From: an uncultured Coriobacteriaceae bacterium
Lineage (GTDB): Bacteria > Actinomycetota > Coriobacteriia > Coriobacteriales > Coriobacteriaceae
Assembly: GCA_944320725.1 (NCBI GenBank)
Contig: CALUIM010000013.1
Span: 1 to 64,000, forward strand
DNA: 64,000 nt
Reading direction: 5' to 3'
Positions 1 to 64,000 of this stretch are shown piece after piece; positions within the stretch are counted from its first letter, which is position 1; every line of letters begins with the position of its first letter. A model generated the notes under the pieces. The model was not told the DNA's origin and made no database searches. It worked only from the letters and a program-made list of their open reading frames with translations. The translations under genes were made by a program, and so were the position numbers.

Positions 1-30
1 ACGTCCAAGTTCGTCGCGCTCAGGTTCCAT
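1..30 (-). CDS. 5' end of an unidentified gene, cut by the window edge
   Basis: Only the first ten codons (MEPERDELGR) lie in the window. A GGAGG ribosome binding site sits five bases before the ATG, which supports a real start. The gene lies 148 bases downstream of the 546-aa gene on the same strand and could be in its transcript. Nothing can be said about function. Confidence 0.5.
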   Translation of the reverse strand, partial: MEPERDELGR

Positions 31-178
31 GATGACCTCCTTTGTCGTGGCGGGTTTCCCGCCGGGTTCTTCCGCGTATCCTCGCGGCTTCACTAATGAG
101 GTCGAAAGAAGGGTGTCCGTTTCGAAAGAAATTCCGATTCGATCCATTTTTTACGTACGGGCGAACTTTTGCCGTGGG

Positions 179-1819
179 CTAAGAAGGAAAGGCTTCGAGT
201 TTCAGGATCTCGTTTTCGATATCGACCTTATATACCTGCTTGCGGTCTTCTACCTGGTTGCGGTACATGCTGTCAAGGCTCATGGTCCAGCCGATGAGGG
301 GCGAACGCCTATCCTTCATGCGATTCATCTGCTGATTGGGGTCGGCTAGCAGCTTTTTGGATGATCCCCTCTTCATGTAATTCATGATGGAGATAAGCTG
401 CCATACCCCCTCCTGCGTTTCCTTTATGCCGAAGGCGTTTTTCAGCTTGGCGACGATGAAACCTAGCGAGAAGAACAAGTCTTCGTGCCCCTCGCACATG
501 GCGCAAATCGAGATGACCATGACGCACTGAATATGGAAGAGGGAATTCTTCCTTATGCGAGCTTCCTGCAGCCCATCGACGGCGATTCCGAAAAGCACCC
601 GTGTGTTTCTATCCGAGGCGGGTTTGCCGGCGAGTTTGGACAGTTCCATAAACCATCGGAGGGAGATGGCGACGACTTGTTGGTTGCCCAATTGCTCAGG
701 AAACTGCTCGATCATCTCGCTGTGCTCGACCGTCAGTTTCTCGAGGCCAGCAATCGCGGGGCCGTTGCTTGCCGGCCCCTTAGCCAAGGCGTTGGTGACT
801 TCCGCCCCTATGGCCGATGCCGTTTCGTATGCCTTGTAACCGTCCGAGCAATAACGGAGGTCCTTCAGGGATCCCAGGGCGAATTCGAAACGACTCACGT
901 GCTCGGCCGATGGCACGGCGTTGTTTGTCAGCTTCCTTATCTCCGCCAGCGCGGACATTCTCAAAATGCATGTGCCGTCAATCTTGGACCGATTGCTTTC
1001 AAGGGCTCTGGTCAAGCGTCCCAAATCGTTGTTGCTCTTCTCCACCTTGCCGCGTTTGAGATTGAACTTTGATGCGAAATACCGCATCATCACCTCGATT
1101 TGCGCCCCGTAGCGGTCGAACAGCCCTAGGTCGAGCCCTGATTGGATGATGGTGTCGATTTTTATCCCGCCGCAGTAGGTGTTGGATAGGGCCTTCCATG
1201 CGTTCTGCTCGTCCTCTGGTTTCAAGAAGCCTTTTTCGTCGGGGAGATCCAGGCCTTTCATCAGGAGGTCAACGGAAGCGGAGATGGTTTCCGCCTGTCT
1301 AAGGTCGATGGCGGGAGCTGTTTTCTTCTGGACCTTCTCAGACATGGTTCGTTCTAGGGAGCAAAGTCTATTCCGGATTCTGTTCCTGTCCTCTTCCGAG
1401 ACGTCGGTTTTGCCGAAAAGCTGGACGGCTATTTCGGAGACCAGCTCAATGAGAATTTTCCTGTTCTCCTTGTCGAGATCTGGGGTTCCGAATTTCTCGC
1501 CGAGTTTCCCAAAATCACCCCAGCCCTTGTCCTTCAAATGCTCCGCCAGCGATCGGGCGACACGATCCCCGTCGTACGAAGAAGAGTCTTCTCCGATCCG
1601 AAACGCAGCGTTAAGCAGCACCTTCAGCACCTCGATGGTGCTGTCGCAAAATGCTGGGCTTCCCGACAAGATGAAGTTTCGAAAAAACCTTCTGGAGGGG
1701 AGAGCCGTGCTCACGACCTGCCATTTTCCCGGCTCGATCATAGTTGTTCCAAAGCATGCCTTCAGGAGGTCGTTTAAGACTCTGGCGGTGTCGTTTAGCT
1801 CCTTCGTCTCCTTGTCCAT
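179..1819 (-). CDS. hypothetical protein, 546 aa
   Basis: I do not recognise this protein. It is soluble-looking: no signal peptide, no membrane helix, rich in Lys, Glu and Leu, and probably mostly helical. No nucleotide-binding or catalytic motif is evident. The start is supported by an AAGGAGG site seven bases before the ATG. It shares its strand with the partial gene at the window edge and lies near a Pycsar operon, so a role in the same accessory island is possible, but this is inference from position only. Confidence 0.7.
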   Translation of the reverse strand: MDKETKELNDTARVLNDLLKACFGTTMIEPGKWQVVSTALPSRRFFRNFILSGSPAFCDSTIEVLKVLLNAAFRIGEDSSSYDGDRVARSLAEHLKDKGWGDFGKLGEKFGTPDLDKENRKILIELVSEIAVQLFGKTDVSEEDRNRIRNRLCSLERTMSEKVQKKTAPAIDLRQAETISASVDLLMKGLDLPDEKGFLKPEDEQNAWKALSNTYCGGIKIDTIIQSGLDLGLFDRYGAQIEVMMRYFASKFNLKRGKVEKSNNDLGRLTRALESNRSKIDGTCILRMSALAEIRKLTNNAVPSAEHVSRFEFALGSLKDLRYCSDGYKAYETASAIGAEVTNALAKGPASNGPAIAGLEKLTVEHSEMIEQFPEQLGNQQVVAISLRWFMELSKLAGKPASDRNTRVLFGIAVDGLQEARIRKNSLFHIQCVMVISICAMCEGHEDLFFSLGFIVAKLKNAFGIKETQEGVWQLISIMNYMKRGSSKKLLADPNQQMNRMKDRRSPLIGWTMSLDSMYRNQVEDRKQVYKVDIENEILKLEAFPS

Positions 1820-2307
1820 AAGAATCCTCCTTGTCGTTTGGAACCGATTTGGTACTGGGTTTTGTCCCCCTTGGGTACGGCTATGGAACTGCGTCGATGA
1901 ATTGCCGCAGCTAAGATTTAATCAATCGATTAGGGAATTGGATGGTTTGGGATCGAGGTGTTCCGTCGATTCCAAGCTAGATGCTACCTCTTCGATTCTA
2001 ACAATGGAGAAATATGCTGCTGAGATGACTCCCTTCCTTGTCGGGGACTCAGCGTAGGCGATTCGGTGAGGGGGACTCATGGGCCCATAGTAGTCAGATT
2101 CACATAAGGCTAGGCTTAAGCGCTCGAGAGCTCGAGACCTGGCTGGTAGGCGTGTGCAGCCTTCTTGTTGGAGGCCCCGTCGGCGATTCCGCCGTTGCAT
2201 TCATTCCTATCAGGCGGATTTCGGGTTACTTGGCTGCGCTCGCCTACCCTCGTCAATCCTTACGGAGCCGATCCGCCTGGGCAATTTCGAAAGCTCAGGT
2301 GATTTTC
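1820..2307. other. intergenic stretch, 488 bases, divergent promoter region
   Basis: This spacer separates two divergently transcribed genes and must hold both promoters. Apart from a short palindrome (CTCGAGAGCTCGAG near 2122) I see no clear structure. One reading frame on the + strand runs through the last part into the next gene, but it has no ribosome binding site at its far-upstream start. Confidence 0.5.
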
Positions 2308-3114
2308 ATGACGGCAAAGGATGGACGCTACTCCTATAGCGATTCGCTCAAAGGTGCCAATAATTCTGCAAAGGCTCGCTCCCAGAGGGCGGCAGAGCCG
2401 ATCCGCGAGATTGTCGATTATCCGGACGGCAGCGTGACCTATATCCATGAGACATATGCGCTTCACTGCATGGGTGGATATCGTACTCTTGTCCCTCTCG
2501 ACATTCTCGATTACCCCATTGTTGTCGAGTTCGCCGATCGCGGGTTTCGTGGGTTGTCTTCTCTTCTTCCGGTTGAAGTGACTGGTGCTTTGAGTGAAGT
2601 GAAGCGCGATATCCTTCGGAAGGCGCAATCGGAATCAATCGCTGATGCGGACGGTGAATTCGTGGGGGGAGTTGTTCCTGCTGACGAATCCGGAAAGGGC
2701 TCCTTTTACTGGCGGTTAGCTTGGTGGGAGTTGTTTCTCGGCGAACGCCTCAACGAAAAGCGCAATTCCGAAAAGCGTGTGATCTGCGACGGAGAATCCG
2801 ACCTCGGGACTATCGTTGCCGATATTGGGGTCGAACGGTCTCCCTACAAAAAAGCCGTTAAGGATGGGGTGAAACTGCCGATTGACGCCTCTGTTGATGC
2901 GGGCTTCGCATTCGTGGAACTCGTTGATGCCATTGAGAGCATTCTGTCGGGCGTGCCTGAGGATCAGGCGCACGTGTTCCGTGAACACTTTTTTGAAGAC
3001 AGGGATTATAAAGACATCGCGAGGGATCTGAACAAGGCGTGTAGCTCCATGACTTATTTGATGTCCAAGCTTTTGCCGCTGATGCGCGAGCGTTTGAAGG
3101 AGTTCGGGTACTAG
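2308..3114 (+). CDS. sigma-70 region 4-like protein, 268 aa
   Basis: The last 50 residues (EDRDYKDIARDLNKACSS and the helix after it) resemble the helix-turn-helix of sigma-70 region 4 (an acidic 'F.ed..y.eIA..l' helix followed by a recognition helix). The first 150 residues are not recognised and no clear region 2 is visible, so it may be a DNA-binding regulator, not a complete sigma factor. I chose the ATG at 2308 because AGGTGA precedes it; an upstream start would add 90 residues of implausible sequence. A terminator follows the stop. The gene points away from the 546-aa gene. Confidence 0.65.
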   Translation: MTAKDGRYSYSDSLKGANNSAKARSQRAAEPIREIVDYPDGSVTYIHETYALHCMGGYRTLVPLDILDYPIVVEFADRGFRGLSSLLPVEVTGALSEVKRDILRKAQSESIADADGEFVGGVVPADESGKGSFYWRLAWWELFLGERLNEKRNSEKRVICDGESDLGTIVADIGVERSPYKKAVKDGVKLPIDASVDAGFAFVELVDAIESILSGVPEDQAHVFREHFFEDRDYKDIARDLNKACSSMTYLMSKLLPLMRERLKEFGY

Positions 3115-3179
3115 ATATAGACCCTCCGAAGGTTTAGGACATTGCCTTATCGGTTAGTCGAGCCTTATCCCTATTGATT

Positions 3180-3221
3180 CGTGCCAGTGCCTATTTTTGA
3201 GGGCGCTGGCACGAGTTTTTT
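3180..3221 (+). terminator. Rho-independent terminator
   Basis: A 12-bp stem (CGTGCCAGTGCC with GGCGCTGGCACG, one G-U pair) encloses a ten-base loop and is followed by a run of six T. It ends the sigma-like gene. Confidence 0.85.
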
Positions 3222-3294
3222 CATTCTCGCGGTTTGTTCCTTGTTCCCGGCTCGGGTGTTTGGGCAGGTTAGGGTTGGTAGCTATTGGAGTAAG

Positions 3295-4035
3295 CTAGTC
3301 GGGCATTCCTTCTTTGATCCATTCGTTCATATCGTTCATTATGATGTCGCAATGTTTTGATCCGAACGGAAGGTTGCTCGATTCCCAAAACCAGGCTTCT
3401 GGGTTTTTCCCAGATTCTTTCTCCTTGTATAAATCGATTATATTGATATATACAAGATTGGAGAGGACGATTGGGTTGGACACCTTTTTCCGGCCGTATC
3501 CGGAGAGTTTTGCCGCTTTTGAGACCGCATCGCCCATCCATACCGTTGCGTTTATGCCAACGCCTTTTCGTCCCGCTTTTATCACATGGTCTTTTCCTAG
3601 CGCGACGCCTATGCCCGCCTTGATGGTGTCGAATCCTTTGTTCTTCAATATGGCGTTGAGCATCTTGAGGTAAGTATTTATCCAAACCGCCTTTTCGAAA
3701 ACGTCATATGTGTCGGTTTGCAGTGGGGTGGTATATATCGCGTAAACGCAATCTCCTCGGATGCCTAGCTCGCGCTCCCTGTTGTCGCCTCTGAGAATCT
3801 CGATGATTTCAGAGGTAAATGATCTCACTACTTTTGCTACGTACGCTTGGTCGGATCCGGACATAAGGGTTGTTGAATCTCTGAGGTCAACGAATACAGC
3901 CATAACCCATGACTCGTAGGCGTTGGTGAAGGTGAATTCGTCGCCAGCCGGCAGCTTTGGCGACTCGATTACTTCTAGGCTGCTGTCTAAAATTTCTTCC
4001 ACTCTTTTCTTGCCGGCTTTGTAGTCGTAACTCAT
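3295..4035 (-). CDS. pycC: Pycsar-type class III nucleotide cyclase (PycC-like), 246 aa
   Basis: This is a class III adenylate/guanylate-cyclase-fold protein. The first metal aspartate is D50 in AVFVDLRDST, the second D95 in GIRGDCVYAI, and the motif GINATVWMGD followed by SKAAKL (about 160-176) matches the 'GIN.vVWMGDvVn.AA.L' block of Pycsar cyclases. In that family the enzyme makes cCMP or cUMP on phage infection; I cannot tell which base is used here. There is no separate sensor or membrane domain, as expected for PycC. The ATG at 4035 follows the stop of the upstream membrane gene by two bases and has a GGGAG site, so the two are translationally coupled. A start further upstream would overlap the membrane gene. 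Confidence 0.85.
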   Translation of the reverse strand: MSYDYKAGKKRVEEILDSSLEVIESPKLPAGDEFTFTNAYESWVMAVFVDLRDSTTLMSGSDQAYVAKVVRSFTSEIIEILRGDNRERELGIRGDCVYAIYTTPLQTDTYDVFEKAVWINTYLKMLNAILKNKGFDTIKAGIGVALGKDHVIKAGRKGVGINATVWMGDAVSKAAKLSGYGRKKVSNPIVLSNLVYINIIDLYKEKESGKNPEAWFWESSNLPFGSKHCDIIMNDMNEWIKEGMPD

Positions 4036-4037
4036 GG

Positions 4038-4541
4038 CTATACTCCCATCGTAGCGAGAATCGAGAAGACGACGATCGAGGTAATGAGCACATAAAGAGC
4101 TCCTGTTGCTATTCTGTTCCACTTGGCTTTCGTTTTGTAGATCTTTGCATTCACGTATATTTGGGAAACGAGATCGTCTTCTAGGCTGTAGTGGTTATCT
4201 GAAAGTCGCTCTTTGAACTTGTCAATGTTTTTGCAGGCTGCAATGCCTCCTGCATAGATTAGCGATTCGTCCTCGCATTTCGTTCGAGGGAAGATTGAAG
4301 CGAACAATGAAAATACAACCACCACCGTTGAAGTTGCAGCGATTCCTATTGCGACTATGCTTACGGTTTTCTTGTCAACGAACGCGGAGCAAGCGCAGTC
4401 TATGAAGGCTTCGTTTGAGAAGAGAATGGCGGCGATTACCGCTAGGATTGCCGTGACAATTCCATTTTTGCTGTCTATGTTTCTGACCGCTTCGGTGGTC
4501 CGCTCCAGGATCCACTTGTAATCTTGCTCATCTTTGTTCAT
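4038..4541 (-). CDS. pycTM: Pycsar membrane effector (PycTM-like, DUF5706), 167 aa
   Basis: Three membrane helices are visible: about residues 28-48, 60-84 and 144-166. The N-terminal block NIDSKNGIVTAIL and the helix LVSQIYVNAKIYKTKAKW before the last membrane segment fit the DUF5706 family, which includes the Pycsar effector. In known systems the effector binds cCMP or cUMP and damages the inner membrane, stopping phage growth. I chose the ATG at 4541 because AAGGA precedes it; an upstream extension has no such site. The cyclase gene follows after two bases. The order here is effector then cyclase. Confidence 0.82.
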   Translation of the reverse strand: MNKDEQDYKWILERTTEAVRNIDSKNGIVTAILAVIAAILFSNEAFIDCACSAFVDKKTVSIVAIGIAATSTVVVVFSLFASIFPRTKCEDESLIYAGGIAACKNIDKFKERLSDNHYSLEDDLVSQIYVNAKIYKTKAKWNRIATGALYVLITSIVVFSILATMGV

Positions 4542-4852
4542 TCTCGAAAATCCTTTGCCTCTGTCGGGAGGGGTGCAATTTCGTCGTGGCTGAAAGAAAA
4601 GAAATCTTAATTTAGAGTTTAGCAGGTTGTGGAAAACCTCATTCTTGCGTTCGGCGTAAGTGCGAAATGAGGTGCGACTATCATCGCTTGCGCACGGTTT
4701 TTGTATCTCCTGGGTTTGTATTCCCTGTCGTTGGCTGCCCAAAGCTAGCTAGGGTTCACTGTCCCGTTTTGATACGGACAGACGCTTGATTCTCGTAGGG
4801 GTTCGTCGGAAATTCCGTCCACGGTTTTCTCGTTAGCTATTGATATGTCGGC
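4542..4852. other. intergenic stretch, 311 bases, upstream of the Pycsar operon
   Basis: The spacer holds an AT-rich tract (about 4600-4625) that could be the promoter of the minus-strand Pycsar operon, but no confident -35/-10 pair can be named. No gene or strong hairpin is seen. The DinJ-like gene lies upstream on the same strand and could contribute read-through. Confidence 0.4.
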
Positions 4853-5248
4853 TTAATCGACGAAGGGCATGCGCAGTTCGAACGCGACCTGCCCCAGAAA
4901 CATGCTGACTAGGTTGTTGGGGTTGGTGCACATCGTTCTGCAAAATGCCCGCATCTCTGCTTTAAACGCCGTGTCCATGCGGATGTTGACTCCCACTCGG
5001 ATGCCGCTGAAATGGAAATCTCCCTTAGAGATGCCGTAGAACTCTGCCACTTGGTCGCTCATGCCGACATCCTCAAACGCCGGGTCCCTTGTTACTTCGA
5101 AGGGGATACGGTGCTCCATAATGCCGAGGTTCACCATGCGGCGTACCGCCCCGCCTATTGTCATCCCGTTAGCCTTCATTACTGCATGGGCTCGCTTTTT
5201 GATCTCCTCGTCGACTTCGACGCCGAGAACGGTTTCGTATCGTGCCAT
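4853..5248 (-). CDS. DinJ/RelB-like antitoxin with duplicated domain, 131 aa
   Basis: The first half (VLGVEVDEEIKKRAHAVMKA ... HRIPFEV) has the shape of a RelB/DinJ ribbon-helix-helix antitoxin: a short strand, two helices and the typical IPFEV ending. The second half (VNIRMDTAFKAEMRAF ... LRMPFVD) repeats the same plan, so the protein appears to be two DinJ units in tandem. No RelE/YafQ-type toxin gene is adjacent on either side. AAGGAG lies at a normal distance from the ATG at 5248; GTG and ATG codons just upstream are too close to it. It may act as a DNA-binding protein. Confidence 0.65.
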   Translation of the reverse strand: MARYETVLGVEVDEEIKKRAHAVMKANGMTIGGAVRRMVNLGIMEHRIPFEVTRDPAFEDVGMSDQVAEFYGISKGDFHFSGIRVGVNIRMDTAFKAEMRAFCRTMCTNPNNLVSMFLGQVAFELRMPFVD

Positions 5249-5643
5249 TTTCATCACTCCTTTGCTATCGATTCATCGGAGGTTCTCTCTTACCTATATG
5301 GTTCATTGAGAGTGGGTGGTTTCGAGAAAGTGGGGAATTGAAAATGGACTTGGGCGAATCGGATAGCGTTTACCGACAACTAAGGCTCCAGGTGAGGAAG
5401 CGCTTGAATCGAGAATCGCGTTGCCGTGGGAGAGGCACTTGTGTATGGAAGGGATGCTTCTTTGACTATAGGCAAGAATTTGCGCTATGAAGAAGTGTCT
5501 CATTGCGGCACCATCCTTTTGAGACACTTTCAATGTGTCTCAGCTAGGACTCCGAGTGCCTGATCTGCTCCTATTTTCGCAGTTCAGCGTCGATAAAACT
5601 TTTCATACTTTACTCATACAAGTGTAATGAACGTCACGACACT
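5249..5643. other. intergenic stretch, about 395 bases, start of the polysaccharide locus
   Basis: The spacer lies between the DinJ-like gene and a broken sugar transferase gene. It contains three copies of GTGTCTCA (two direct, one inverted; see the hairpin at 5493-5529) and an AT-rich stretch near 5590-5625. No complete gene is visible. The breakpoint that removed the front of the sugar transferase lies near 5625-5645. Confidence 0.5.
5493..5529. repeat. inverted repeat, 10-bp arms
   Basis: AAGTGTCTCA at 5493-5502 is matched by TGAGACACTT at 5520-5529. A further direct copy GTGTCTCA follows at 5535-5542. There is no T-run, so this is more likely a binding site or recombination scar than a terminator. 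Confidence 0.55.
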
Positions 5644-5646
5644 GAA

Positions 5647-5940
5647 GTGATTGATGAGCTGCCGCAACTGCTCAATGTATTTGTTGGTCAGATGTCGCTC
5701 ATTGGCCCGCGCCCCGCACTGCCCTGCGAGGTCGTGCAGTATGACGCGCGTGCCATGCGCCGCCTCACGGTGAAGCCCGGCTGCGGCGGTGCCTGGCAGG
5801 CGGGCGAGCGTTCGGACTCCACGTTCGAGGGCATGGTCGACGCCGACCTTGCCTACATCGAGAAGAGCTCCTTCAGCCACGACATCGGTCTCATGTTCGG
5901 CACGCTCCGCTCCATGTTCGATGGTGAGGGAGCGTACTGA
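5647..5940 (+). pseudogene. C-terminal stump of an initiating sugar transferase (RfbP/WbaP family)
   Basis: The 97 residues begin at IDELPQLLNVFVGQMSLIGP, the conserved core of bacterial sugar transferases that load the first sugar phosphate onto undecaprenyl phosphate, and run to a normal C-terminus. Family members have at least 200 residues with a membrane helix before this point; that part is absent. The frame can be followed upstream to about 5620 but no longer resembles the family. The stop overlaps the start of the next gene (TGATG), so the 3' junction is intact. I infer a 5' deletion or recombination. Confidence 0.75.
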
Positions 5941-6407
5941 TGGACCTCTCTAAGGCCAAAGTCTGTATTCCGACTTCCAGCGGAGGTCACCTCACGCACA
6001 TGCGCATGCTTATGCCGATGCTCGACAGGGCATGTGATTGCTTCTGGGTGACCTTCGACAAGGAGGACGCAAACAGCGCGCTTGCCGGCGAGCGGGTCTA
6101 TCACTGCTTCTTCCCCACGAATAGGAACGTGGTGAACACCGTGCGAAACACACTGCTGGCTATTCGGGTGCTTCGCCATGAGCGGCCGGACCTCATCATC
6201 TCGTCGGGTGCTGCCATCGCGGTGCCGTTCTTTCTCGTAGGGAAGCTGCTCGGTGCCAAGACCGTCTATATCGAGGTGTTCGACCGTATGGACGCCCCAA
6301 CCCTGACCGGCAGGCTCGTGCGCCGCTTCACTGATTTGTTCATCGTCCAGTGGCCGGAGATGACTCGGGTGTACCCGGGCTCCATTGATCTCGGCTCGAT
6401 CTTCTAA
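5940..6407 (+). CDS. Alg14-type glycosyltransferase subunit (PssD/Cps14F-like), 155 aa
   Basis: The N-terminus has the Alg14 signature SSGGHLTHM (residues 13-21), and IISSGAAIAVPFFLVGKLLG in the middle fits the membrane-associated helix. Alg14-type proteins anchor and activate an Alg13-type partner, which is the next gene. Together they add the second sugar of the repeat unit on the lipid carrier at the inner face of the membrane. The start overlaps the preceding stop by one base. Length is normal for the family. Confidence 0.85.
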   Translation: MDLSKAKVCIPTSSGGHLTHMRMLMPMLDRACDCFWVTFDKEDANSALAGERVYHCFFPTNRNVVNTVRNTLLAIRVLRHERPDLIISSGAAIAVPFFLVGKLLGAKTVYIEVFDRMDAPTLTGRLVRRFTDLFIVQWPEMTRVYPGSIDLGSIF

Positions 6408-6420
6408 GGGAGATGAACGG

Positions 6421-6909
6421 ATGATTTTCGTGACGGTGGGTACCCACGAGCAACAGTTCGATCGCCTTGTGAGAGCTGTGGATGACCTGGCTGCCGATGG
6501 AACCGTAACCGAGCCCGTCTTCATACAGACGGGCTACTGCACGTACAAACCAAGACACTGCGAGTGGGCGCGCTTCGTTCCTGTTCCTGAGATGCGCTCT
6601 CGCATGGAGGAAGCGGATGTCGTCATCACTCACGGTGGACCCTCCAGCTTCATCGAGGCGATAGCGGCGGGCAAGGTTCCCGTGGTAGTTCCGCGCCGAG
6701 CCAATCTCGGCGAGCACGTCAACGACCACCAAATTGATTTCGTGCGAGAGGTGGCTGAGCGCAAGGGAGGGATCGTGTCGGTCAGCGATGTTGCATTGCT
6801 CCCTGCTGCGATTGAGAAGGCGCGTCGGATTACAGCAGGAGGTACGGAGTTCGAAAGTCATAATGCCGAGTTTTGCCGAAAGCTTGGGCTGCTGATAGGA
6901 GGGCTCTGA
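6421..6909 (+). CDS. Alg13-type glycosyltransferase catalytic subunit (PssE/Cps14G-like), 162 aa
   Basis: The protein begins MIFVTVGTHEQQFDRL, the hallmark of the Alg13/PssE half-glycosyltransferases, and has the nucleotide-sugar motif HGGPSSFIEA at residues 71-80. It supplies the catalytic, donor-binding half of a bipartite enzyme whose membrane half is the preceding gene. The ATG at 6421 lies 13 bases after the previous stop, with GGGAG upstream. The donor sugar cannot be told from sequence. Confidence 0.87.
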   Translation: MIFVTVGTHEQQFDRLVRAVDDLAADGTVTEPVFIQTGYCTYKPRHCEWARFVPVPEMRSRMEEADVVITHGGPSSFIEAIAAGKVPVVVPRRANLGEHVNDHQIDFVREVAERKGGIVSVSDVALLPAAIEKARRITAGGTEFESHNAEFCRKLGLLIGGL

Positions 6910-6994
6910 CGAGCATTCAGTTCCCTCCTAACTTACAAATGTTCGAATCAATTTACCCCTATTGGTAACTCAGTGCACAACAAGGAGCTAAACT

Positions 6995-8308
6995 ATGAGT
7001 ATTTTCGAGAGCTTAATCAGCGCAAAAACCAAACTATCTCTCGTTGGGCTCGGATACGTCGGCATGCCCATCGCTGTTGAGTTCGCCAAGCACGTCCCCG
7101 TCATCGGGTTTGACATCAACGAGGAGAAAATCGAGCGGTACAGGGCGGGGGTTGACCCTACTAAGGAGGTGGGCGACGAGGCTGTCGCCGCCTCGTCGGT
7201 TGAGTTCACGAGCGACCCTGCGCGTCTCGAGGAGGCTCGCTTCCACATCGTTGCGGTTCCCACGCCGGTGAACCAAGACAAGACGCCGGATCTTTCTCCT
7301 GTTGAGGGTGCTTCGCGCACGCTTGGCAAGCACCTGAAACCGAACTCCATTGTCGTTTACGAGTCGACGGTTTATCCGGGGGTTACCGAGGACGTATGTG
7401 TGCCCATCCTCGAGGAGGAGTCGGGCCTCAAATGCGGCGTTGACTTCAAGGTTGGCTACAGCCCCGAGCGCATCAACCCCGGTGACCGCGTGCACACCCT
7501 CACAACCATCAGAAAGATCGTCTCCGGTATGGACAGAGAGTCCCTCGAGGAGATAAAGAACGTCTATGACATCGTGATCGAGGCCGGGACCTACCCAGTA
7601 TCTACAATAAAGACGGCAGAGGCTATCAAGGTTGTGGAGAACTCGCAGCGAGATATCAACATCGCTTTCATGAACGAGCTTGCGATGGTGTTCGACCGCA
7701 TGGGCATCGATACCTCCGAGGTCATCAATGGCATGAACACCAAGTGGAACGCCCTTGGTTTCCGCCCGGGCCTCGTCGGAGGACATTGCATCGGGGTCGA
7801 TCCCTACTACTTCACCTACGAGGCGGAGAAGCTGGGCTACCACTCACAGATTATCTTGGCGGGTCGCAAGGTCAACGACGGTATGGGCGAGTTTGTCGCC
7901 GACGCCGCTATCAGGCAGATGGTGCTCGCTGGCCTCGCTCCGGCGAGGGCTAGGGTCGGCGTTCTCGGTATCACCTTTAAGGAGGATTGTCCCGACGTGC
8001 GCAACTCCAAGGTAGAGGACATTCTCAGGAGGTTCCAGCAGTACGGCATCGACCCCATCGTCTGTGATCCTTGGGCGGATGCGGAGGATGCGGGACGTTC
8101 CTATGGTGTGAAACTCGTCGGGATGGGGGAAATGCGCAACCTTGATTGTCTTGTCGTAGCGGTGGCGCACCGACAGTTCCGTGAGCTGACCGCTGAGGTA
8201 ATTAAGGCTATGTTCGCCGACGGTTCGAGTGATTCTAAGGTCATCGTGGATGTGAAGAGCATCCTCGACAAGGCCGCCTTCGCCGGGTACCGCTATTGGC
8301 GGCTCTAA
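6995..8308 (+). CDS. nucleotide-sugar dehydrogenase (UDP-GlcNAc/GalNAc 6-dehydrogenase type), 437 aa
   Basis: The NAD-binding motif GLGYVG is at residues 18-23 and the catalytic cysteine is C265 in GGHCIGVDPYYF. That block, together with KVVENSQRDINIAFMNEL, is typical of the WbpA/TviB/CapL group, which oxidises UDP-N-acetylhexosamines to uronic acids, more than of UDP-glucose dehydrogenase. The exact substrate is inferred. The enzyme supplies an acidic sugar donor for the polysaccharide. AAGGAG precedes the ATG. Length is normal. Confidence 0.88.
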   Translation: MSIFESLISAKTKLSLVGLGYVGMPIAVEFAKHVPVIGFDINEEKIERYRAGVDPTKEVGDEAVAASSVEFTSDPARLEEARFHIVAVPTPVNQDKTPDLSPVEGASRTLGKHLKPNSIVVYESTVYPGVTEDVCVPILEEESGLKCGVDFKVGYSPERINPGDRVHTLTTIRKIVSGMDRESLEEIKNVYDIVIEAGTYPVSTIKTAEAIKVVENSQRDINIAFMNELAMVFDRMGIDTSEVINGMNTKWNALGFRPGLVGGHCIGVDPYYFTYEAEKLGYHSQIILAGRKVNDGMGEFVADAAIRQMVLAGLAPARARVGVLGITFKEDCPDVRNSKVEDILRRFQQYGIDPIVCDPWADAEDAGRSYGVKLVGMGEMRNLDCLVVAVAHRQFRELTAEVIKAMFADGSSDSKVIVDVKSILDKAAFAGYRYWRL

Positions 8309-8341
8309 CGTCCTTGATTTCTGAGCAATCGGAGACGAGAG

Positions 8342-9289
8342 ATGAGTACTCAGGTAAGCGTGATAATGCCCGTATACAACAAGGGGAAGTACATCCAGCA
8401 GGCGATAGACAGCGTTCTGTCCCAGAAACAGCTTGAAGTCGAATTAATTTGCATAGACGATGGCTCCTCTGATGACAGTGTAGAGGTGATTGAGAGCAAT
8501 AGGGCGAAGAGCGAAAAGATCAAGCTCATACGCCAAGCCAACGCTGGCGCTGGAGTCGCCCGGAACGCGGGGATGGAGCAGGCGACCGCTGAATACGTGT
8601 CCTTCCTCGATCCGGATGATTGGTACCCCAGTGACAGGGCGCTCTCGCATCTATACGAGGGCGCGAAGAAGTCGGGGCGCTCGATTTCCATGGGCAAAAG
8701 GCTCTTCTACGTCAAGCCGTTTACTCTCAATAGGACGGACAACCTCTTTCAAGAGGGTGTTCATAGCGTCAAGGAGTTGACATCTGCCTTCCTGTACCAG
8801 AGCTGCATATTCAACCGTAAGCTTATTGCCAGCAACGGAATCAAATTCCCTCCCTATCGGAGGTTCCAAGATCCGCCTTTCTTCTTAGAGGCCTTGTCCG
8901 CCGCCGGCGACTTCTATTTCACTGAGAACTACGTGCACTGCTACCGCAGGGGCGTCCAAAGAATCGTATGGAATGACGTGAAGCTCATGGATTATATCTC
9001 GGGCGTCCAGGACTCCCTGCGCTTGGCGGCAAGCATCGGCAACAGCTCTGTTTTCCGCCAAGTGTTCGACAGCCTGAGCCATGCGTCCTTTACGGAGGGC
9101 GTGCTCGACAGCGAGTCAAATGAAGTCGTCAATGCTCTTCAACAGGTTGAAGGATATGCAGGGGAAGTACTCAGTGAAGCGGGCCTCTCCATACGAGCGT
9201 TGAGAATAATGCAGTGCGACAACATTGTGCATAAGAAGATGTCCACTTGGGCTTTGTGTCTGGAAAATGGGGTCAAGAGTGCTTTCTAG
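8342..9289 (+). CDS. GT2 family glycosyltransferase, 315 aa
   Basis: A classic GT-A fold start, VSVIMPVYNKGKYIQQAIDS, is followed by the nucleotide-binding DDGSSDDS and the metal-binding LDPDDW. After about residue 120 the sequence is variable, as usual for acceptor-binding regions. It is a cytoplasmic transferase that adds one sugar to the growing repeat unit. The 3' end overlaps the start of the polymerase gene by 23 bases. Confidence 0.88.
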   Translation: MSTQVSVIMPVYNKGKYIQQAIDSVLSQKQLEVELICIDDGSSDDSVEVIESNRAKSEKIKLIRQANAGAGVARNAGMEQATAEYVSFLDPDDWYPSDRALSHLYEGAKKSGRSISMGKRLFYVKPFTLNRTDNLFQEGVHSVKELTSAFLYQSCIFNRKLIASNGIKFPPYRRFQDPPFFLEALSAAGDFYFTENYVHCYRRGVQRIVWNDVKLMDYISGVQDSLRLAASIGNSSVFRQVFDSLSHASFTEGVLDSESNEVVNALQQVEGYAGEVLSEAGLSIRALRIMQCDNIVHKKMSTWALCLENGVKSAF

Positions 9290-10646
9290 AACTGCGAAAA
9301 AAAACGCCATCTCGGGAAAGGATAGGTCGGGAAAAATCCTATATGTCACATTCCTGATTTATTTCCTTTATCCGATATTCAGAGATGTCCTCCCGTTGAA
9401 CGACTATTTCTGGATGCTCTCTATGATTGCGGGACTGTTCGCGTGCGCGTACTGCTTCGACTTGGGAATCGTCATTACGCCTGCTTCGGTTCTTTGGATG
9501 GTCCTGGCGATGATGGCCCTGAGCTCCTTTATTATGCTAGGGCCCGACAATACGGTATTGCCAAAACGCATGGGCCTGTTTCTCATGTCGCTGTTGATGA
9601 TGATCCTTCTCGGGAAGGATCGCCGATGGATCCGGCCCGCGCTTATGGCGTGTTTGGCCTTGCTGACCGTGCATGCCGTAGCGACAATTGTGCTCAATGC
9701 GATGCCATCCCTATACGAACAATTTGTCTCTCCCGCGATTCAAGGTTCGTCGGTTACGGTTATAGGACCGAAGGCGGGCATTACGTCGCATTACAGCTAC
9801 AACGGTCAATTCATGGCAATAGGCCTGCTGATATCATACGTGCTGTTTAAGATGAGCCCGTTGCGCGATGGCGTTAAAACCGATCGAATCAAATTTGCTG
9901 CGATGGCGCTTATGTTCTTTGCCTCACTGCTGCTCACGACAAAAAGAACTCCGCTGCTCATCTGCCTTTTTGCCGTAGTCTTAACAGAGTTCCTCCTTGC
10001 CGGGAGGGGGAAGGCAACGACGTTCTGCAAGGTGCTGGCGGCTGCTTACTTTCTCAGCATTGTGATCATTGCGTTTGGCGATCAAATCCCAATGCTGTCG
10101 AACGTCATGGAGCGACTGTCGGCGTTCTTTACGGCAGACTCGTTAGAAGAAAGCACAACAGGGCGAACGGTTCTCTGGGAAAGGGCTATTCAGTTATGGA
10201 ACGAAAGTCCTATATTTGGATCCGGCTGGGGTACCTATCGTTATTACTGGGCTAACGGGTACCAAGGCGTTTCGACCGCCGCGCACAATGTCTTCTTGCA
10301 GCTGCTTGCGGAGGTTGGGGTAGTGGGACTGCTAGTGTTCCTGATTCCCTCCCTCCATGTTTTGTTTGGGTTGGCGAAGAGCGTCTTTCGCTTAACGCGG
10401 GGGCACGTTGAGCAATACGAGTTCTCCGATGCTGCCCTGCTGTTTGCATTCTTGTTCCAAATCTATTTCTTCGTCTATTGCTTTGTGGGCGCGCCACTTT
10501 ATGATTTCGAGTCCTTTCCTGTCTACTTTGTCTTGTCGTGCGGTGTCTGGTACGCAACGAACGGATCGCAGGAAATGGCTCGCGCGAAAACGGTGACTGC
10601 GCCGAGCGGTGCACACGGGAACGTTCAGGTGAAATATCATGCATAA
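9267..10646 (+). CDS. wzy: O-antigen polymerase/ligase family membrane protein (Wzy-like), 459 aa
   Basis: About ten membrane helices are visible and the C-terminal half holds the Wzy_C-type motif GRTVLWERAIQLWNESPIFG followed by HNVFLQLLAEVGVVGLL, which marks the O-antigen ligase/polymerase superfamily. In this locus the likely job is polymerising repeat units on the outer face of the membrane. The start is uncertain: I chose the ATG at 9267, which overlaps the previous gene; the ribosome binding site there is weak (GGA). The next gene overlaps the end by eight bases. Confidence 0.8.
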   Translation: MGSRVLSRTAKKNAISGKDRSGKILYVTFLIYFLYPIFRDVLPLNDYFWMLSMIAGLFACAYCFDLGIVITPASVLWMVLAMMALSSFIMLGPDNTVLPKRMGLFLMSLLMMILLGKDRRWIRPALMACLALLTVHAVATIVLNAMPSLYEQFVSPAIQGSSVTVIGPKAGITSHYSYNGQFMAIGLLISYVLFKMSPLRDGVKTDRIKFAAMALMFFASLLLTTKRTPLLICLFAVVLTEFLLAGRGKATTFCKVLAAAYFLSIVIIAFGDQIPMLSNVMERLSAFFTADSLEESTTGRTVLWERAIQLWNESPIFGSGWGTYRYYWANGYQGVSTAAHNVFLQLLAEVGVVGLLVFLIPSLHVLFGLAKSVFRLTRGHVEQYEFSDAALLFAFLFQIYFFVYCFVGAPLYDFESFPVYFVLSCGVWYATNGSQEMARAKTVTAPSGAHGNVQVKYHA

Positions 10647-11631
10647 TACCCCCCTAGTGACGGTTATCATGCCGGTGTACAACACAGAGGCATATGTCTC
10701 GGACGCCATCAGCAGCATTTTGAGACAAACGCTCACCGATTTAGAGCTGATATGTGTCGATGACGGCTCGACAGACCGCTCTCGCATAATATGCGAGAGC
10801 TATGCGTCTGACGATGAACGCGTGTGCGTCATCGCCCAAGAGAACAGCGGACAGGGTCACGCTCGAAACAGAGCACTGGACATGGCGCGCGGCAAGTTCA
10901 TCTATTTTATGGACAGTGACGACATCCTGTTGCCTGAGGCATTGGAAACAATATGTTCAAAAATGATCGAGGACAAGCTCGATCTGCTCTTCTTTGAGGC
11001 CCACTCATTCGGTGAGACTAAGGGTGCAGGGGAATACAAAAGGAGATACTCTTACGGTGATGCCTACTCGGGTATCGAGCTGGCGAGTTTGCTGCTCGCC
11101 AACGGCGAGTTCGTCGTATCCCCGTGTTTGTATGTCGCCACCGCCGACCTGTATCGCGCCCACAATATTCGGTTTCTCGATGAGCATGTTAAGCACGAGG
11201 ATGACATCTTTACTATCTTGACACTCCTGCACGCAGGGCGCACTACCTGCGTGCATCGTGACTTATACGCGCGCCGCTACAGGCCTGGCTCAACGATGAC
11301 ATCGTTCGATCCTGTATCGAGCGTCAAAGGCGCCTTTAAGACATATGTTGAGCTATTGAGGCGTCGAAAGTCATCGCCTGCCACCAGTCCTTTAAGGTCT
11401 TCAGCCGCTGATGAGTTCCTAAACCGCTGCAAAAACGAAACGGTGCGCCACTTCTCATATTGCACCATACCTCCCAGTCGATTCGCTGAGATGGTCGGAT
11501 GTAAAGATGCTATTGAGCGCCAGGCAGCCGAGGATGTGATCAGAACCATATCGAGCATGGGGGTCAGGTTTCATGTCGAAAGATACCTGCGACTGATCAA
11601 ACGCGAATTGTCCAACGCCGCACGTCGATAA
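10639..11631 (+). CDS. GT2 family glycosyltransferase, 330 aa
   Basis: The protein starts with VTVIMPVYNTEAYVSDAISS and has DDGSTDRS and the metal site FMDSDD, the usual GT2 layout. It differs clearly from the other GT2 in the locus, so it adds a different sugar or linkage. The ATG lies inside the last codons of the polymerase gene, suggesting coupled translation. Confidence 0.88.
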   Translation: MHNTPLVTVIMPVYNTEAYVSDAISSILRQTLTDLELICVDDGSTDRSRIICESYASDDERVCVIAQENSGQGHARNRALDMARGKFIYFMDSDDILLPEALETICSKMIEDKLDLLFFEAHSFGETKGAGEYKRRYSYGDAYSGIELASLLLANGEFVVSPCLYVATADLYRAHNIRFLDEHVKHEDDIFTILTLLHAGRTTCVHRDLYARRYRPGSTMTSFDPVSSVKGAFKTYVELLRRRKSSPATSPLRSSAADEFLNRCKNETVRHFSYCTIPPSRFAEMVGCKDAIERQAAEDVIRTISSMGVRFHVERYLRLIKRELSNAARR

Positions 11632-11656
11632 GTGAGTTTTAGCGAAGGATGCTCGA

Positions 11657-12715
11657 ATGGAAAAGATAGGAATCATCTCTCTTTACGGCAGGTTCAATTA
11701 CGGCAACAGGTTGCAAAACTACGCAACGTTGAAGATTTGCGAGCGTGAAGGCTTCGCTGCAGAGTCCTTGACGCTCAATAAGAAAACGAGCATACGCCGC
11801 GACGCGAAACGTGCGGTCAAGAAGATTCTCGGCCGTCCCGAACCCCCTCGTTTAGAGGAGACCATGGACTCGCGCCGGCTCGAGGCGTTCGACCGGTTCA
11901 ACGAGCTCATACCGGTTCGACACTTCGAGTGCATCGACCGAAACATTCGCGATGACTACTCACACTTCATTGTCGGGAGCGACCAGGTCTGGAACCCGAG
12001 ATTCTTTGCGTACAACGAGGATTGGTTCTTTCTCCGTTTCGCAGCTAGGGAGCAGCGGATTGCGCTGGCGCCGAGCATCGGGGTTAACGAGTTAACCCAC
12101 ACCCAGCGGGTTATGGTGTCCCGTGGGGTGAAGGGTTTTCCTCGCCTTTCTGTGAGAGAAGAGAAGGGGGCAGAGCTTATTCGGAGATACGCCGGCATAG
12201 ACGCAACAGTAATATGCGACCCGACCCTTGTGATTCCTGCCGAGGAATGGTTGAAGGTGGCGGACGATCGCCTCACACCTTCGAAGCCATACGTGTTCAC
12301 ATATCTGTTGGGCGAGGGCTCTGCACCACGCGACGTCATGGAGGAGGCAAGCAAGCGCGGATCGTTGCCCGTGATCGCACTGAGCGACAGGGAGGGGCGG
12401 GGAGAGCTCCCTGCTGGTCCCGCGGAATTCCTTGCGCTCATCGCTGATGCATCGCATGTAATTACAGATTCTTTCCATGCCGCGTTGTTCTCATCTATGT
12501 TCCAGGTGCCACTGACGGTGATTCGACGCGGCGGTGGAAACAGCATGTTCTCGCGCATCGAAACACTTGCCGGGATATTGGGAATCCGTGACAAGATTTA
12601 CGGAACCCCAGAATTCGATTTAGGAAGATCTTCCATCTACGACAAGACACGAAGTGCCATCGCTAGCGAACGGGAGGCTTTCATGAGCTTCTTCCGAGGG
12701 AGCTTCCATGCCTAA
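11657..12715 (+). CDS. polysaccharide pyruvyl transferase family protein, 352 aa
   Basis: The opening IGIISLYGRFNYGNRLQNYA, the central VGSDQVWNPRF and the late DSFHAALFSSMF are the three recognisable blocks of the CsaB/EpsO pyruvyl transferase family. These enzymes move pyruvate from phosphoenolpyruvate onto a sugar as a ketal, making the polysaccharide more acidic. The gene sits between a GT2 and the flippase, with an eight-base overlap into the flippase. Confidence 0.85.
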   Translation: MEKIGIISLYGRFNYGNRLQNYATLKICEREGFAAESLTLNKKTSIRRDAKRAVKKILGRPEPPRLEETMDSRRLEAFDRFNELIPVRHFECIDRNIRDDYSHFIVGSDQVWNPRFFAYNEDWFFLRFAAREQRIALAPSIGVNELTHTQRVMVSRGVKGFPRLSVREEKGAELIRRYAGIDATVICDPTLVIPAEEWLKVADDRLTPSKPYVFTYLLGEGSAPRDVMEEASKRGSLPVIALSDREGRGELPAGPAEFLALIADASHVITDSFHAALFSSMFQVPLTVIRRGGGNSMFSRIETLAGILGIRDKIYGTPEFDLGRSSIYDKTRSAIASEREAFMSFFRGSFHA

Positions 12716-14225
12716 TCAACGTAGAGTCGGGGTCATCCTCGGTTATGGAAACATCATCGTCAAGAACCTGGTCAATCTGGTCTACACGCCCATGCTCTTG
12801 TCCTTCGTTGGACAGGCGGACTACGGCGTATACCAGTCCTGCAACTCCTTCGTGTTCTCGCTTACGTTGCTGTCCTTCGGCTTCTCGCAGGCCTACGTCA
12901 GGTTCTATACGCAAAGGAAGATTAACGGCACAGAAGAGGACATCCGACGGCTTAACGGGGTCTATCTCGTGCTCTATGCGGTGGTAAGCGCTACGGCCTT
13001 GGCGCTGGGACTCATCTTTGCAGCAAATGTCGGCGCTATCTTCTCGGCAGGTTTCACACAGGAACAGATAGCTACTTCGGAGATGGTTGTATCCATCCTT
13101 GCAGCAAATATCGCTATCACGTTATTCAACTCTGTGTTCGATGCATTCATACTTGCTCATGAGCAGTTTCGCTTCCAGCAGACTCGTCAACTCGCCACTA
13201 CGCTTGCCACCCCCTTTGCTGCCTATGGATTGCTCTGTATTGGGTTCGGAGTGATGGGAGTCGCTACGGCGCAGCTAGCGATAAGCATCGTTCTGCTGCT
13301 GCTCAATGGATCGTTCTGCATCAGTGTGTTGGGAATGAGATTCAACGTTCGTCGTTTTGACACTGCCCTCTTTAAATCTATCTTCGTGTTCAGTGCGTGG
13401 ATTTTTGCAAATCAGATTTGCGACCTCGTGAATCAGAACGTACCAAATATATTGCTCGGAGCTCTAACAACTGCGTCCATTGTGGCAGTGTTTGCAGTAT
13501 CAGTACAAATCAGAAGTGTTTTTATATCGCTATCTACAACAATATCGAACGTGTTTACACCAAAGATTAACTGTATCGTAGCAAGCTCAGATGACAACGA
13601 TGCTCTGACTCGACTGATGACGCGTGCGGGACGCTACCAAATGATGCTGTTCTGCTGGGTTTACGGCGGCTTTGTGCTCTTGGGGAAGTTCTTCATTGAG
13701 CACTGGGCAGGCGAAGGCTTTTCTGACGCATACTGGCTGGTGGTGATAATGACACTCCCACTCGCTGTCTCGTTGACTCAGAACACCGGAATTGAAATAC
13801 AACGCGCAAAAAATCGTCATAAGGCAAGAAGCATAGCCATGCTCATCACGGCGGCTCTCAATGTCCTATTCACGACGATTGCATCGCCGCATATCGGATA
13901 TTGGGCTCCTGCAGTTGCGTATTTTGCGGGCGAGGCGCTTTGCAAAGACATCTTTATGAACTGGTATTACCACAATAGGATAGGCCTCAATATGGGCTAT
14001 TTTTGGAGGAAAATACTTCCGGTTGTGCGCGCCGCTCTGCTCACCGTTGTGCCATGCCTTGCCATTAAGAGCTTTGCTCCAGTGACCGATTGGGGCGAGT
14101 TTCTTGCTTGGGGTGTAATTTATACGGCACTCTACTGTGTTGTCTTATGGATTATGGTATTCGCCCCACAGGAGAGGGCGTCGATTATTTCAAAGGCGAG
14201 AGCGGCCATAAAGAGGGGACGCTGA
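12708..14225 (+). CDS. wzx: Wzx-type polysaccharide flippase, 505 aa
   Basis: Twelve or more membrane helices with short loops and the N-terminal pattern GNIIVKNLVNLVYTPMLLSF fit the MOP/PST superfamily. The protein would flip lipid-linked repeat units across the membrane, upstream of the Wzy-like polymerase. Length is normal. The GC content falls in the second half of the gene. The start overlaps the pyruvyl transferase and the stop overlaps the acetyltransferase start (TGATG). Confidence 0.87.
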   Translation: MPNQRRVGVILGYGNIIVKNLVNLVYTPMLLSFVGQADYGVYQSCNSFVFSLTLLSFGFSQAYVRFYTQRKINGTEEDIRRLNGVYLVLYAVVSATALALGLIFAANVGAIFSAGFTQEQIATSEMVVSILAANIAITLFNSVFDAFILAHEQFRFQQTRQLATTLATPFAAYGLLCIGFGVMGVATAQLAISIVLLLLNGSFCISVLGMRFNVRRFDTALFKSIFVFSAWIFANQICDLVNQNVPNILLGALTTASIVAVFAVSVQIRSVFISLSTTISNVFTPKINCIVASSDDNDALTRLMTRAGRYQMMLFCWVYGGFVLLGKFFIEHWAGEGFSDAYWLVVIMTLPLAVSLTQNTGIEIQRAKNRHKARSIAMLITAALNVLFTTIASPHIGYWAPAVAYFAGEALCKDIFMNWYYHNRIGLNMGYFWRKILPVVRAALLTVVPCLAIKSFAPVTDWGEFLAWGVIYTALYCVVLWIMVFAPQERASIISKARAAIKRGR

Positions 14226-14839
14226 TGGATGCCGTCAGAAAAATAGTCGCAGTTCTTCGCGGGTTTGTTGCAAGGGTTGCCCATCCCATAAAAATATCCG
14301 GCGGGTTGTTGATCTGCGAGCCAGGGTGCAAATTCATTTTGAGGAGCGGGGCACGTCTTATCATTGAAGACAAAATGAAGCTAGGAGCGAATTGCCTTAA
14401 GCGCAACGGACGCAGCACAATCCTACGTATGGATGCGGACTCCATGCTAAGGATTCATAGCTCATCCATCTACTACGGTGCTGACATTATCGTGTTTGAA
14501 GGCGCTCAGTTCGTAATGGGGACCAGCTTCATTAATTCTGATGCACGTATAAGAGTTCACCGCTCAATTACAATCGGAGACGACTGCGCGATTTCTCATG
14601 GATTTGTTGCCATGGACGGTAACGCACATTCAATTGACGGAAGAAGAACCATCGCTCCAATCGTCATTAAGGATCACGTGTGGATAGGTACAGGAGTAAC
14701 TGTACTTCCGGGGGTGACCATAAACGAGGGCTCAGTTGTGGCTGCAGGCGCAGTTGTTACCAAGGACGTGCCGTCAGCATGTCTTGTGGCAGGAGTGCCC
14801 GCTCGCATAATCCGTAGAGGCGTTAGTTGGGAGAAGTGA
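14225..14839 (+). CDS. hexapeptide-repeat O-acetyltransferase, 204 aa
   Basis: The C-terminal half consists of left-handed beta-helix hexapeptides and ends with DHVWIGTGVTVLPGVTINEG and GAVVTKDVPSACLVAGVPAR, the pattern of the WbbJ/NodL/CatB-like acetyltransferases. It probably acetylates a sugar of the polysaccharide using acetyl-CoA. I chose the ATG at 14225, which overlaps the flippase stop; an upstream start would only read through the flippase gene. Confidence 0.87.
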   Translation: MDAVRKIVAVLRGFVARVAHPIKISGGLLICEPGCKFILRSGARLIIEDKMKLGANCLKRNGRSTILRMDADSMLRIHSSSIYYGADIIVFEGAQFVMGTSFINSDARIRVHRSITIGDDCAISHGFVAMDGNAHSIDGRRTIAPIVIKDHVWIGTGVTVLPGVTINEGSVVAAGAVVTKDVPSACLVAGVPARIIRRGVSWEK

Positions 14840-14841
14840 GT

Positions 14842-16053
14842 ATGGCCGAGAAAACAATCGAAATACTTTCTTCGGAAAAGTGCACGGGTTGTTATGCGTG
14901 CGCGAATGCCTGTCCAACTGACGCGATACAAATGCAGCCGGACGCCGAAGGCTTTCCGCGACCGAATGTGAATCGGGAGAGATGCATCGACTGCGGTAGG
15001 TGCATCACATCATGTCCTGTTCTCTCGTATGCGAGCGTCATCGTCTCTAAACCTCAAGAGGTGTATGCCGCATGGTCGCTTGACGAGAAAATACGCTACG
15101 AGAGCACGTCGGGCGGTGTCTTCTCTGAGCTGGCGATCGCATGGCTTAACCGGGGCGGCTTCCTCTGTGGCGCATGGTACGGGGAGGGGCACCGCATCGA
15201 GCATGCAATCGTAGACTCGCGAGAGGGCCTCGATCGAATCCGCCAGTCAAAATACGCACAGAGTGATATAGGCACCTGCTTTCGTTGTATCAGGGATCTT
15301 CTCAGGCGGGGGAAACAGGTGCTCTTTTGTGGCTCCCCTTGCCAGTGCGCTGGGCTTTTGACGTTTCTTGGCGACAAGCCGGATGGACTCTTCATTGCTA
15401 ACTTCGTGTGCCGAGGTACCAACTCGCCCAAGGCCTACGAGGCATTCCTTCGATGGCTGGAGGAGTGCTACGGCTCAATAATATCTCGAGTCTGGTTCAA
15501 GAATAAGGCGCTCGGCTGGAAGCGCTTTTCCACGCGCGTTGAGTTCGAGGATGGACAAGTCTACTCTAAGGACCGCTATCACGACCTCTTCATTCGAGGT
15601 TACATCGAGCAGAATCTCTACATGCGCGAATGCTGCCATACATGCGAGTTCCGCGATTTATCGCGGACAGGCGATATCACGCTCGCCGACTTCTGGGGCG
15701 TGAAGCTTGCGGACAAGACGAAAGACGCCGATGCCGGCACGTCACTTGTCATTGTCAACACCGAGTTTGGACGCGAACTCTTCGAAGCGGTGAAACCTCG
15801 CCTCTTCTGGGAGCACAAGTCCATGGAGGACGCTTTTCCCGGTAACGCCTGCATTACGGACTCTCCGGAAGCGAACCCGATGCGCTCATATTTCCTATCT
15901 CGTTTGGGAGAGATGCCTTTTGACAAGTTGTGCGCAGAGTGTTTCAAAAAGCCGGCAGCCAGCAAAAGGCTGCTGTATGCAGTGAAAGGTGGAGCGAGGA
16001 CGATCCTCCACGCCATTGGACTTAAATTATTTGGTGGATCAATGAAAGGCTAA
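14842..16053 (+). CDS. F420H2-dehydrogenase (FrhB)-like iron-sulfur protein, 403 aa
   Basis: Two [4Fe-4S] ferredoxin motifs stand at the N-terminus (C14, C17, C20, C24 and C48, C51, C54, C58). They are followed by an FrhB/FpoF-like N-terminal block (YESTSGGVFSELA) and C-terminal domain. Such proteins recur in polysaccharide loci next to pyruvyl transferases, but their reaction is not established; a redox step on a sugar or carrier is a guess. The ATG at 14842 has GGGAG upstream. The epimerase gene starts three bases after the stop. Confidence 0.82.
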   Translation: MAEKTIEILSSEKCTGCYACANACPTDAIQMQPDAEGFPRPNVNRERCIDCGRCITSCPVLSYASVIVSKPQEVYAAWSLDEKIRYESTSGGVFSELAIAWLNRGGFLCGAWYGEGHRIEHAIVDSREGLDRIRQSKYAQSDIGTCFRCIRDLLRRGKQVLFCGSPCQCAGLLTFLGDKPDGLFIANFVCRGTNSPKAYEAFLRWLEECYGSIISRVWFKNKALGWKRFSTRVEFEDGQVYSKDRYHDLFIRGYIEQNLYMRECCHTCEFRDLSRTGDITLADFWGVKLADKTKDADAGTSLVIVNTEFGRELFEAVKPRLFWEHKSMEDAFPGNACITDSPEANPMRSYFLSRLGEMPFDKLCAECFKKPAASKRLLYAVKGGARTILHAIGLKLFGGSMKG

Positions 16054-16056
16054 AGC

Positions 16057-17196
16057 ATGAATGTACTCTTCATAGGGGGAACAGGCAGGCTGAGCAAGGA
16101 TTCGGCTGCGCTTGCTGCCGAGCGTGGAATGCATGTGACGCTTCTTACGCGCGGTAGCACTGAGCGCTCTATTTTTTTCCCAAGTGGGTGTGACAGTCTT
16201 CAAGGAGACATTCGGGACATGGAAGGATGTCGGCGCCTTCTTGAGGGAAAGTGGTTTGATGTTGTGGTCGACTTCATCACGTTCAATACCTCCCAACTCG
16301 AAGACACGCTTGACATAGTAGGACCGCACTGCGAACAGTATGTCTTTATCTCGTCGGCGACGGTGTATAGCGTGCGCAACGAACGAGAGCTCATTTCAGA
16401 GGAAAGAACTCCTGTTGGTAATCGTGCATGGGAGTATGCGTGGAATAAGTACCTCTGCGAAACGCGTCTGGCGGAGCGTCACGCAAATGGCACAGCGCCT
16501 CAGTACACTATTGTTCGTCCATATGTTACTTACGGGAACACGCGAGTGCCCTATCCCATAGTGCCGTTCGACTCGATGAAAGAGTGGTCCTTCATCGAAA
16601 GGATAAGGTTGGGGTTGCCGGTTCCTGCGTTTGATAAAGGCGGGACGCTCACCACGATAACCCACACAAAGGATTTTGCTAAAGGCATGGTCGGACTCTT
16701 CGGAAACGTGAAGGCATACGGAGAGGCGTTTCACATTACCAGCGACGAAGAGGTTGTACTCGCCGATGTGATACGGTGCTTAGAATCGACGCTTCACCTT
16801 GAGGCTCATCTGGTGGACGTCCCTCGGGAAGCTCTCTACAGAAGGGCTCCTGAGTATCGGCAAGTGATAGAGGGGGACAAGGGCGAAACGAGGAGATTCG
16901 ATAGCTCGAAAATTAGAAAAGTAGTGCCAGGCTTCTCTTGCGACATAGCTCTTGAGGACGGAATTGAGAATACCGTAGCCTATCTAAGCAATACCCCACA
17001 GCTCCAAAACATCGACTGGAGATGGATGGGACAGATGGATCGTCTTCTGCTGAACCCTTCAGAAGCACGCAATGCAAGAGCCTTGTACGGATTCGCTTCA
17101 GACGGCGACAGATTTAAGTATATGATCGGCTATCACAACTCAATTGAGAATGTGGCGCGAAAAGTGAAGAAGGTAATTAAGCGGCTTGGATCGTGA
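16057..17196 (+). CDS. NAD-dependent epimerase/dehydratase family protein, 379 aa
   Basis: An extended short-chain dehydrogenase: the dinucleotide site is GGTGRLS (residues 7-13), with serine in place of the usual third glycine, and the catalytic Tyr-Lys pair is in EYAWNK. The sequence is closest in style to the atypical SDR group that includes chloroplast-type mRNA-binding and sugar epimerase-like proteins. It is the last intact gene of the polysaccharide operon and may make or modify a nucleotide sugar. The C-terminal 60 residues are not recognised. Confidence 0.78.
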   Translation: MNVLFIGGTGRLSKDSAALAAERGMHVTLLTRGSTERSIFFPSGCDSLQGDIRDMEGCRRLLEGKWFDVVVDFITFNTSQLEDTLDIVGPHCEQYVFISSATVYSVRNERELISEERTPVGNRAWEYAWNKYLCETRLAERHANGTAPQYTIVRPYVTYGNTRVPYPIVPFDSMKEWSFIERIRLGLPVPAFDKGGTLTTITHTKDFAKGMVGLFGNVKAYGEAFHITSDEEVVLADVIRCLESTLHLEAHLVDVPREALYRRAPEYRQVIEGDKGETRRFDSSKIRKVVPGFSCDIALEDGIENTVAYLSNTPQLQNIDWRWMGQMDRLLLNPSEARNARALYGFASDGDRFKYMIGYHNSIENVARKVKKVIKRLGS

Positions 17197-17541
17197 TTAT
17201 CACGGGATAAGTAATGATGGTAGTTACTGCAATCATATGTCTATGCAGCTTAGTCAATGTCGATAATAGGAGAGTCGTATTCGCAGCGTCTGATGCCGTG
17301 CAGTTTGCATCTTGTCGGTATGCACCTAACGCGACATGACTGCAGCTGGTCATTCTGGTCAGTACCCCACTGCTGTAATTTGCAATTGCAGTGTGTATGG
17401 CTGCGCTCGGGATTATCCCTTTGAATCTACACAACAGGGCTATCGGAAGGGAGGCCAAGTATTAACGAGGGCAAATTCGATTGGCGTACGGTACCGAATG
17501 CGCGGAGCATCGGTACCACATACGTGGAACGACGGTACTAA
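17197..17541. other. intergenic stretch, 345 bases, probably decayed sequence
   Basis: No reading frame here resembles a protein. The stretch joins the last polysaccharide gene to the stump of an acyltransferase gene and probably contains the recombination junction that removed the front of that gene. Confidence 0.5.
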
Positions 17542-17928
17542 GTGAGTGCACTACTCATGGGGGAGGGCCTTTACTGGGATGCGCTCGGCGACTACGATAT
17601 GGCAACGACGCAGCTTCGTCTTACGAACGTCGTCTCCAGCCTGGCGGTGATCGCGCTTCTCATGCTCGCGCCGGAAGGTGCTAGGGAGCGGCTCGCGCAT
17701 TGCGGGGCGCTCGTGCGACTTGGGGACCTGTCGTTTGGCGTCTACCTCTGCCACGTCGTGCTCATCATGGTTCTGAGGAAGGCGCTTGATCTCGTCGGTC
17801 TTGCGGGTGTGCCGTCGATCTTCGCGCTGTGGGTGCTCGCGCTGGGGCTCTCCGTACTTCTCGTCACCGCAGGCCGGCGCGTGCTGCCGTGCCGGGTGCG
17901 GGCGCTGGTGCTTGGCGCCGAGTGCTGA
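17542..17928 (+). pseudogene. C-terminal stump of an acyltransferase-3 family protein
   Basis: The sequence LVRLGDLSFGVYLCHVVLIM, a further membrane helix and a short basic tail match the end of OafA/YrhL-type acyltransferases, which have ten to eleven helices and about 350 residues. Only about three helices remain, so the front two-thirds are missing. GC content rises sharply here relative to the genes before it. The remnant marks the right edge of the polysaccharide locus. Confidence 0.7.
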
Positions 17929-18081
17929 CGCGTCCGCCGCCCTCCCCATGGGTTACGATATCCAAAGACACCTTGTCCGCCGCATGCGTGGAGACACGTT
18001 CCGTCCATCCGATGCGGCGAGAGCTCTTTTCGCGAGTACACTATAAACATAAGACTACTGTCGCGGACTGAAGAGGGTGCT

Positions 18082-18495
18082 ATGCGCTATTACGTCGGCA
18101 TTGAGAGCCTCGCCGTCGGAGCTTTGATTGAGCTCCTGCAGAAGGAGAGCCCCGAACGTACCATCAGCCTCCGCAAGATTGAAGAATATGGCAACCAAGT
18201 GGTAAACGTCCTCAGGGAGAATGGCGAGGAAGCTGCCCTGATTCTTTTCAGAGAGGATACACCGGGATTTATCAGGGATTGTATAAAGTACTTTGAGGTA
18301 AACGGCTTGGAGTCACCCAACGGGAGTATCACGCTCCGCAAGAATATTACCGCTGACGATCTGGCGAGGGAGTTCTCCGGAGGCATATCTATCCCCACGA
18401 ACAGGGCGTTAATATACAGACGGGCTGTCAAAGTGCGCAAGAAATTGTACGTTACCCGCCGTCATCTTGTGACGCAACACGAGATCGCAGAATAG
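18082..18495 (+). CDS. hypothetical protein, 137 aa
   Basis: I do not recognise this small protein. It begins MRYYVGIESLAVGALIELLQ and ends with a strongly basic stretch (RRAVKVRKKLYVTRRH). No signal peptide, metal site or membrane helix is present. A GAGGG site lies upstream of the ATG. It stands alone between the acyltransferase remnant and further small genes. Confidence 0.6.
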   Translation: MRYYVGIESLAVGALIELLQKESPERTISLRKIEEYGNQVVNVLRENGEEAALILFREDTPGFIRDCIKYFEVNGLESPNGSITLRKNITADDLAREFSGGISIPTNRALIYRRAVKVRKKLYVTRRHLVTQHEIAE

Positions 18496-18546
18496 CCTTA
18501 ACGAAATGCAGGTGGGCATGGCGGGTATATAAACGCCACGATGGTT

Positions 18547-18566
18547 GTTAGCCTTTTGAGGCTAAC
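18547..18566. repeat. short hairpin after the 137-aa gene
   Basis: GTTAGCC and GGCTAAC form a 7-bp stem around a six-base loop, 52 bases after the stop of the 137-aa gene. No T-run follows, so termination is possible but weakly supported. Confidence 0.4.
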
Positions 18567-18785
18567 TGCTAGGCCCCCTGATGCGGCATAGGCAATCCAT
18601 TCCGATGGGAATTAGGCACCATGAGCGTATATGAACGACCCCGATAGTTCTCGTCTCGCTTGCAATAAGGGAGACTTGGTCACATGTTGGCTGAAGCGGT
18701 CCGTCGTAAATGCGAGGGGAAGCAAGAGTGGATTGCTAAAATAAAAAAGCACACGAACATTTCGTTCTGTGCCAGGGAGGTAATT

Positions 18786-18974
18786 ATGGCATCCAACTAT
18801 CGCCAGAAGCTGCATAGTTCTGCATCTGTGCCAAGTGGATCTTCTCGTATGTTCTCTAATAAAAAGTCCCCCAGCGTACAGCGCTCTGCTCGGACGGGCA
18901 GACTGGTTGTTGTGGCAAACAAGCAGGAGCAAAAGGACCGGGCAAGAAAGCTCGGGCTTAATTGGTATCTGTAG
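18786..18974 (+). CDS. small basic hypothetical protein, 62 aa
   Basis: The reading frame begins MASNYRQKLHSSASVPSGSS, is rich in Ser, Arg and Lys and has no membrane helix. A strong GGGAGG site lies five bases before the ATG at 18786, which is why I prefer this start to one 102 bases upstream. It could bind nucleic acid because of its charge, but no family is recognised. Confidence 0.55.
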   Translation: MASNYRQKLHSSASVPSGSSRMFSNKKSPSVQRSARTGRLVVVANKQEQKDRARKLGLNWYL

Positions 18975-19031
18975 CTTTTCACAATCGCCCTGTCATCCCA
19001 TGATCAACTAGGTTGACGAGGCCATGGCCCA

Positions 19032-19073
19032 ATTTCAGTTTGAGCTGGCCCGAAGGCTGGCTCAAACTGAAAT
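19032..19073. repeat. inverted repeat, 14-bp perfect arms
   Basis: ATTTCAGTTTGAGC is matched perfectly by GCTCAAACTGAAAT around a 14-base loop. It lies about 75 bases before the radical SAM gene. There is no T-run, so it may be an operator or a folded leader. Confidence 0.6.
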
Positions 19074-19147
19074 GAGTAAAACTGCGATAAGGCACTCTCG
19101 AAGAATCACATCTCATCTGATTCGTGGGCTGGGGTAAGGCGGCTTTC

Positions 19148-19921
19148 GTGAAGACAATTACGCGCAAGACCATGCTTTATAAAACGGGTGTGGAATATGG
19201 TGATTACACCATGAACCACGTGCAGGGATGCGCACATGGTTGTGAGTACCCCTGCTACGCGATGCTTATGGCAAAGAGGTTTGGACGTGTGAAATCGTAT
19301 GCGGAGTGGTGCGAGCCCCTGCTGGTGTCTAATACGTTGGAGCTTCTCGACAAAGAGATTCCGCGTTTAAAGTCAAAGATCAAAAGCGTTCACCTCTGCT
19401 TTACTACAGACCCCTTCATGTATGGTTACGACGAGATAGCACACATGAGCATCGCGGCCATGCGCAAGCTCAATGATGCGGGGATTCCCTGCTCAGCGCT
19501 TAGCAAGGGGATTTTGCCAATCGAGCTCGCCGAGCTTTCATCTAAAAATGTATACGGCATCACGTTAGTTTCTCTCGATGAGCGCTATCGGGAAAAGGTC
19601 GAGCCTGGTGCTGCGCCATATGCACAGCGCGTTGCGGCGCTGCGCGCCCTGCACGACAGAGGATGCAAGACATGGGTGAGCATCGAGCCCTACCCGTCTC
19701 CCAACCTTATCGAGCAGGATTTGCTGGCCATACTTGATGCGGTGTCGTTTGTCGATCGGATCATCTTTGGTCGCACGAATTACAACAAGGCTGTATCGGC
19801 ATATCCCGGAGTGAAGCGTTGGTATGACGATCGCGCCCGCGAAGTCATTGCGTTTTGCGATCAGCACGGTATTGCGTGCCATATCAAGAAGGGAACGCTT
19901 ATGGATGCGCCGCGCTCTTGA
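19148..19921 (+). CDS. radical SAM protein, SplB-like (COG1533 type), 257 aa
   Basis: The iron-sulfur cysteines are C28, C32 and C36 in GCAHGCEYPCYA; the last spacing is CX3C where the standard radical SAM motif has CX2C. The rest (LCFTTDPF, SALSKGI, VSLDE, IEPYPSP) follows the order of DNA repair photolyase-like radical SAM proteins. In that family a 5'-deoxyadenosyl radical abstracts hydrogen from the substrate; which substrate is used here is unknown. I chose GTG at 19148 with AAGGCGG upstream. The gene stands alone, beside a terminal-inverted-repeat element. Confidence 0.78.
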   Translation: MKTITRKTMLYKTGVEYGDYTMNHVQGCAHGCEYPCYAMLMAKRFGRVKSYAEWCEPLLVSNTLELLDKEIPRLKSKIKSVHLCFTTDPFMYGYDEIAHMSIAAMRKLNDAGIPCSALSKGILPIELAELSSKNVYGITLVSLDERYREKVEPGAAPYAQRVAALRALHDRGCKTWVSIEPYPSPNLIEQDLLAILDAVSFVDRIIFGRTNYNKAVSAYPGVKRWYDDRAREVIAFCDQHGIACHIKKGTLMDAPRS

Positions 19922-19989
19922 TGCTGCGAGCGGGTCAATTGGCGTTGCAGCCTGTGTGATTTGAAGATTTTTGCTAAGACGGGCCTGTT

Positions 19990-20186
19990 TTGGCAAGTTA
20001 GTTCAGATTCCGGAGCTCCTGGACCTTGGAAACGTTGTTTGGGCGCCCCACTGGCTGACGCAGACGGTTCAATGCCTTCAAGCACTTACATATTTTTCTA
20101 TTTTATATAGATAAATATGTATGTGCTTGGTTCTGTAAGCGTGGCAGGACGTCGTGGCTGCTCCGGAATCTGAACTAACTTGCCAA
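19990..20186. mobile_element. MITE-like element, 197 bp with 27-bp terminal inverted repeats
   Basis: Positions 19990-20016 and 20160-20186 are perfect inverted complements of 27 bp (beginning TTGGCAAGTTAGTTCAGATT). They enclose a non-coding core with an AT-rich imperfect palindrome at 20079-20129. No transposase frame is present. I see no clear target-site duplication. A non-autonomous transposon is the likeliest reading; a long hairpin-forming RNA is the alternative. Confidence 0.55.
20079..20129. repeat. AT-rich imperfect palindrome inside the inverted-repeat element
   Basis: CAAGCACTTACATATTT and AAATATGTATGTGCTTG are 17-base arms with one mismatch, around a 17-base AT-rich loop. It could serve as a bidirectional terminator or as the core of the mobile element. 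Confidence 0.6.
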
Positions 20187-20254
20187 TAACGCGGCGTAGG
20201 AACGCGAGTCGGAACGGCGGTACTATCTGCGCGTGCTAGACAGCTCTTCTCGCC

Positions 20255-23200
20255 CTACTCGCGCAGAGCTTTCCTTCGGTTTTCCTCGGCTTCCTTCCGG
20301 TACGTTGCCGAGATGCCCCTCATTAATGTCGCGAGGTTTGCGTAGCCCCGTGCCTCTGCCTGACGAGCCTTCCCCTCATAGGAGTCCGCAATGTCATCCT
20401 CGGGCTTTCCCGTTGGGTCAACCCAGTGGGCGCCGCGCGAGTTAATGGACTCCATATCGTAGCCATGGCGCGCCAGCTCGTTGCCCTCCAAGAACTCAGC
20501 TACGGCCTCTGGTAGAAAGAACCCATCTGGCTCGGTGGGCGCGTAGAACAGGTTGCGACCAATTTGAGTATCCGCCCCCTTAAGACAGCCGCGTTTCTGC
20601 GCAAGGAATCTTGCCTCTGCGATCCACTCGTCGAAGGCCCTCGGGTCAAACGATCCGTCATCGGAGGCGCCTGGAACTGCCTTCCAGCTGGGAAGGAAGC
20701 GGAACAGGGTCACGATTGAAATGTTGTTGCCGGCGGGGCTGTCGTCGTTGGGCTTCTCGGTCGGCGAATATGCGAGCGAAACAATCTGAGCAAAGAGACT
20801 CGGATCTTGTGACATACGCTTGAAGATGTAGGCATCAGGCCTATTCTGAAGGAGAGCGGACAGCCTGAACTCCAGGGCGCATAGCCTGTTTCCGGGGGAT
20901 ACCATCTCTAGATGTTTGAGCAGCTCCTGAGCATGGTACGAGCTCATTGCGTCAAAGTCGTGCGCGGTCATGCGCTCGAGTGCGTCCATGATCACCACCG
21001 GATCTATGTCTACCCCTCTCTTCAGGGAGTGCGAGAGGACCTCGAGGACGTCTCTTGTCCGCCCGGTATCGAGCAGGCGCATAGTGCAACGTGACGCCTC
21101 CTCCGTGTCCGAGAACGAGGGAACATCCACCTGCTTCCAATACAGCTCGCGAGCGTAGCTCGATGCAAGCCCCTCCGCCTTCTCCCAGTTGGCTCGTGAG
21201 AAGGGGAGTGCGGCGAGAATCAGTGCGGCCGTCTCTTGCGGTAACGACTCAAGCGCGAGCTTCTCAAGCCACTCCGGGTCTTTGCGGAAGCTAAACCACG
21301 CGTAGGCACGGGCGGTATTGATGCCTTCGGGGCTGGTTCCATCAAACATCTGCAGTACCGCGCTCCGCTCCTCCGCCGTGAGGTCAAGGTGCGCAATGGT
21401 CTCTCCGAGGAGGGCCCCTTTAGAACCATCAGAGACAAGGCGCGCAACAATCGCAAACCCGTGTGTCAGGTACGCCTGCTCCAAGGAGTCAAGCCTCTGT
21501 GAGAGTGCGCTGGCGTGCATCTCATCGAAGGTTTCGCTATCGCCTGCCAAGTCATGGTCGCAGAGGCTGTGCATAAGAAGCGCGCGATAGTATGGATCCC
21601 GAGGGGCAATGCTGTCCCTCAGGGAAGACAGGCTTCCGAGGGTCTTCTCGGAAGGCATCCAGTCAGCGCCAGGAGCTTGGGCACACCTTCTCAGGAAGGT
21701 CAGAATCTCCCGCCAGACTGGGTAGCGGTTTTTGTCCTCAAGCTCGCCGCAGCTCTTCTCTAGCGCGCTGGTGAATTCCGCGACCATGTTGGCGTCTACA
21801 AATGACATGACGTCCGAGGCCACGTTAGCCATGCGGTCCGGCCTTCCCTGCATCCCCTCTAGGGCGCACCCACAGTACGCCTTGCTGACGTACCAGAACT
21901 CCTTCATGGGGACAGGCTTGGAAAAGTCTGGTGTACTGAGGTAAGTGGGCTTGCTCGTAACTGCCGTTGACGTGGTTTTGTCCGGCAAGAGCTCTCTGAG
22001 TGCGTCCCATGCCTGCGCTTCGCCACATCTCATGAGGTATCTCCCCATGCCAATGCGGCTCTCTGCCGAGGCTTCCGTCTGGGGAAGCCAGGGGAGAAGG
22101 ATGGTCACCATGGCGTCCTTGGAAAGCGCGGTGTACGGGGAGATTCCAACGAGAAGCGTCATGGCTCTGGAGAGCAAATCCTTCTGTCGCGCGCAGATCT
22201 TGATGCCGCTGATAAGACCCCATCCCATGTTCGTTGAGCTCAATCCGGTTAAGTGCTCGCCTAAATAATCCTGTATGGCGCTATGCTTCTTTAGCGTCCG
22301 CTCTACGCTGGCAAGATACATGCTTGGAGACGCCTCTGCCAGCAGCGGCATAACGTCATCGGCAGATGCCAGCTTGCGCCAGTCATCGGAGCCAAAGAGG
22401 GCGGAAAGAACGGTCGAGACAAACGAGTCCACGTCCCTGTCCGTGCAGTTGGGCACAAGCTCCCGATGGTTGGCGAGGCACGCGCAGCATGAGGCAGCGC
22501 CCCTTCTGGCATCTTCCGAACATCCGCGAGAAATGTTCATAAGATTTGCCGAGAGGCATTGATCTTTAGGGAGCGAATACTGCTCGTCGACGGAGGAGAT
22601 GATTTCCCCGAGCGACGTGGCAAGTCTCTGAAGCGCGGATCCCGTCAGATGAGTTCCAATGGATGAAAGGGCTCCGATTCTGTCGCGGATGGTCCACGTG
22701 GAGCCAACAAGACGAAAGAGCCCGCGGTCAAGGCTCGCGTGAAGCTCTTTGGTTGCCTCCTGGTAGGGAGCTCCGCACAAGCGTGAGATCATTTCTCGGT
22801 CCCGCTCGTTCTTGTCATCCCAGGAGCCAAGGAGCCACAGGTTGTCGATGGTGCTGCTGGCGGAGGGTAAGGCAGTGAGGGAGTGGCTGTAATCGGCGGG
22901 TGAAAGGGTCATCAGTGATTCTTTGAGGGATCTAATGCGAACGCGGTCCTTCTCGCGAAGAGGGTTTGTGGAACTCCCGACCCTAATGAACGATGTCCCC
23001 GCCTCGTACCTGGTGAACTCGCCCCTTGAATTGGGCGTTTTGTTCTTTACGGGACTCGACAGCTCGTAGATCTCACCCACATTGCTGCCTGGGATGTAGA
23101 AGGCAAAAAACTTCTTGTCTCCTGCATTGGTGCCTAGGACTTTCTCGGCGGGCACCTCAACAAGCTCAATGGCGAGATGGGGCTCAATCTTCTGCAGCTT

Positions 23201-23473
23201 CTGCTGGTATGCGGCATCATCAAGAAGGTCTGGGTGGGTGGCATTCACACCGATTAGCCTGTGGGTTCGGTTTTCCACTCCAAAGATGATCCATCGGTCC
23301 TCGCCGGGACGGTCGCAGGAGTTTGCCATCGCCAGAACGTCCTTGAAGAGCTCGCAGTCCTTGTCCTTGGGATAAGGTTCTAGCTTGTAGTCAATGACGG
23401 AGTTCTCGCTGATTGTTTCAGCGTTCTCCAGAATTTTGATCAGAGCTTCGCCAAGCTCAACACTATGAATCAA
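20255..23473 (-). CDS. AlbA_2 (Schlafen-type) domain protein with long helical region, 1072 aa
   Basis: Residues 20-170 carry the AlbA_2 fold seen in Schlafen-like and RloA-type proteins: SVIDYKLEP, then FKDVLAMANS and WIIFGVENRTHRLIGV. The remaining 900 residues are almost entirely helical, with repeated short helices that resemble HEAT/ARM-type repeats, and show no Walker or nuclease motif. AlbA_2 proteins bind nucleic acids and several serve in phage defence; the neighbourhood fits, but the role here is inference. The start is TTG at 23473, with GGAG about 11 bases upstream; no ATG is available in that frame until after the AlbA_2 block. It is transcribed alone. Confidence 0.72.
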   Translation of the reverse strand: MIHSVELGEALIKILENAETISENSVIDYKLEPYPKDKDCELFKDVLAMANSCDRPGEDRWIIFGVENRTHRLIGVNATHPDLLDDAAYQQKLQKIEPHLAIELVEVPAEKVLGTNAGDKKFFAFYIPGSNVGEIYELSSPVKNKTPNSRGEFTRYEAGTSFIRVGSSTNPLREKDRVRIRSLKESLMTLSPADYSHSLTALPSASSTIDNLWLLGSWDDKNERDREMISRLCGAPYQEATKELHASLDRGLFRLVGSTWTIRDRIGALSSIGTHLTGSALQRLATSLGEIISSVDEQYSLPKDQCLSANLMNISRGCSEDARRGAASCCACLANHRELVPNCTDRDVDSFVSTVLSALFGSDDWRKLASADDVMPLLAEASPSMYLASVERTLKKHSAIQDYLGEHLTGLSSTNMGWGLISGIKICARQKDLLSRAMTLLVGISPYTALSKDAMVTILLPWLPQTEASAESRIGMGRYLMRCGEAQAWDALRELLPDKTTSTAVTSKPTYLSTPDFSKPVPMKEFWYVSKAYCGCALEGMQGRPDRMANVASDVMSFVDANMVAEFTSALEKSCGELEDKNRYPVWREILTFLRRCAQAPGADWMPSEKTLGSLSSLRDSIAPRDPYYRALLMHSLCDHDLAGDSETFDEMHASALSQRLDSLEQAYLTHGFAIVARLVSDGSKGALLGETIAHLDLTAEERSAVLQMFDGTSPEGINTARAYAWFSFRKDPEWLEKLALESLPQETAALILAALPFSRANWEKAEGLASSYARELYWKQVDVPSFSDTEEASRCTMRLLDTGRTRDVLEVLSHSLKRGVDIDPVVIMDALERMTAHDFDAMSSYHAQELLKHLEMVSPGNRLCALEFRLSALLQNRPDAYIFKRMSQDPSLFAQIVSLAYSPTEKPNDDSPAGNNISIVTLFRFLPSWKAVPGASDDGSFDPRAFDEWIAEARFLAQKRGCLKGADTQIGRNLFYAPTEPDGFFLPEAVAEFLEGNELARHGYDMESINSRGAHWVDPTGKPEDDIADSYEGKARQAEARGYANLATLMRGISATYRKEAEENRRKALRE

Positions 23474-23716
23474 GGCTACTCATCTCCGTAAAGGATTGGT
23501 TGGGTTGCGCGACGTCGAGACATGTCTCCATTTTATCCCCTGGGTGGCTTTCGAGGGTTTGTGCCACGTTTCCTTTAGGACGTATTGTTCTCGGCGCTGG
23601 TTTGTGGTTCTGCCAAGATTCAAGAACAGGCTAATTTACTCCATGTTCGCTGTTTGATGCGGTGGCTTCTAAAAGAGGATAAATGCCTGCAAGGAAGAGG
23701 GCTTGACTAACCCCTC

Positions 23717-23839
23717 GAGAACAGGTTGAGCATCTCCTGTCGAAGGGGGTCAAGTTTGAGAGGTTGCCGGAGGAGGACGCAGAGGATTATCTCCGGGAGG
23801 CTGTGTTAACCCTCACTTTGTGCGGACATCTCGGGGTGG
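23717..23839 (+). pseudogene. decayed N-terminus of an Abi_2 (abortive infection) family protein
   Basis: In the frame of 23764 the reading is LTPREQVEHLLSKGVKFERL then PEEDAEDYLRE, which matches the start of Abi_2/AbiD/AbiF proteins ('lt.eeQv..L.srG......e.A..yL'). There is no start codon at the front and the resemblance stops abruptly after YLRE. I infer a truncated abortive-infection gene. Confidence 0.5.
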
Positions 23840-24011
23840 AACGGGTAGGACTCGAGGACGCGCTCCCTCCACGTGAGGCGGTAGCGGGCCGACGATACAT
23901 CAGCCCGTCACCGGGCCCGCGCCGAGGGGTGTTGATGTGCAATAAGAATTGGTCCGCATGAGCACCGGAATCTGAGCACCGCGTGCATTAATAATTGAGC
24001 ATTTTAATCAT

Positions 24012-24047
24012 GAGGGCCGCGCCCCAAGGACCGGGGGCGCGGCCCTC
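24012..24047. terminator. strong GC-rich hairpin, possible terminator
   Basis: GAGGGCCGCGCCCC and GGGGCGCGGCCCTC form a perfect 14-bp stem with an eight-base loop. A short T-run (TTTT) follows only after about ten bases, so termination efficiency is uncertain. Confidence 0.6.
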
Positions 24048-24357
24048 GCCGTACCGTTTTCCTAGGCGGTCCATTAGACAGACAGACCCCGCTTGGGAAG
24101 GATGGAGGAGATGACTGTGCCCCTGGACGATGTCAATGATATACGCGCGAGGGGCTCGCGGAGGCGGCGTAGCCGGAATAGTCCGGAAAAGCGTCCGGGG
24201 TCCCCGATTGGGATGAAATCGACCGACTACCTGTGGTCAAAATCTCCCGACGCTAACAATGCTGACGATGCGTTCGGGAAAACTGGCATTTAAGTGCTGT
24301 TAAGCGGCAATAACGTGGTGCATATAAGCTACTTCCCGCTAGGGCAAAGGAGGGATA

Positions 24358-24398
24358 AAATGGTCTTATCCGTAAAAGAATTACGGATAAGACCATTT
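24358..24398 (+). promoter_or_regulatory. perfect 18-bp hairpin in the leader of the ATPase gene
   Basis: The arms (starting AAATGGTCTTATCCGTAA) are perfectly complementary over 18 bp around a five-base loop, AAGAA. The left arm contains the ATG of a short leader frame. The structure ends 22 bases before the start codon of the ATPase. It could be an RNA switch controlling translation, or a DNA operator. Confidence 0.7.
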
Positions 24399-24443
24399 GC
24401 GTTAGCGAAGGAGGAGAAACATGCTCACGTACTTCTCGGTTGA
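24360..24443 (+). CDS. putative leader peptide, 27 aa, overlapping the ATPase start
   Basis: An AAAGGAGGG ribosome binding site lies five bases before the ATG at 24360. The frame reads MVLSVKELRIRPFALAKEEK and seven more residues, and stops 23 bases inside the ATPase gene in a different frame. Its first codons form the hairpin arms. A ribosome translating it would open the hairpin and terminate close to the ATPase start, which suggests translational coupling. No family is recognised; the call rests on the layout. Confidence 0.45.
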   Translation: MVLSVKELRIRPFALAKEEKHAHVLLG

Positions 24444-25521
24444 GGGATACAGGAACTTTGCCACAAAGCTAACCTGGAACTTCAATGATACGCGCGATTA
24501 CCGCTTCAACTCCGATGCCCTTATCAAGTGCGGAGACTCCTCTTTTGTGAAGTGTGCTCTCGTCTACGGCAGAAACGCCGTTGGGAAAACCAACCTCGGC
24601 AACGCCATTTTCGACATTCGGGCGAACTTTGGAATGGTGGACTCCGTTTCCGACGAAAGGAACTACGTAAACGCCGACTCGGAAACTGGACTCGTGTCTT
24701 TTGAGTACCGGTTTTTCTTCGATGGGCATGAGGTGTCCTATTCATACTCAAAAAGAGGCCGACGAGATATTGCCTGGGAGCAGATTGCGATGGACGGGAG
24801 CGTGGTTTTCGACTACGACCACGATTCATCGCTTATGCGCGAAGATGGTTTAAGCGCGATCGGCGCCACCACGCTTAACTGGGCATTTCTGAGCGATGGG
24901 ATGACAGTTGCGCAGTATGTATGCAACAACACCCCCATGGAAGCGCTTGGTGCGGTAGGGGAGATGTACCGTTTCGTTCGCAACATGGGGATTATTTCGG
25001 ATGCGTTTGGTTCTGATCGGAGGTTTGTTTCCACGCTTGTGGGCAGGGTTATCGAGGCGGGAAAAGTCTCCGAACTTGAGGCGTTCTTGCATCGCTTTGG
25101 AATCGACGAGCACTTAAAGGTGCATCAGTCACCCTCTGGAGACGATGTGCTCTACTTTGAGCATCGTCGTCCGGTGGCGTTTGCAGAGAACTGTTCGAGT
25201 GGAACGATTGCTTTGCTGCGCCTCTTCAACTATGCCATGACGATTCATGAGTCGTCCCTTCTTTTCATAGACGAGTTCGATGCTTTCTATCACCATGACC
25301 TTTCTGAGCATGTGATTGAGTACCTGAAAGAGCTTCCCCGACGCCAGGTAATCTGCGCGTCCCACAATACGGATCTTTTCAGCAATAAGATAATGCGTCC
25401 GGATTGCCTGTTCATCCTTTCGCGTTCTGGAATCACGTCGGCCGCCAACGCTACCAGACGTGAGCTGAGGGAAGGCCACAATCTCGAAAAGCTATACAAG
25501 GCCGGTGAGTTTGATGGTTGA
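24421..25521 (+). CDS. SMC/OLD-type AAA ATPase of a two-gene defence module, 366 aa
   Basis: The Walker A motif GRNAVGKT is at 50-57, a signature-like CSSGTIALLRLF precedes Walker B FIDEF (about 282-286), and a switch histidine follows in CASHNTDL. This is the AAA_15/AAA_21 ABC-type ATPase architecture found in AbiL, PARIS (AriA), RloA and OLD systems. The next gene is a TOPRIM-like protein, so the pair probably forms an ATP-gated sensor-nuclease complex acting on infection. AAGGAGG precedes the ATG. The gene is preceded by a leader frame and hairpin. Confidence 0.82.
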   Translation: MLTYFSVEGYRNFATKLTWNFNDTRDYRFNSDALIKCGDSSFVKCALVYGRNAVGKTNLGNAIFDIRANFGMVDSVSDERNYVNADSETGLVSFEYRFFFDGHEVSYSYSKRGRRDIAWEQIAMDGSVVFDYDHDSSLMREDGLSAIGATTLNWAFLSDGMTVAQYVCNNTPMEALGAVGEMYRFVRNMGIISDAFGSDRRFVSTLVGRVIEAGKVSELEAFLHRFGIDEHLKVHQSPSGDDVLYFEHRRPVAFAENCSSGTIALLRLFNYAMTIHESSLLFIDEFDAFYHHDLSEHVIEYLKELPRRQVICASHNTDLFSNKIMRPDCLFILSRSGITSAANATRRELREGHNLEKLYKAGEFDG

Positions 25522-26311
25522 GCGCAGGAAGAGGAGCATTCTCCTAGTCGTGGAAGGGGCCAAGCAGGAGCAGCTTCTCATGAACAAGGTTCTTGAGGAG
25601 TTTGGGCTTGACGTGGACTATCAGATTTATTCCTATGGAACGAACGTTTTTGAACTCTATGAACGTATGTTTGATCAAGGCCGTGAGGAGCTTGAGGCGT
25701 TGTCGCTCATCGGCGTTCTCAAGGAGAGGGAGGTCGATCCTAAGAAACGCGAGCTGCTGGACACGGATTTCTCCGACATCCTTTTGGTCTTTGATTTTGA
25801 AGGTGAGAGTGAGAACCGTTTTTCGCTTGAGCGGCTTGAGGAGATGCTCGGCTACTTTTCCGAGAGCACTGATGAGGGCAAGCTCTATATCAATTATCCA
25901 ATGGTCGAAGCGTGCAAACACTTTTCAGACCTACCCGATACAGGGTATCTGAGCAGATGCGTCGCTTCGAGCGCCATCAAGTCTTACAAGCAGCTTGTGG
26001 GAACTGATTCTCGATTTCAGAGTTACGCGCGTGACTTCTGCAGGCCAGCGCTTGACGCTTTGATTCTATTGACGGTTGCGAAGTCGCTAAGATTATGTGG
26101 GGATGAGCTGGACTTAGCCGATTTGGCGAGTTCTTGCGGACGAGTTGACCATGATGAAATCTTTCGGCGGCAGAAGGTTCTGTATCGCGAACAGGCTTGT
26201 CTTACGGTGCTTGGGACGTGCTTGATGTTCGTCTGCGATTACGGTGCGGGGCTCATCGATTTCGACGCGGCGGTTGAACTTGCCGGGATTGACGGATGGC
26301 CGGATTCTTGA
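25514..26311 (+). CDS. TOPRIM-like (RloB/AbiLii/AriB-type) effector, 265 aa
   Basis: The N-terminus ILLVVEGAKQEQLL carries the TOPRIM-type glutamate (E14), and DILLVFDFEGE about 80 residues later carries the acidic pair (D94, E96). YINYPMVEACKHF is a conserved block of proteins encoded next to SMC-like ATPases. In related systems this partner is the toxic effector, often a nuclease of tRNA or DNA. The start overlaps the ATPase stop by eight bases, so both are coupled. GTG at 25505 is an alternative start. I am sure of the pairing, less so of the exact family. Confidence 0.72.
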   Translation: MVERRKRSILLVVEGAKQEQLLMNKVLEEFGLDVDYQIYSYGTNVFELYERMFDQGREELEALSLIGVLKEREVDPKKRELLDTDFSDILLVFDFEGESENRFSLERLEEMLGYFSESTDEGKLYINYPMVEACKHFSDLPDTGYLSRCVASSAIKSYKQLVGTDSRFQSYARDFCRPALDALILLTVAKSLRLCGDELDLADLASSCGRVDHDEIFRRQKVLYREQACLTVLGTCLMFVCDYGAGLIDFDAAVELAGIDGWPDS

Positions 26312-26383
26312 TTGCCGTGGTGACGGGCTTCTTGGTTGCCTAGGGGTAATAGTGGGACACAGCGAAAAACGGTACGCCGTTTT

Positions 26384-26416
26384 GCAAGGGGGGAGTCTCG
26401 AAAGGGAAACCCCCTA
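26384..26416 (+). terminator. probable terminator of the ATPase-TOPRIM operon
   Basis: A G-run (AGGGGGG) pairs with AACCCCCT across a short spacer and is followed by ATTTTTAT, about 75 bases after the stop of the TOPRIM gene. Confidence 0.6.
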
Positions 26417-26484
26417 TTTTTATATGAGTAGTAACCCCATCTGATAGCGCTGTGCTAACGAGGTGCGGTGCTCACTGGATAATC

Positions 26485-26502
26485 TTTCAGATATACCTGA
26501 AA
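26485..26502. promoter_or_regulatory. palindromic operator candidate 1
   Basis: TTTCAGATATACCTGAAA has perfect 6-bp arms around a six-base spacer. It lies about 62 bases before the AAA_14 ATPase gene start and has a twin 40 bp downstream with the same architecture. Confidence 0.6.
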
Positions 26503-26524
26503 CTCAGGAACAATAATCTCGTAG

Positions 26525-26542
26525 TTTCAAGTATATTTGAAA
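26525..26542. promoter_or_regulatory. palindromic operator candidate 2
   Basis: TTTCAAGTATATTTGAAA has perfect 6-bp arms around a six-base spacer and matches operator 1 in arm sequence and spacing. Both are on the promoter side of the AAA_14 ATPase gene, the second 23 bases before its start codon. Confidence 0.6.
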
Positions 26543-26564
26543 TAGTTTCTACCAAGGAGGCATC

Positions 26565-27803
26565 ATGGGTACAGGTCCACAGCGTGTCAATCGCCAGCAC
26601 TACCTGGACGTCCTCGGCTCTCTTCGCGGGACCGAGCAGGTGAAGGTGCTCCAGGGCATCCGCCGATGTGGTAAGTCAACCATTCTCGCTGCCTTTCGAG
26701 ACCAGCTCCTCGCAGAGGGCGTCGCCCCCCAAAACATCTTCTATCGGCGCTTCGACGAGTTTGACCTTCCGCTCGAGCAGTCGGCAGAGGGACTCATGGC
26801 TGATCTCCAGACTGCACTCGATGAGGCAGACGCCCAATCGACGGTCTACGTCTTTCTCGATGAGATTCAGGAGGTCGACGGCTGGGAGCGCGTCGTCAGG
26901 CGCCTCCACACACGCCCCGGCACGGACGTCTACATCACTGGGTCCAACGCCCACATCCTCTCCTCCGATCTGGCGACGCAGCTTTCCGGCAGGCAGGCCA
27001 CGGTCATGGTGCACCCTCTGTCCTTTGCGGAATACCTCACGTTCTGCAGCGCCTTCGGCGCAGAGGAGCCCGAGGACGCCGCCTTTGCGGACTATCTTCG
27101 CTTTGGCGGCATGCCCAGTCTGTTCTCGCTTCGCGACCGCTCGCTCGAGAGCGTTTCTCGCGAGCTGTCCTCGATCATGGACACCGTCGTGCTCAACGAC
27201 GTGGCACGCCGGCTCAAGCTGCGTGACGTCACCCTCCTCCAGCGACTCATCACCTATCTTTTCTCAACCGCAGGCAATCTCTTCTCAACCAACAAGGTCG
27301 TAGGCGCCCTCGCGAGCGCACGAAGAAAGACCAGCTCGGAGACGGTCGACAACTACATCGACGCGCTCGAGAAAGCCTATGTCATCTCGGAGGCTCCGCA
27401 GACGGGGCTTCAGGGCAAGGAGCTGCTCTCGCCCCTGCGGAAGTTCTATCCCGTTGACCAAGGGCTTAGGAACCTCGTGACGCGCTTCTCGGCGGACAAC
27501 ACCGGCGTTCAGCTGGAGAACGTCGTCCACAACGAGCTCGTTCGACGGGGCTATTCCGTTGAGGTGGGGACGCTCAGGGCGGGCGAGGTCGATTTCGTGG
27601 CGAGAAGGGCCGACGAGACCACATATGTCCAGGTTTGCGAGACGATGGTCGACCCCACCACACGCGAGCGCGAGCTGGGTCCGCTCCGCGCCATCACCGA
27701 CGCGTTCCCCAAGTGTGTAATCACTCTCGACCGATACGGCCTTGGGACCACCAGCGACGGAATCAAGGTGCTAGGAGCAATCGACTGGCTGCTTGGGCGC
27801 TGA
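26565..27803 (+). CDS. AAA_14/DUF4143 family ATPase, 412 aa
   Basis: The Walker A motif is GIRRCGKST (31-39), Walker B is VYVFLDEIQEVDGWE (about 93-107), and TGSNAHILSSDLATQLSGRQ is the conserved sensor region. The C-terminal third (VVHNELVRRGYSVEVG, then VDFVAR) is the DUF4143 domain, which has a PD-(D/E)XK-like core. This family is common and often multicopy in anaerobes; its biochemical role is unknown. AAGGAGG precedes the ATG, and two palindromes precede the gene. A terminator follows. Confidence 0.88.
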   Translation: MGTGPQRVNRQHYLDVLGSLRGTEQVKVLQGIRRCGKSTILAAFRDQLLAEGVAPQNIFYRRFDEFDLPLEQSAEGLMADLQTALDEADAQSTVYVFLDEIQEVDGWERVVRRLHTRPGTDVYITGSNAHILSSDLATQLSGRQATVMVHPLSFAEYLTFCSAFGAEEPEDAAFADYLRFGGMPSLFSLRDRSLESVSRELSSIMDTVVLNDVARRLKLRDVTLLQRLITYLFSTAGNLFSTNKVVGALASARRKTSSETVDNYIDALEKAYVISEAPQTGLQGKELLSPLRKFYPVDQGLRNLVTRFSADNTGVQLENVVHNELVRRGYSVEVGTLRAGEVDFVARRADETTYVQVCETMVDPTTRERELGPLRAITDAFPKCVITLDRYGLGTTSDGIKVLGAIDWLLGR

Positions 27804-27854
27804 CGGTACGAGAAGGGACCGCTTTTCGCTGGCGCTGTTCAGCACCGTATGCAG

Positions 27855-27887
27855 CGAGCCCGCGAGGCGTATGCGCTCGCGGGCTCG
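27855..27887 (+). terminator. terminator between the AAA_14 ATPase and tRNA-Glu
   Basis: CGAGCCCGCGAG and CTCGCGGGCTCG form a perfect 12-bp stem with a nine-base loop, followed by ACAGGTTTT. It can serve the ATPase on + and, by symmetry, the tRNA on -. Confidence 0.65.
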
Positions 27888-27900
27888 ACAGGTTTTGGAA

Positions 27901-27975
27901 TGGTGCCCCCAACGGGACTCGAACCCGTGTTACCGCCTTGAAAGGGCGATGTCCTAACCGCTAGACGATGGGGAC
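27901..27975 (-). tRNA. tRNA-Glu (anticodon TTC)
   Basis: On the minus strand the cloverleaf is complete: acceptor GTCCCCA/TGGGGGC, discriminator A and encoded CCA, D-arm with GGTTAGGA, anticodon loop CTTTCAA (TTC) and T-loop TTCGAGT. It stands at the border between the accessory region and the core genes, a typical integration boundary, although no att repeat was found. Confidence 0.95.
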
Positions 27976-28085
27976 AGCAGGGAAACAGTATAACAGACCG
28001 CTTGCGTTCATCCTAGTGGGATGTTTGCGGTTGTCACGGCCGGCACACGAGAACGCGTAAAAGCGCGTACTCGCGGATGTGGGAG

Positions 28086-28115
28086 CTCCACTACGCGAAA
28101 AATCGCGTAGTGGAG
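28086..28115 (-). terminator. terminator of the slyD/iorA-like operon
   Basis: CTCCACTACGCGA and TCGCGTAGTGGAG form a perfect 13-bp stem with a four-base AAAA loop, 48 bases beyond the stop of the minus-strand iron-sulfur gene. No long T-run follows. Confidence 0.6.
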
Positions 28116-28162
28116 GTTGGTGCGGCGCAGCGAATGGCGTGCTGCGCCGGTTCGGGGCTACG

Positions 28163-28942
28163 TTAGCGGCGCTCCTGCGCGATGCGTATGCGCGCTTCGC
28201 GGCGCTCGGCGGGTGTCATGCGCGCCCGCGGTGTCATGATCACGCGCGTACGGCAGTAGTCGGCGCACAGGTCGCAGCCCGCACATGCCTCAGCGTCGAC
28301 GGTGTAAGCGGGCGGCGCGAACACGAGTGCCGGGCAGCCCGTGAGCTGTTTGCAGCGATGACATCCCTGGCAGCCCAAACGATCGATTTCTACAGGTTCG
28401 GGCGAACGGCCGTGCAAAAGCTGAGCACACGGCGATGCGAAGATGAGCACATGCACGCCGGGAGCCTCAAGCAGGCCGTGAATAAACTCGGTGGAAGCAA
28501 GCGTATCAAAGGGGTCGAGTACCGTTGCACTGCGAACACTCAAGCGCTCGGCACAGCCTTTGAGCTGCTCAATCGCAGCGCTATCGAGAAAGCGCGCGCT
28601 CGAAGCAAGTACGCAGAGCAGCACGCATGCTCCCTCTTGAGAGAGCTGCGAAAACGTATCCGGTGCGTCTGCAGCAAGCAGGTCTTCTGCCGGAATAAAG
28701 TGCGCGCACACCTTTGCGGCCGGCGCGGTGCCGTCGGGCACGGCTTGCCGATAGCGGGGCAGGATCGCCTGCTCGCCGCCGGGGCAGGTGGTGGCTGCGG
28801 GATGCATGGCACCCACAATACGGCAACCGGCGTTGCCGCAGAACACGCGTCCCCGTCCGCGACCAACGGCGTCTTTCACCACAACATATGCGGCGCGATG
28901 GGGGCATCCGGGGCAGGAGATGCCAGGCTCGGCGTTACGCAT
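28163..28942 (-). CDS. IorA-like iron-sulfur protein, 259 aa
   Basis: The N-terminus (GISCPGCPHRAAYVVVKDAV and VFCGNAGCRIVGAMHP) matches the second half of the alpha subunit of indolepyruvate ferredoxin oxidoreductase, around its TPP site. The C-terminus has a ferredoxin-like cluster motif (CAGCDLCADYC). Full IorA has about 600 residues; the front pyruvate-oxidoreductase domains are absent, and no IorB gene is adjacent. It may be a free-standing derivative. GAGG precedes the ATG at 28942, which overlaps the SlyD-like stop by eight bases. Confidence 0.7.
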   Translation of the reverse strand: MRNAEPGISCPGCPHRAAYVVVKDAVGRGRGRVFCGNAGCRIVGAMHPAATTCPGGEQAILPRYRQAVPDGTAPAAKVCAHFIPAEDLLAADAPDTFSQLSQEGACVLLCVLASSARFLDSAAIEQLKGCAERLSVRSATVLDPFDTLASTEFIHGLLEAPGVHVLIFASPCAQLLHGRSPEPVEIDRLGCQGCHRCKQLTGCPALVFAPPAYTVDAEACAGCDLCADYCRTRVIMTPRARMTPAERREARIRIAQERR

Positions 28943-29396
28943 GCGTATCCTCATCTTTCTCGAGCGGCTCGCGCGCGATGAGCTCGAGGTCGAACGTGAG
29001 CGTGTGGCCCGACATGGGATGATTGAAGTCGAAGACGGTATCGCCATCGTCTTGGATGCGCACGACGCGTGCCAGCTGCTGGTAGCCCTCGCCGTTCATG
29101 AGGTAGATCATCTGGCCCGCGACGAGCTCGTCGTAGTTGGGAATCTGCATGGTGGGCATGGAGTAGAGCAGCGCGGGATTGCGCTCGCCGTAGGCCTCTT
29201 TGGGCTCGATGCGCACGCGCTTCTTCTCGCCCGGCTCCATGCCGAGCACGGCGCGCTCGAATCCGGGCACCACCTCATGGTTGCCCTCGATATAGGTGAG
29301 CGGGGTTCTTCCCTCGGTGGTATCGAACACCTCGCCGTCTTCGAAGCTGCCGGTGTAGTGTACGGTCACTTTATGTTTGAGCGAGAAGTCTGCCAC
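28935..29396 (-). CDS. slyD: FKBP-type peptidyl-prolyl isomerase (SlyD-like), 153 aa
   Basis: KVTVHYTGSFEDGEVFDTTE and PGFERAVLGMEPGEKKRV are the FKBP core, interrupted by the insert-in-flap domain (EAYGERNPALLYS to YLMNGEGYQQL) that defines SlyD. The long histidine/cysteine-rich metal tail of E. coli SlyD is missing. It acts as a cytoplasmic folding helper. AGGAGGGTC precedes the ATG. The stop overlaps the IorA-like gene, so the two share a transcript. Confidence 0.88.
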   Translation of the reverse strand: MADFSLKHKVTVHYTGSFEDGEVFDTTEGRTPLTYIEGNHEVVPGFERAVLGMEPGEKKRVRIEPKEAYGERNPALLYSMPTMQIPNYDELVAGQMIYLMNGEGYQQLARVVRIQDDGDTVFDFNHPMSGHTLTFDLELIAREPLEKDEDTHA

Positions 29397-29547
29397 GGAC
29401 CCTCCTATGTGTGCGGCATGGCTGCTCGGCCCTGCCTTGCATACGGTATCGAGTGCCTACTATAGCGCAACCGCAGAGCGGGGTGTTGGATGGGCACGTT
29501 GTCCGAGCAGCTGTGAGGGCGATTGCAGGGCGGCCGAGGCGCAGCGA

Positions 29548-30621
29548 TTAAAAGCCGTTCCGATCGGCAAAGGACTCCGAGGCATACGAAACGCCCTCGA
29601 CCGACTCTGCCCAGACAACAAAATCGGGTGTGTCGGCGATGATGCCGTCCGCCTCCCACACCGCCTGATGCGAGGTGCTCCAGCTGGCCTGTGGAGCGGG
29701 GCGCGCGGGAAGGTAGGGCGTGAGGTAGGTGGGGTTGAGCAGAAAGAACGCGCCGCCGTCGCAGCGGTTCGCAAAATCGCGCAAGGCGCGCCGCGCTGCG
29801 CGTCGCTTCCCGAGCTTGTAGAGCAACAGGGTGCGGCCCAAGAGGTACCAGGGGGAGTCGTCGATGGGCTCGTGCGGGGTCATCCATGCAGGCTGGACAT
29901 CTGCCGTGCGCTCGCGCTCGCCAACCTCGTGGGCAAAGGCGAAAAAGCCCTCTTCGTCCTCAAGGCGCGCCAGTGCCAAGAGCACCGTTCCCTCGGCGCG
30001 GTTGGGATAGCCTTCGGCGCGCATAGCGACGCGTGCGTACTGCATGGCGGCGCGGTAGCGCGCGCTTGCCAGGCTCAGCTGCGAGATAGCCTCGACAGTG
30101 TGAAGCCAACCGATGATCACGGGGTCGGTGGCGGTGAGCTCGGCGGCATCGCGTCCGCCGGCGAGCGCCTCGGGCGTGAAGAGGTGCTCCGCCTCGGGGT
30201 CAAACCCGCTTGTGCCACCTTCGAGAAAGCTCCGCGTATGGCCCTCGAGCACCAGCAGGTCATGCAGGCAGGCATCGAGGCTCACCTCGGCGAGGAGGAT
30301 CGAGAGCAGTTGGGCATCAACGCAGAGCCGATCCGTCTCGGCGATCTTGTGCGCCGCGAGTCGGGTCTCGGCGAAGAGCTGGGCACGTTTGCGATCGAAC
30401 TCCTCGTCGGGAAGCTCTTCCATGCTGGCAAGGGTGCGGTGCAGGTGCCGATGAATCTCGGCATAGGCGATGAGCGCCCGCGCGTGCTCGCTCGTTGCGT
30501 ACTTCTCCGGGCGCGCTGCGATGTCCTCGTGTACGAGCTCGTGTGCCGCCGGCGTAAGGTCGGGGTGTGAGGAGAGATATTCGCGCTCGAGGTAGAGGGG
30601 GATGTAGACGCTGGGATCCAT
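29548..30621 (-). CDS. hypothetical helical-repeat (TPR-like) protein, 357 aa
   Basis: Repeated helix pairs such as ASARYRAAMQYARVAMRAEG and SPWYLLGRTLLLYKLGKRRA suggest TPR-type repeats; no catalytic motif or signal peptide is seen. It has the same length and layout as the next gene upstream and looks like a diverged tandem duplicate. The ATG lies five bases after the upstream stop. The function is unknown. Confidence 0.75.
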   Translation of the reverse strand: MDPSVYIPLYLEREYLSSHPDLTPAAHELVHEDIAARPEKYATSEHARALIAYAEIHRHLHRTLASMEELPDEEFDRKRAQLFAETRLAAHKIAETDRLCVDAQLLSILLAEVSLDACLHDLLVLEGHTRSFLEGGTSGFDPEAEHLFTPEALAGGRDAAELTATDPVIIGWLHTVEAISQLSLASARYRAAMQYARVAMRAEGYPNRAEGTVLLALARLEDEEGFFAFAHEVGERERTADVQPAWMTPHEPIDDSPWYLLGRTLLLYKLGKRRAARRALRDFANRCDGGAFFLLNPTYLTPYLPARPAPQASWSTSHQAVWEADGIIADTPDFVVWAESVEGVSYASESFADRNGF

Positions 30622-30626
30622 GGGGC

Positions 30627-31709
30627 TTACGCGTCGCTTCCCGCATGCGGCGGATGGAGTACGTGGGCGCTGGCGTTGGGTGCGCCGTCGAGCTCGCGTT
30701 GCACGAGCTCATGCGTGGCAATCCATGTGGATAGGCACGCGTTTGACGGGCTGCCGAGGCCTTCTTGCAAAAGCGGTGTCGCCTCGCTCAGCGCGAGGAT
30801 GAGCTCATCGATGCTGCCCGGCTCGACGTTCACGCGGCAGAACACGCCATCGGGGAACTCGGCTTGGTAGTAGAGCGCCTCGGCGGAGTGCGGGTAGGCG
30901 CGCATGAGCTGCTTGAGCACACGGGTGGCACCCGCCATATCGAAGTCGTGGTATGCACAGGCGAGCTGTGCGATGAGCGTCCAGGCGTCGGGCGATTTCT
31001 CGGCAAGGTGGTGCCGGCGGCCCAGGATAAGCGGCGAGGCGTAAGCGGTGCCGTAGCGCTTATAGAACTGGTCAAGCTCGGCGCGCGGATACTCCAGCTT
31101 CGCCATGGCGAGCATGGCGGTATGTCGAACGTCGGCTGGATCGGCGGGGGCGTAGGCAAGGCTTTCTTCGGCCACAGCAAGCGCAAGGCGGTACTGCCCG
31201 GCAATGAGCGCGCGCGAGGCGATGGCGGCGAGCCAGCGGAGATAGGGGCGCCGGCCCAGGTCGCCCGCGAACTCACGGTCGTAGGGGGTCGATGTCTCGG
31301 ATGTCACCCGGGCGAGATCCGCCTCGACGTCTGCGCGGTGGTCGAGCAGGTACGAGACGTAGGCGTCGTTGCTTTCGGCCTCCAGTGCGGCGAGCATGCG
31401 CTTGGCATCCCAGTTGGCGGGATCGAGCTCGCAGGCCTCGCGCAGCTGCGCCTCGGCCTTGGCGGCCTCGGCATCGGCTGCGGAATCATCCATGATGAAG
31501 GGGACGCGGTAGTCAACGATCTCGGTTGCCATGGCGACCAGATGGAACGACCGGTCGCGGTCGTGCACGATGAGGCGCGCGGGATCGGCATGGAAGTCTT
31601 CCATGCAGCGCTCGATAAACGCGGCGTTCTCAAGCGGGTAGATGCGCTCGCGACGCATCGCGCCGAGGACGAGGCGCAGACAGTCCTCCTGGATAGGATC
31701 AAATGCCAT
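30627..31709 (-). CDS. hypothetical helical-repeat (TPR-like) protein, 360 aa
   Basis: The protein starts MAFDPIQEDCLRLVLGAMRR and has TPR-like helix pairs in its middle (AAKAEAQLREACELDPANWD, then RLALAVAEESLAYAPADPAD). I chose the ATG at 31709 because AAGGAGG lies just upstream; an upstream extension has no such site. It and the following gene form a two-gene operon of apparent paralogues. No enzyme motif is visible. Confidence 0.77.
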   Translation of the reverse strand: MAFDPIQEDCLRLVLGAMRRERIYPLENAAFIERCMEDFHADPARLIVHDRDRSFHLVAMATEIVDYRVPFIMDDSAADAEAAKAEAQLREACELDPANWDAKRMLAALEAESNDAYVSYLLDHRADVEADLARVTSETSTPYDREFAGDLGRRPYLRWLAAIASRALIAGQYRLALAVAEESLAYAPADPADVRHTAMLAMAKLEYPRAELDQFYKRYGTAYASPLILGRRHHLAEKSPDAWTLIAQLACAYHDFDMAGATRVLKQLMRAYPHSAEALYYQAEFPDGVFCRVNVEPGSIDELILALSEATPLLQEGLGSPSNACLSTWIATHELVQRELDGAPNASAHVLHPPHAGSDA

Positions 31710-31794
31710 GGCCCCTCCTTCCGGCATCGGGTCCTGCTTGCCTTGCGATGGGCAGATAGTATCACAAGAGCATACCCCGTGCGGGCGCTGTATA

Positions 31795-32199
31795 TCACGA
31801 GATGAGCGCGGGGGCATCCGTCTCATCTTCGACGACATCGATCACCACGCCGTGGGGCAGGCACACGATCTCTTCGCCCGCCTGCGCTATGGGGTCATGA
31901 TCCACGCAGATTTGGTTCGAGCAGGTGGCCGAGATCACATCGACGGTGCCATCTGCGATGCGTACGACGTTTTGGCCCGCTTCGCCGTTGGCGTCTATGG
32001 TGGTGACGGTGTATTCAACATCGGACGAGAGCTCATCGACACGGTAAAAGCCATCGCGCGACTGGCACACCACTTTGAGCGGTTGCTCGGCGGGCTCTGT
32101 CGTCCCGGTACCGTGCTGGATGAAAAACCAGGCACCGCCGGCGATAAGTGCGGCAAGGCCGCATATGATAAGCAGGCGATCTCCCGGCTTAAGTGCCAC
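31795..32199 (-). CDS. NusG domain II-like membrane-anchored protein, 134 aa
   Basis: A membrane helix spans residues 8-27, followed by an extracytoplasmic domain with VRIADGTVDVISATCSNQIC and EEIVCLPHGVVIDV, the pattern of the NusG_II (DUF1312) family. Such proteins are common near electron-transport or heptaprenyl genes in Gram-positives, but their role is unknown. The start is GTG with GGGGAGG upstream. Confidence 0.75.
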   Translation of the reverse strand: MALKPGDRLLIICGLAALIAGGAWFFIQHGTGTTEPAEQPLKVVCQSRDGFYRVDELSSDVEYTVTTIDANGEAGQNVVRIADGTVDVISATCSNQICVDHDPIAQAGEEIVCLPHGVVIDVVEDETDAPALIS

Positions 32200-32470
32200 G
32201 CGTGCCTCCCCGTGTCTGTCGCTTCGTACGTCGTGTTGCGGCACCGCGTTTTTGGCGGCGCCGTTTCCTATCATAGCGCGTCGCGGATATTTGCAGCGGC
32301 TGTATAGGGTGCATGCCTGCGCGGTAGAATAGGGCTGGCCCGCATGGTTTCTCGGCGGCGCCATCGGTGCAGGCCTGTCTTGCACGCGCACTGTTCCCCG
32401 TGGGACCTAACGGGGCCGGAAGGCGGCTCCGTGAGATAGCAAGCCAAAGAGCTTGCGTTTGGAGGCACAT
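32200..32470 (+). promoter_or_regulatory. 271-base leader of the alcohol dehydrogenase gene with several hairpins
   Basis: The divergent promoter region contains GTGCA...TGCAC near 32375, CCCCGT...ACGGGG near 32400 and GCAAGC...GCTTGC near 32445, the last just before the GGAGG site. The series resembles a structured 5' leader, but it matches no riboswitch class I can name. Confidence 0.4.
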
Positions 32471-33685
32471 ATGGGACGTTTTACCAATCCGCGTGACCTG
32501 TACTTCGGTGAGGGCGCCCGTCACGAGGTGAAAAACCTCAAGGGTTCTCGCGCCATGATCGTCACCGGCGGCGGCTCCATGCGCCGCGGCGGCTTTTTGC
32601 AGGATGTCGAGGCCGATCTCAAAGAGGCGGGCTTCGAGGTCGAGATCTTCGAGGGCGTCGAGTCCGATCCTTCCGTCGATACCGTGATGCGCGGCGCGAA
32701 GGCGATGGAGGAGTTCCAGCCCGACTGGATCATCGGCATCGGCGGCGGCAGCCCTATCGACGCTGCCAAGGCGATGTGGCTCTTCTACGAGTATCCGGAG
32801 GAGACCTTCGAGGAGGCCATCGTGCCCTTCAGCTTCCCCGAGCTCCGCACCAAGGCCAAGTTCTGCGCCATCGCCTCGACCTCCGGTACGGCCACCGAGG
32901 TCACGGCATTCTCCGTCATCACCGACTATGAGAAGGGCATCAAGTACCCGCTCGCCGACTTCAACATCACGCCCGATGTTGCCATCGTCGACCCCGAGCT
33001 CACCTACACCATGCCCAAGAAGCTTTGCGCGCACACCGGTATGGACGCGCTGACCCACGCCATCGAGGCCTATGTCTCCACGGCGGGCTCCATGTTCACC
33101 GACGCCAACGCGCTGCATGCCATTCGCGAGATCGTCGAGTGGCTGCCCAAGAGCTATGCCGGCGACCATGAGGCGCGCCAGCATATGCACGAGGCGCAGT
33201 GCATCGCCGGTATCGCGTTCTCGAGCGGCCTTCTGGGCATCGTGCACTCCATGGCGCACAAGACCGGCGCCGCCTTCACCGGCGACCATATCATCCACGG
33301 TTGCGCCAACGCCATGTATCTCGGCAAGGTCATCCAGTTCAATTCCCGTGACGAGCGCGCCAAGAGCCGTTACGCCTACATCGCCAAGGAGGTCCTGCAC
33401 CTCGATGGCGAGACCGAGGATGAGCTCGTGGCGTCGCTGGTCCAGTGCATCCGCGACCTGAACGACAAGCTCGATATCCCGCAGGGCATCAAGAACTACG
33501 GCGCCGGCGGCGTGAAGGCCGACGAGTCGATCATCGACTACGCCGAGTTCGAGGAGAAGAAGAGCCGCGTGGCGGTCGACGCTATCGGCGACGCCTGCAC
33601 CGGCTCCAACCCGCGTCAGCCCACGCCTGAGGAGATGGAGAAGCTCCTCGAGTGCGTCTACAACGACGTGGACGTGGACTTCTAA
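32471..33685 (+). CDS. iron-containing alcohol dehydrogenase, 404 aa
   Basis: The start GRFTNPRDLYFGEGARHEV and the cofactor site GGGSPIDAAKAMWLF identify the group III iron alcohol dehydrogenases. The metal-binding region CAHTGMDALTHAIEAYVST, with later VHSMAHKTGAAF and HIIHGCANA, supplies the Asp/His ligands. It probably reduces aldehydes to alcohols with NAD(P)H in fermentation. GGAGG lies six bases before the ATG. A long-loop terminator follows. Confidence 0.9.
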   Translation: MGRFTNPRDLYFGEGARHEVKNLKGSRAMIVTGGGSMRRGGFLQDVEADLKEAGFEVEIFEGVESDPSVDTVMRGAKAMEEFQPDWIIGIGGGSPIDAAKAMWLFYEYPEETFEEAIVPFSFPELRTKAKFCAIASTSGTATEVTAFSVITDYEKGIKYPLADFNITPDVAIVDPELTYTMPKKLCAHTGMDALTHAIEAYVSTAGSMFTDANALHAIREIVEWLPKSYAGDHEARQHMHEAQCIAGIAFSSGLLGIVHSMAHKTGAAFTGDHIIHGCANAMYLGKVIQFNSRDERAKSRYAYIAKEVLHLDGETEDELVASLVQCIRDLNDKLDIPQGIKNYGAGGVKADESIIDYAEFEEKKSRVAVDAIGDACTGSNPRQPTPEEMEKLLECVYNDVDVDF

Positions 33686-33705
33686 GCAAGGTTTCGACTC
33701 CCACA

Positions 33706-33795
33706 GAGAGGCCCCGGAGGGTTCCCTTCGAAACGTCCTCGCCGCTTCGCGACTGCGGATTGTTTCTCAGGGATGCCCTCCGGGGCCTCTTTTGC
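33706..33795 (+). terminator. long-loop inverted repeat, probable terminator
   Basis: GAGGCCCCGGAGGG is repeated as CCCTCCGGGGCCTC about 60 bases later, giving a perfect 14-bp stem followed by TTTTGC. The intervening bases can form a further hairpin. Confidence 0.6.
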
Positions 33796-33877
33796 ATCTC
33801 GCGCTCATCCCGCGCCGCATTGCCTGCAGAAACGATCTTCTGGATCGTTTTACGCTTCGCCCATGTTTCGTACAGCG

Positions 33878-33951
33878 CTTGATTTCTTTGCCTGCCGTTG
33901 ATTTCTTTGATTTCCGTTGACTTTTTTGCCTCTGGTTAATTTCTTGTGCCG
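33878..33951. repeat. four tandem degenerate 19-bp repeats
   Basis: Units start at 33878, 33897, 33916 and 33935 and follow the pattern GTTGATTTCTTTGCCTSCC. The last is incomplete. The T-rich top strand could act in termination or be a slippage product. Confidence 0.6.
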
Positions 33952-34172
33952 ACGCGCGCCGTCGCGTCCTAAGTAAAGGTGCGCAGAGTGCATCTATTCG
34001 GGATATGCAGTTTTGAGGCGAAAATCTACAGGAATATACAGCCTGTTTCGAGACGCATTCGTAGCGTCCCTCGTGCTGTGGTCACGAGGCGGGACATATG
34101 GGTTAAAAGGGACGTTTGGCAAGACGCGAGAGGACGCATAGCTCCGGCGTAAGGCCCAAAAACGGGTACGGA

Positions 34173-34209
34173 AGACGCATTGAGATACATTATGTATCTC
34201 AATGCGTCT
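34173..34209. repeat. perfect palindrome, 18-bp arms, 1-base centre
   Basis: AGACGCATTGAGATACAT is followed by one T and then its exact complement. The right arm is flanked by a further TCTCAAT, so TCTCAATGCG/TCTCAATACG occur in tandem. It could be a dimer operator or a recombinase site; as RNA the hairpin would have almost no loop. Confidence 0.7.
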
Positions 34210-34318
34210 CAATACGGCGGCGGAGGAATTGCATACGTTTGCGAACCACCCATACGTCTCGAGAAATGACCACGAGCATAGCAACCCTACGAATAGGGGG
34301 CCGGAGGCACGCCGAAAG

Positions 34319-34400
34319 CACGGCGGAAGGGCAGCGGGGCGACCGCCCGGGGGCCGGATGCACGGCGGAAGGGCGGCGGGGGCGACCGTCCGGGGGCCAG
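34319..34400. repeat. two GC-rich direct repeats of about 41 bp
   Basis: The unit begins GCACGGCGGAAGGGC and ends CCGGGGGCC; two copies lie head to tail with a few substitutions and one inserted G. Confidence 0.6.
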
Positions 34401-34571
34401 CGAGGTGCGTGGAGGGACCGCGCCGGATGGCCACAGCGGGGCGCGATGCTCAATGCGAGGGGTGTCGCGGGGGCCACATGCATGTTGACGCGGTGATTCT
34501 TATCGTCAGTTGTATTACATCTTCGTAAATGTGCAGGCAATCGTGTACGGGCATGCTATTCTTTCGAACTG

Positions 34572-34589
34572 CTACATAATCTTGTAGCG
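34572..34589. promoter_or_regulatory. operator-like palindrome upstream of argC
   Basis: GCTACATAATCTTGTAGC has 6-bp arms around a six-base AT-rich centre, about 100 bases before argC. It could bind an arginine-responsive repressor, but it is not a textbook ARG box. Confidence 0.4.
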
Positions 34590-34691
34590 TACATATGCAA
34601 ACACGTATGGGCATACACGATGCACCGAGCGATACTCCAGCTCGACGCACATAAGCGCAGGCAAGAAACGGCGCGAGGGGAAGTGGTCGCT

Positions 34692-35762
34692 ATGACCATC
34701 AAAGCAGGAGTTGTGGGAGCTGCCGGATACGGTGGTGCTGAACTCGTGCGCCTATTGCTCGGCCATCCCGATTTCGAGCTCAAGGTGATTACCTCGAACG
34801 CCGATGCCGGTCAGGCGCTCTCCGCGGTGTATCCCGCCTTCACCGGCGCAAGCGATCTGGTGTTTACCACGCATGACGACCCGGCATTGGGAGATCTCGA
34901 CGCGGTGTTTCTGGCGGTCCCGCACACGGCGGCGCTCGCTCAGGTGCCGGGGCTTCTCGAGCGCGGGGTCTCGGTATTCGATCTTTCGGCGGATTATCGC
35001 CTGAGCGATCCGGCCGTATACGAGCAGTGGTATGACGCGAAGCACACGTCGCCTGAGCTGCTCGCCACCCGTGCCTTCGGCCTGCCCGAGCTGTTTGCCG
35101 AGGACCTGGCGCGCGTAGCTGAGCGCCATGCCGCCGGCGAAGCGGTGCTCGTAGCGTGTGCTGGCTGCTATCCCACGGCGACCTCGCTTGCCGCGGCGCC
35201 TGCCGTGCGCATGGGGCTTGCCGCGGTACAGGGTCCGGTGGTCGTTGACGCCATCTCGGGCGTGACAGGCGCTGGCAAGTCGGCCAACGCGCGCACCCAT
35301 TATTGCAGCGCAGACGAGAATCTCGAGGCGTATAACGTGTGCCGTCACCGGCACACCCCCGAGATTGAGCAGATTCTCGATCTGCCGGGCCGTATTGTCT
35401 TCACCCCGCATCTGGCGCCCCTTAAGCGCGGACTGCTTTCTACGGTGACGATTCCGCTTGCCGACGATGCGCCGGCAGATCTTACTGCTGAGGAGCTTGT
35501 GGCGCGGTATCGTGCGTTTTATGAGGGACGCCCCTTCGTGCATGTGCTCGATGCCGGCGCGATGCCCAAGACCTCCTCGGTTGTGGGGACGTGCGCCTGC
35601 CACGTGGGGCTTGCGCTCGATATGCGCACGCGCGTTATCGTGGCTACCGGTGCCATCGACAACCTGTGCAAGGGCGCAGCTGGGCAGGCGGTCCAGTGTG
35701 CCAACATCGTGTTCGGCATGGACGAGCGACGAGGCCTGCCGAGCATGGCGTGCCCGGTCTAG
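34692..35762 (+). CDS. argC: N-acetyl-gamma-glutamyl-phosphate reductase, 356 aa
   Basis: The NADP-binding GVVGAAGYGGAELVRLL is at the N-terminus and the catalytic cysteine is in VACAGCYPTATSL. Later blocks (SGVTGAGK, HRHTPEIEQ, FTPHLAPLKRGLLST) are all typical. The enzyme reduces N-acetylglutamyl phosphate to the semialdehyde, step three of arginine synthesis. It is the first gene of argCJBD. A purine-rich GAGGGG precedes the ATG at 34692; an upstream start would add 24 residues unlike the family. Confidence 0.95.
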   Translation: MTIKAGVVGAAGYGGAELVRLLLGHPDFELKVITSNADAGQALSAVYPAFTGASDLVFTTHDDPALGDLDAVFLAVPHTAALAQVPGLLERGVSVFDLSADYRLSDPAVYEQWYDAKHTSPELLATRAFGLPELFAEDLARVAERHAAGEAVLVACAGCYPTATSLAAAPAVRMGLAAVQGPVVVDAISGVTGAGKSANARTHYCSADENLEAYNVCRHRHTPEIEQILDLPGRIVFTPHLAPLKRGLLSTVTIPLADDAPADLTAEELVARYRAFYEGRPFVHVLDAGAMPKTSSVVGTCACHVGLALDMRTRVIVATGAIDNLCKGAAGQAVQCANIVFGMDERRGLPSMACPV

Positions 35763-35832
35763 GCGTTGCCGGACTGCTTCCCGCTCGGTGCAACAAGACG
35801 CGTCCGACTAGCTCTATCAAGGGAAGATCAAC

Positions 35833-37101
35833 ATGGATATGGATACGTTCGATTCGATGCTCCGCGCGGTTCCCGCCGGGGGCATCACCAGTGCCTGCGG
35901 CTTTTCGGCGGCAGGCGTGCATGCCGGATTTCGCAAGAATCCCGAGCGCCTGGACATGGCGCTCGTAGTGGCCGATGAGCCCGTGGCTTGCGCGGGCACC
36001 TTCACCACCAACCGCTTCTGCGCGGCGCCGGTGATGGTAAGCCGCGAGCATCTGGGCGCGGGTGCTGGATATGGCACCGCGCGCGCCGTCGTGGTGAACT
36101 CGGGCAACGCCAACGCGGCGACCGGCGAGCAGGGGCTTGCCACCGCGTGCGAGACCTGCGACATCGCTTCACAGCTCATTGGCTGCGACGCCGGCGAGGT
36201 GCTCGTTGCCTCGACAGGCGTGATTGGTCAGCAGCTCGACCTCGCGCCGTTCGAGACGGGTATTCCGGCGGCGCTTGAGGCGCTGAGCACCCATGGTGGG
36301 GCTGACGCTGCGCGCGCCATCATGACCACGGACACGCATCCTAAGGAATATGCCGTGACGTACGAGAGTCAGATGCTCGAGTACGTGGGGGCATCGTTTA
36401 CCGTGGGCGGCATGTGCAAGGGCTCGGGCATGATCATGCCCAACATGGCCACCATGATCGCGGTCATCACCACCGATGCGCCGGTTGCGCCCAAGGTGCT
36501 GCACGGCCTGCTCTCGGGCGTGGTGAAGCGCACCTTCAATAAGGTGACGGTGGACTCCGACACCTCGACCAACGACACCTGCATCATGCTCGCCTCGGGC
36601 AAGGCGGCGCCCGACGCCCCGGCTATCGAGCCGGGAACGGATGCCTATGCCGAGCTCGAGCGCGCGGTGTACGTGGTGTGCGAGGCGCTGGCGCGCGGCA
36701 TCGCAGCCGATGGCGAGGGCGCCACGAAGCTCGTGACCGTGAACGTCACCGGTGCTGCGAGTGACGAGGAGGCCGATACCGCCGCGCGTACCGTGGCGAA
36801 CTCGCCGCTGGTGAAGACAGCCATCGCCGGACATGATTGCAACTGGGGCCGCGTGGCGGCGGCGCTCGGGCGCTCGGGCGCCACGTTCGATCAGGGCAAC
36901 GTATCGATCGACATCATGGGGTTGCCGGTGTGCCGCGACGGGCTTACGGTACCGTTTGACGAGGACGAGGCGCTGCGCCGCTTTGAGGCGCCGGAGATCA
37001 TCATCTCGGCCGACCTGGGGGCGGGCGAGGGCGCGGCCACCATCTGGACGTGCGATCTCACCCACGACTACGTGACCATCAACGGGGATTACCGAACCTA
37101 G
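35833..37101 (+). CDS. argJ: bifunctional glutamate N-acetyltransferase/N-acetylornithine acetyltransferase, 422 aa
   Basis: The self-cleavage site is intact: the nucleophile is T207 in NMATMIA, after KGSGMIMP. GTFTTNRFCAAPV and DSDTSTNDT are also typical. ArgJ recycles the acetyl group from acetylornithine to glutamate, so this pathway is the cyclic form; whether it also uses acetyl-CoA cannot be read. It lies 70 bases after argC. A second ATG two codons in is an equal candidate start. Confidence 0.95.
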   Translation: MDMDTFDSMLRAVPAGGITSACGFSAAGVHAGFRKNPERLDMALVVADEPVACAGTFTTNRFCAAPVMVSREHLGAGAGYGTARAVVVNSGNANAATGEQGLATACETCDIASQLIGCDAGEVLVASTGVIGQQLDLAPFETGIPAALEALSTHGGADAARAIMTTDTHPKEYAVTYESQMLEYVGASFTVGGMCKGSGMIMPNMATMIAVITTDAPVAPKVLHGLLSGVVKRTFNKVTVDSDTSTNDTCIMLASGKAAPDAPAIEPGTDAYAELERAVYVVCEALARGIAADGEGATKLVTVNVTGAASDEEADTAARTVANSPLVKTAIAGHDCNWGRVAAALGRSGATFDQGNVSIDIMGLPVCRDGLTVPFDEDEALRRFEAPEIIISADLGAGEGAATIWTCDLTHDYVTINGDYRT

Positions 37102-37194
37102 GGCGCGCGCCGCGCCGGGCATCGCGCTGCGCATGCACCGGCTGGGCCGTCGCCCGCCTCCAGCATCAACGCTCGACTTCTTTTGGAGGATCCC

Positions 37195-38175
37195 ATGAAA
37201 TACGCACGCGATGCGCATCCCTCGCTTTCCAACGAACAGACCGCTCAGCTGCTGTTCGAGGCGCTGCCGTGGTTCAAGAACCTCACCGGTAAGGTTGTCG
37301 TCATCAAATACGGCGGTGCCGCCATGGTCGATGAGCGGCTGCGCAGCGACGTGATGAGCGATATCTTGCTACTCAAGCTCATCGGCGCCAAACCGGTCAT
37401 CGTGCATGGTGGCGGCGCTGCCATCAACGAGGCGCTGAGCCACTACGATCTGCCCGTCGAGTTCAAGAACGGCCAGCGCGTGACCTCCGAGAAGACCATG
37501 GAGATCGTGAGCGAGGTGCTCGTGGGCAAGGTCAACCAGGAGCTCGTCGCCGCCATCAACCGCCATGGCAACGTGGCGGTGGGTGTCTCGGGCTCCGATG
37601 CCGGCACCATCATGGCCGAGCAGCTCGACCCCGATCTGGGCCGCGTGGGCAAGATCACCCGCATCAACGCCGATTACCTCGAGAGCATCATGGATAACGA
37701 GTACATCCCCGTGGTCGCCACGGTGGCCCAGGGCGAGGACGGCGGGTTCTTCAACATCAACGCCGATGTCGCCGCCGGGCATATCGCCGCCGCCCTCGGT
37801 GCGGACAAGGCGATCTTCCTCACCGATGTCGACGGCCTCTACGAGGATTTCTCGGATAAGAGCTCGCTCATCTCCAACCTCACGCTCGAGGAGACCGAGC
37901 AGATGCTCGCGGCGGGCGAGGTCGACAAGGGCATGATCCCCAAGCTCCAGTCGTGCGTGTACGCGCTGCGGGGCGGCGTGTTCCGCGCGCACATCATCAA
38001 CGGCACCACGCCGCACTCGCTGCTGCTCGAGCTGCTCACCGATGCCGGCGTGGGTACGGTGATGCACTCGACCGACACCGCGTACGAATATGATCGTCAC
38101 CCGCATCCGCTGGGTGCGTTCGCGTCGCGCCTTGCCGAGAACATCGACGATGCGGCCGAGACCGCGGCCGAGTAG
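37195..38175 (+). CDS. argB: N-acetylglutamate kinase, 326 aa
   Basis: IKYGGAAM (about 38-44) and VIVHGGGAAINEAL form the phosphate-binding site. The N-terminal 25 residues before the kinase core (LLFEALPWFKNLTGK) correspond to the helix found in arginine-inhibited, hexameric forms, so feedback inhibition by arginine is likely. The enzyme phosphorylates N-acetylglutamate. GGAGG precedes the ATG. The C-terminal 25 residues are an unusual acidic tail. Confidence 0.95.
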   Translation: MKYARDAHPSLSNEQTAQLLFEALPWFKNLTGKVVVIKYGGAAMVDERLRSDVMSDILLLKLIGAKPVIVHGGGAAINEALSHYDLPVEFKNGQRVTSEKTMEIVSEVLVGKVNQELVAAINRHGNVAVGVSGSDAGTIMAEQLDPDLGRVGKITRINADYLESIMDNEYIPVVATVAQGEDGGFFNINADVAAGHIAAALGADKAIFLTDVDGLYEDFSDKSSLISNLTLEETEQMLAAGEVDKGMIPKLQSCVYALRGGVFRAHIINGTTPHSLLLELLTDAGVGTVMHSTDTAYEYDRHPHPLGAFASRLAENIDDAAETAAE

Positions 38176-38187
38176 GGAAGGATCCAC

Positions 38188-39474
38188 ATGTCTTTTGAAC
38201 AGCAGCAGCATCTCGACAGCACCTATGTGATGCACACCTACGGGCGGCTCCCCGTGGAGTTCGTCTCGGGCGAGGGCATGATGCTCACCGCCTCAAACGG
38301 ACGTACCTATCGCGACTTTCTGGCCGGCATTGGCGTGTGCTGCCTGGGCTACAACCACCCACGCGTGACCGACGCGGTGCGCGCGCAGGCCGAGAAGCTC
38401 CTCACGGTGTCGAATTACTTCTATACCGAGCACCGCGGCGAGGTGGCGGCGCTTATCTCCAAGCTCGCCAACAACGATGTGGCCGGTGCCCGGGCCATCG
38501 TGGATGCACTCGATGCCGGTGACGAGGCGGCACTCGACGCGGCGTGTACGCCGCAGGCGGGCGAGCAGGTGTGGAAGACCTTCTTTGCCAACTCCGGTGC
38601 CGAGGCCAACGAGGGCTCCATGAAGCTCGCGCGCCTGTATGCGCAGCGTGCGGGCAACGGCGGCAACACGATCGTGTGCCTTACGGGCGGCTTCCATGGG
38701 CGCACGCTCGAGACCATCGCCGCCACCATGCAGGCGCGCCTGCAGGACAGCTTCAAGCCGCTGCCCGGCGGCTTTGTTGCCTGCGAGCCCAACAATATCG
38801 AGGACCTGCACAACATCTTCGAGTTGTACGGCTCCGAGATCTGCGCGGTGATGTTCGAGCCCATCCAGGGCGAGTCGGGCGTGCACCCGCTGGCGGCGGA
38901 GTTTGTCCAAGCGGCCGAGAAGCTCGTGCACAGCGTGGGCGGTCTCACCATCGCCGACGAGGTCCAGGCGGGTGTCTTCCGCTGCGGCGTGCCCTTCGCC
39001 TCGCAGCTGCTGGGCATCACGCCCGACATCATGAGCCTCGCCAAGGGCATCGCCGGCGGCATCACGGCGGCAGCTTGCGTGGCGCGCGCCGAGATTGCCG
39101 ACACCTTCAAGCCCGGCGACCACGGCTCGACCTTCGGCGGCAACTGCCTGGCGGTGGCGGCGGCCGAAGCGGTGCTTTCGGAGTTGGTGCGCGGTGACTT
39201 CTTGGCACATGTGCGCGAGGTGGGCGCTTATATGGCCGAGCAGCTGGGGCAGGTGCCCGGCGTGGTCGAGGTGCGCGGTGCGGGCCTCATGCTCGGCTGC
39301 GACCTTGCCGAGGGCACGCCCGACGCGCACAACGTGATGGCGGCGATGCTCGACGAGGGCTTCGTCATCAACGCGACCGGCGCGCACACGCTGCGTTTCC
39401 TGCCGCCGCTCATCTGCGGGCACGCCGATGTCGACGCGCTCGTGGCGGCGCTTGCCAAAGTGTTGGCGCGCTAG
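38188..39474 (+). CDS. argD: acetylornithine aminotransferase, 428 aa
   Basis: A class III PLP aminotransferase: FFANSGAEANEGSMKLAR, GGFHGRTLE, the aspartate in IADEVQAGVFRCG and the PLP lysine in SLAKGIAGG are all present. A 20-residue insert near residues 100-120 is unusual. It converts N-acetylglutamate semialdehyde to N-acetylornithine. GGAAGG precedes the ATG, 12 bases after argB. No argF or argG follows, so the later arginine steps are encoded elsewhere. Confidence 0.94.
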   Translation: MSFEQQQHLDSTYVMHTYGRLPVEFVSGEGMMLTASNGRTYRDFLAGIGVCCLGYNHPRVTDAVRAQAEKLLTVSNYFYTEHRGEVAALISKLANNDVAGARAIVDALDAGDEAALDAACTPQAGEQVWKTFFANSGAEANEGSMKLARLYAQRAGNGGNTIVCLTGGFHGRTLETIAATMQARLQDSFKPLPGGFVACEPNNIEDLHNIFELYGSEICAVMFEPIQGESGVHPLAAEFVQAAEKLVHSVGGLTIADEVQAGVFRCGVPFASQLLGITPDIMSLAKGIAGGITAAACVARAEIADTFKPGDHGSTFGGNCLAVAAAEAVLSELVRGDFLAHVREVGAYMAEQLGQVPGVVEVRGAGLMLGCDLAEGTPDAHNVMAAMLDEGFVINATGAHTLRFLPPLICGHADVDALVAALAKVLAR

Positions 39475-39542
39475 CAGGTCGCAGTTTCGGGGCGCGGCGT
39501 GTGCGATTCTCAAACGCCTCTGCACGCCCGCGGCATTTCCTG

Positions 39543-39548
39543 TATACT
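39543..39548 (+). promoter_or_regulatory. -10 element of the tRNA-Val promoter
   Basis: TATACT lies 10 bases before the mature 5' end of tRNA-Val. The matching -35 element is weak. Confidence 0.5.
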
Positions 39549-39558
39549 GCCTTCTTGC

Positions 39559-39631
39559 GGGCGATTGGCGCAACGGTTAGCGCAGGTGCTTTACACGCAC
39601 AAGGCTGGGGGTTCGAATCCCTCATCGCCCA
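39559..39631 (+). tRNA. tRNA-Val (anticodon TAC)
   Basis: The acceptor stem GGGCGAT/ATCGCCC, D-arm GCGC...GCGC, anticodon loop TTTACAC (TAC) and T-loop TTCGAAT form a full cloverleaf. CCA is not encoded. A terminator hairpin follows within 15 bases. Confidence 0.95.
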
Positions 39632-39644
39632 CCCGGACGTTTCG

Positions 39645-39679
39645 GGCCCTCGGCACGTGCCGGGGGCCTTCTTGTTTTG
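39645..39679 (+). terminator. terminator of tRNA-Val
   Basis: GGCCCTCGGCA pairs with TGCCGGGGGCC (one G-U) around a two-base loop and is followed by TTCTTGTTTT. Its end touches the ribosome binding site of the next gene. Confidence 0.75.
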
Positions 39680-39687
39680 GAGGAACC

Positions 39688-40602
39688 ATGCCACGGACGT
39701 TTCTCGCAGATGTCGAGCCTGGTGAGCTGCAGCGCCGCTTGAGCCAGGTGCGTTATGTCTTCACCGATCTGGACGGCACGATGATGGGTCCCGGCTCATG
39801 CGTGCTCATGAACCCCGATGGCACGCCGTCGCTCGACTTCGTCGAGACGCTGCTGGCGCTCAAACGCGCCGGCGTCGAGGTGATTCCCTGCTCGGGACGC
39901 AACCGCGCCATGCTGCACGAGGATACGCGCGTGCTGGGGCTGAATTCCTGGATCGGTGAGATGGGCGGCATCCTCATGCTCGACTGCTCGGAGAGCCGTT
40001 GGGAGTACTTCACCGCCGACATGCCGTTCAACCCCGCGTGGGGCTACAGCCCGCACGAGTGCATCGAGGCAACGGGCATCTTGGACGAGTTCTCAACGCG
40101 TTGGCCGGGGCTTCTGGAGTACCACAACGACATGGCGAACGGCTACAAGTACCGCGAGGTCACGGTGGGCCTGCGCGGCGAGATTCCCGACGAGGAGGCG
40201 CGCGAGATCATCCGTGCCTCGGGCGCGGAGCTCGATTGGGCCGATAACGGGTTCCTCAACTATATCTCGGCGCCCACCACGCTCAAGCTGCCCGAGGGCG
40301 TGCGCGGCCGCGCGTTCAACATCATGCCGCGCGGGCTCAACAAGGGCCGCGCCATCGAGCGGTTCTGCCGTCTGCGCGGCATCGATCTGGCCGAGACGCT
40401 TTCCATTGGCGACGCTACCTCGGACTTCCTCATGGCCGACTACACCCATACCTTCATCGCGGTGGAAAACGCCCTCAAGAACCCGGATGCCGAGGCATTC
40501 CTCAAAAGCCACGACAACGCGTTCATCGCGCGCGGCAAGACGGTCGCGGGTTGGGTGAACGCGATGCGCATGGTGGTCGATGCCGTGCAGGGCGGGTGCT
40601 GA
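39688..40602 (+). CDS. HAD-superfamily phosphatase (Cof/MPGP-like), 304 aa
   Basis: HAD motif I is VFTDLDGTMM (nucleophile and second aspartate), motif II is VIPCSGRNR, and motif IV is SIGDATSDFLMADY. A cap domain of the C2b type lies between. The substrate is unknown; sugar phosphates are typical for the group. I chose the ATG at 39688 with GGAGG upstream. The murI gene begins two bases after the stop. Confidence 0.85.
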   Translation: MPRTFLADVEPGELQRRLSQVRYVFTDLDGTMMGPGSCVLMNPDGTPSLDFVETLLALKRAGVEVIPCSGRNRAMLHEDTRVLGLNSWIGEMGGILMLDCSESRWEYFTADMPFNPAWGYSPHECIEATGILDEFSTRWPGLLEYHNDMANGYKYREVTVGLRGEIPDEEAREIIRASGAELDWADNGFLNYISAPTTLKLPEGVRGRAFNIMPRGLNKGRAIERFCRLRGIDLAETLSIGDATSDFLMADYTHTFIAVENALKNPDAEAFLKSHDNAFIARGKTVAGWVNAMRMVVDAVQGGC

Positions 40603-40604
40603 GC

Positions 40605-41480
40605 ATGAGCACGGATAATCGCCCCATTGGCATCTTCGATTCCGGCCTGGGCGGCCTTACGGTGGCGCGCGCCGTCGCCGCCGCCCTGCCGCATGAATCG
40701 ATTCTGTATGTGGGCGACACCCAGCGCTGCCCCTACGGCACGCGCTCGGAAGACGAGGTGCGCTCATTTGTACTGCAGGTGGGCGAGTGGTTGGCGCGGC
40801 AAGACGTCAAGGTGATGGTCATTGCCTGCAATACCGCCACGGCCGCGGGGCTTGCGCTGGCGCAGCAGACGTTCGACGTGCCGGTGATTGGCGTGATTGT
40901 GCCGGGTGCCCGCGCGGCGATTCACAGCACGCGCTCGCGCAAGGTGGGCGTGCTTGCCACCGAGCTCACCGTGCGCTCGGGCGCCTACACGCGCGCCATC
41001 CAGGATTTCGACGCGGGTGTCGAGGTGTACGGGTGTCCTGCCTCGTGCTTTGTGGAACTGGTGGAAGGCGAGCTCGCTGCCGGCCAGCACGACAGCACGC
41101 GATGGCTTTCCGGTGCGGACGTCTTCGATTCGCCCGAGGTTCGCGAGCTTGTGGATACCACCATCGCGCCGCTCAAGGGCCACGGTATCGATACCGTGGT
41201 GCTGGGGTGCACGCATTTTCCGCTGCTCGTGGGGCCTATTCGCGCAGCACTGGGGACTGGGGTGCGGGTGGTGTCTTCGGCCGAGGAGATCACGCGCGAG
41301 CTTGCCGAGATGCTCGAGCGGCGCGGTGAGCTGGCAGATGCGGACGTCGTGCCCGCGCATCATTTCGCCACCACGTCGCCCAACCTTGAGGGGTTTGCCT
41401 GCGCGGGGCGGTTCATCTTCGGGCGCGATCTAGGCGAGGTGCGCCACATCACGCTCGAGGAGCTGGAGCATCTGGGCTAA
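40605..41480 (+). CDS. murI: glutamate racemase, 291 aa
   Basis: IGIFDSGLGGLTVAR, the first catalytic cysteine in IACNTATAAGL, and the second in VLGCTHFPLL are all in place. The enzyme makes D-glutamate for peptidoglycan in the cytoplasm. The start lies two bases after the HAD gene's stop, suggesting coupling. Length is slightly over the usual 265-270 because of a longer C-terminus. Confidence 0.94.
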   Translation: MSTDNRPIGIFDSGLGGLTVARAVAAALPHESILYVGDTQRCPYGTRSEDEVRSFVLQVGEWLARQDVKVMVIACNTATAAGLALAQQTFDVPVIGVIVPGARAAIHSTRSRKVGVLATELTVRSGAYTRAIQDFDAGVEVYGCPASCFVELVEGELAAGQHDSTRWLSGADVFDSPEVRELVDTTIAPLKGHGIDTVVLGCTHFPLLVGPIRAALGTGVRVVSSAEEITRELAEMLERRGELADADVVPAHHFATTSPNLEGFACAGRFIFGRDLGEVRHITLEELEHLG

Positions 41481-41519
41481 TAAGATCTAACCGTCCCCAT
41501 CTTGATTGGAGGGGCCGCC

Positions 41520-42584
41520 ATGCCGTTTTCCATCGTGAGAAACGATATCGCGCGCGTGCAGGCGGACTGCGTGGTGAACGCCGCCAACACGCATCTGGCA
41601 CCCGGCGGCGGCGTGTGCGGTGCGATCTTCGCTGCCGCGGGGTATGACGAGATGCGCCGCGCGTGCGAGCGCGTGGGCGGCTGCCCCACGGGAGACGCGG
41701 TGGTGACGCCGGCGTTTGCGCTGCCGGCAACGTGGTGCATCCATGCGGTGGGGCCCATCTGGCGTGGTGGTCGCGCCGGCGAAGACGAGGCGCTGCGCGC
41801 CTGCTACCGGAGCATCTTCGCGCGCGTACTCGAGCTCGGAGCGCGCTCGGTGGCGTTTCCGCTCATATCCGCCGGTATCTACGGTTTCCCTGCGGCGCGC
41901 GCACTTGCCATCGTGCGCGAGGAGACGGCTCGCCTGCTCGATGCGCATCCCGATATCGAGGTCATCCTCGTGCTTTTCGACCGCGCCACCGTGCGTGCGG
42001 GCAACGACCTCATCGCTGCGATCGAGGAATATATCGACGACGCATATGTGGATGGGAGTCCGTTTGCCCATCGGCGCATGCGCGATCTGGAACGTGAGGA
42101 GCGCTGGCTCGAAGAGGCCGCGCCGGCCGCCATGGCCGCGCCCGCACCTGCGGGACGAGTTTCGCGGCGCGGATCGAGCGGGGCGTACGAGGCCCGGAGC
42201 AGCTCGCATGATCGCGGGCTGGATGAGATGCTCGCCCATCTCGACGCGTCGTTCTCGCAAACGCTGCTTTCCCTCATCGACGAGCGCGGTCTTACCGATG
42301 CCGATGTCTATAAGCGCGCGAACATCAGCCGTCAGCTCTTTTCCAAGATGCGCGGAAACGCCTCGTATCGCCCCACCAAGCAAACGGCCGTGGCGCTTGC
42401 CATGGCGCTCGAGCTCGATATGGATGCGACGCAAGATTTGCTTGGTCGCGCGGGGCTTACGCTGTCGCGGTCGAGCACCTTCGATATGATTGTGCGCTTC
42501 TTTATCGAACGGGGCATCTACGACCTCTTTCAGCTGAATGAAGCGCTGTTCTACTACGATCAGCCGCTCGTGGGTTCTCAGTAA
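41520..42584 (+). CDS. macro-domain protein fused to a C-terminal helix-turn-helix-like domain, 354 aa
   Basis: Residues 1-165 form a macro domain: NAANTHLAPGGGVCGAIFAA, CIHAVGPIW and SAGIYGFPAARA are the ADP-ribose-binding loops. A charged linker follows (about 170-235). The last 115 residues (GLTDADVYKRANISRQLFSK, then a long helical end) look like an HTH domain. Macro domains bind or hydrolyse ADP-ribose on proteins or nucleic acids; the fusion suggests a regulator or a domain that binds a partner. GGAGGGG precedes the ATG at 41520. Confidence 0.85.
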   Translation: MPFSIVRNDIARVQADCVVNAANTHLAPGGGVCGAIFAAAGYDEMRRACERVGGCPTGDAVVTPAFALPATWCIHAVGPIWRGGRAGEDEALRACYRSIFARVLELGARSVAFPLISAGIYGFPAARALAIVREETARLLDAHPDIEVILVLFDRATVRAGNDLIAAIEEYIDDAYVDGSPFAHRRMRDLEREERWLEEAAPAAMAAPAPAGRVSRRGSSGAYEARSSSHDRGLDEMLAHLDASFSQTLLSLIDERGLTDADVYKRANISRQLFSKMRGNASYRPTKQTAVALAMALELDMDATQDLLGRAGLTLSRSSTFDMIVRFFIERGIYDLFQLNEALFYYDQPLVGSQ

Positions 42585-42671
42585 GAGATGTCGCTTCGCA
42601 GTTGACCATACGCCCTGCGCGTGCCGGTAGCCTTCTTGGTGTCAGGTGGTTGGCAAACCAAGGAGGTAGTG

Positions 42672-43391
42672 ATGAGCAAGCAGACAAAGCGCGAGACGGC
42701 AACGAGGCACAACAAGGAGCAGGACCGTTGCAGGCGCAAGGCGGGGAAGCGTACCGAGATCGTGTTCATCCTCGATGCGAGCGGGTCGATGTCGGGGCTC
42801 GAGGACGATACGGTGGGCGGGTTCAATGCAATGATCGAGGAGAACCGCCTCGAGCCCGGTGAGGCCACCGTCTCGCTGATCACCTTCAATGACCGCTCGC
42901 GTGTGGTGCTCGATCGCGTGGATATCGAGAAGGTCCCGCGGCTTACGCGGCGCACGTACCGGTGCTCGGGCTGCACGGCACTGCTCGATGCCGTGGGCGG
43001 GGCGATTGAACACACCGCGCTGGTCCAACGGGTGCAGCCGCGTGGGTATGAGGCAGACAAGGTGCTGTTCGTGATCACCACCGATGGCATGGAGAACGCC
43101 AGCAGACGGTACGGCTATGCGCAGGTGAAGCACCTCATCGAGCGGCAGCGCGAGCTTGGATGGGAGTTCGTGTTCATCGGAGCGAATATCGACGTAGCTG
43201 CCGAGGCCGAGCGGCTTGGCATCGATGCCGATCGCGCGGTGGGCTATGTGCACGACGAGGCGGGAACGGGCGCGCTCTATCGTGCCGCCTCGTGTGCGGT
43301 GCGTGCCACCCGCGCCGACATGCCGCTTGCCGCGAGCGGCTGGCGCTCCGAGCTGGACGAGGACGTTCGCCGACGTGCCACGCGCCGATAG
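42672..43391 (+). CDS. von Willebrand factor A domain protein, 239 aa
   Basis: The metal-dependent adhesion site is complete: DASGSMSG near residue 35, CSGCTALLDA for the central threonine, and FVITTDGMEN for the last aspartate. There is no signal peptide, so it acts in the cytoplasm, where VWA proteins usually bind partners such as AAA ATPases. The start at 42672 has AAGGAGG upstream. It lies in a run of + genes with a macro protein before and an AIM24 protein after. Confidence 0.87.
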   Translation: MSKQTKRETATRHNKEQDRCRRKAGKRTEIVFILDASGSMSGLEDDTVGGFNAMIEENRLEPGEATVSLITFNDRSRVVLDRVDIEKVPRLTRRTYRCSGCTALLDAVGGAIEHTALVQRVQPRGYEADKVLFVITTDGMENASRRYGYAQVKHLIERQRELGWEFVFIGANIDVAAEAERLGIDADRAVGYVHDEAGTGALYRAASCAVRATRADMPLAASGWRSELDEDVRRRATRR

Positions 43392-43426
43392 CACATCGGC
43401 ACGTACAATCGAACGTAAGACGTCAT

Positions 43427-43457
43427 ATTGGGAGGCAAGTCGAACTTGTCCCCCAAT
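43427..43457. repeat. hairpin between the VWA and AIM24 genes
   Basis: ATTGGGAGGCAAG pairs with CTTGTCCCCCAAT around TCGAA, with one mismatch. No T-run follows; possibly an RNA processing or stability element. Confidence 0.5.
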
Positions 43458-43495
43458 GCGCCACAATGATCCGCGCCGTTTTCGGGAGGCAGCTC

Positions 43496-44302
43496 ATGGC
43501 ATTCACGATCTATAACTTCCTCAACAACGATGATGTAACCATCTTGGCGCAGGCGGGCCAGTTTCAGATCATCCAATGGGATCGCGATCTCTCGGTGATG
43601 CCCTGGACGGCCGAGCAAGCGTATTTCGCGGCCAAGATGGATGTTCGCCGCCGTCAGCTTGTGGCAAGTCTTGATGGGGCGCACGGCGTGACGCTGCAGG
43701 CAGGTGCCATGCAGTGGACGGTTGGCAACGTCAAGGCGACCACAGGCGTTACCAGCGCGGGCGACTTGGTGGGCAAGGTGATTCGCGGCGCGGTGAGCCA
43801 GGATTCCATCATCAAGCCGGAGTACGCGGGCACGGGCATGTTGGTATGTGAACCCACGTGGCAGCATCTGCTGTTGGTTGACTTGGCAAAATGGGGCGGT
43901 TCGGTCGTGTTGAACGACGGGCTGTTCCTCGCATGCGATAGCGCTATCAAGCACGATCTGCAGCGTCGGAGCAATTTCTCCTCGGCGGTGGCAGGCAACG
44001 AGGGTCTCTTTAACCTCAAACTCGAAGGTCAGGGTATCGCCGTGCTCGAGTCGCCATGCCCCGAGAGCGAAGTTGTCTACATCGATCTGCATGGCGAGGA
44101 ACTCAAGATTGATGGCAACTATGCACTTGCATGGACATCGGGGCTCGAGTTCACGGTTGAGCGCTCGGGTAAGTCGCTCATCGGTTCGGCGGTCTCCGGC
44201 GAGGGGCTCGTGAACGTCTACCGTGGCACCGGGCGCGTCATGATGGCTCCCATGCAGGCAGCGACGAGTTACAACGTGCTCGCTTCAAAGCCCACGAGCT
44301 AG
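43496..44302 (+). CDS. AIM24 family protein, 268 aa
   Basis: GVTLQAGAMQWTVGNVKATT and later YAGTGMLVCEPTWQHLLLVD fit the AIM24/TIGR00266 family of double-psi or beta-sandwich proteins. The biochemical role of bacterial members is not known. GGGAGG lies seven bases before the ATG at 43496. The neighbouring VWA and DUF2974 genes share its strand. Confidence 0.82.
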   Translation: MAFTIYNFLNNDDVTILAQAGQFQIIQWDRDLSVMPWTAEQAYFAAKMDVRRRQLVASLDGAHGVTLQAGAMQWTVGNVKATTGVTSAGDLVGKVIRGAVSQDSIIKPEYAGTGMLVCEPTWQHLLLVDLAKWGGSVVLNDGLFLACDSAIKHDLQRRSNFSSAVAGNEGLFNLKLEGQGIAVLESPCPESEVVYIDLHGEELKIDGNYALAWTSGLEFTVERSGKSLIGSAVSGEGLVNVYRGTGRVMMAPMQAATSYNVLASKPTS

Positions 44303-44356
44303 CAGCAAGATGGGGGCAGATAAAAACTTTTCCCCACTTTGTTGGAGAGGGGTGCT

Positions 44357-45517
44357 ATGCAGTACGGGATACTCGAGTACCTCGAGCGCCAGCTTGCCAC
44401 CTTCGATGAGGTGCCGTTTGGCGCGGTCGATGCTGCGCTGCTGAGCCAGGCGTGTATGCTCGACGCGCCATGGGCGGTCCCGGCGATTCCGGCGGGTGAC
44501 CAGAGGCGGCATGTGCTCGACAAGCTGTTTGCGCACGGCGGGAGGCCGCGAGGGGCCCATTTTCGCGATCTTGCGCGAGCTGAGCGGTTCGATACGTTGC
44601 TGTGCGGCTTCACGCCCACCGAGCTGAAGCGCGAGCTGTTCGGCCTCATTGCAAGCCCGCGGTTTCGCGATCTGGCGCTCTGCGATTACCTGAGCGTTTT
44701 CGATGAGGCATCGCACACGCAGTTCGCCGCTATGACGTTTATCTGGCGCGATGAGTTTGCCTACGTGGGGTTTCGCGGAACCGACACCTCGTTTGCGGGA
44801 TGGCGTGAGAACTTCGACATGGCCTATCGGGAGCCGGTGCGCGCCCAAGCGCTTGCCGCGACATATCTGGATGCGGTTGCGGACCATCTTCCTGAGCGGC
44901 TCTTTGTGGGCGGGCATTCAAAGGGTGGCAACGTGGCGCTCTTTGCGGCCGCGATGTGCCGCGAGGACGTGCGCGCTCGCATCGAGCGCGTGTGGTGCCA
45001 CGATGCGCCGGGTTTCAGGACGGGCTCTTCGGTGCTCGAGCGCGCGGCGCATCTCGCCGAGCGCATCCATATGACGGTGCCGCAGGATTCGCTCGTAGGG
45101 ATGCTGATGGACGTTCCCGTGACCCCGCAGGTTGTGCACAGCGATGCGTTTGGCGGCATCGACCAGCACTCGCTCTTTACCTGGGAGGTTGCGGGAGACG
45201 ATTTTGCCTACGTGGAGCGTGTGGCGGATGCCTCGCGCACCGTGCACGATGCGATCAACGAATGGCTTGCCGCGATGGAGCCCCGGGACGTGGAACGCGT
45301 GGTCGAGGCGCTCTTTGCTGCCGCCGCGGCGAGCGGCGCTGCCGATGCACGGGCGTTTTTGCGGCTTGGGCCCGATACACTCAAAAGCGTGCGCGAGGCC
45401 GCGCGGCGCATCGATGACGCGTCACGCGAGATATTGAGCCAGGCATTGGGCGATCTCGCCGCGATTGCCGTGCGCCGCGCCGGCCGCGATGTGGCCGCCG
45501 CGCTCTTTGGCGAGTGA
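44357..45517 (+). CDS. DUF2974 family alpha/beta-hydrolase-like protein, 386 aa
   Basis: The nucleophile elbow is FVGGHSKGGNVALFAA, and EFAYVGFRGTDTSFAGWREN upstream is the lipase-like block of DUF2974 (Mbeg1-like). The aspartate in CHDAPGF and a histidine near HSDAFG or QHSLFTW could complete a triad. It is cytoplasmic with no signal peptide. The substrate is unknown. The ATG at 44357 has GGAGAGGGG upstream. It ends 15 bases before a convergent ABC gene. Confidence 0.82.
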   Translation: MQYGILEYLERQLATFDEVPFGAVDAALLSQACMLDAPWAVPAIPAGDQRRHVLDKLFAHGGRPRGAHFRDLARAERFDTLLCGFTPTELKRELFGLIASPRFRDLALCDYLSVFDEASHTQFAAMTFIWRDEFAYVGFRGTDTSFAGWRENFDMAYREPVRAQALAATYLDAVADHLPERLFVGGHSKGGNVALFAAAMCREDVRARIERVWCHDAPGFRTGSSVLERAAHLAERIHMTVPQDSLVGMLMDVPVTPQVVHSDAFGGIDQHSLFTWEVAGDDFAYVERVADASRTVHDAINEWLAAMEPRDVERVVEALFAAAAASGAADARAFLRLGPDTLKSVREAARRIDDASREILSQALGDLAAIAVRRAGRDVAAALFGE

Positions 45518-45532
45518 TGCGTGAGGGACGGG

Positions 45533-46396
45533 TTAAGCCGTGTTCCCATCGTGCTCATAGCGGCCGCTCAGGGCATACCAACCGTTGTGCTCGGTCACTT
45601 CGAGCGGTACGCCAAACAGCGCTGTCATCTCGTCGCTGGTGAGCAGCTCGGCCTTGGGGCCATCGGCGAAGACCTCGGCATCTTTGATAAGCAGCACGCG
45701 TCCGATGGCGGGGATGATGTCCTCGGGGTAGTGCGTGACGAGCACCACCGAGCGTCCCTCTTCTGCCAGCACGCGCATGGTGTCGCGCACATGATACATG
45801 CCCTCGGGATCGAGGCCGGTGCAGGGCTCATCGAAGATGAGGACCTTCGGATCGCTGATGAGCTCGCGTGCCACGAGGACGCGGCGCACCTGGCCAGTGG
45901 AAAGCGTCGTGACGTCGCGCTCTGCCAAATCAACGATGTCCAAGCGGTCGAGCGCCTCGAGCGCGCGGGGCATCACGGTGTCGTCGATCTCGGCGCGCAG
46001 CGGCAACCCGAGCGAGCCAAAGAGCCCGCCCGCCACGATCTCGCGCACAGGAAGGTGCACGCGCACCTGGTCGTGCATGGTGGCCGAGACAATGCCGAGC
46101 GCCTGCTTGATATCGGCGAGCACCGGTCGCGCCTGCCCGCGAAAGCGCACCGGCGGCTCGTCGCGGTGGAGCGGGAAGATCTCGCGGGTGAGCAGCTGGA
46201 TGAACGTGGACTTGCCGGCGCCGTTGGGGCCCAAGAGCGCCACGTGCTCGCCCTCGGCAAGATCGAACCGTTCGACGTTTAAAATCGTGCGTCCGGCACG
46301 CACCACCTGGGCCTCGCGTAGCGAAAAGAGTGGCGGTGCGGCGGGCGCGGCCACCTGCGCGCGGCGCTGGGCGTCTTCGATCGTGCAGTGCTCCAT
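45533..46396 (-). CDS. ABC transporter ATP-binding protein (ModF/YlmA-like), 287 aa
   Basis: Walker A is GPNGAGKST (56-64), Walker B is KVLIFDEPCTGLD and the H-loop is LVTHYPEDI. The signature is LSTGQVRR, a mild change from LSGGQ. The long first 25 residues and THYPEDIIPAI resemble the YlmA/ModF-type soluble ATPases. No permease gene is adjacent, so the transport partner is unknown or absent. No ribosome binding site stands out clearly. Confidence 0.82.
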   Translation of the reverse strand: MEHCTIEDAQRRAQVAAPAAPPLFSLREAQVVRAGRTILNVERFDLAEGEHVALLGPNGAGKSTFIQLLTREIFPLHRDEPPVRFRGQARPVLADIKQALGIVSATMHDQVRVHLPVREIVAGGLFGSLGLPLRAEIDDTVMPRALEALDRLDIVDLAERDVTTLSTGQVRRVLVARELISDPKVLIFDEPCTGLDPEGMYHVRDTMRVLAEEGRSVVLVTHYPEDIIPAIGRVLLIKDAEVFADGPKAELLTSDEMTALFGVPLEVTEHNGWYALSGRYEHDGNTA

Positions 46397-46546
46397 GCGA
46401 TGCCTCCGATAGTCGATGTATCTCGCCTACTGTACTACACCATCGTGCGCACGCGTGCATGGCGGAAGCGTTCACCCACCTGTAACCAAGCGCCGGCGCG
46501 CCCGTGCTATTCTTGGACGGTATTGCCAAAAAGAGAGGGGACGCAG

Positions 46547-47767
46547 ATGCCAGAGACGCTCACGCTCGACGCCTTCGAGACGGCGGCCGAGAAGGTCAAG
46601 GAGGTCACGCAGAAGACGGAGCTCATCGAGAGTCCGTATTTCAGCCAGGCCACAGGCAACCGCATCTTCTTCAAGCCCGAGAACATGCAGCGCACCGGCG
46701 CCTACAAGGTGCGCGGCGCGTACTACAAGATCAGCACGCTCTCGCCTGAAGAGCTGGGGCACGGCCTTATCGCGGCAAGCGCCGGCAACCACGCGCAGGG
46801 CGTGGCGTACGCTGCGGCGCGCGCAGGCGTGAAGTCGGTGGTGGTCATGCCCACCACCACGCCGCTCATCAAGGTCGAGCGCACCAAGGGCTACGGCGCC
46901 GAGGTCATCCTCCACGGCGATGTCTACGACGAGTCGTGCGACTTTGCCATGCAGCTTGCCGAGGAGCGCGGCTACACGTTCATCCATCCCTTCAACGATC
47001 CGGTGGTGGCAACCGGCCAGGGCACGATCGCGATGGAGATCGTTCAGGAGTTGCCGCTCGTAGATACCATTCTCGTGCCCGTGGGCGGCGGCGGGCTTGC
47101 GTGCGGCGTGGCGACCTTTGCCAAGCTCTATAACCCCAAGATCCGTGTGATTGGCGTCGAGCCGGAGGGTGCGCCCTCGCTTACGGCGGCGCTCGAGGCG
47201 GGGCATCCGGTGCGCCTGCCGAGTGCCAACACCATTGCCGATGGCACAGCTGTCCTCGAGGTGGGCGATGCGGTGTTCCCGTATCTCAAGGACAACCTCG
47301 ACGACGTTATCACGGTGCCCGACGAGGAGCTTATCGTGGCGTTCCTCGATATGGTGGAGAACCACAAGATGATTGTCGAGAACTCGGGCCTGCTGACCGT
47401 GGCGGCGCTCAAGCACCTGCCCGCCGAGAACCGTCGTATCGCTGCGATTCTCTCGGGCGGCAACATGGATGTCATCACCATGTCGTCGGTGGTGCAGCAC
47501 GGCCTCATCCAGCGCGACCGCATCTTCACGATCTCTGTGCTGCTGCCCGATCGCCCCGGTATGCTGCTGGGCGTGGCGGGTATCATCGCCGAGCAGAACG
47601 GCAACGTGATCAAGCTCGAGCACAACCAGTTCGTGAGCACCAACCGCAACGCCGCGGTAGAGCTGCGCGTTACCATCGAGGCGTATGGTACCGACCACAA
47701 GAACCAAATCGTGGCAGCGCTCGAGGCGGGCGGCTTTAAGCCCTCCATCGTGCAGACCTCGCTCTAG
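46547..47767 (+). CDS. ilvA: threonine ammonia-lyase with ACT domain, 406 aa
   Basis: The PLP lysine is K54 in RTGAYKVRGA, and the phosphate-binding GGGGLACGVATF is in place. A single ACT domain occupies the last 80 residues (RIFTISVLLPDRPGMLLGVA). The short form with one ACT domain (about 400 aa) is common in Gram-positives and makes 2-oxobutanoate for isoleucine. With ilvD-ilvB-ilvN-ilvC nearby this fits biosynthesis. I chose the ATG at 46547; the reading frame is open far upstream but without family similarity. Confidence 0.92.
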   Translation: MPETLTLDAFETAAEKVKEVTQKTELIESPYFSQATGNRIFFKPENMQRTGAYKVRGAYYKISTLSPEELGHGLIAASAGNHAQGVAYAAARAGVKSVVVMPTTTPLIKVERTKGYGAEVILHGDVYDESCDFAMQLAEERGYTFIHPFNDPVVATGQGTIAMEIVQELPLVDTILVPVGGGGLACGVATFAKLYNPKIRVIGVEPEGAPSLTAALEAGHPVRLPSANTIADGTAVLEVGDAVFPYLKDNLDDVITVPDEELIVAFLDMVENHKMIVENSGLLTVAALKHLPAENRRIAAILSGGNMDVITMSSVVQHGLIQRDRIFTISVLLPDRPGMLLGVAGIIAEQNGNVIKLEHNQFVSTNRNAAVELRVTIEAYGTDHKNQIVAALEAGGFKPSIVQTSL

Positions 47768-47791
47768 GGGCTCGCGGGCGGAGCCTGTTCG

Positions 47792-49333
47792 CTATTGGTA
47801 TCTGGCGAGCGCGTCCCAGAAGATCGCGCCATCGGTGCGATAGGGTACGAACGCGGAGCCCACGTGTTGTAGCGCCTCGTCGCCCTTGCCGAGCAGTGCC
47901 ACAACTGTGCGCTCGGGGCTCGTGCAAGCAAGCTCGACCGCGCGGCAAATCGCATCCTCGCGGTCACAGATGATTTCATACGGGGTGCCGGCCGGCGTTG
48001 CAGCGGCCATCTCGGCGCAGATTGCGGTGGGCTCTTCGTGGGCGGGATCCTCTTCCGTGAAGATGAGCGTATCGGCCCAGCGCGCTGCTTCCTGCGGGAG
48101 CTCATGGCGGCGTTCCTGCGCCTTGCCGCCCGGCGCACCGAGCACCACGACGATGCGCCGGGCGGGAAACTCCTTTGCAAGCGAGGAGAAGAGTCCCTGG
48201 TAGGAAAGCTTGTTGTGGGCATAGTCCACGAGACCCACCACGTGTGGCTCGTTGCCGCCCTCGACGGCGGGCACGAGCAGCTCCATGCGTCCGGGCACCT
48301 GCGCGCGGCTCAGCGCATGCACGATGCGCTCGCGGTCCACGCCAACAAGCTCGGCGATGGCAATCGCGGCAAGTGCGTTATCCACATTGAACAGCCCCGG
48401 CATGGCCAGCTGCACCTGTGCCTTCCACGTGGGGGTGTGTACGCAAAACTGCACACGACCCAGCGAGGTGGTGATATCGCTTGCCCAAACGGTGGCGCCC
48501 TCACGTCCAGATGCAGAGAACGTGACCATCTGCTCGCAGGATGCGGCGCGGGCGAGTACCTCGTCAACATGCTCGGTATCGAGGTTCACCACCGCGACGC
48601 GCGTCTGGTCGAACATGCTCAGCTTCGAGGCGAAATAGTCCTCGAACGTGGGGTGCTCGACCGGCGAGATGTGGTCGCGCCCAATGTTTAGGAAGCATCC
48701 GATGTCGAACGTGAGCCCCACCACACGCTCATACTTGAGCGCCTGGCTCGAGACCTCCATATCGAGGTAGGGAAGGCCCGCCGTGCGCATGTTTGCGATG
48801 AGGCGCCATAGGTCGGGCGACTCGGGCGTGGTGTTAACGCTTTCAATCTCGGTGAGGCCGTCGTAGGTGTTGATCGACCCGATGACACCGGTGCCCGATC
48901 CCGGTACCGTGCCATCAAGGATGGTGCGCAGCATGTACGACACCGTGGACTTGCCTTTGGTGCCGGTGATGCCAATAACGGTGAGGTCGCGGTCGGGGTG
49001 GCCCCACGCCGCCGCGGAAACCAATGCCATCGCATGGCGCACGTCATGCGTGATGAGGGCTGGCACGCCGGGCGTGGCAGCCTCGAGCTCATCCGCGAGC
49101 TCTTCGGCGCAAAGATAGGCAACCGCTCCGCGCTCGATCGCGCCGGCGAGGTATGCCGGCTTGAACGCCGCCCCCTTGCACACGAAGAGGTGTCCGGGCT
49201 GTACGATGCGCGAGTCGCAATCGGCGCCCGTGATGGGTGTCGAGTGGGTGGCATCGGTTGCGTTGCGTGTGCCTGCAAGCAGGTTGTGCTCGGCTAAGAG
49301 CGCAGCGAGCGAGGCGAAAGTCACCGTATCCAT
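47792..49333 (-). CDS. murE: UDP-MurNAc-tripeptide synthetase (MurE-type Mur ligase), 513 aa
   Basis: The ATP site is VIGITGTKGKSTVSYML, and substrate blocks NTTPESPDLWRLI and LDMEVSSQALKYERV are present. The motif that selects meso-diaminopimelate (DNPR) is replaced by EDPAHEEP, so the third residue added is more likely lysine or ornithine. It adds the diamino acid to UDP-MurNAc-Ala-Glu in the cytoplasm. I chose the ATG at 49333; the frame continues upstream antisense to ilvD with no similarity. The ribosome binding site is poor. Confidence 0.88.
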   Translation of the reverse strand: MDTVTFASLAALLAEHNLLAGTRNATDATHSTPITGADCDSRIVQPGHLFVCKGAAFKPAYLAGAIERGAVAYLCAEELADELEAATPGVPALITHDVRHAMALVSAAAWGHPDRDLTVIGITGTKGKSTVSYMLRTILDGTVPGSGTGVIGSINTYDGLTEIESVNTTPESPDLWRLIANMRTAGLPYLDMEVSSQALKYERVVGLTFDIGCFLNIGRDHISPVEHPTFEDYFASKLSMFDQTRVAVVNLDTEHVDEVLARAASCEQMVTFSASGREGATVWASDITTSLGRVQFCVHTPTWKAQVQLAMPGLFNVDNALAAIAIAELVGVDRERIVHALSRAQVPGRMELLVPAVEGGNEPHVVGLVDYAHNKLSYQGLFSSLAKEFPARRIVVVLGAPGGKAQERRHELPQEAARWADTLIFTEEDPAHEEPTAICAEMAAATPAGTPYEIICDREDAICRAVELACTSPERTVVALLGKGDEALQHVGSAFVPYRTDGAIFWDALARYQ

Positions 49334-49464
49334 AGGTTGAAGTATACGAAGTTTTTGCCCTGGGGTGGCGAAGTGCCGCTCACCGATAATTCTGTTTCGA
49401 GACCGTTTCATGTTGCGGTGTCTTACCTGCGGCATTGGCATTGGACGGAGAATGAACAAACTCA

Positions 49465-49714
49465 GCAAATGCGATGACAGGGCGAGTACCGGACGTACGT
49501 GCCACAGCGAGCGGGGGAGCGTGAGAACCCGCGGCGAACGGTCGGGAACACACCCTCGAGCTGCTCGGCTGAACGCATGCCCCACGCGCGAGCGAACCTC
49601 GTGACGGAACGGATGCCTGTACGCCGCGCCGTAAGCCCCCGTTACGGGCATCGAGAGCGCCTGTTCCTCGCTTGTTCGAGTACCGAGGTACCTGTTTGGG
49701 AAGCGAGGTTCTAC
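49465..49714 (+). promoter_or_regulatory. T-box-like leader of the ilv operon, with SD-sequestering stem
   Basis: In order: GATGACAGGGCGAGTA (stem I base with AGTA), CAGCGAGCGGGGGAGCGTGA (distal loop), GGGAACACACCCTCGAG (specifier side), GTAAGCCCCCGTTACGGGC (stem II/III region) and GAGAGCG. These follow the T-box order. The end forms CCTCGCTT (49666-49673) with AAGCGAGG (49701-49708), which hides the ribosome binding site of ilvD, implying control of translation. By alignment with glyQS-type leaders the specifier would be ACA at 49550-49552. I could not find the full 14-base T-box consensus. Confidence 0.7.
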
Positions 49715-51379
49715 ATGCAGATGCGCAGCGATGCCGTGAAGAAGGGGTTGGCGCGAGCGCCCCACCGAAGTCTCCTCAAGGCCGACGGCCTCACCGATGA
49801 AGAACTCGAGCGACCGCTTGTAGCGGTGGTCTCGGCGCAAAACGAGGTTATTCCCGGACATTTGCACCTTCAGCAGATCGCCGATGCCGTGAAGGCCGGT
49901 GTGCGCATGGCCGGCGGCACGCCGCTGCAGATCAACACCATCGGCGTGTGCGACGGCATCGCTATGAACCACGAGGGCATGCACTACAGCCTGGTGTCGC
50001 GCGAGGTCATCGCCGACTCCGTGGAGTGTGCCATCCAGGGGCACCAGTTCGACGCGATGGTGCTCATTCCCTCCTGCGACAAGATCGTGCCCGGCATGCT
50101 CATCGCCGCGGCGCGCCTGAACATCCCTACGATGCTCGTATCGGGCGGCCCCATGCTCGCGGGCCACGACAAGTGCGGACACCAGACCGACCTCAACACG
50201 CTCTTCGACGCCGTGGGCCAGGTTACCGCTGGCACCATGACGCCTGAGGAATGCGCATGGCTCGAGAACACTGCCTGCCCCACCTGCGGTAGTTGCTCGG
50301 GCATGTTCACCGCGAACTCCATTTGCTGCCTTGCCGAGGCGCTTGGCTTGGCGCTCCCCGGCAACGGCACGGTTCCCGCCGTGTTCTCCGAGCGCATTCG
50401 CCTGGCCAAGCAAACGGGCATGAAGGTCATGGAGCTTGTTGAGCAGGGCATCTGCGCGCTCGACATCCTGTCGGTCGATGCCGTGTACAACGGCATGGTG
50501 CTCGACATGGCCTTCGGCGGTTCCACCAACACGATGCTGCACCTCACCGCTATTGCACAGGCGGCTGGGTGCCCCGTCACCATGGAGGACTGGGACCGCG
50601 TGAGCGCCAAGACCCCCAACATCGTGCGCATCGCGCCGGCCGGCCCGCTGCACATCGAGGACCTCAACGCCGTGGGCGGCATCTCCGCAATCATGGGCGA
50701 GCTGGGGCGCGGCGGGCTCTTGCACGGCGGCGCGCTCACCTGCCACGGCACGGTTGACGAGTGGGTTGCGGCGGCGCCGGCGGCAGACGGCGAGATTGTC
50801 CGCACGCTCGATCGTGCCTATTCGCCCATTGGTGGCCTCAAGGTCATGCAGGGCAACCTCGCCCCCAGCTGCGGCGTGGTCAAGCGTTCTGCCTGCGCGC
50901 CCGAGATGTATACGCATTCCGGCCCGGCTCGCGTGTTTAACAGCGAGGAAGAGGCGTGCGAGGCCATCTTCGGCGGCAAGATCAAACCCGGCGACGTCGT
51001 GGTGATTCGCTACGAGGGCCCGGCGGGTGGTCCAGGTATGCGCGAGATGCTCACGCCCACCTCGGCCATCTGCGGCATGGGGCTCGACAAATCGGTGGCC
51101 CTCATCACCGACGGGCGCTTCTCCGGCGCCTCCAAGGGCCCGTGCATTGGCCACGTCTCGCCCGAGGCGGCCGCAGGCGGTCCCATCGCGCTTGTCGAGG
51201 AAGGCGACATCATCGACATCGACATCGAGGCGGGCGCGCTCAACGTGCGCGTGTCGGATGACGAGCTCGCTCGTCGTCGCGCCGCATGGCAGCCGCCTGC
51301 ACCGAAATATACCAGCGGCGTGCTTTCGCGCTACGCAAAGCTCGTCACGAGCGCCGATAAGGGGGCGTATCTCTCATGA
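49715..51379 (+). CDS. ilvD: dihydroxy-acid dehydratase, 554 aa
   Basis: The iron-sulfur cysteines are in [23 protein letters not shown] and [13 protein letters not shown]. The end block [20 protein letters not shown] holds the active-site serine region. The enzyme makes the 2-oxo acids of valine and isoleucine. GCGAGG precedes the ATG at 49715 and can be masked by the leader hairpin. The stop overlaps the ilvB start (ATGA). Length is normal. Confidence 0.95.
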
Positions 51380-53508
51380 CCGATTCCAAGCAGACCGCGC
51401 AGGCGCCCATCGCCGGCAGCCCGCGCACCCCGGACATGTCGGACGACATCCGCCAGCATGTGTGCGCAAGCGCGATGCGCCCGCAAGACGGCGCCGGCGA
51501 CGGCACCACGCGCGAGGAGCGTCTGGCCTTGAAGGAGCTCGCAATCTCGGGCAAGCCGTTTGGCCCCGGCAGCCATACCGATAAAGAGGGCAAGGAGATG
51601 ACCGGCGCGGCCGCGATCATCGCGTCGCTCGAGGCCGAGGGTGTCGACACGGTCTTCGGCTATCCCGGCGGTCAGGCCATCAAGCTCTACGATGCGCTCT
51701 ACGACTCCACCAAGATCCATCACATTCTCGCCCGCCACGAGCAGGCTGCGGTCCATGAAGCCGACGGCTACGCGCGCGCCACGGGCAAGGTGGGCGTGGT
51801 CTTTGTGACCTCGGGCCCCGGTGCCACCAACACCGTGACGGGCATCGCCACGGCCTACATGGACTCCGTGCCGCTCGTGGTTATCTCGGGTCAGGTAACA
51901 CGCGGCGTCATTGGTACCGATGCCTTCCAAGAGGCCGATATCGTGGGCATCACGATGCCGGTGGTGAAGCACAGCTACCTGCTGCAGAGCAACGATGACC
52001 TCACGCGCACGTTCCGCGAGGCGTTCTACATCGCCTCCACCGGACGCCCGGGCCCCGTGCTTATCGATATCCCCAGCGACCTGGCGGGCGAGCAGATGGT
52101 ATTCCACTACCCCGACCAGGTGGATATCCCCAGCTATCGCCCCACGTATCGCGGCAACGCCAAGCAGGTCAAGCAGGCGGTCGAGCTCATTCGCTCCTCG
52201 AAGCGCCCCGTGATCATCGCTGGCGGTGGCTGCGTGACGAGCCATGCCTGCAACGAGGTGGTCGAGCTCGCCGAGAAGATGCAGATTCCCGTGGTTACCA
52301 CGCTCATTGGCAAGGCAGCCGTGCCGTGCTCCAACCCGCTCAACCTGGGCCCCGTGGGCATGCACGGCTCCAAGTACGCCAACATGGCCATGACGGAGTG
52401 CGACCTCATCATCGCCGTGGGCGCGCGCTTCTCCGACCGCGTGACGGGCAAGCTTTCCGAGTTTGCGCCGCATGCCAAGGTCATCCATATCGATATCGAT
52501 CCTGCCGAGATTGGCAAGGTGCGCGACCCGCAGGTGCCCATTGTGGGCGATGCCCGCAACGTGGTTGCCGCGATCAACGAGCGGCTCGACCGCGTGGGCG
52601 CTACGCCGCAGGACGAGGAGTGGGTGAAGACCGTCTTCGAGTGGCGCGAGCGCTGGCCGTTTTATACCGAAGACTTCGTCGACTACCCCGATCGCATCGC
52701 TCCCGAGCAGGTGCTCGAGGCGCTCTCGACCAAGCTCGATCCGCATGCGAGCGTGGTTACCACCGAGGTGGGTCAGCATCAGATGTGGGCGCACCAGCAT
52801 ATCCATCGCGAGGAGTCGCGTACGTTCATCTCCTCCGGCGGTCTGGGCACTATGGGCTTCGGCTTCCCCGCGGCCATTGGCGCCAAGATCGGGCGACCTG
52901 GCGCCCAGGTGGTTTGCATCGCCGGCGACGGTTCGCTGCAGATGAACATCCAGGAGATGGCCACGGCCATTGGCAACGGTGTCGCGGTAAAGGTGCTGCT
53001 CATCGACAACAACGCGCTGGGCATGGTGCACCAGTGGCAGCGCCTGTTCTATCACGAGCGCTATAGCTGCACCGAGTTCACGGCGAACCCCGATTTCGTG
53101 AAGCTCGCCGAGGCGTATGGCTGGGATGCCGAGCGTATCAACCATCCCGACCAGATCGACGGCGCACTCGATCGCATGCTCGCGAGCGACCGTCCGTACC
53201 TGCTCGACGTGATCATCCCCACAGCGCAGACCGTCTACCCCATGGTCGCTCCCGGCGCCGCCATCGACGACATCATCGGCGCGATCGACGTGACGCTCGG
53301 CGGTGTGCGCGTGACCGAGAAGGGCATGAGTCCCGCCGGCGAGACCGCGGGCACCGTGGCCGAGCCGCTGCCCCTGAACGAGCAGACCGAGGGCGCATTC
53401 CGCACCTCGGGCGCCACGCGCGTGTCCGATGCCATGACGGGTGCCGAGCAGCGCCCCGCTGCGGCCGATGCCGCCTTGGATGCCCAGGCTCCGAAGGGAG
53501 GCGAGTGA
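51376..53508 (+). CDS. ilvB: acetolactate synthase large subunit with long terminal extensions, 710 aa
   Basis: The catalytic glutamate is in [16 protein letters not shown] and the TPP-binding block is [20 protein letters not shown]. The usual protein (about 560-600 aa) begins at [20 protein letters not shown], here residue 75 (ATG at 51598, with GAGGG upstream). The ATG at 51376 overlaps the ilvD stop, so translation probably starts there and adds 74 residues unlike the family. The last 70 residues are also extra, Ala/Glu/Thr-rich. It condenses pyruvate or 2-oxobutanoate in valine and isoleucine synthesis. The true start needs testing. Confidence 0.9.
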
Positions 53509-53509
53509 G

Positions 53510-53995
53510 ATGAAGTACATCCTCTCCATCCTCGTCGAGAACAAGCCCGGCGTGCTCTCCCGCGTGACCGGCCTCATTAGCCGCCGTGGCTTCAACATCG
53601 ATTCGCTCACGGTGGCACCCACCGAGGACGTGACGATGAGCCGCATGACCATCATCGTGAACGCCGATGAGGTCGCCTACGAGCAGCTCACCAAGCAGCT
53701 GCACAAGCTCGTTTCGGTGTACAAGATCTCCGACCTCACCGAAGAGGACGCCATCGAGCGCGAACTCGTGCTGTTCAAGGTGGTCGCTCCGCCCGATCGG
53801 CGCCACGAGATCATCGAGATCGCCAATATCTTCCGTGCGAACATCGTCGACGTGGGCAAGAATTCGCTCACCGTCGAGGCGACCGGTACGGCGAGCAAGC
53901 TCGATGCGATGGAAGACCTTTTCCGCAGCTACGGCATCCGCCAGCTCACGCGTACCGGCAAGATCGCGATGAGCCGTGGCGCGCGAGACGCCTAA
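53510..53995 (+). CDS. ilvN: acetolactate synthase regulatory subunit, 161 aa
   Basis: The ACT domain at the start (YILSILVENKPGVLSRVTGL, SRRGFNIDSLTVAPTEDVTM) binds valine for feedback control, and the C-terminal domain (RRHEIIEIANIFRANIVDVG) is the usual second half. GGGAGG precedes the ATG at 53510, which lies one base after the ilvB stop. Length is normal. Confidence 0.94.
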   Translation: MKYILSILVENKPGVLSRVTGLISRRGFNIDSLTVAPTEDVTMSRMTIIVNADEVAYEQLTKQLHKLVSVYKISDLTEEDAIERELVLFKVVAPPDRRHEIIEIANIFRANIVDVGKNSLTVEATGTASKLDAMEDLFRSYGIRQLTRTGKIAMSRGARDA

Positions 53996-53996
53996 G

Positions 53997-54124
53997 CGCG
54001 CTGGGCTGCCGGGTGGCGCTTCGTCGCCCGCTTCGGGCAGTCCTGGCTCGCTCGGAGGCGCCACCGGCGCCTCCGGCTCGTGCGGAACTTGCGGTCGCCG
54101 AAGCGCCATCCGGCAGCCTGCGCG
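53997..54124 (+). promoter_or_regulatory. multi-branched RNA structure in the ilvN-ilvC spacer
   Basis: The outer arms 53997-54023 and 54099-54124 pair over about 25 bases with two irregularities. They enclose GCCCG-CTT-CGGGC (54025-54037) and a perfect 10-bp stem CGGAGGCGCC-ACC-GGCGCCTCCG (54053-54075). The structure begins two bases after the ilvN stop. No T-run follows. It could be an RNA stability or processing element, a partial terminator, or a repetitive extragenic palindrome. Confidence 0.65.
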
Positions 54125-54220
54125 ATCGAGCGTCCGTACGAGCCAACATCAGGGTTTTACCGCGTCTGCGCGGTGGCCATATAAGACAGGGTTTTCAACC
54201 GCAAGGTAAGGAGTTTCAAC

Positions 54221-55216
54221 ATGGCAGTGACGATCTACTACGAGAGCGACTGCAATCCCGAGGTCATCCAGGGTATGAAGGTCGCCATCATCGGCTACGG
54301 CTCGCAGGGCCACGCCCATGCGCTTAACTTGCTCGATTCGGGCTGTGATGTGCGTGTTGGCCTGCGTGAGGGTTCCAGTTCGTGGGCGAAGGCCGAGGAG
54401 GCCGGCCTCAAGGTGTGCGACATGGACACCGCGGCCGAGGAAGCCGACCTCATCATGATGCTCGTGCCCGATGAGACCCAGCCCAAGGTCTACGAGGAGC
54501 ACATCAAGGCTCACCTCAAGCCCGGTAATACCCTCGCCTTCGCCCATGGCTTCAACATCCACTTCGGCTACATCCAGGCTCCTGAGGACGTGAACGTCAT
54601 CATGTGCGCGCCCAAGGGCCCCGGCCACATCGTGCGCCGTCAGTACACCGAGGGCTCCGGTGTGCCCGATCTTGCCTGCGTGCATCAGGACGCTACCGGT
54701 AACGCATGGGACATCGCGCTTTCCTACTGCTGGGGTGTGGGCGGCGCTCGTTCCGGCATCATCAAGGCGACCTTCGCCCAGGAGACCGAGGAGGACCTCT
54801 TCGGCGAGCAGGCCGTGCTCTGCGGCGGCCTCGTCGAGCTCGTGAAGGCCGGCTTCGAGACGCTGACCGAGGCCGGCTATCCGCCCGAGCTCGCGTACTT
54901 CGAGTGCTACCACGAGATGAAGATGATCGTCGACCTCATGTATGAGAGTGGCATCCACTTCATGAACTACTCCATCTCCAACACCGCTGAGTACGGCGAG
55001 TACTACGCCGGCCCGCAGGTCATCAATGCCGAGAGCCGCGAAGCCATGAAGAAGATCCTCGCGCGCATCCAGGATGGTTCGTTTGCCCAGCAGTTTGTGG
55101 ACGATTGCAACAACGGCCACAAGTGGCTCCTCGAGCAGCGTGAGAAGATCAACGACCACGAGATTGAGAAGACTGGCGAGAAGATTCGCTCGATGTTCTC
55201 CTGGATCAAGAAGTAG
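54221..55216 (+). CDS. ilvC: ketol-acid reductoisomerase (class I), 331 aa
   Basis: The dinucleotide site is [15 protein letters not shown], followed by [10 protein letters not shown], whose Arg and Ser residues suit NADPH. The knotted C-terminal domain has the metal ligands in [13 protein letters not shown] and [20 protein letters not shown]. It converts acetolactate to dihydroxyisovalerate. AAGGAG precedes the ATG. The gene is separated from ilvN by 225 bases with a large stem structure, so it may be expressed at a different level. Confidence 0.95.
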
Positions 55217-55263
55217 CGGCTGCGCATACTGTCTAGCTGAACATTGTCACAACGATGCTCATG

Positions 55264-55308
55264 AGGCGGGGTGAAACCCATATGGGTTTCACCCCGCCTT
55301 CGTATTAC
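55264..55308 (+). terminator. terminator of the ilv operon
   Basis: AGGCGGGGTGAAACCCA and TGGGTTTCACCCCGCCT form a perfect 17-bp stem with a two-base loop, followed by a weak T-rich tail. Confidence 0.75.
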
Positions 55309-55374
55309 GGATCTCGTGGTCTATGACGGCTACTCGTATGTTTGCCGTGCATTCCGCATTCAGTTCTGTAATCG

Positions 55375-55476
55375 GTTATGTGTGGTGGGTCTCGCTATTG
55401 TGTGTGGTAAAACCCCCATTTAGAGCGCTGAGATGAGGTATTGCCACACATAACAAACCGACCAACCACACACAAC
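55375..55476. repeat. four copies of GTTRTGTGTGG as two inverted pairs
   Basis: Copies start at 55375 and 55397 on + and at 55476 and 55454 on -, with 22-bp spacing within each pair. They lie between two convergent genes, so they are not an ordinary promoter site. The whole 102 bp is a broken palindrome. Confidence 0.6.
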
Positions 55477-55520
55477 GCGGTCGGTGGCCTGGTTGTACCG
55501 AGAAATTCGCCGTACGGACC

Positions 55521-56549
55521 CTAGATGCGCTCTGCCATGTCGAGGACGAGGCGCTCGGTTTTCTCCCATCCAAGGCAGGCGTCGGTGATCGACTTGCCGT
55601 AGACGCCGCCGTCGAGCGGCTGGTTGCCGTCCTCAAGATAGGATTCGATCATGAAGCCGCGTACGAGCCGGCGAATCACCGGTGCACGGCGCATGGAATC
55701 GGCGACCTCATGGCAGATGCGAATCTGCTCGAGCGGCTTTTTGCCGGAGTTGTCATGGTTGCAATCGATGATCGCCGCCGGATGCTTGAAGTCGTCGGTC
55801 ATGTACTTTGCAGCCAGGCGATGCAGGTATTCGTAGTGGTAGTTGGGGTAGTTGATGCCGTCGAGGCCAATGTAGCCGCGCAGCACCGCGTGTGCGAGCG
55901 GGTTGCCCGTGGTCTCGACCTCCCAGTTACGAAAGATGAACGTTTGAGGCTGCTGTGCGGCGTAGATCGAGTTGAGCATGACATCGGTCGAGCCGCCGGT
56001 GGGGTTCTTCATGCCGATTGCCATGGGCACGCCCGAGGCCACAAGGCGGTGCTCCTGGTTCTCAACTGAGCGCGCGCCCACGGCGATGTAGGCGAGTACA
56101 TCGATGAGGTACTGATAGTTGGTGGGGTAGAGCATCTCGTCGGCGGTGAACATACCGGTTTCCTCGACCACGCGCAGGTGCATGCGGCGGATGGCTTTCA
56201 CGCCCTCGAGCAGATCGCTCGGGCCTTCGGGATCGGGGTTGTGGAGCAGGCCCTTGTAGCCGGTGCCCTTGGTGCGCGGCTTGTTGGTATAGACACGCGG
56301 GATGACAACGAATTTCTCGCGCACACGCTCGGCGAGCGCCGCCAAGCGGGTAACGTAATCGAGGACGGCATCTTCGCGGTCTGCCGAGCAGGGGCCGATG
56401 ATGAGGAGCCGGCGGTCGTCTTCGCCGGTGAGCACGGCAGAGACCTGGGCGTCGAAGGCCGCCTTTTCGGCAGCGCGTTCGGCGGAGAGCGGCATCTCCT
56501 CGCGGATCTCCTTAGGGATGGGCAGCAGGCGCTTGAACTTCATGGACAT
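55521..56549 (-). CDS. aroF: 3-deoxy-7-phosphoheptulonate synthase (AroG type), 342 aa
   Basis: The AroAI-alpha signature blocks are present: LLIIGPCSADR, RVYTNKPRTKGTGYKGLLHN, GMKNPTGGSTDVML and IDCNHDNSGK. The enzyme joins phosphoenolpyruvate and erythrose 4-phosphate at the entry to aromatic amino acid synthesis. GAGGAG lies five bases before the ATG at 56549; an ATG two codons later is too far for it. Feedback specificity cannot be read. It stands alone. Confidence 0.93.
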   Translation of the reverse strand: MSMKFKRLLPIPKEIREEMPLSAERAAEKAAFDAQVSAVLTGEDDRRLLIIGPCSADREDAVLDYVTRLAALAERVREKFVVIPRVYTNKPRTKGTGYKGLLHNPDPEGPSDLLEGVKAIRRMHLRVVEETGMFTADEMLYPTNYQYLIDVLAYIAVGARSVENQEHRLVASGVPMAIGMKNPTGGSTDVMLNSIYAAQQPQTFIFRNWEVETTGNPLAHAVLRGYIGLDGINYPNYHYEYLHRLAAKYMTDDFKHPAAIIDCNHDNSGKKPLEQIRICHEVADSMRRAPVIRRLVRGFMIESYLEDGNQPLDGGVYGKSITDACLGWEKTERLVLDMAERI

Positions 56550-56702
56550 GGGGGCTCCTCGGCGTGTGTGCAATGGTATGCGGCGTGCCATGCGCCACAT
56601 GGTGAGTAGAAGCACAGATTAGCAGATGCGACCTTCTGGAAGGGCGCATCTTGTGTTGTGGTAGTCATTTGGAAACGTTCGTATGTTGAAGGATGCCCGG
56701 CG

Positions 56703-57545
56703 CTAGAGGTAGCGGCGGGCGCAGGAGATCGCTTCGGGGACGTAGCCGCCACCGAAGAGGACGCAGTGCAGAAGCAGCGGCGCCAGCTGATGAAGGCCTA
56801 CGCGCTCACGCCAGCCGTCGGCAAGTGGGGAGGCGTCGTTGTAGCCGGCAAGCACCTCTTCAAGGTAGGGATAGCCAAAAAGCTGGAGCATGGCAAGGTC
56901 GGTCTCGGCATGGCCGCCGTAAGCCATGGGGTCAATCAGGGCACCGCCGGTAGCAGCAGCGGTATCGGCCAGGTAGAGCACGTTGCCCGCCCAGAGATCG
57001 CCGTGCAGACGCGCGCAGGTGATGTTGGGGTTCTGCGCACAGGCGCGCTCGACGAGCGCGGGCTCGGGCGCATCGAGGGCGCCGGCGAGCAGCTTCGTGG
57101 CAATGCGGCGGAACATCCCGAGCTCATGGTCGTCAAAGACGCCGCGGTCATAGAGGATGCGGACGTAGTACATCACGCGGTGCTCGGCGAAGAACGCACC
57201 CCACGAGGACGCGGCCTGCGCACGGGTGACGTAGGGCGTCGCGGCGCTCCCGATGCCGCGAGCATCGGGGCATCCCGGTGGCGGGCAGCCAAACCAGGGG
57301 GCGCCGGCGGCATGGGTGCGCGCGAGCGCCGCGCCGATGCGCCGTGCCGCGGCAGGGGAGGACGGGCCTTCGAAGATGCGCTCCTCGACAAGGCGGGTGC
57401 GCGAGGCCTCGAAGACCTTGGCGCATCGGATGCCGCCATCCGCCTCGGCCTCGGCAAGCCATTGCAGCCCCGCCGCCTCGCACAGCAGCTCATCGGTGGT
57501 GCCGGGATGGGTTTTCACCACGCGGTCGTGTTCGAAGGTGGGCAT
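56703..57545 (-). CDS. fructosamine kinase family protein, 280 aa
   Basis: RLHGDLWAGNVLY is the catalytic loop and ALIDPMAYGGHAETDLAML the metal-binding block of the fructosamine kinase/APH-like fold. FFAEHRVMYYVRILYDRGV fits the middle of the family. Bacterial members phosphorylate ribulosamine or fructosamine adducts on proteins, so deglycation is likely but unproven. I chose the ATG at 57545; GAGG lies upstream at a loose distance. The ABC importer genes lie upstream on the same strand. Confidence 0.85.
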   Translation of the reverse strand: MPTFEHDRVVKTHPGTTDELLCEAAGLQWLAEAEADGGIRCAKVFEASRTRLVEERIFEGPSSPAAARRIGAALARTHAAGAPWFGCPPPGCPDARGIGSAATPYVTRAQAASSWGAFFAEHRVMYYVRILYDRGVFDDHELGMFRRIATKLLAGALDAPEPALVERACAQNPNITCARLHGDLWAGNVLYLADTAAATGGALIDPMAYGGHAETDLAMLQLFGYPYLEEVLAGYNDASPLADGWRERVGLHQLAPLLLHCVLFGGGYVPEAISCARRYL

Positions 57546-57638
57546 GAGCAAACCTCCTCGTATCAAACAAAGGGCCACCGCGGCAACGGGAGTGTTCCCG
57601 GCGGCGGTGGCCTTGAGGCATGCGTGTGCGACTACGCG

Positions 57639-58433
57639 CTAGCTCAGCAGCATGCGGTCGTTGGCGAGCTCGCCGCCCGAGACCTCCTCGAACTTCTGGA
57701 GCAGGTCCTTCACCGTGAGCGAGCACTTCTCGTCACCGGCGATATCGTAGATGATGCGACCCTCGTGCATCATGATGAGACGATTGCCCATGCGAATGGC
57801 GTCATTCATGTTATGGGTGACCATAAGCGTGGTGAGCTGATGCTCCGCCACGATCTGCTCGGTGAGGTCGAGCACCTTAGCTGCCGTCTTGGGGTCGAGT
57901 GCGGCGGTGTGCTCGTCGAGCAGCAACAGCTTGGGCTTGGTGAGGGTTGCCATAAGCAGGGTGAGCGCCTGGCGCTGACCACCGGAGAGCAGGCCGACCT
58001 TGCTCGTGAGGCGCTTCTCGAGGCCTAGGCCCAGCGCGCGCAGGCGCTCGGCGTACTCGTCTTTTTCGACGCGCGTGACGCCCCAGGCAAGGGTGCGGGT
58101 CTTACCGCGACGCTTCGCCATGGCGAGGTTCTCGACAATCTGCATGTCGGCGGCGGTGCCCATCATGGGATCCTGGAACACGCGACCGAGATACTTGGCG
58201 CGTGCAGGCTCGGAGAGCTGGGAGATGTTGACGCCGTCGAGCGTGATGGTGCCGGCGTCAATGGGGTAGACGCCCGCGACCATATTCATGAGCGTCGACT
58301 TACCGGCGCCGTTGCCGCCAATGATGGTGACGAAGTCGCCGGGCACGAGATGCAGGTTGCAATCGATAAGCGCGCGCTTCTCGTTGATCGTGCCGGCATT
58401 GAAGGTCTTGGATACATGGGAAAGCGTCAGCAT
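57639..58433 (-). CDS. ABC transporter ATP-binding protein of a TrpXYZ-like importer, 264 aa
   Basis: Walker A is GGNGAGKST (39-47), the signature is LSGGQRQAL, Walker B LLLLDEHTAALD and the H-loop MVTHNMNDA. The LivG/LivF-like style and context fit importers with an ABC_sub_bind (PF04392) binding protein. It energises uptake through the adjacent permease. The start lies three bases after the permease stop. Confidence 0.9.
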   Translation of the reverse strand: MLTLSHVSKTFNAGTINEKRALIDCNLHLVPGDFVTIIGGNGAGKSTLMNMVAGVYPIDAGTITLDGVNISQLSEPARAKYLGRVFQDPMMGTAADMQIVENLAMAKRRGKTRTLAWGVTRVEKDEYAERLRALGLGLEKRLTSKVGLLSGGQRQALTLLMATLTKPKLLLLDEHTAALDPKTAAKVLDLTEQIVAEHQLTTLMVTHNMNDAIRMGNRLIMMHEGRIIYDIAGDEKCSLTVKDLLQKFEEVSGGELANDRMLLS

Positions 58434-58436
58434 CGC

Positions 58437-59390
58437 CTATCGCCCCCCTTCGGTGGACGCGCCTTCGGTCGAGGTGTCCTTGAGCGACCTCGTGTAGGCG
58501 CGCTTGAGCTGGAACTTCTCCCAAACCACGGGGATGCACAGCGCAAGCGCCACGATGATGGCGGAAAGCAGCTTCATGTCGTTGGCATCCATGCCCAGCT
58601 GGAGCACGATGGCGCGGATGAGGAAGTACACCACCGAGCCCACGACGGCGGAGCTGAGGCGCCCGCCGAAGGCGTGGAGTTTGGCGCCGGGCAGTACGCG
58701 CCAGAGCACTTCACCGATGACGATGGCGGCAAGGCCAATGACGATGGCGCCGGTGCCCATACCGATATCGGCGTACTTCTGGCTCTCGCAGATGAGGCCG
58801 CCAGAGAGGCCCACGAGACCGTTGGAAAGCGTGAGGGCGATCATCTTGGTGACCTTGGTGTTCACGCCGAGTGCGCGGACCATGGCCTCGTTGTTGCCGG
58901 TGGCGCGGCATGCCGAGCCAATCTCGGTACCAAAGAACCAGTACAGCCCGACGATAATGACCACCGCCACAATGACGCCCACGATGATGGCCGCCACGTT
59001 GGAGGGGAGGCCCGTGAGGTCGGTCATCTGGCTGAAGATGGTGTCAAAGTTGAGCAGCGGGGTGTTGGACTTGCCCATGATGCGCAGGTTGATGGACCAC
59101 AGGCCAATCTGCGTGAGGATACCGGCGAGAATCGCGGGAATCTCGAACACGGTATGCAAAAAGCCCGTGACCGCACCTGCCACCATGCCGGCGAGCATCG
59201 CCGCAAGGACGGCAACGATGGGATTCACCCCGCCCACCACGAGCACGGCGCACACGCAGCCGCCGAGGGCGAAGCTGCCGTCCACGGTGAGGTCTGCGAT
59301 ATCGAGCAGCTTGTAGGTAATGAAGACGCCGAGCACCATGATGCCCCACAGGATGCCCTGGGAGACGGCGCCGAGCATGGCGAGTCCCAT
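58437..59390 (-). CDS. ABC transporter permease of a TrpXYZ-like importer, 317 aa
   Basis: Eight or more membrane helices, with LLDIADLTVDGSFALGGCVC and TGNNEAMVRALGVNTKVTKM as the branched-chain-type permease blocks. It would form a homodimeric channel with the ATPase downstream. AGGAG precedes the ATG at 59390. The substrate is set by the binding proteins upstream and is not known; some relatives carry tryptophan or tyrosine. Confidence 0.88.
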   Translation of the reverse strand: MGLAMLGAVSQGILWGIMVLGVFITYKLLDIADLTVDGSFALGGCVCAVLVVGGVNPIVAVLAAMLAGMVAGAVTGFLHTVFEIPAILAGILTQIGLWSINLRIMGKSNTPLLNFDTIFSQMTDLTGLPSNVAAIIVGVIVAVVIIVGLYWFFGTEIGSACRATGNNEAMVRALGVNTKVTKMIALTLSNGLVGLSGGLICESQKYADIGMGTGAIVIGLAAIVIGEVLWRVLPGAKLHAFGGRLSSAVVGSVVYFLIRAIVLQLGMDANDMKLLSAIIVALALCIPVVWEKFQLKRAYTRSLKDTSTEGASTEGGR

Positions 59391-59577
59391 ACCTTCTCCT
59401 CTCAATTTCAAAGAGCGGTGCAGTGAGAGACCGCCCAGAATACGCAAAGCAACAGAACAGTCTAGCATGCCGTACACATGCGATGCGACGGGGGTCGTTT
59501 GTAATCGAGATGAAACGAAGCGGGCGGCCGCCTGCTGGCAGCCGCCCGAGGATTGCGCGTGGATTGCAGGTTTGGCG

Positions 59578-60591
59578 CTAGGCGCTCACGTCCTGGCCGC
59601 CCTCGTCGGCAAGTGCGGAGACATCGACACCCACGGCATCGGCGGTCTTTTGGTTGTACACCAGGTCGCACTCGTCGGCGGTCATGGTCTCGATGGCCAT
59701 CTCGGCCGGGTTTGCGCCCTCGGTGAGAATCTCGACAGCCATCTCGCCCGCGCGGTAGCCCAGCTCCTCATAGTTGATGGAGACCGACGCAAGGCCGCCG
59801 TTCTCGACCATGCCCACCTCGCCGCAGATCGTGGGCAGGCCGTTCTCGTTGGCGATCATGGCAACGGTGGTCATGCCGGCCGCGATGGTGTTGTCGGTAG
59901 GGGTGTAGATGGCGTCGACCGCGCCGATCATCGACTCGACGACCTGCTGGATCTCGTTCGAGGATGAGACCGTGAAGCGCTCATGCGCGATGCCGAGCTT
60001 ATCGAGCTCCTCTTCGGCCATGGCGATCTGGATGTCGGAGTTGGACTCGGCGGTGCAGTACAGCAGGCCAACGTTCTTGGCATCGGGCAGCAGACGCTGC
60101 AGCAGATCCATCTGGTCGGCCACGGGGTTCATGTCGGAGGTGCCGGTGAGGTTGCCGCCGGGGGCGTCGTTGTCGTCCACGAGGCCGGAGGCAGCGAAGT
60201 CGGTGATGGCGGTGCCCACGATGGGAATCTCGGTGGTGGCGCCGGCGACCGCCTGGGCGGCGGGCGTGGCGATGGCGAGGATGAGGTCGCAGCCGTTGTT
60301 CACGAGCGTCTGCGCGATGGTCTGGCACGCAGACTGGTCGTTCTGAGCGTTTTGCTGCTCGATCTCGTAGGAGATACCGGAGTCATCGAGCGCCTTCACA
60401 AAGCCGTCGTTGGCGGCGTCGAGCGCGCTGTGCTCGGTAAGCTGCAGAACACCAATCTTGTAGGTGTCGCCCGAAGCGGCGGAACCGGCGGGCGCGGCCT
60501 GCTCGCCCGAGCAGCCGGCGAGCGCAAGCGCCGAGGCAACCCCTGCCATACCAAAGGTGAACGAACGACGATCGATCATGGTGTGTGCCAT
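59578..60591 (-). CDS. ABC_sub_bind family lipoprotein, copy 1, 337 aa
   Basis: The signal sequence has an RRSF Tat-like motif and a lipobox ending LAGC (lipidated C27). The mature part (YKIGVLQLTEHSALDAANDG, NAQNDQSACQTIAQTLVNNG, IYTPTDNTIAAGMTTVAM) is the PF04392 substrate-binding fold. It captures a small organic solute outside the membrane for the permease next to it. GGAGG precedes the ATG. It is about two-thirds identical by eye to the gene upstream. Confidence 0.88.
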   Translation of the reverse strand: MAHTMIDRRSFTFGMAGVASALALAGCSGEQAAPAGSAASGDTYKIGVLQLTEHSALDAANDGFVKALDDSGISYEIEQQNAQNDQSACQTIAQTLVNNGCDLILAIATPAAQAVAGATTEIPIVGTAITDFAASGLVDDNDAPGGNLTGTSDMNPVADQMDLLQRLLPDAKNVGLLYCTAESNSDIQIAMAEEELDKLGIAHERFTVSSSNEIQQVVESMIGAVDAIYTPTDNTIAAGMTTVAMIANENGLPTICGEVGMVENGGLASVSINYEELGYRAGEMAVEILTEGANPAEMAIETMTADECDLVYNQKTADAVGVDVSALADEGGQDVSA

Positions 60592-60648
60592 GGTGGCCTC
60601 CTTTAATGTAAGCGCTCGCCACGGCGAGCGCGGTTCTTGGCGGGTTTG

Positions 60649-61668
60649 CTAGACGATCTCGGCGCCCTCGAGGCTCGAGATGTCGATGCCAACCGCATCG
60701 GCCGTCTCTTGGTTGGCGATGAGCTGGCAGTCCTCGGCGGCAAGGTACTCAATGGGCATCTCGGCGGGATTGGCGCCCTCTTCGAGGATGCGCACGGCCA
60801 TCTCGCCTGCTTTGTAGCCCAGGTCGAAGTAGTTGATGGAGTAGGAAGCGAGGCCGCCGTCCTCGACCATGGTGTCGCACCCCACGATCACGGGCAGCTT
60901 GTTCTCGTTGGCCACCATGGCAACCGTGGCCATGCCGGCAGCGATGGTGTTGTCGGTGGGGGTGTAGATGGCGTCGACCTTGCCCACCATCGACTCGATG
61001 ACCTGCTGGATCTCGTTCGAGCTCGAGACCGTGTAGCGCTCGTGCGCCACGCCGGCGGCGTCGAGCTCCTCCTCGGCCATGGCGATCTGGACCTCCGAGT
61101 TGCTCTCGGCGGTGCAGAAGAGCAGGCCAACGGTGGCGGCATCGGGAACGAGCTGGAGCAGCAAATCGATCTGATCGGCCACGGGGGTGAGATCGGAGCT
61201 GCCGGTTACGTTCGCGCCGGGTGCCTCGTTATCGGCTACAAGGCCGCTCTCGGCGAAGTCGGTGATGGCCGTGCCGATGATGGGGATATCGCTCGTGGCG
61301 CTTGCCACGGCCTGCGCAGCGGGCGTGCCGATGGCGAGGATGAGGTCGTCGCCGTCGTTGACGAGCTTGGAGGCGATAGTCTGGCAGGCAGACTGGTCGT
61401 TCTGAGCGTTTTGCTGGTCGATCTCGTAGGAGATGCCGGCATCGTCGAGCGCGGCGACGAAGCCCTCGTTCGAGGAATCGAGCGCGGCGTGCTCGGTGAG
61501 CTGCAAAACGCCAATCTTATAGGACGCGCCGGACGAGGCGCTGCCAGCAGTAGAGCCGGCCGGCGCGCTCTGATCGCTGCTGCAACCGGCAAACCCGAAC
61601 ACGCTCGCTGCGGCGAGCGCACCCAAGCCTGCGGTGAACGAGCGGCGGTTAAGCACCGGTTGAGTCAT
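60649..61668 (-). CDS. ABC_sub_bind family lipoprotein, copy 2, 339 aa
   Basis: The signal has NRRSFTAG and a lipobox FAGC (C29). The mature protein matches copy 1 block for block, with differences near the ligand pocket (for example VIVGCDTMVEDG against TICGEVGMVENG). The two genes are a tandem duplication feeding one permease. CAGGAGG precedes the ATG at 61668. Being first in the operon it may be the original copy. Confidence 0.88.
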   Translation of the reverse strand: MTQPVLNRRSFTAGLGALAAASVFGFAGCSSDQSAPAGSTAGSASSGASYKIGVLQLTEHAALDSSNEGFVAALDDAGISYEIDQQNAQNDQSACQTIASKLVNDGDDLILAIGTPAAQAVASATSDIPIIGTAITDFAESGLVADNEAPGANVTGSSDLTPVADQIDLLLQLVPDAATVGLLFCTAESNSEVQIAMAEEELDAAGVAHERYTVSSSNEIQQVIESMVGKVDAIYTPTDNTIAAGMATVAMVANENKLPVIVGCDTMVEDGGLASYSINYFDLGYKAGEMAVRILEEGANPAEMPIEYLAAEDCQLIANQETADAVGIDISSLEGAEIV

Positions 61669-61906
61669 GACGACCTCCTGGATAAACACAGCGATGCGGG
61701 TTTCCGATAGGGCTCGCAACGTGGCCGCCGGCAGATGGCACCGGCGCCGCACCATGCGCGTGGCGAGCGGTATTTGTTAATGATAGTCGCGTCGCGATGA
61801 CAGCCCGTTGTGTCACGAACTATTAACCTATCGCGCCGCTCGCCGCGCTGCCCGCAGCCGTCCGCCGAGATTACATCTTGTTCCATCGAATGTCCCGACA
61901 ACGCAA
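61669..61906 (-). promoter_or_regulatory. promoter region of the ABC importer operon
   Basis: This spacer precedes the minus-strand importer operon. An AT-richer stretch near 61770-61795 could hold the -10 element. No riboswitch or T-box could be recognised here. Confidence 0.4.
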
Positions 61907-61970
61907 GGGCCCGCCTGCTTGCCCTGAGATATTCCGCGCAGCGTATATCTCAGGGCAAGCAGGCGGGCCC
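61907..61970 (-). terminator. perfect 26-bp hairpin, probable terminator of asnS
   Basis: Positions 61907-61932 and 61945-61970 are exact complements around a 12-base loop. It lies 20 bases beyond the asnS stop. It lacks a long T-run on either strand, so it may act as an RNA-end stabiliser as well. Confidence 0.65.
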
Positions 61971-61989
61971 CATGGGAGTTGCTCGAGGC

Positions 61990-63429
61990 TTAGAACTCCG
62001 CGTTGCCTACCGTACGGGGATGCGGGATGACGTCGCGGATGTTGCCCACGCCGGTGAGGTACATCACGAGGCGCTCGAAGCCCAGGCCAAAGCCCGCGTG
62101 CTGGCAGGTGCCATAGCGGCGCAGGTCGAGGTAGTACTTGTACTGCTCGGCGTCCATGCCCAGCTCGGCGATGCGGCGCTCAAGCACATCCAGGCGCTCT
62201 TCGCGCTGGGAGCCGCCGATGATCTCGCCAATACCGGGCACCAGGCAGTCGGCCGCGGCGACCGTCTTGCCATCGTCGTTCAGGCGCATGTAGAACGCCT
62301 TGATTTCGGCGGGATAATCGGTCACGAACGTGGGGCGCTTGAAGTGCTGCTCGGCCAGGAAGCGTTCGTGCTCGGTCTGCAGGTCGATGCCCCAGCTCAC
62401 GGGATAGTCGAACGTGTGACCCGCAGCGACGGCCTGTTCCAAGATCTGAACAGCCTCGGTATAGGTCACGCGAGCAAAGTCGGAGCTCGCCACGTGCTCG
62501 AGGCGCGCGAGGAGGCCTTTGTCCACAAACCGGTTGAGCATAGCGAGCTCGTCGGGACAGCGATCCATCACATCGCGGATGACGTACTTGAGCATCTCCT
62601 CGGCGAGGTTCATATCGTCGGCGAGGTCGGCGAAGGCAATCTCGGGCTCGATCATCCAGAACTCGGCGGCGTGGCGCGTGGTGTTGGAGTTTTCGGCACG
62701 GAAGGTGGGGCCGAAGGTGTAGACGTCGCCAAAGGCCATGGCGAAGTTCTCGGCGTTGAGCTGGCCGGAAACGGTGAGCGAGGCGGGCACCCCGAAGAAG
62801 TCCTGGCTCCAGTCGATGTCGCCCTCGGTGAGCGCGCCCATCGAGGCGGCGGCCTGCTTGGCCGTGACGCGCGGCGGGTTTGCCGGGTCGATGGTGGTCA
62901 CGCGGAACATCTCGCCCGCACCCTCGCAGTCGCTCGCGGTGATGATGGGCGTGTTCACATATACAAAGCCGCGCTCCTGGAAGAAGGTGTGGATGGCGGC
63001 GGCGGCCACGGAGCGGATGCGGAACACCGCGCGGAAGAGATTCGTGCGCGGGCGCAGGTGCTGCTGGGTGCGGAGGAACTCGACCGTGGCGCGCTTTTTC
63101 TGGAGCGGGTAATCCGGCGCCGAGGGACCCTCGACCACGATCTGCTCCGCCGTGAGCTCGAAGGGCTGCTGCGCCTCGGGCGTGAGCTTGAGCGTGCCGG
63201 TGCAGATGAGTGCCGCCGAGACGTTCTGGTGGGCGATCTCGTCGTAGTTGGCGAGTTCGTCGCGGTTCATCACGACCTGGAGGTCTTTAAAGCAGCTGCC
63301 GTCGTTGACGGTGACGAAGCCGAAGTTCTTCATGTCGCGGACGGATTTGACCCAGCCGGCAACGGTGACGGTCTGCCCGCCGAGCGCCTCGGCATCGGCG
63401 TAGAGCTGAGCGATCTTGGTGCGGTTCAC
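61990..63429 (-). CDS. asnS: asparagine--tRNA ligase, 479 aa
   Basis: An N-terminal OB-fold ([20 protein letters not shown]) precedes the class II catalytic domain with [20 protein letters not shown] (motif 2) and [15 protein letters not shown] (motif 3). The order and residues fit AsnRS, not AspRS, and length is normal. It charges tRNA-Asn in the cytoplasm. No T-box leader was recognised upstream. Confidence 0.95.
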
Positions 63430-63566
63430 GTGATGCTCCTTCGTGTGCGTACATACTCAACAACCCTGTATCATACCAGCACCGCGCCGGCGATGCGCCC
63501 CGGCGCCCCGCCCGCTGCCATGGGCCGATGGTCCTTGCGCAACGACATCTCGGCATGAGACGAAAC

Positions 63567-63595
63567 ATCCCCGCTGCCGGACGGGCAACGGGGAT
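63567..63595 (-). terminator. terminator of the PTS IIA gene
   Basis: ATCCCCGCTGCC pairs with GGCAACGGGGAT with one mismatch around a five-base loop; on the minus strand it is followed by a short T-run (GTTTC). Confidence 0.55.
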
Positions 63596-63627
63596 TGCGG
63601 GTGCGATGGCTGTGCGCCTGGGTGCTG

Positions 63628-64000
63628 TTACTCCTGGCGCGGCTTGCGAACCACGAGCAGCGGGTCGCCAACCTTCACGAGCGGACGGCCGCCAACCAGC
63701 GTGCCGGAGCTGCCGATGTGGTTCACGCGAACACCCTCGGGGATGTTGGAGATGATGATGGTGACCACGTCCTCGTAGCCAGCGGCCTTGATGGCGTTGG
63801 TGTCGAAGGCGAGCAGCGGCGTGCCGGCGGTGACCACATCACCCTGCTCCACGAAGCGCGTGAAGCCCTTGCCGTCCATGTTCACGGTACCAAGGCCCAC
63901 GTGCATGATGAGCTCCTCGCCATCCTCGGTGAGCATGCCGATGGAGTGGTTGGTCACCGTGGTCGCGGCGATGCGGCCGTTGGCAGGCGCGTAGAGGATA
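63628..64000 (-). CDS. PTS glucose-type EIIA domain, C-terminal part (cut by the window edge)
   Basis: The visible 124 residues (ILYAPANGRIAATTVTNHSI, then MHVGLGTVNMDGKGF and VEQGDVVTAGTPLLAFD) belong to the EIIA-Glc fold. The active histidine is the one in IMHVGLGTV, which accepts phosphate from HPr. The reading frame is open to the window edge, so the start is not seen. It could be a free IIA protein or the end of a fused IIBCA permease. Confidence 0.85.
   Translation of the reverse strand, partial: ILYAPANGRIAATTVTNHSIGMLTEDGEELIMHVGLGTVNMDGKGFTRFVEQGDVVTAGTPLLAFDTNAIKAAGYEDVVTIIISNIPEGVRVNHIGSSGTLVGGRPLVKVGDPLLVVRKPRQE

Follow-up and report, generated by a model that had tools for sequence, protein, structure and literature searches.

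In known T-boxes, a UGGN sequence pairs with the NCCA end of a tRNA and a discriminator senses whether that tRNA is charged (PMC7583486, PMC7778990). A 2020 review (PMC7583486) describes the discriminator as essential and as essentially identical in all known T-boxes, the specifier as forming three Watson-Crick pairs, and the purine that follows the specifier as functionally critical.

The DNA studied here, hereafter the window, is a stretch of 64,000 nucleotides from a Coriobacteriaceae genome near Collinsella, whose nearest ilvD relatives are from uncultured Coriobacteriaceae (the closest with 98% protein identity). The ilvD gene, encoding dihydroxy-acid dehydratase (49715..51379, +; TIGR00110 match, 749 bits), is the first in an operon with the order ilvD-ilvB-ilvN-ilvC, the downstream genes of which match TIGR00118, TIGR00119 and TIGR00465. 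The intergenic space 5' of ilvD is filled by the leader that is the subject of this analysis. Upstream of ilvD and on the same strand is ilvA (threonine ammonia-lyase, 46388-47767), with murE lying between the two in the opposite orientation. A 1120-codon open frame on the minus strand (47792-51154) represents murE together with an antisense extension across the leader and ilvD, and the true start of murE is probably near 49333.

Rfam model RF00230 aligned to the leader over the full length of the model (49465-49697, +) with a score of 43.1 bits and an E value of 2.7e-8. A preliminary description of the window had proposed a leader at this place with a T-box-type order of elements, and both proposals were borne out by the match and by covariation of Stem I, Stem II and the IIA/B pseudoknot among 52 relatives. 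That description had also named the T-box covariance model as the means of reading the specifier; the check produced the match above, but at a score below the RF00230 gathering score of 93 bits, and the specifier placed by Rfam was CAC. Two other leaders from the same genome, that of ileS (specifier AUC and an intact UGGU T box, GGGUGGUAUAGC) and that of pheS (specifier UUC and an intact UGGU T box, GGUGGUACCGCGG), scored 47.8 and 43.0 bits, respectively, and are also below the gathering score, which indicated that a low RF00230 score is normal for this clade. A model made from relatives scored the window at 185.5 bits, although the window was itself among the training sequences, and the independent support is therefore the covariation across the 52 sequences.

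The alignment comprised 52 ilvD leaders of 186-191 nt from Coriobacteriaceae, Atopobiaceae and Slackia. As RNAalifold run on this alignment missed Stem II, helices were assigned by hand according to T-box anatomy (36 named pairs), and the resulting structure was then tested on the alignment. In the 52 leaders, 94.7% of cells were paired in the hand-named structure compared to 84.4% after shuffling, and 19 pairs changed on both sides compared to 10.9 (0/500 shuffles reached as high a number). The covariation score was 0.271 versus 0.106 in shuffles, and versions in which the structure had been slid along the alignment all scored far lower. Stem I, Stem II and the IIA/B pseudoknot are real. Mutual information on the alignment mainly reflected the divergence of Coriobacteriaceae from Atopobiaceae, and the stability of the single-sequence fold of the whole leader was not above that of shuffles (z = +0.9), a comparison that is little informative for so GC-rich a sequence.

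The leader has a long Stem I with a kink-turn and a loop E specifier loop, interdigitated T-loops for the tRNA elbow that are mostly invariant, and, as supported by covariation, a Stem II S-turn and a IIA/B pseudoknot (Table 1). When mapped on the ilvD tree, the columns of the elbow platform, kink-turn and loop E had undergone 0-2 changes at nearly all positions, with the exception of columns 44 and 45, which are variable. Within the apical loop of Stem II, the A had changed once, the last C had not changed, and the position between them had changed 16 times. The pattern of this loop was also observed in Eggerthellaceae ilvD leaders.

Table 1. Features of the ilvD leader in the window and the basis for their assignment.
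Feature	Position	Strand	Basis
Stem I, T-box type, with basal kink-turn (GAUGAC / CGA)	49471..49561	+	Rfam alignment; helix covariation, 52 leaders
AGGG-C-G-AGUA, 5' strand of lower helix and specifier loop with loop E motif	49479..49488	+	Columns nearly invariant
First T-loop AGCGA, tRNA-elbow platform (IDTM; consensus AGAGA)	49506..49510	+	Alignment; PMC7583486 consensus
Second T-loop UGAGA, elbow platform (consensus UGxRA)	49522..49526	+	Alignment; PMC7583486 consensus
Loop E GAA and spacer C, pairing with G49484	49546..49549	+	Pair column 18-87 covaries
Specifier position, ACA (Thr) here	49550..49552	+	Ile or Thr codons in 59/62 leaders
CCCUCGAGC, 3' strand of lower helix and kink-turn, directly 3' of codon	49553..49561	+	Covariation; comparison with own ileS/pheS leaders
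Stem II with loop E / S-turn (GAA 49571-49573, UGUA 49618-49621)	49566..49626	+	Helices 7 and 8 covary in every pair
Stem II apical loop CGAAC, conserved as N-N-A-[U/C/A]-C	49593..49597	+	Changes on ilvD tree
Stem IIA/B pseudoknot, CCGUUA motif	49630..49649	+	Helices 10 and 11 covary
Pairing within IIA and IIB	IIA, 49630-49631 with 49640-49641; IIB, 49635-49637 with 49647-49649	+	
CGAG, proposed 5' strand of antisequestrator; could pair with CUCG 49667-49670	49652..49655	+	Sequence; CGAGG/CCUCG hairpin of many relatives; inferred
Anti-Shine-Dalgarno strand CCUCGCUU	49666..49673	+	Folding; hairpins of relatives
Shine-Dalgarno region AAGCGAGG, predicted to be sequestered by 49666-49673	49701..49708	+	Folding; hairpins of relatives

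Two registers were considered for the specifier. Locating the triplet by its distance from the 3' strand, with the spacing of the ileS and pheS leaders (codon, A, five bases, GAGC), gave CAC followed by A, in agreement with the Rfam alignment, and locating it from GAA plus one spacer base gave ACA. The spacer column 87 (49549) pairs with column 18 (49484), the pair being G-C in 24, C-G in 17 and non-standard in 10 of 51 leaders. As this pair covaries and lies just outside the codon, columns 88-90 (ACA) are the free triplet before CCCUCGAGC. CAC (His) was rejected on account of this covariation, which links the base 3' of GAA to the base 5' of AGUA, and also because that register would read His, Asp and Asn among the relatives. 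A shift towards CUC (Leu) was rejected as well, since its bases are paired in the window and the triplet is not kept in Coriobacteriaceae. ACA at 49550-49552, the specifier originally suggested, is thus the best-supported register, and the suggestion that the window lacks an Ile, Leu or Val codon at this position holds in the CAC register also. The specifier loop is one base shorter on each strand than in ileS, and in the ACA register the conserved purine after the specifier is absent from the ilvD leaders, the next base being a paired C.

The triplet could be read in 62 ilvD leaders and was mapped on the ilvD tree. ACU was the most frequent (28), followed by AUA (14), ACA (6), ACC (5) and AUU (5), with AUC, AAU, AGA and CCA each found once, such that 39/62 leaders had ACN and 20/62 had AUN. 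The first base was A in 61/62 leaders, the second a pyrimidine in 60/62, and the third was never G. At a minimum, the first base had changed once on the tree, the second 10 times and the third 6 times, with about 15 changes of the codon in total, and a conserved specifier fitting the amino acid of the operon was therefore not found among the 62 ilvD leaders. ACU is fixed in nearly all Atopobiaceae, and AUA is the triplet of L106, the window's closest relative. Control leaders from the same clade had constant codons (AUC in 30/30 for ileS and UUC in all 22 that were readable for pheS), which indicated that the drift belongs to ilvD and is not an artefact of the method. The pattern of A, then a pyrimidine, then any base except G corresponds almost exactly to the Ile and Thr codons taken together. 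It may reflect continued use of a tRNA with U36, or it may have arisen from transition bias together with avoidance of a G that would pair with the invariant opposite C (column 17). An Ile reading would also be odd, as AUA and AUU each make up about 1% of Ile specifiers in TBDB.

A search of the sequence 3' of Stem I, as far as the start codon, identified GGUGG in 0/62 ilvD leaders (4.9 in shuffles) versus 28/28 ileS controls, and both the ileS and the pheS control leaders of the clade carry this sequence. Any UGG was itself depleted, being present in 25/62 ilvD leaders versus 44.5 +/- 3.3 in shuffles. The possibility of a T-box bulge hidden elsewhere was rejected, as none was conserved within the region searched. 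The sole UGG of the window leader is a UGGG within the Shine-Dalgarno (SD) arm. The tRNA-Thr genes of the genome (UGU and CGU) end in UCCA (U73) and tRNA-Ile ends in ACCA; a Thr T-box would therefore need UGGA, and neither UGGA nor UGGU was found in the window leader. One relative, L114, carries an isolated UGGUACCGC that is identical to a T-box bulge and lies about 31 bases 5' of ilvD, within the loop of the hairpin that hides the SD. It may be a relic or have arisen by chance, and the corresponding sequence in the window is AGGUACC.

The preliminary description had raised the possibility that the operon senses charging of tRNA-Thr. This was not sustained, based on the AUA of the nearest relative, the variation of Ile and Thr codons in the clade, the missing UGGN bulge and UGGA, and the replacement of the post-codon purine by a paired C. 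If tRNA-Thr were instead sensed via a non-canonical 3' contact, the apparent Ile codons would represent wobble variants of Thr codons: A-Y-H codons can pair with an NGU anticodon at the first two positions by Watson-Crick or G-U pairs, the ACN and AUN triplets together fit such pairing, and changes at the second position are mostly between C and U, as expected opposite G35. In addition, threonine is the precursor of isoleucine, and ilvA is just upstream. We consider this explanation unlikely, however, as C/U exchanges also arise from transition bias alone, a G-U pair at the centre would be unusual, the third base of ACU and AUU is U, AUA and AUU are the rare TBDB codons noted above, and there is no UGGA to match U73 of tRNA-Thr. 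Moreover, switching on isoleucine synthesis under a shortage of threonine would make little physiological sense. Sensing of tRNA-Ile, with a C-A mismatch tolerated in mid-specifier and the 3' end read by unrecognised means, would fit the product of the operon, the AUA, AUC or AUU found in 20/62 leaders, and the interchange of Ile and Thr codons. We nevertheless regard it as quite improbable, since the commonest Ile version, AUA, requires the minor lysidine tRNA, ACU predominates so completely in Atopobiaceae, and the UGGU required for A73 of tRNA-Ile is absent.

Downstream of IIA/B, CCUCGC(A)UUUC pairs with GGGAAGCGAGG just 5' of the start codon, and 49666-49673 was paired with 49701-49708 in the fold of the 3' part of the window leader. 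The SD arm was paired in 47/55 leaders of relatives when the hairpin was folded in isolation. These results agree with the earlier proposal of a stem that hides the ribosome binding site, and the SD-hiding hairpin, a prediction from folding, is conserved. A clear alternative hairpin between this strand and an upstream CGAGG is possible in leaders of the Olsenella type. The sequestrator is thus well supported, but the alternative pairing in the window, CGAG/CUCG, is weak at only 4 bp, and a permissive search found an antisequestrator of 4-6 bp in most relatives; the energy of this duplex was not significant against shuffles in either of the two sequences tested. Both arms had changed together in the C. 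tanakaei group, as judged by eye. A decayed T-box with no regulatory function would account for the missing discriminator and the drifting specifier, but we think it highly improbable given that compensatory changes hold the stems across three groups, that the length is confined to 186-191 nt in 52 leaders, and that the SD-hiding hairpin is conserved.

The leader works like a T-box and descends from one. Since two defining features of T-boxes were looked for and not found, we place it outside the T-boxes proper and regard it as probably an unusual descendant of them, not a simple threonine sensor. Based on the near invariance of the T-loops and loop E, we argue that the body of a tRNA is probably still docked by the leader. 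Which tRNA binds, and the direction of the switch, we infer. The drifting specifier is hard to square with the strict three-pair rule of T-boxes, and tRNA binding itself may therefore have been lost. In that case the T-box scaffold could have been taken over by another ligand, a metabolite or protein, leaving an unused specifier to drift. The codon drift, the loss of the post-codon purine and UGGN, the depletion of UGG and the conserved apical loop of Stem II, for which ordinary T-boxes are not known, would all be in keeping with such a takeover. It appears rather doubtful to us, because the elbow platform and loop E are nearly invariant and an A at the first specifier base in 61/62 leaders would be unexpected if the specifier were unused.

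We tentatively favour, with slightly less than even confidence, a T-box-derived translational leader of ilvDBNC that keeps the tRNA-docking half and has lost the discriminator half. The half retained consists of the kink-turn, the specifier loop with loop E, the elbow platform, IIA/B, and Stem II with its S-turn. In the mechanism that we propose, an Ile/Thr-class tRNA would dock with its U36 facing the conserved A at the first specifier position, and docking would order Stem I, Stem II and IIA/B, steadying the adjoining antisequestrator and thereby opening the ribosome binding site. In this mechanism the CCUCGC strand would pair either with the upstream CGAG, as a short antisequestrator, or with the SD region of ilvD, as the sequestrator. 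With no discriminator, any charging signal must come from elsewhere; the RNA would not inspect the 3' end, and a preference for uncharged tRNA would result from the removal of charged tRNA by EF-Tu. It is also conceivable, and we hold this with more reserve, that the leaders are a clade-wide T-box descendant in which the docking aptamer was kept, the charging sensor dropped and the codon relaxed, and whose signal to the ilv operon is not the charging state of a single tRNA but, for instance, a new ligand or free tRNA whose anticodon has U36.

Leaders of this type were found 5' of ilvD in the Coriobacteriaceae, Atopobiaceae and Slackia genomes that were sampled. A model built from ilvD leaders (R1) was searched in 395 genomes of the order and had matches in 230, some of the weak ones being ileS or pheS leaders; one good model match (L323) had downstream sequence unlike ilvD. 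Leaders of Eggerthellaceae and related genomes (L165-L185, L276-L322) have a specifier loop of normal length and GCC (Ala) in 47/62 parsed loci. This set also contains three loci from Atopobiaceae and at least one leader that probably belongs to pheS. A UGGU-like stretch was often present in the terminator arm of the Eggerthellaceae-type leaders. This Ala specifier precedes a branched-chain operon, and two genomes (G051 and G052) have a CCC specifier; GCC, ACN and CCC resemble Val, Ile and Leu codons, respectively, with the middle U changed to C. In two loci (L298 and L300) a terminator-like T run abuts GGAG and the ilvD start codon, such that the terminator and ribosome binding site may overlap.

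A relative from outside the families that share the window's leader type (G045) carries a canonical T-box before ilvD, its specifier being CUC (Leu) and its T box UGGUACC, which points to a T-box of this kind as the likely origin of the window's leader type. The locus in G045 (L046) has two back-to-back T-boxes, at 1007-1183 (-) and 1503-1690 (+), one of which is before ilvD with the Leu codon. The history was likely one of an ancestral Leu T-box followed by loss of UGGN and shortening of the loop in the lineage of the window, a direction that we infer. A literature search of incomplete coverage found no published description of these leaders.

A conserved family in gut Coriobacteriia that has no discriminator and a relaxed specifier provides a natural case in which to test what the docking half can do alone, and how a T-box changes or loses its ligand. 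It also urges caution, as amino acid specificity deduced from one codon can mislead: such a deduction would give Thr for one species here and Ile for the sister species. The ilvD leader shares with long-Stem I/II T-boxes (RF00230, including its own ileS and pheS leaders) the order and sequence of Stem I elements, the Stem II S-turn, IIA/B and the place upstream of an amino acid operon. Unlike those T-boxes, it has no UGGN or discriminator and no purine after the specifier, its specifier is not conserved, and its specifier loop is shorter by one base per strand. Sherwood et al. 2015 reportedly described translational T-boxes of Actinobacteria ileS genes with an ultrashort Stem I, a fixed AUC and an antisequestrator with UGGN. 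Control by hiding and freeing the SD sequence is likewise predicted here for the ilvD leader, which in contrast has a long Stem I and no UGGN. The Eggerthellaceae ilvD leaders occupy the orthologous position and have the same aptamer as the window leader, as recognized by model R1, but differ in their canonical loop length, conserved GCC, frequent UGGU-like motif and an intrinsic terminator, that is, a transcriptional platform.
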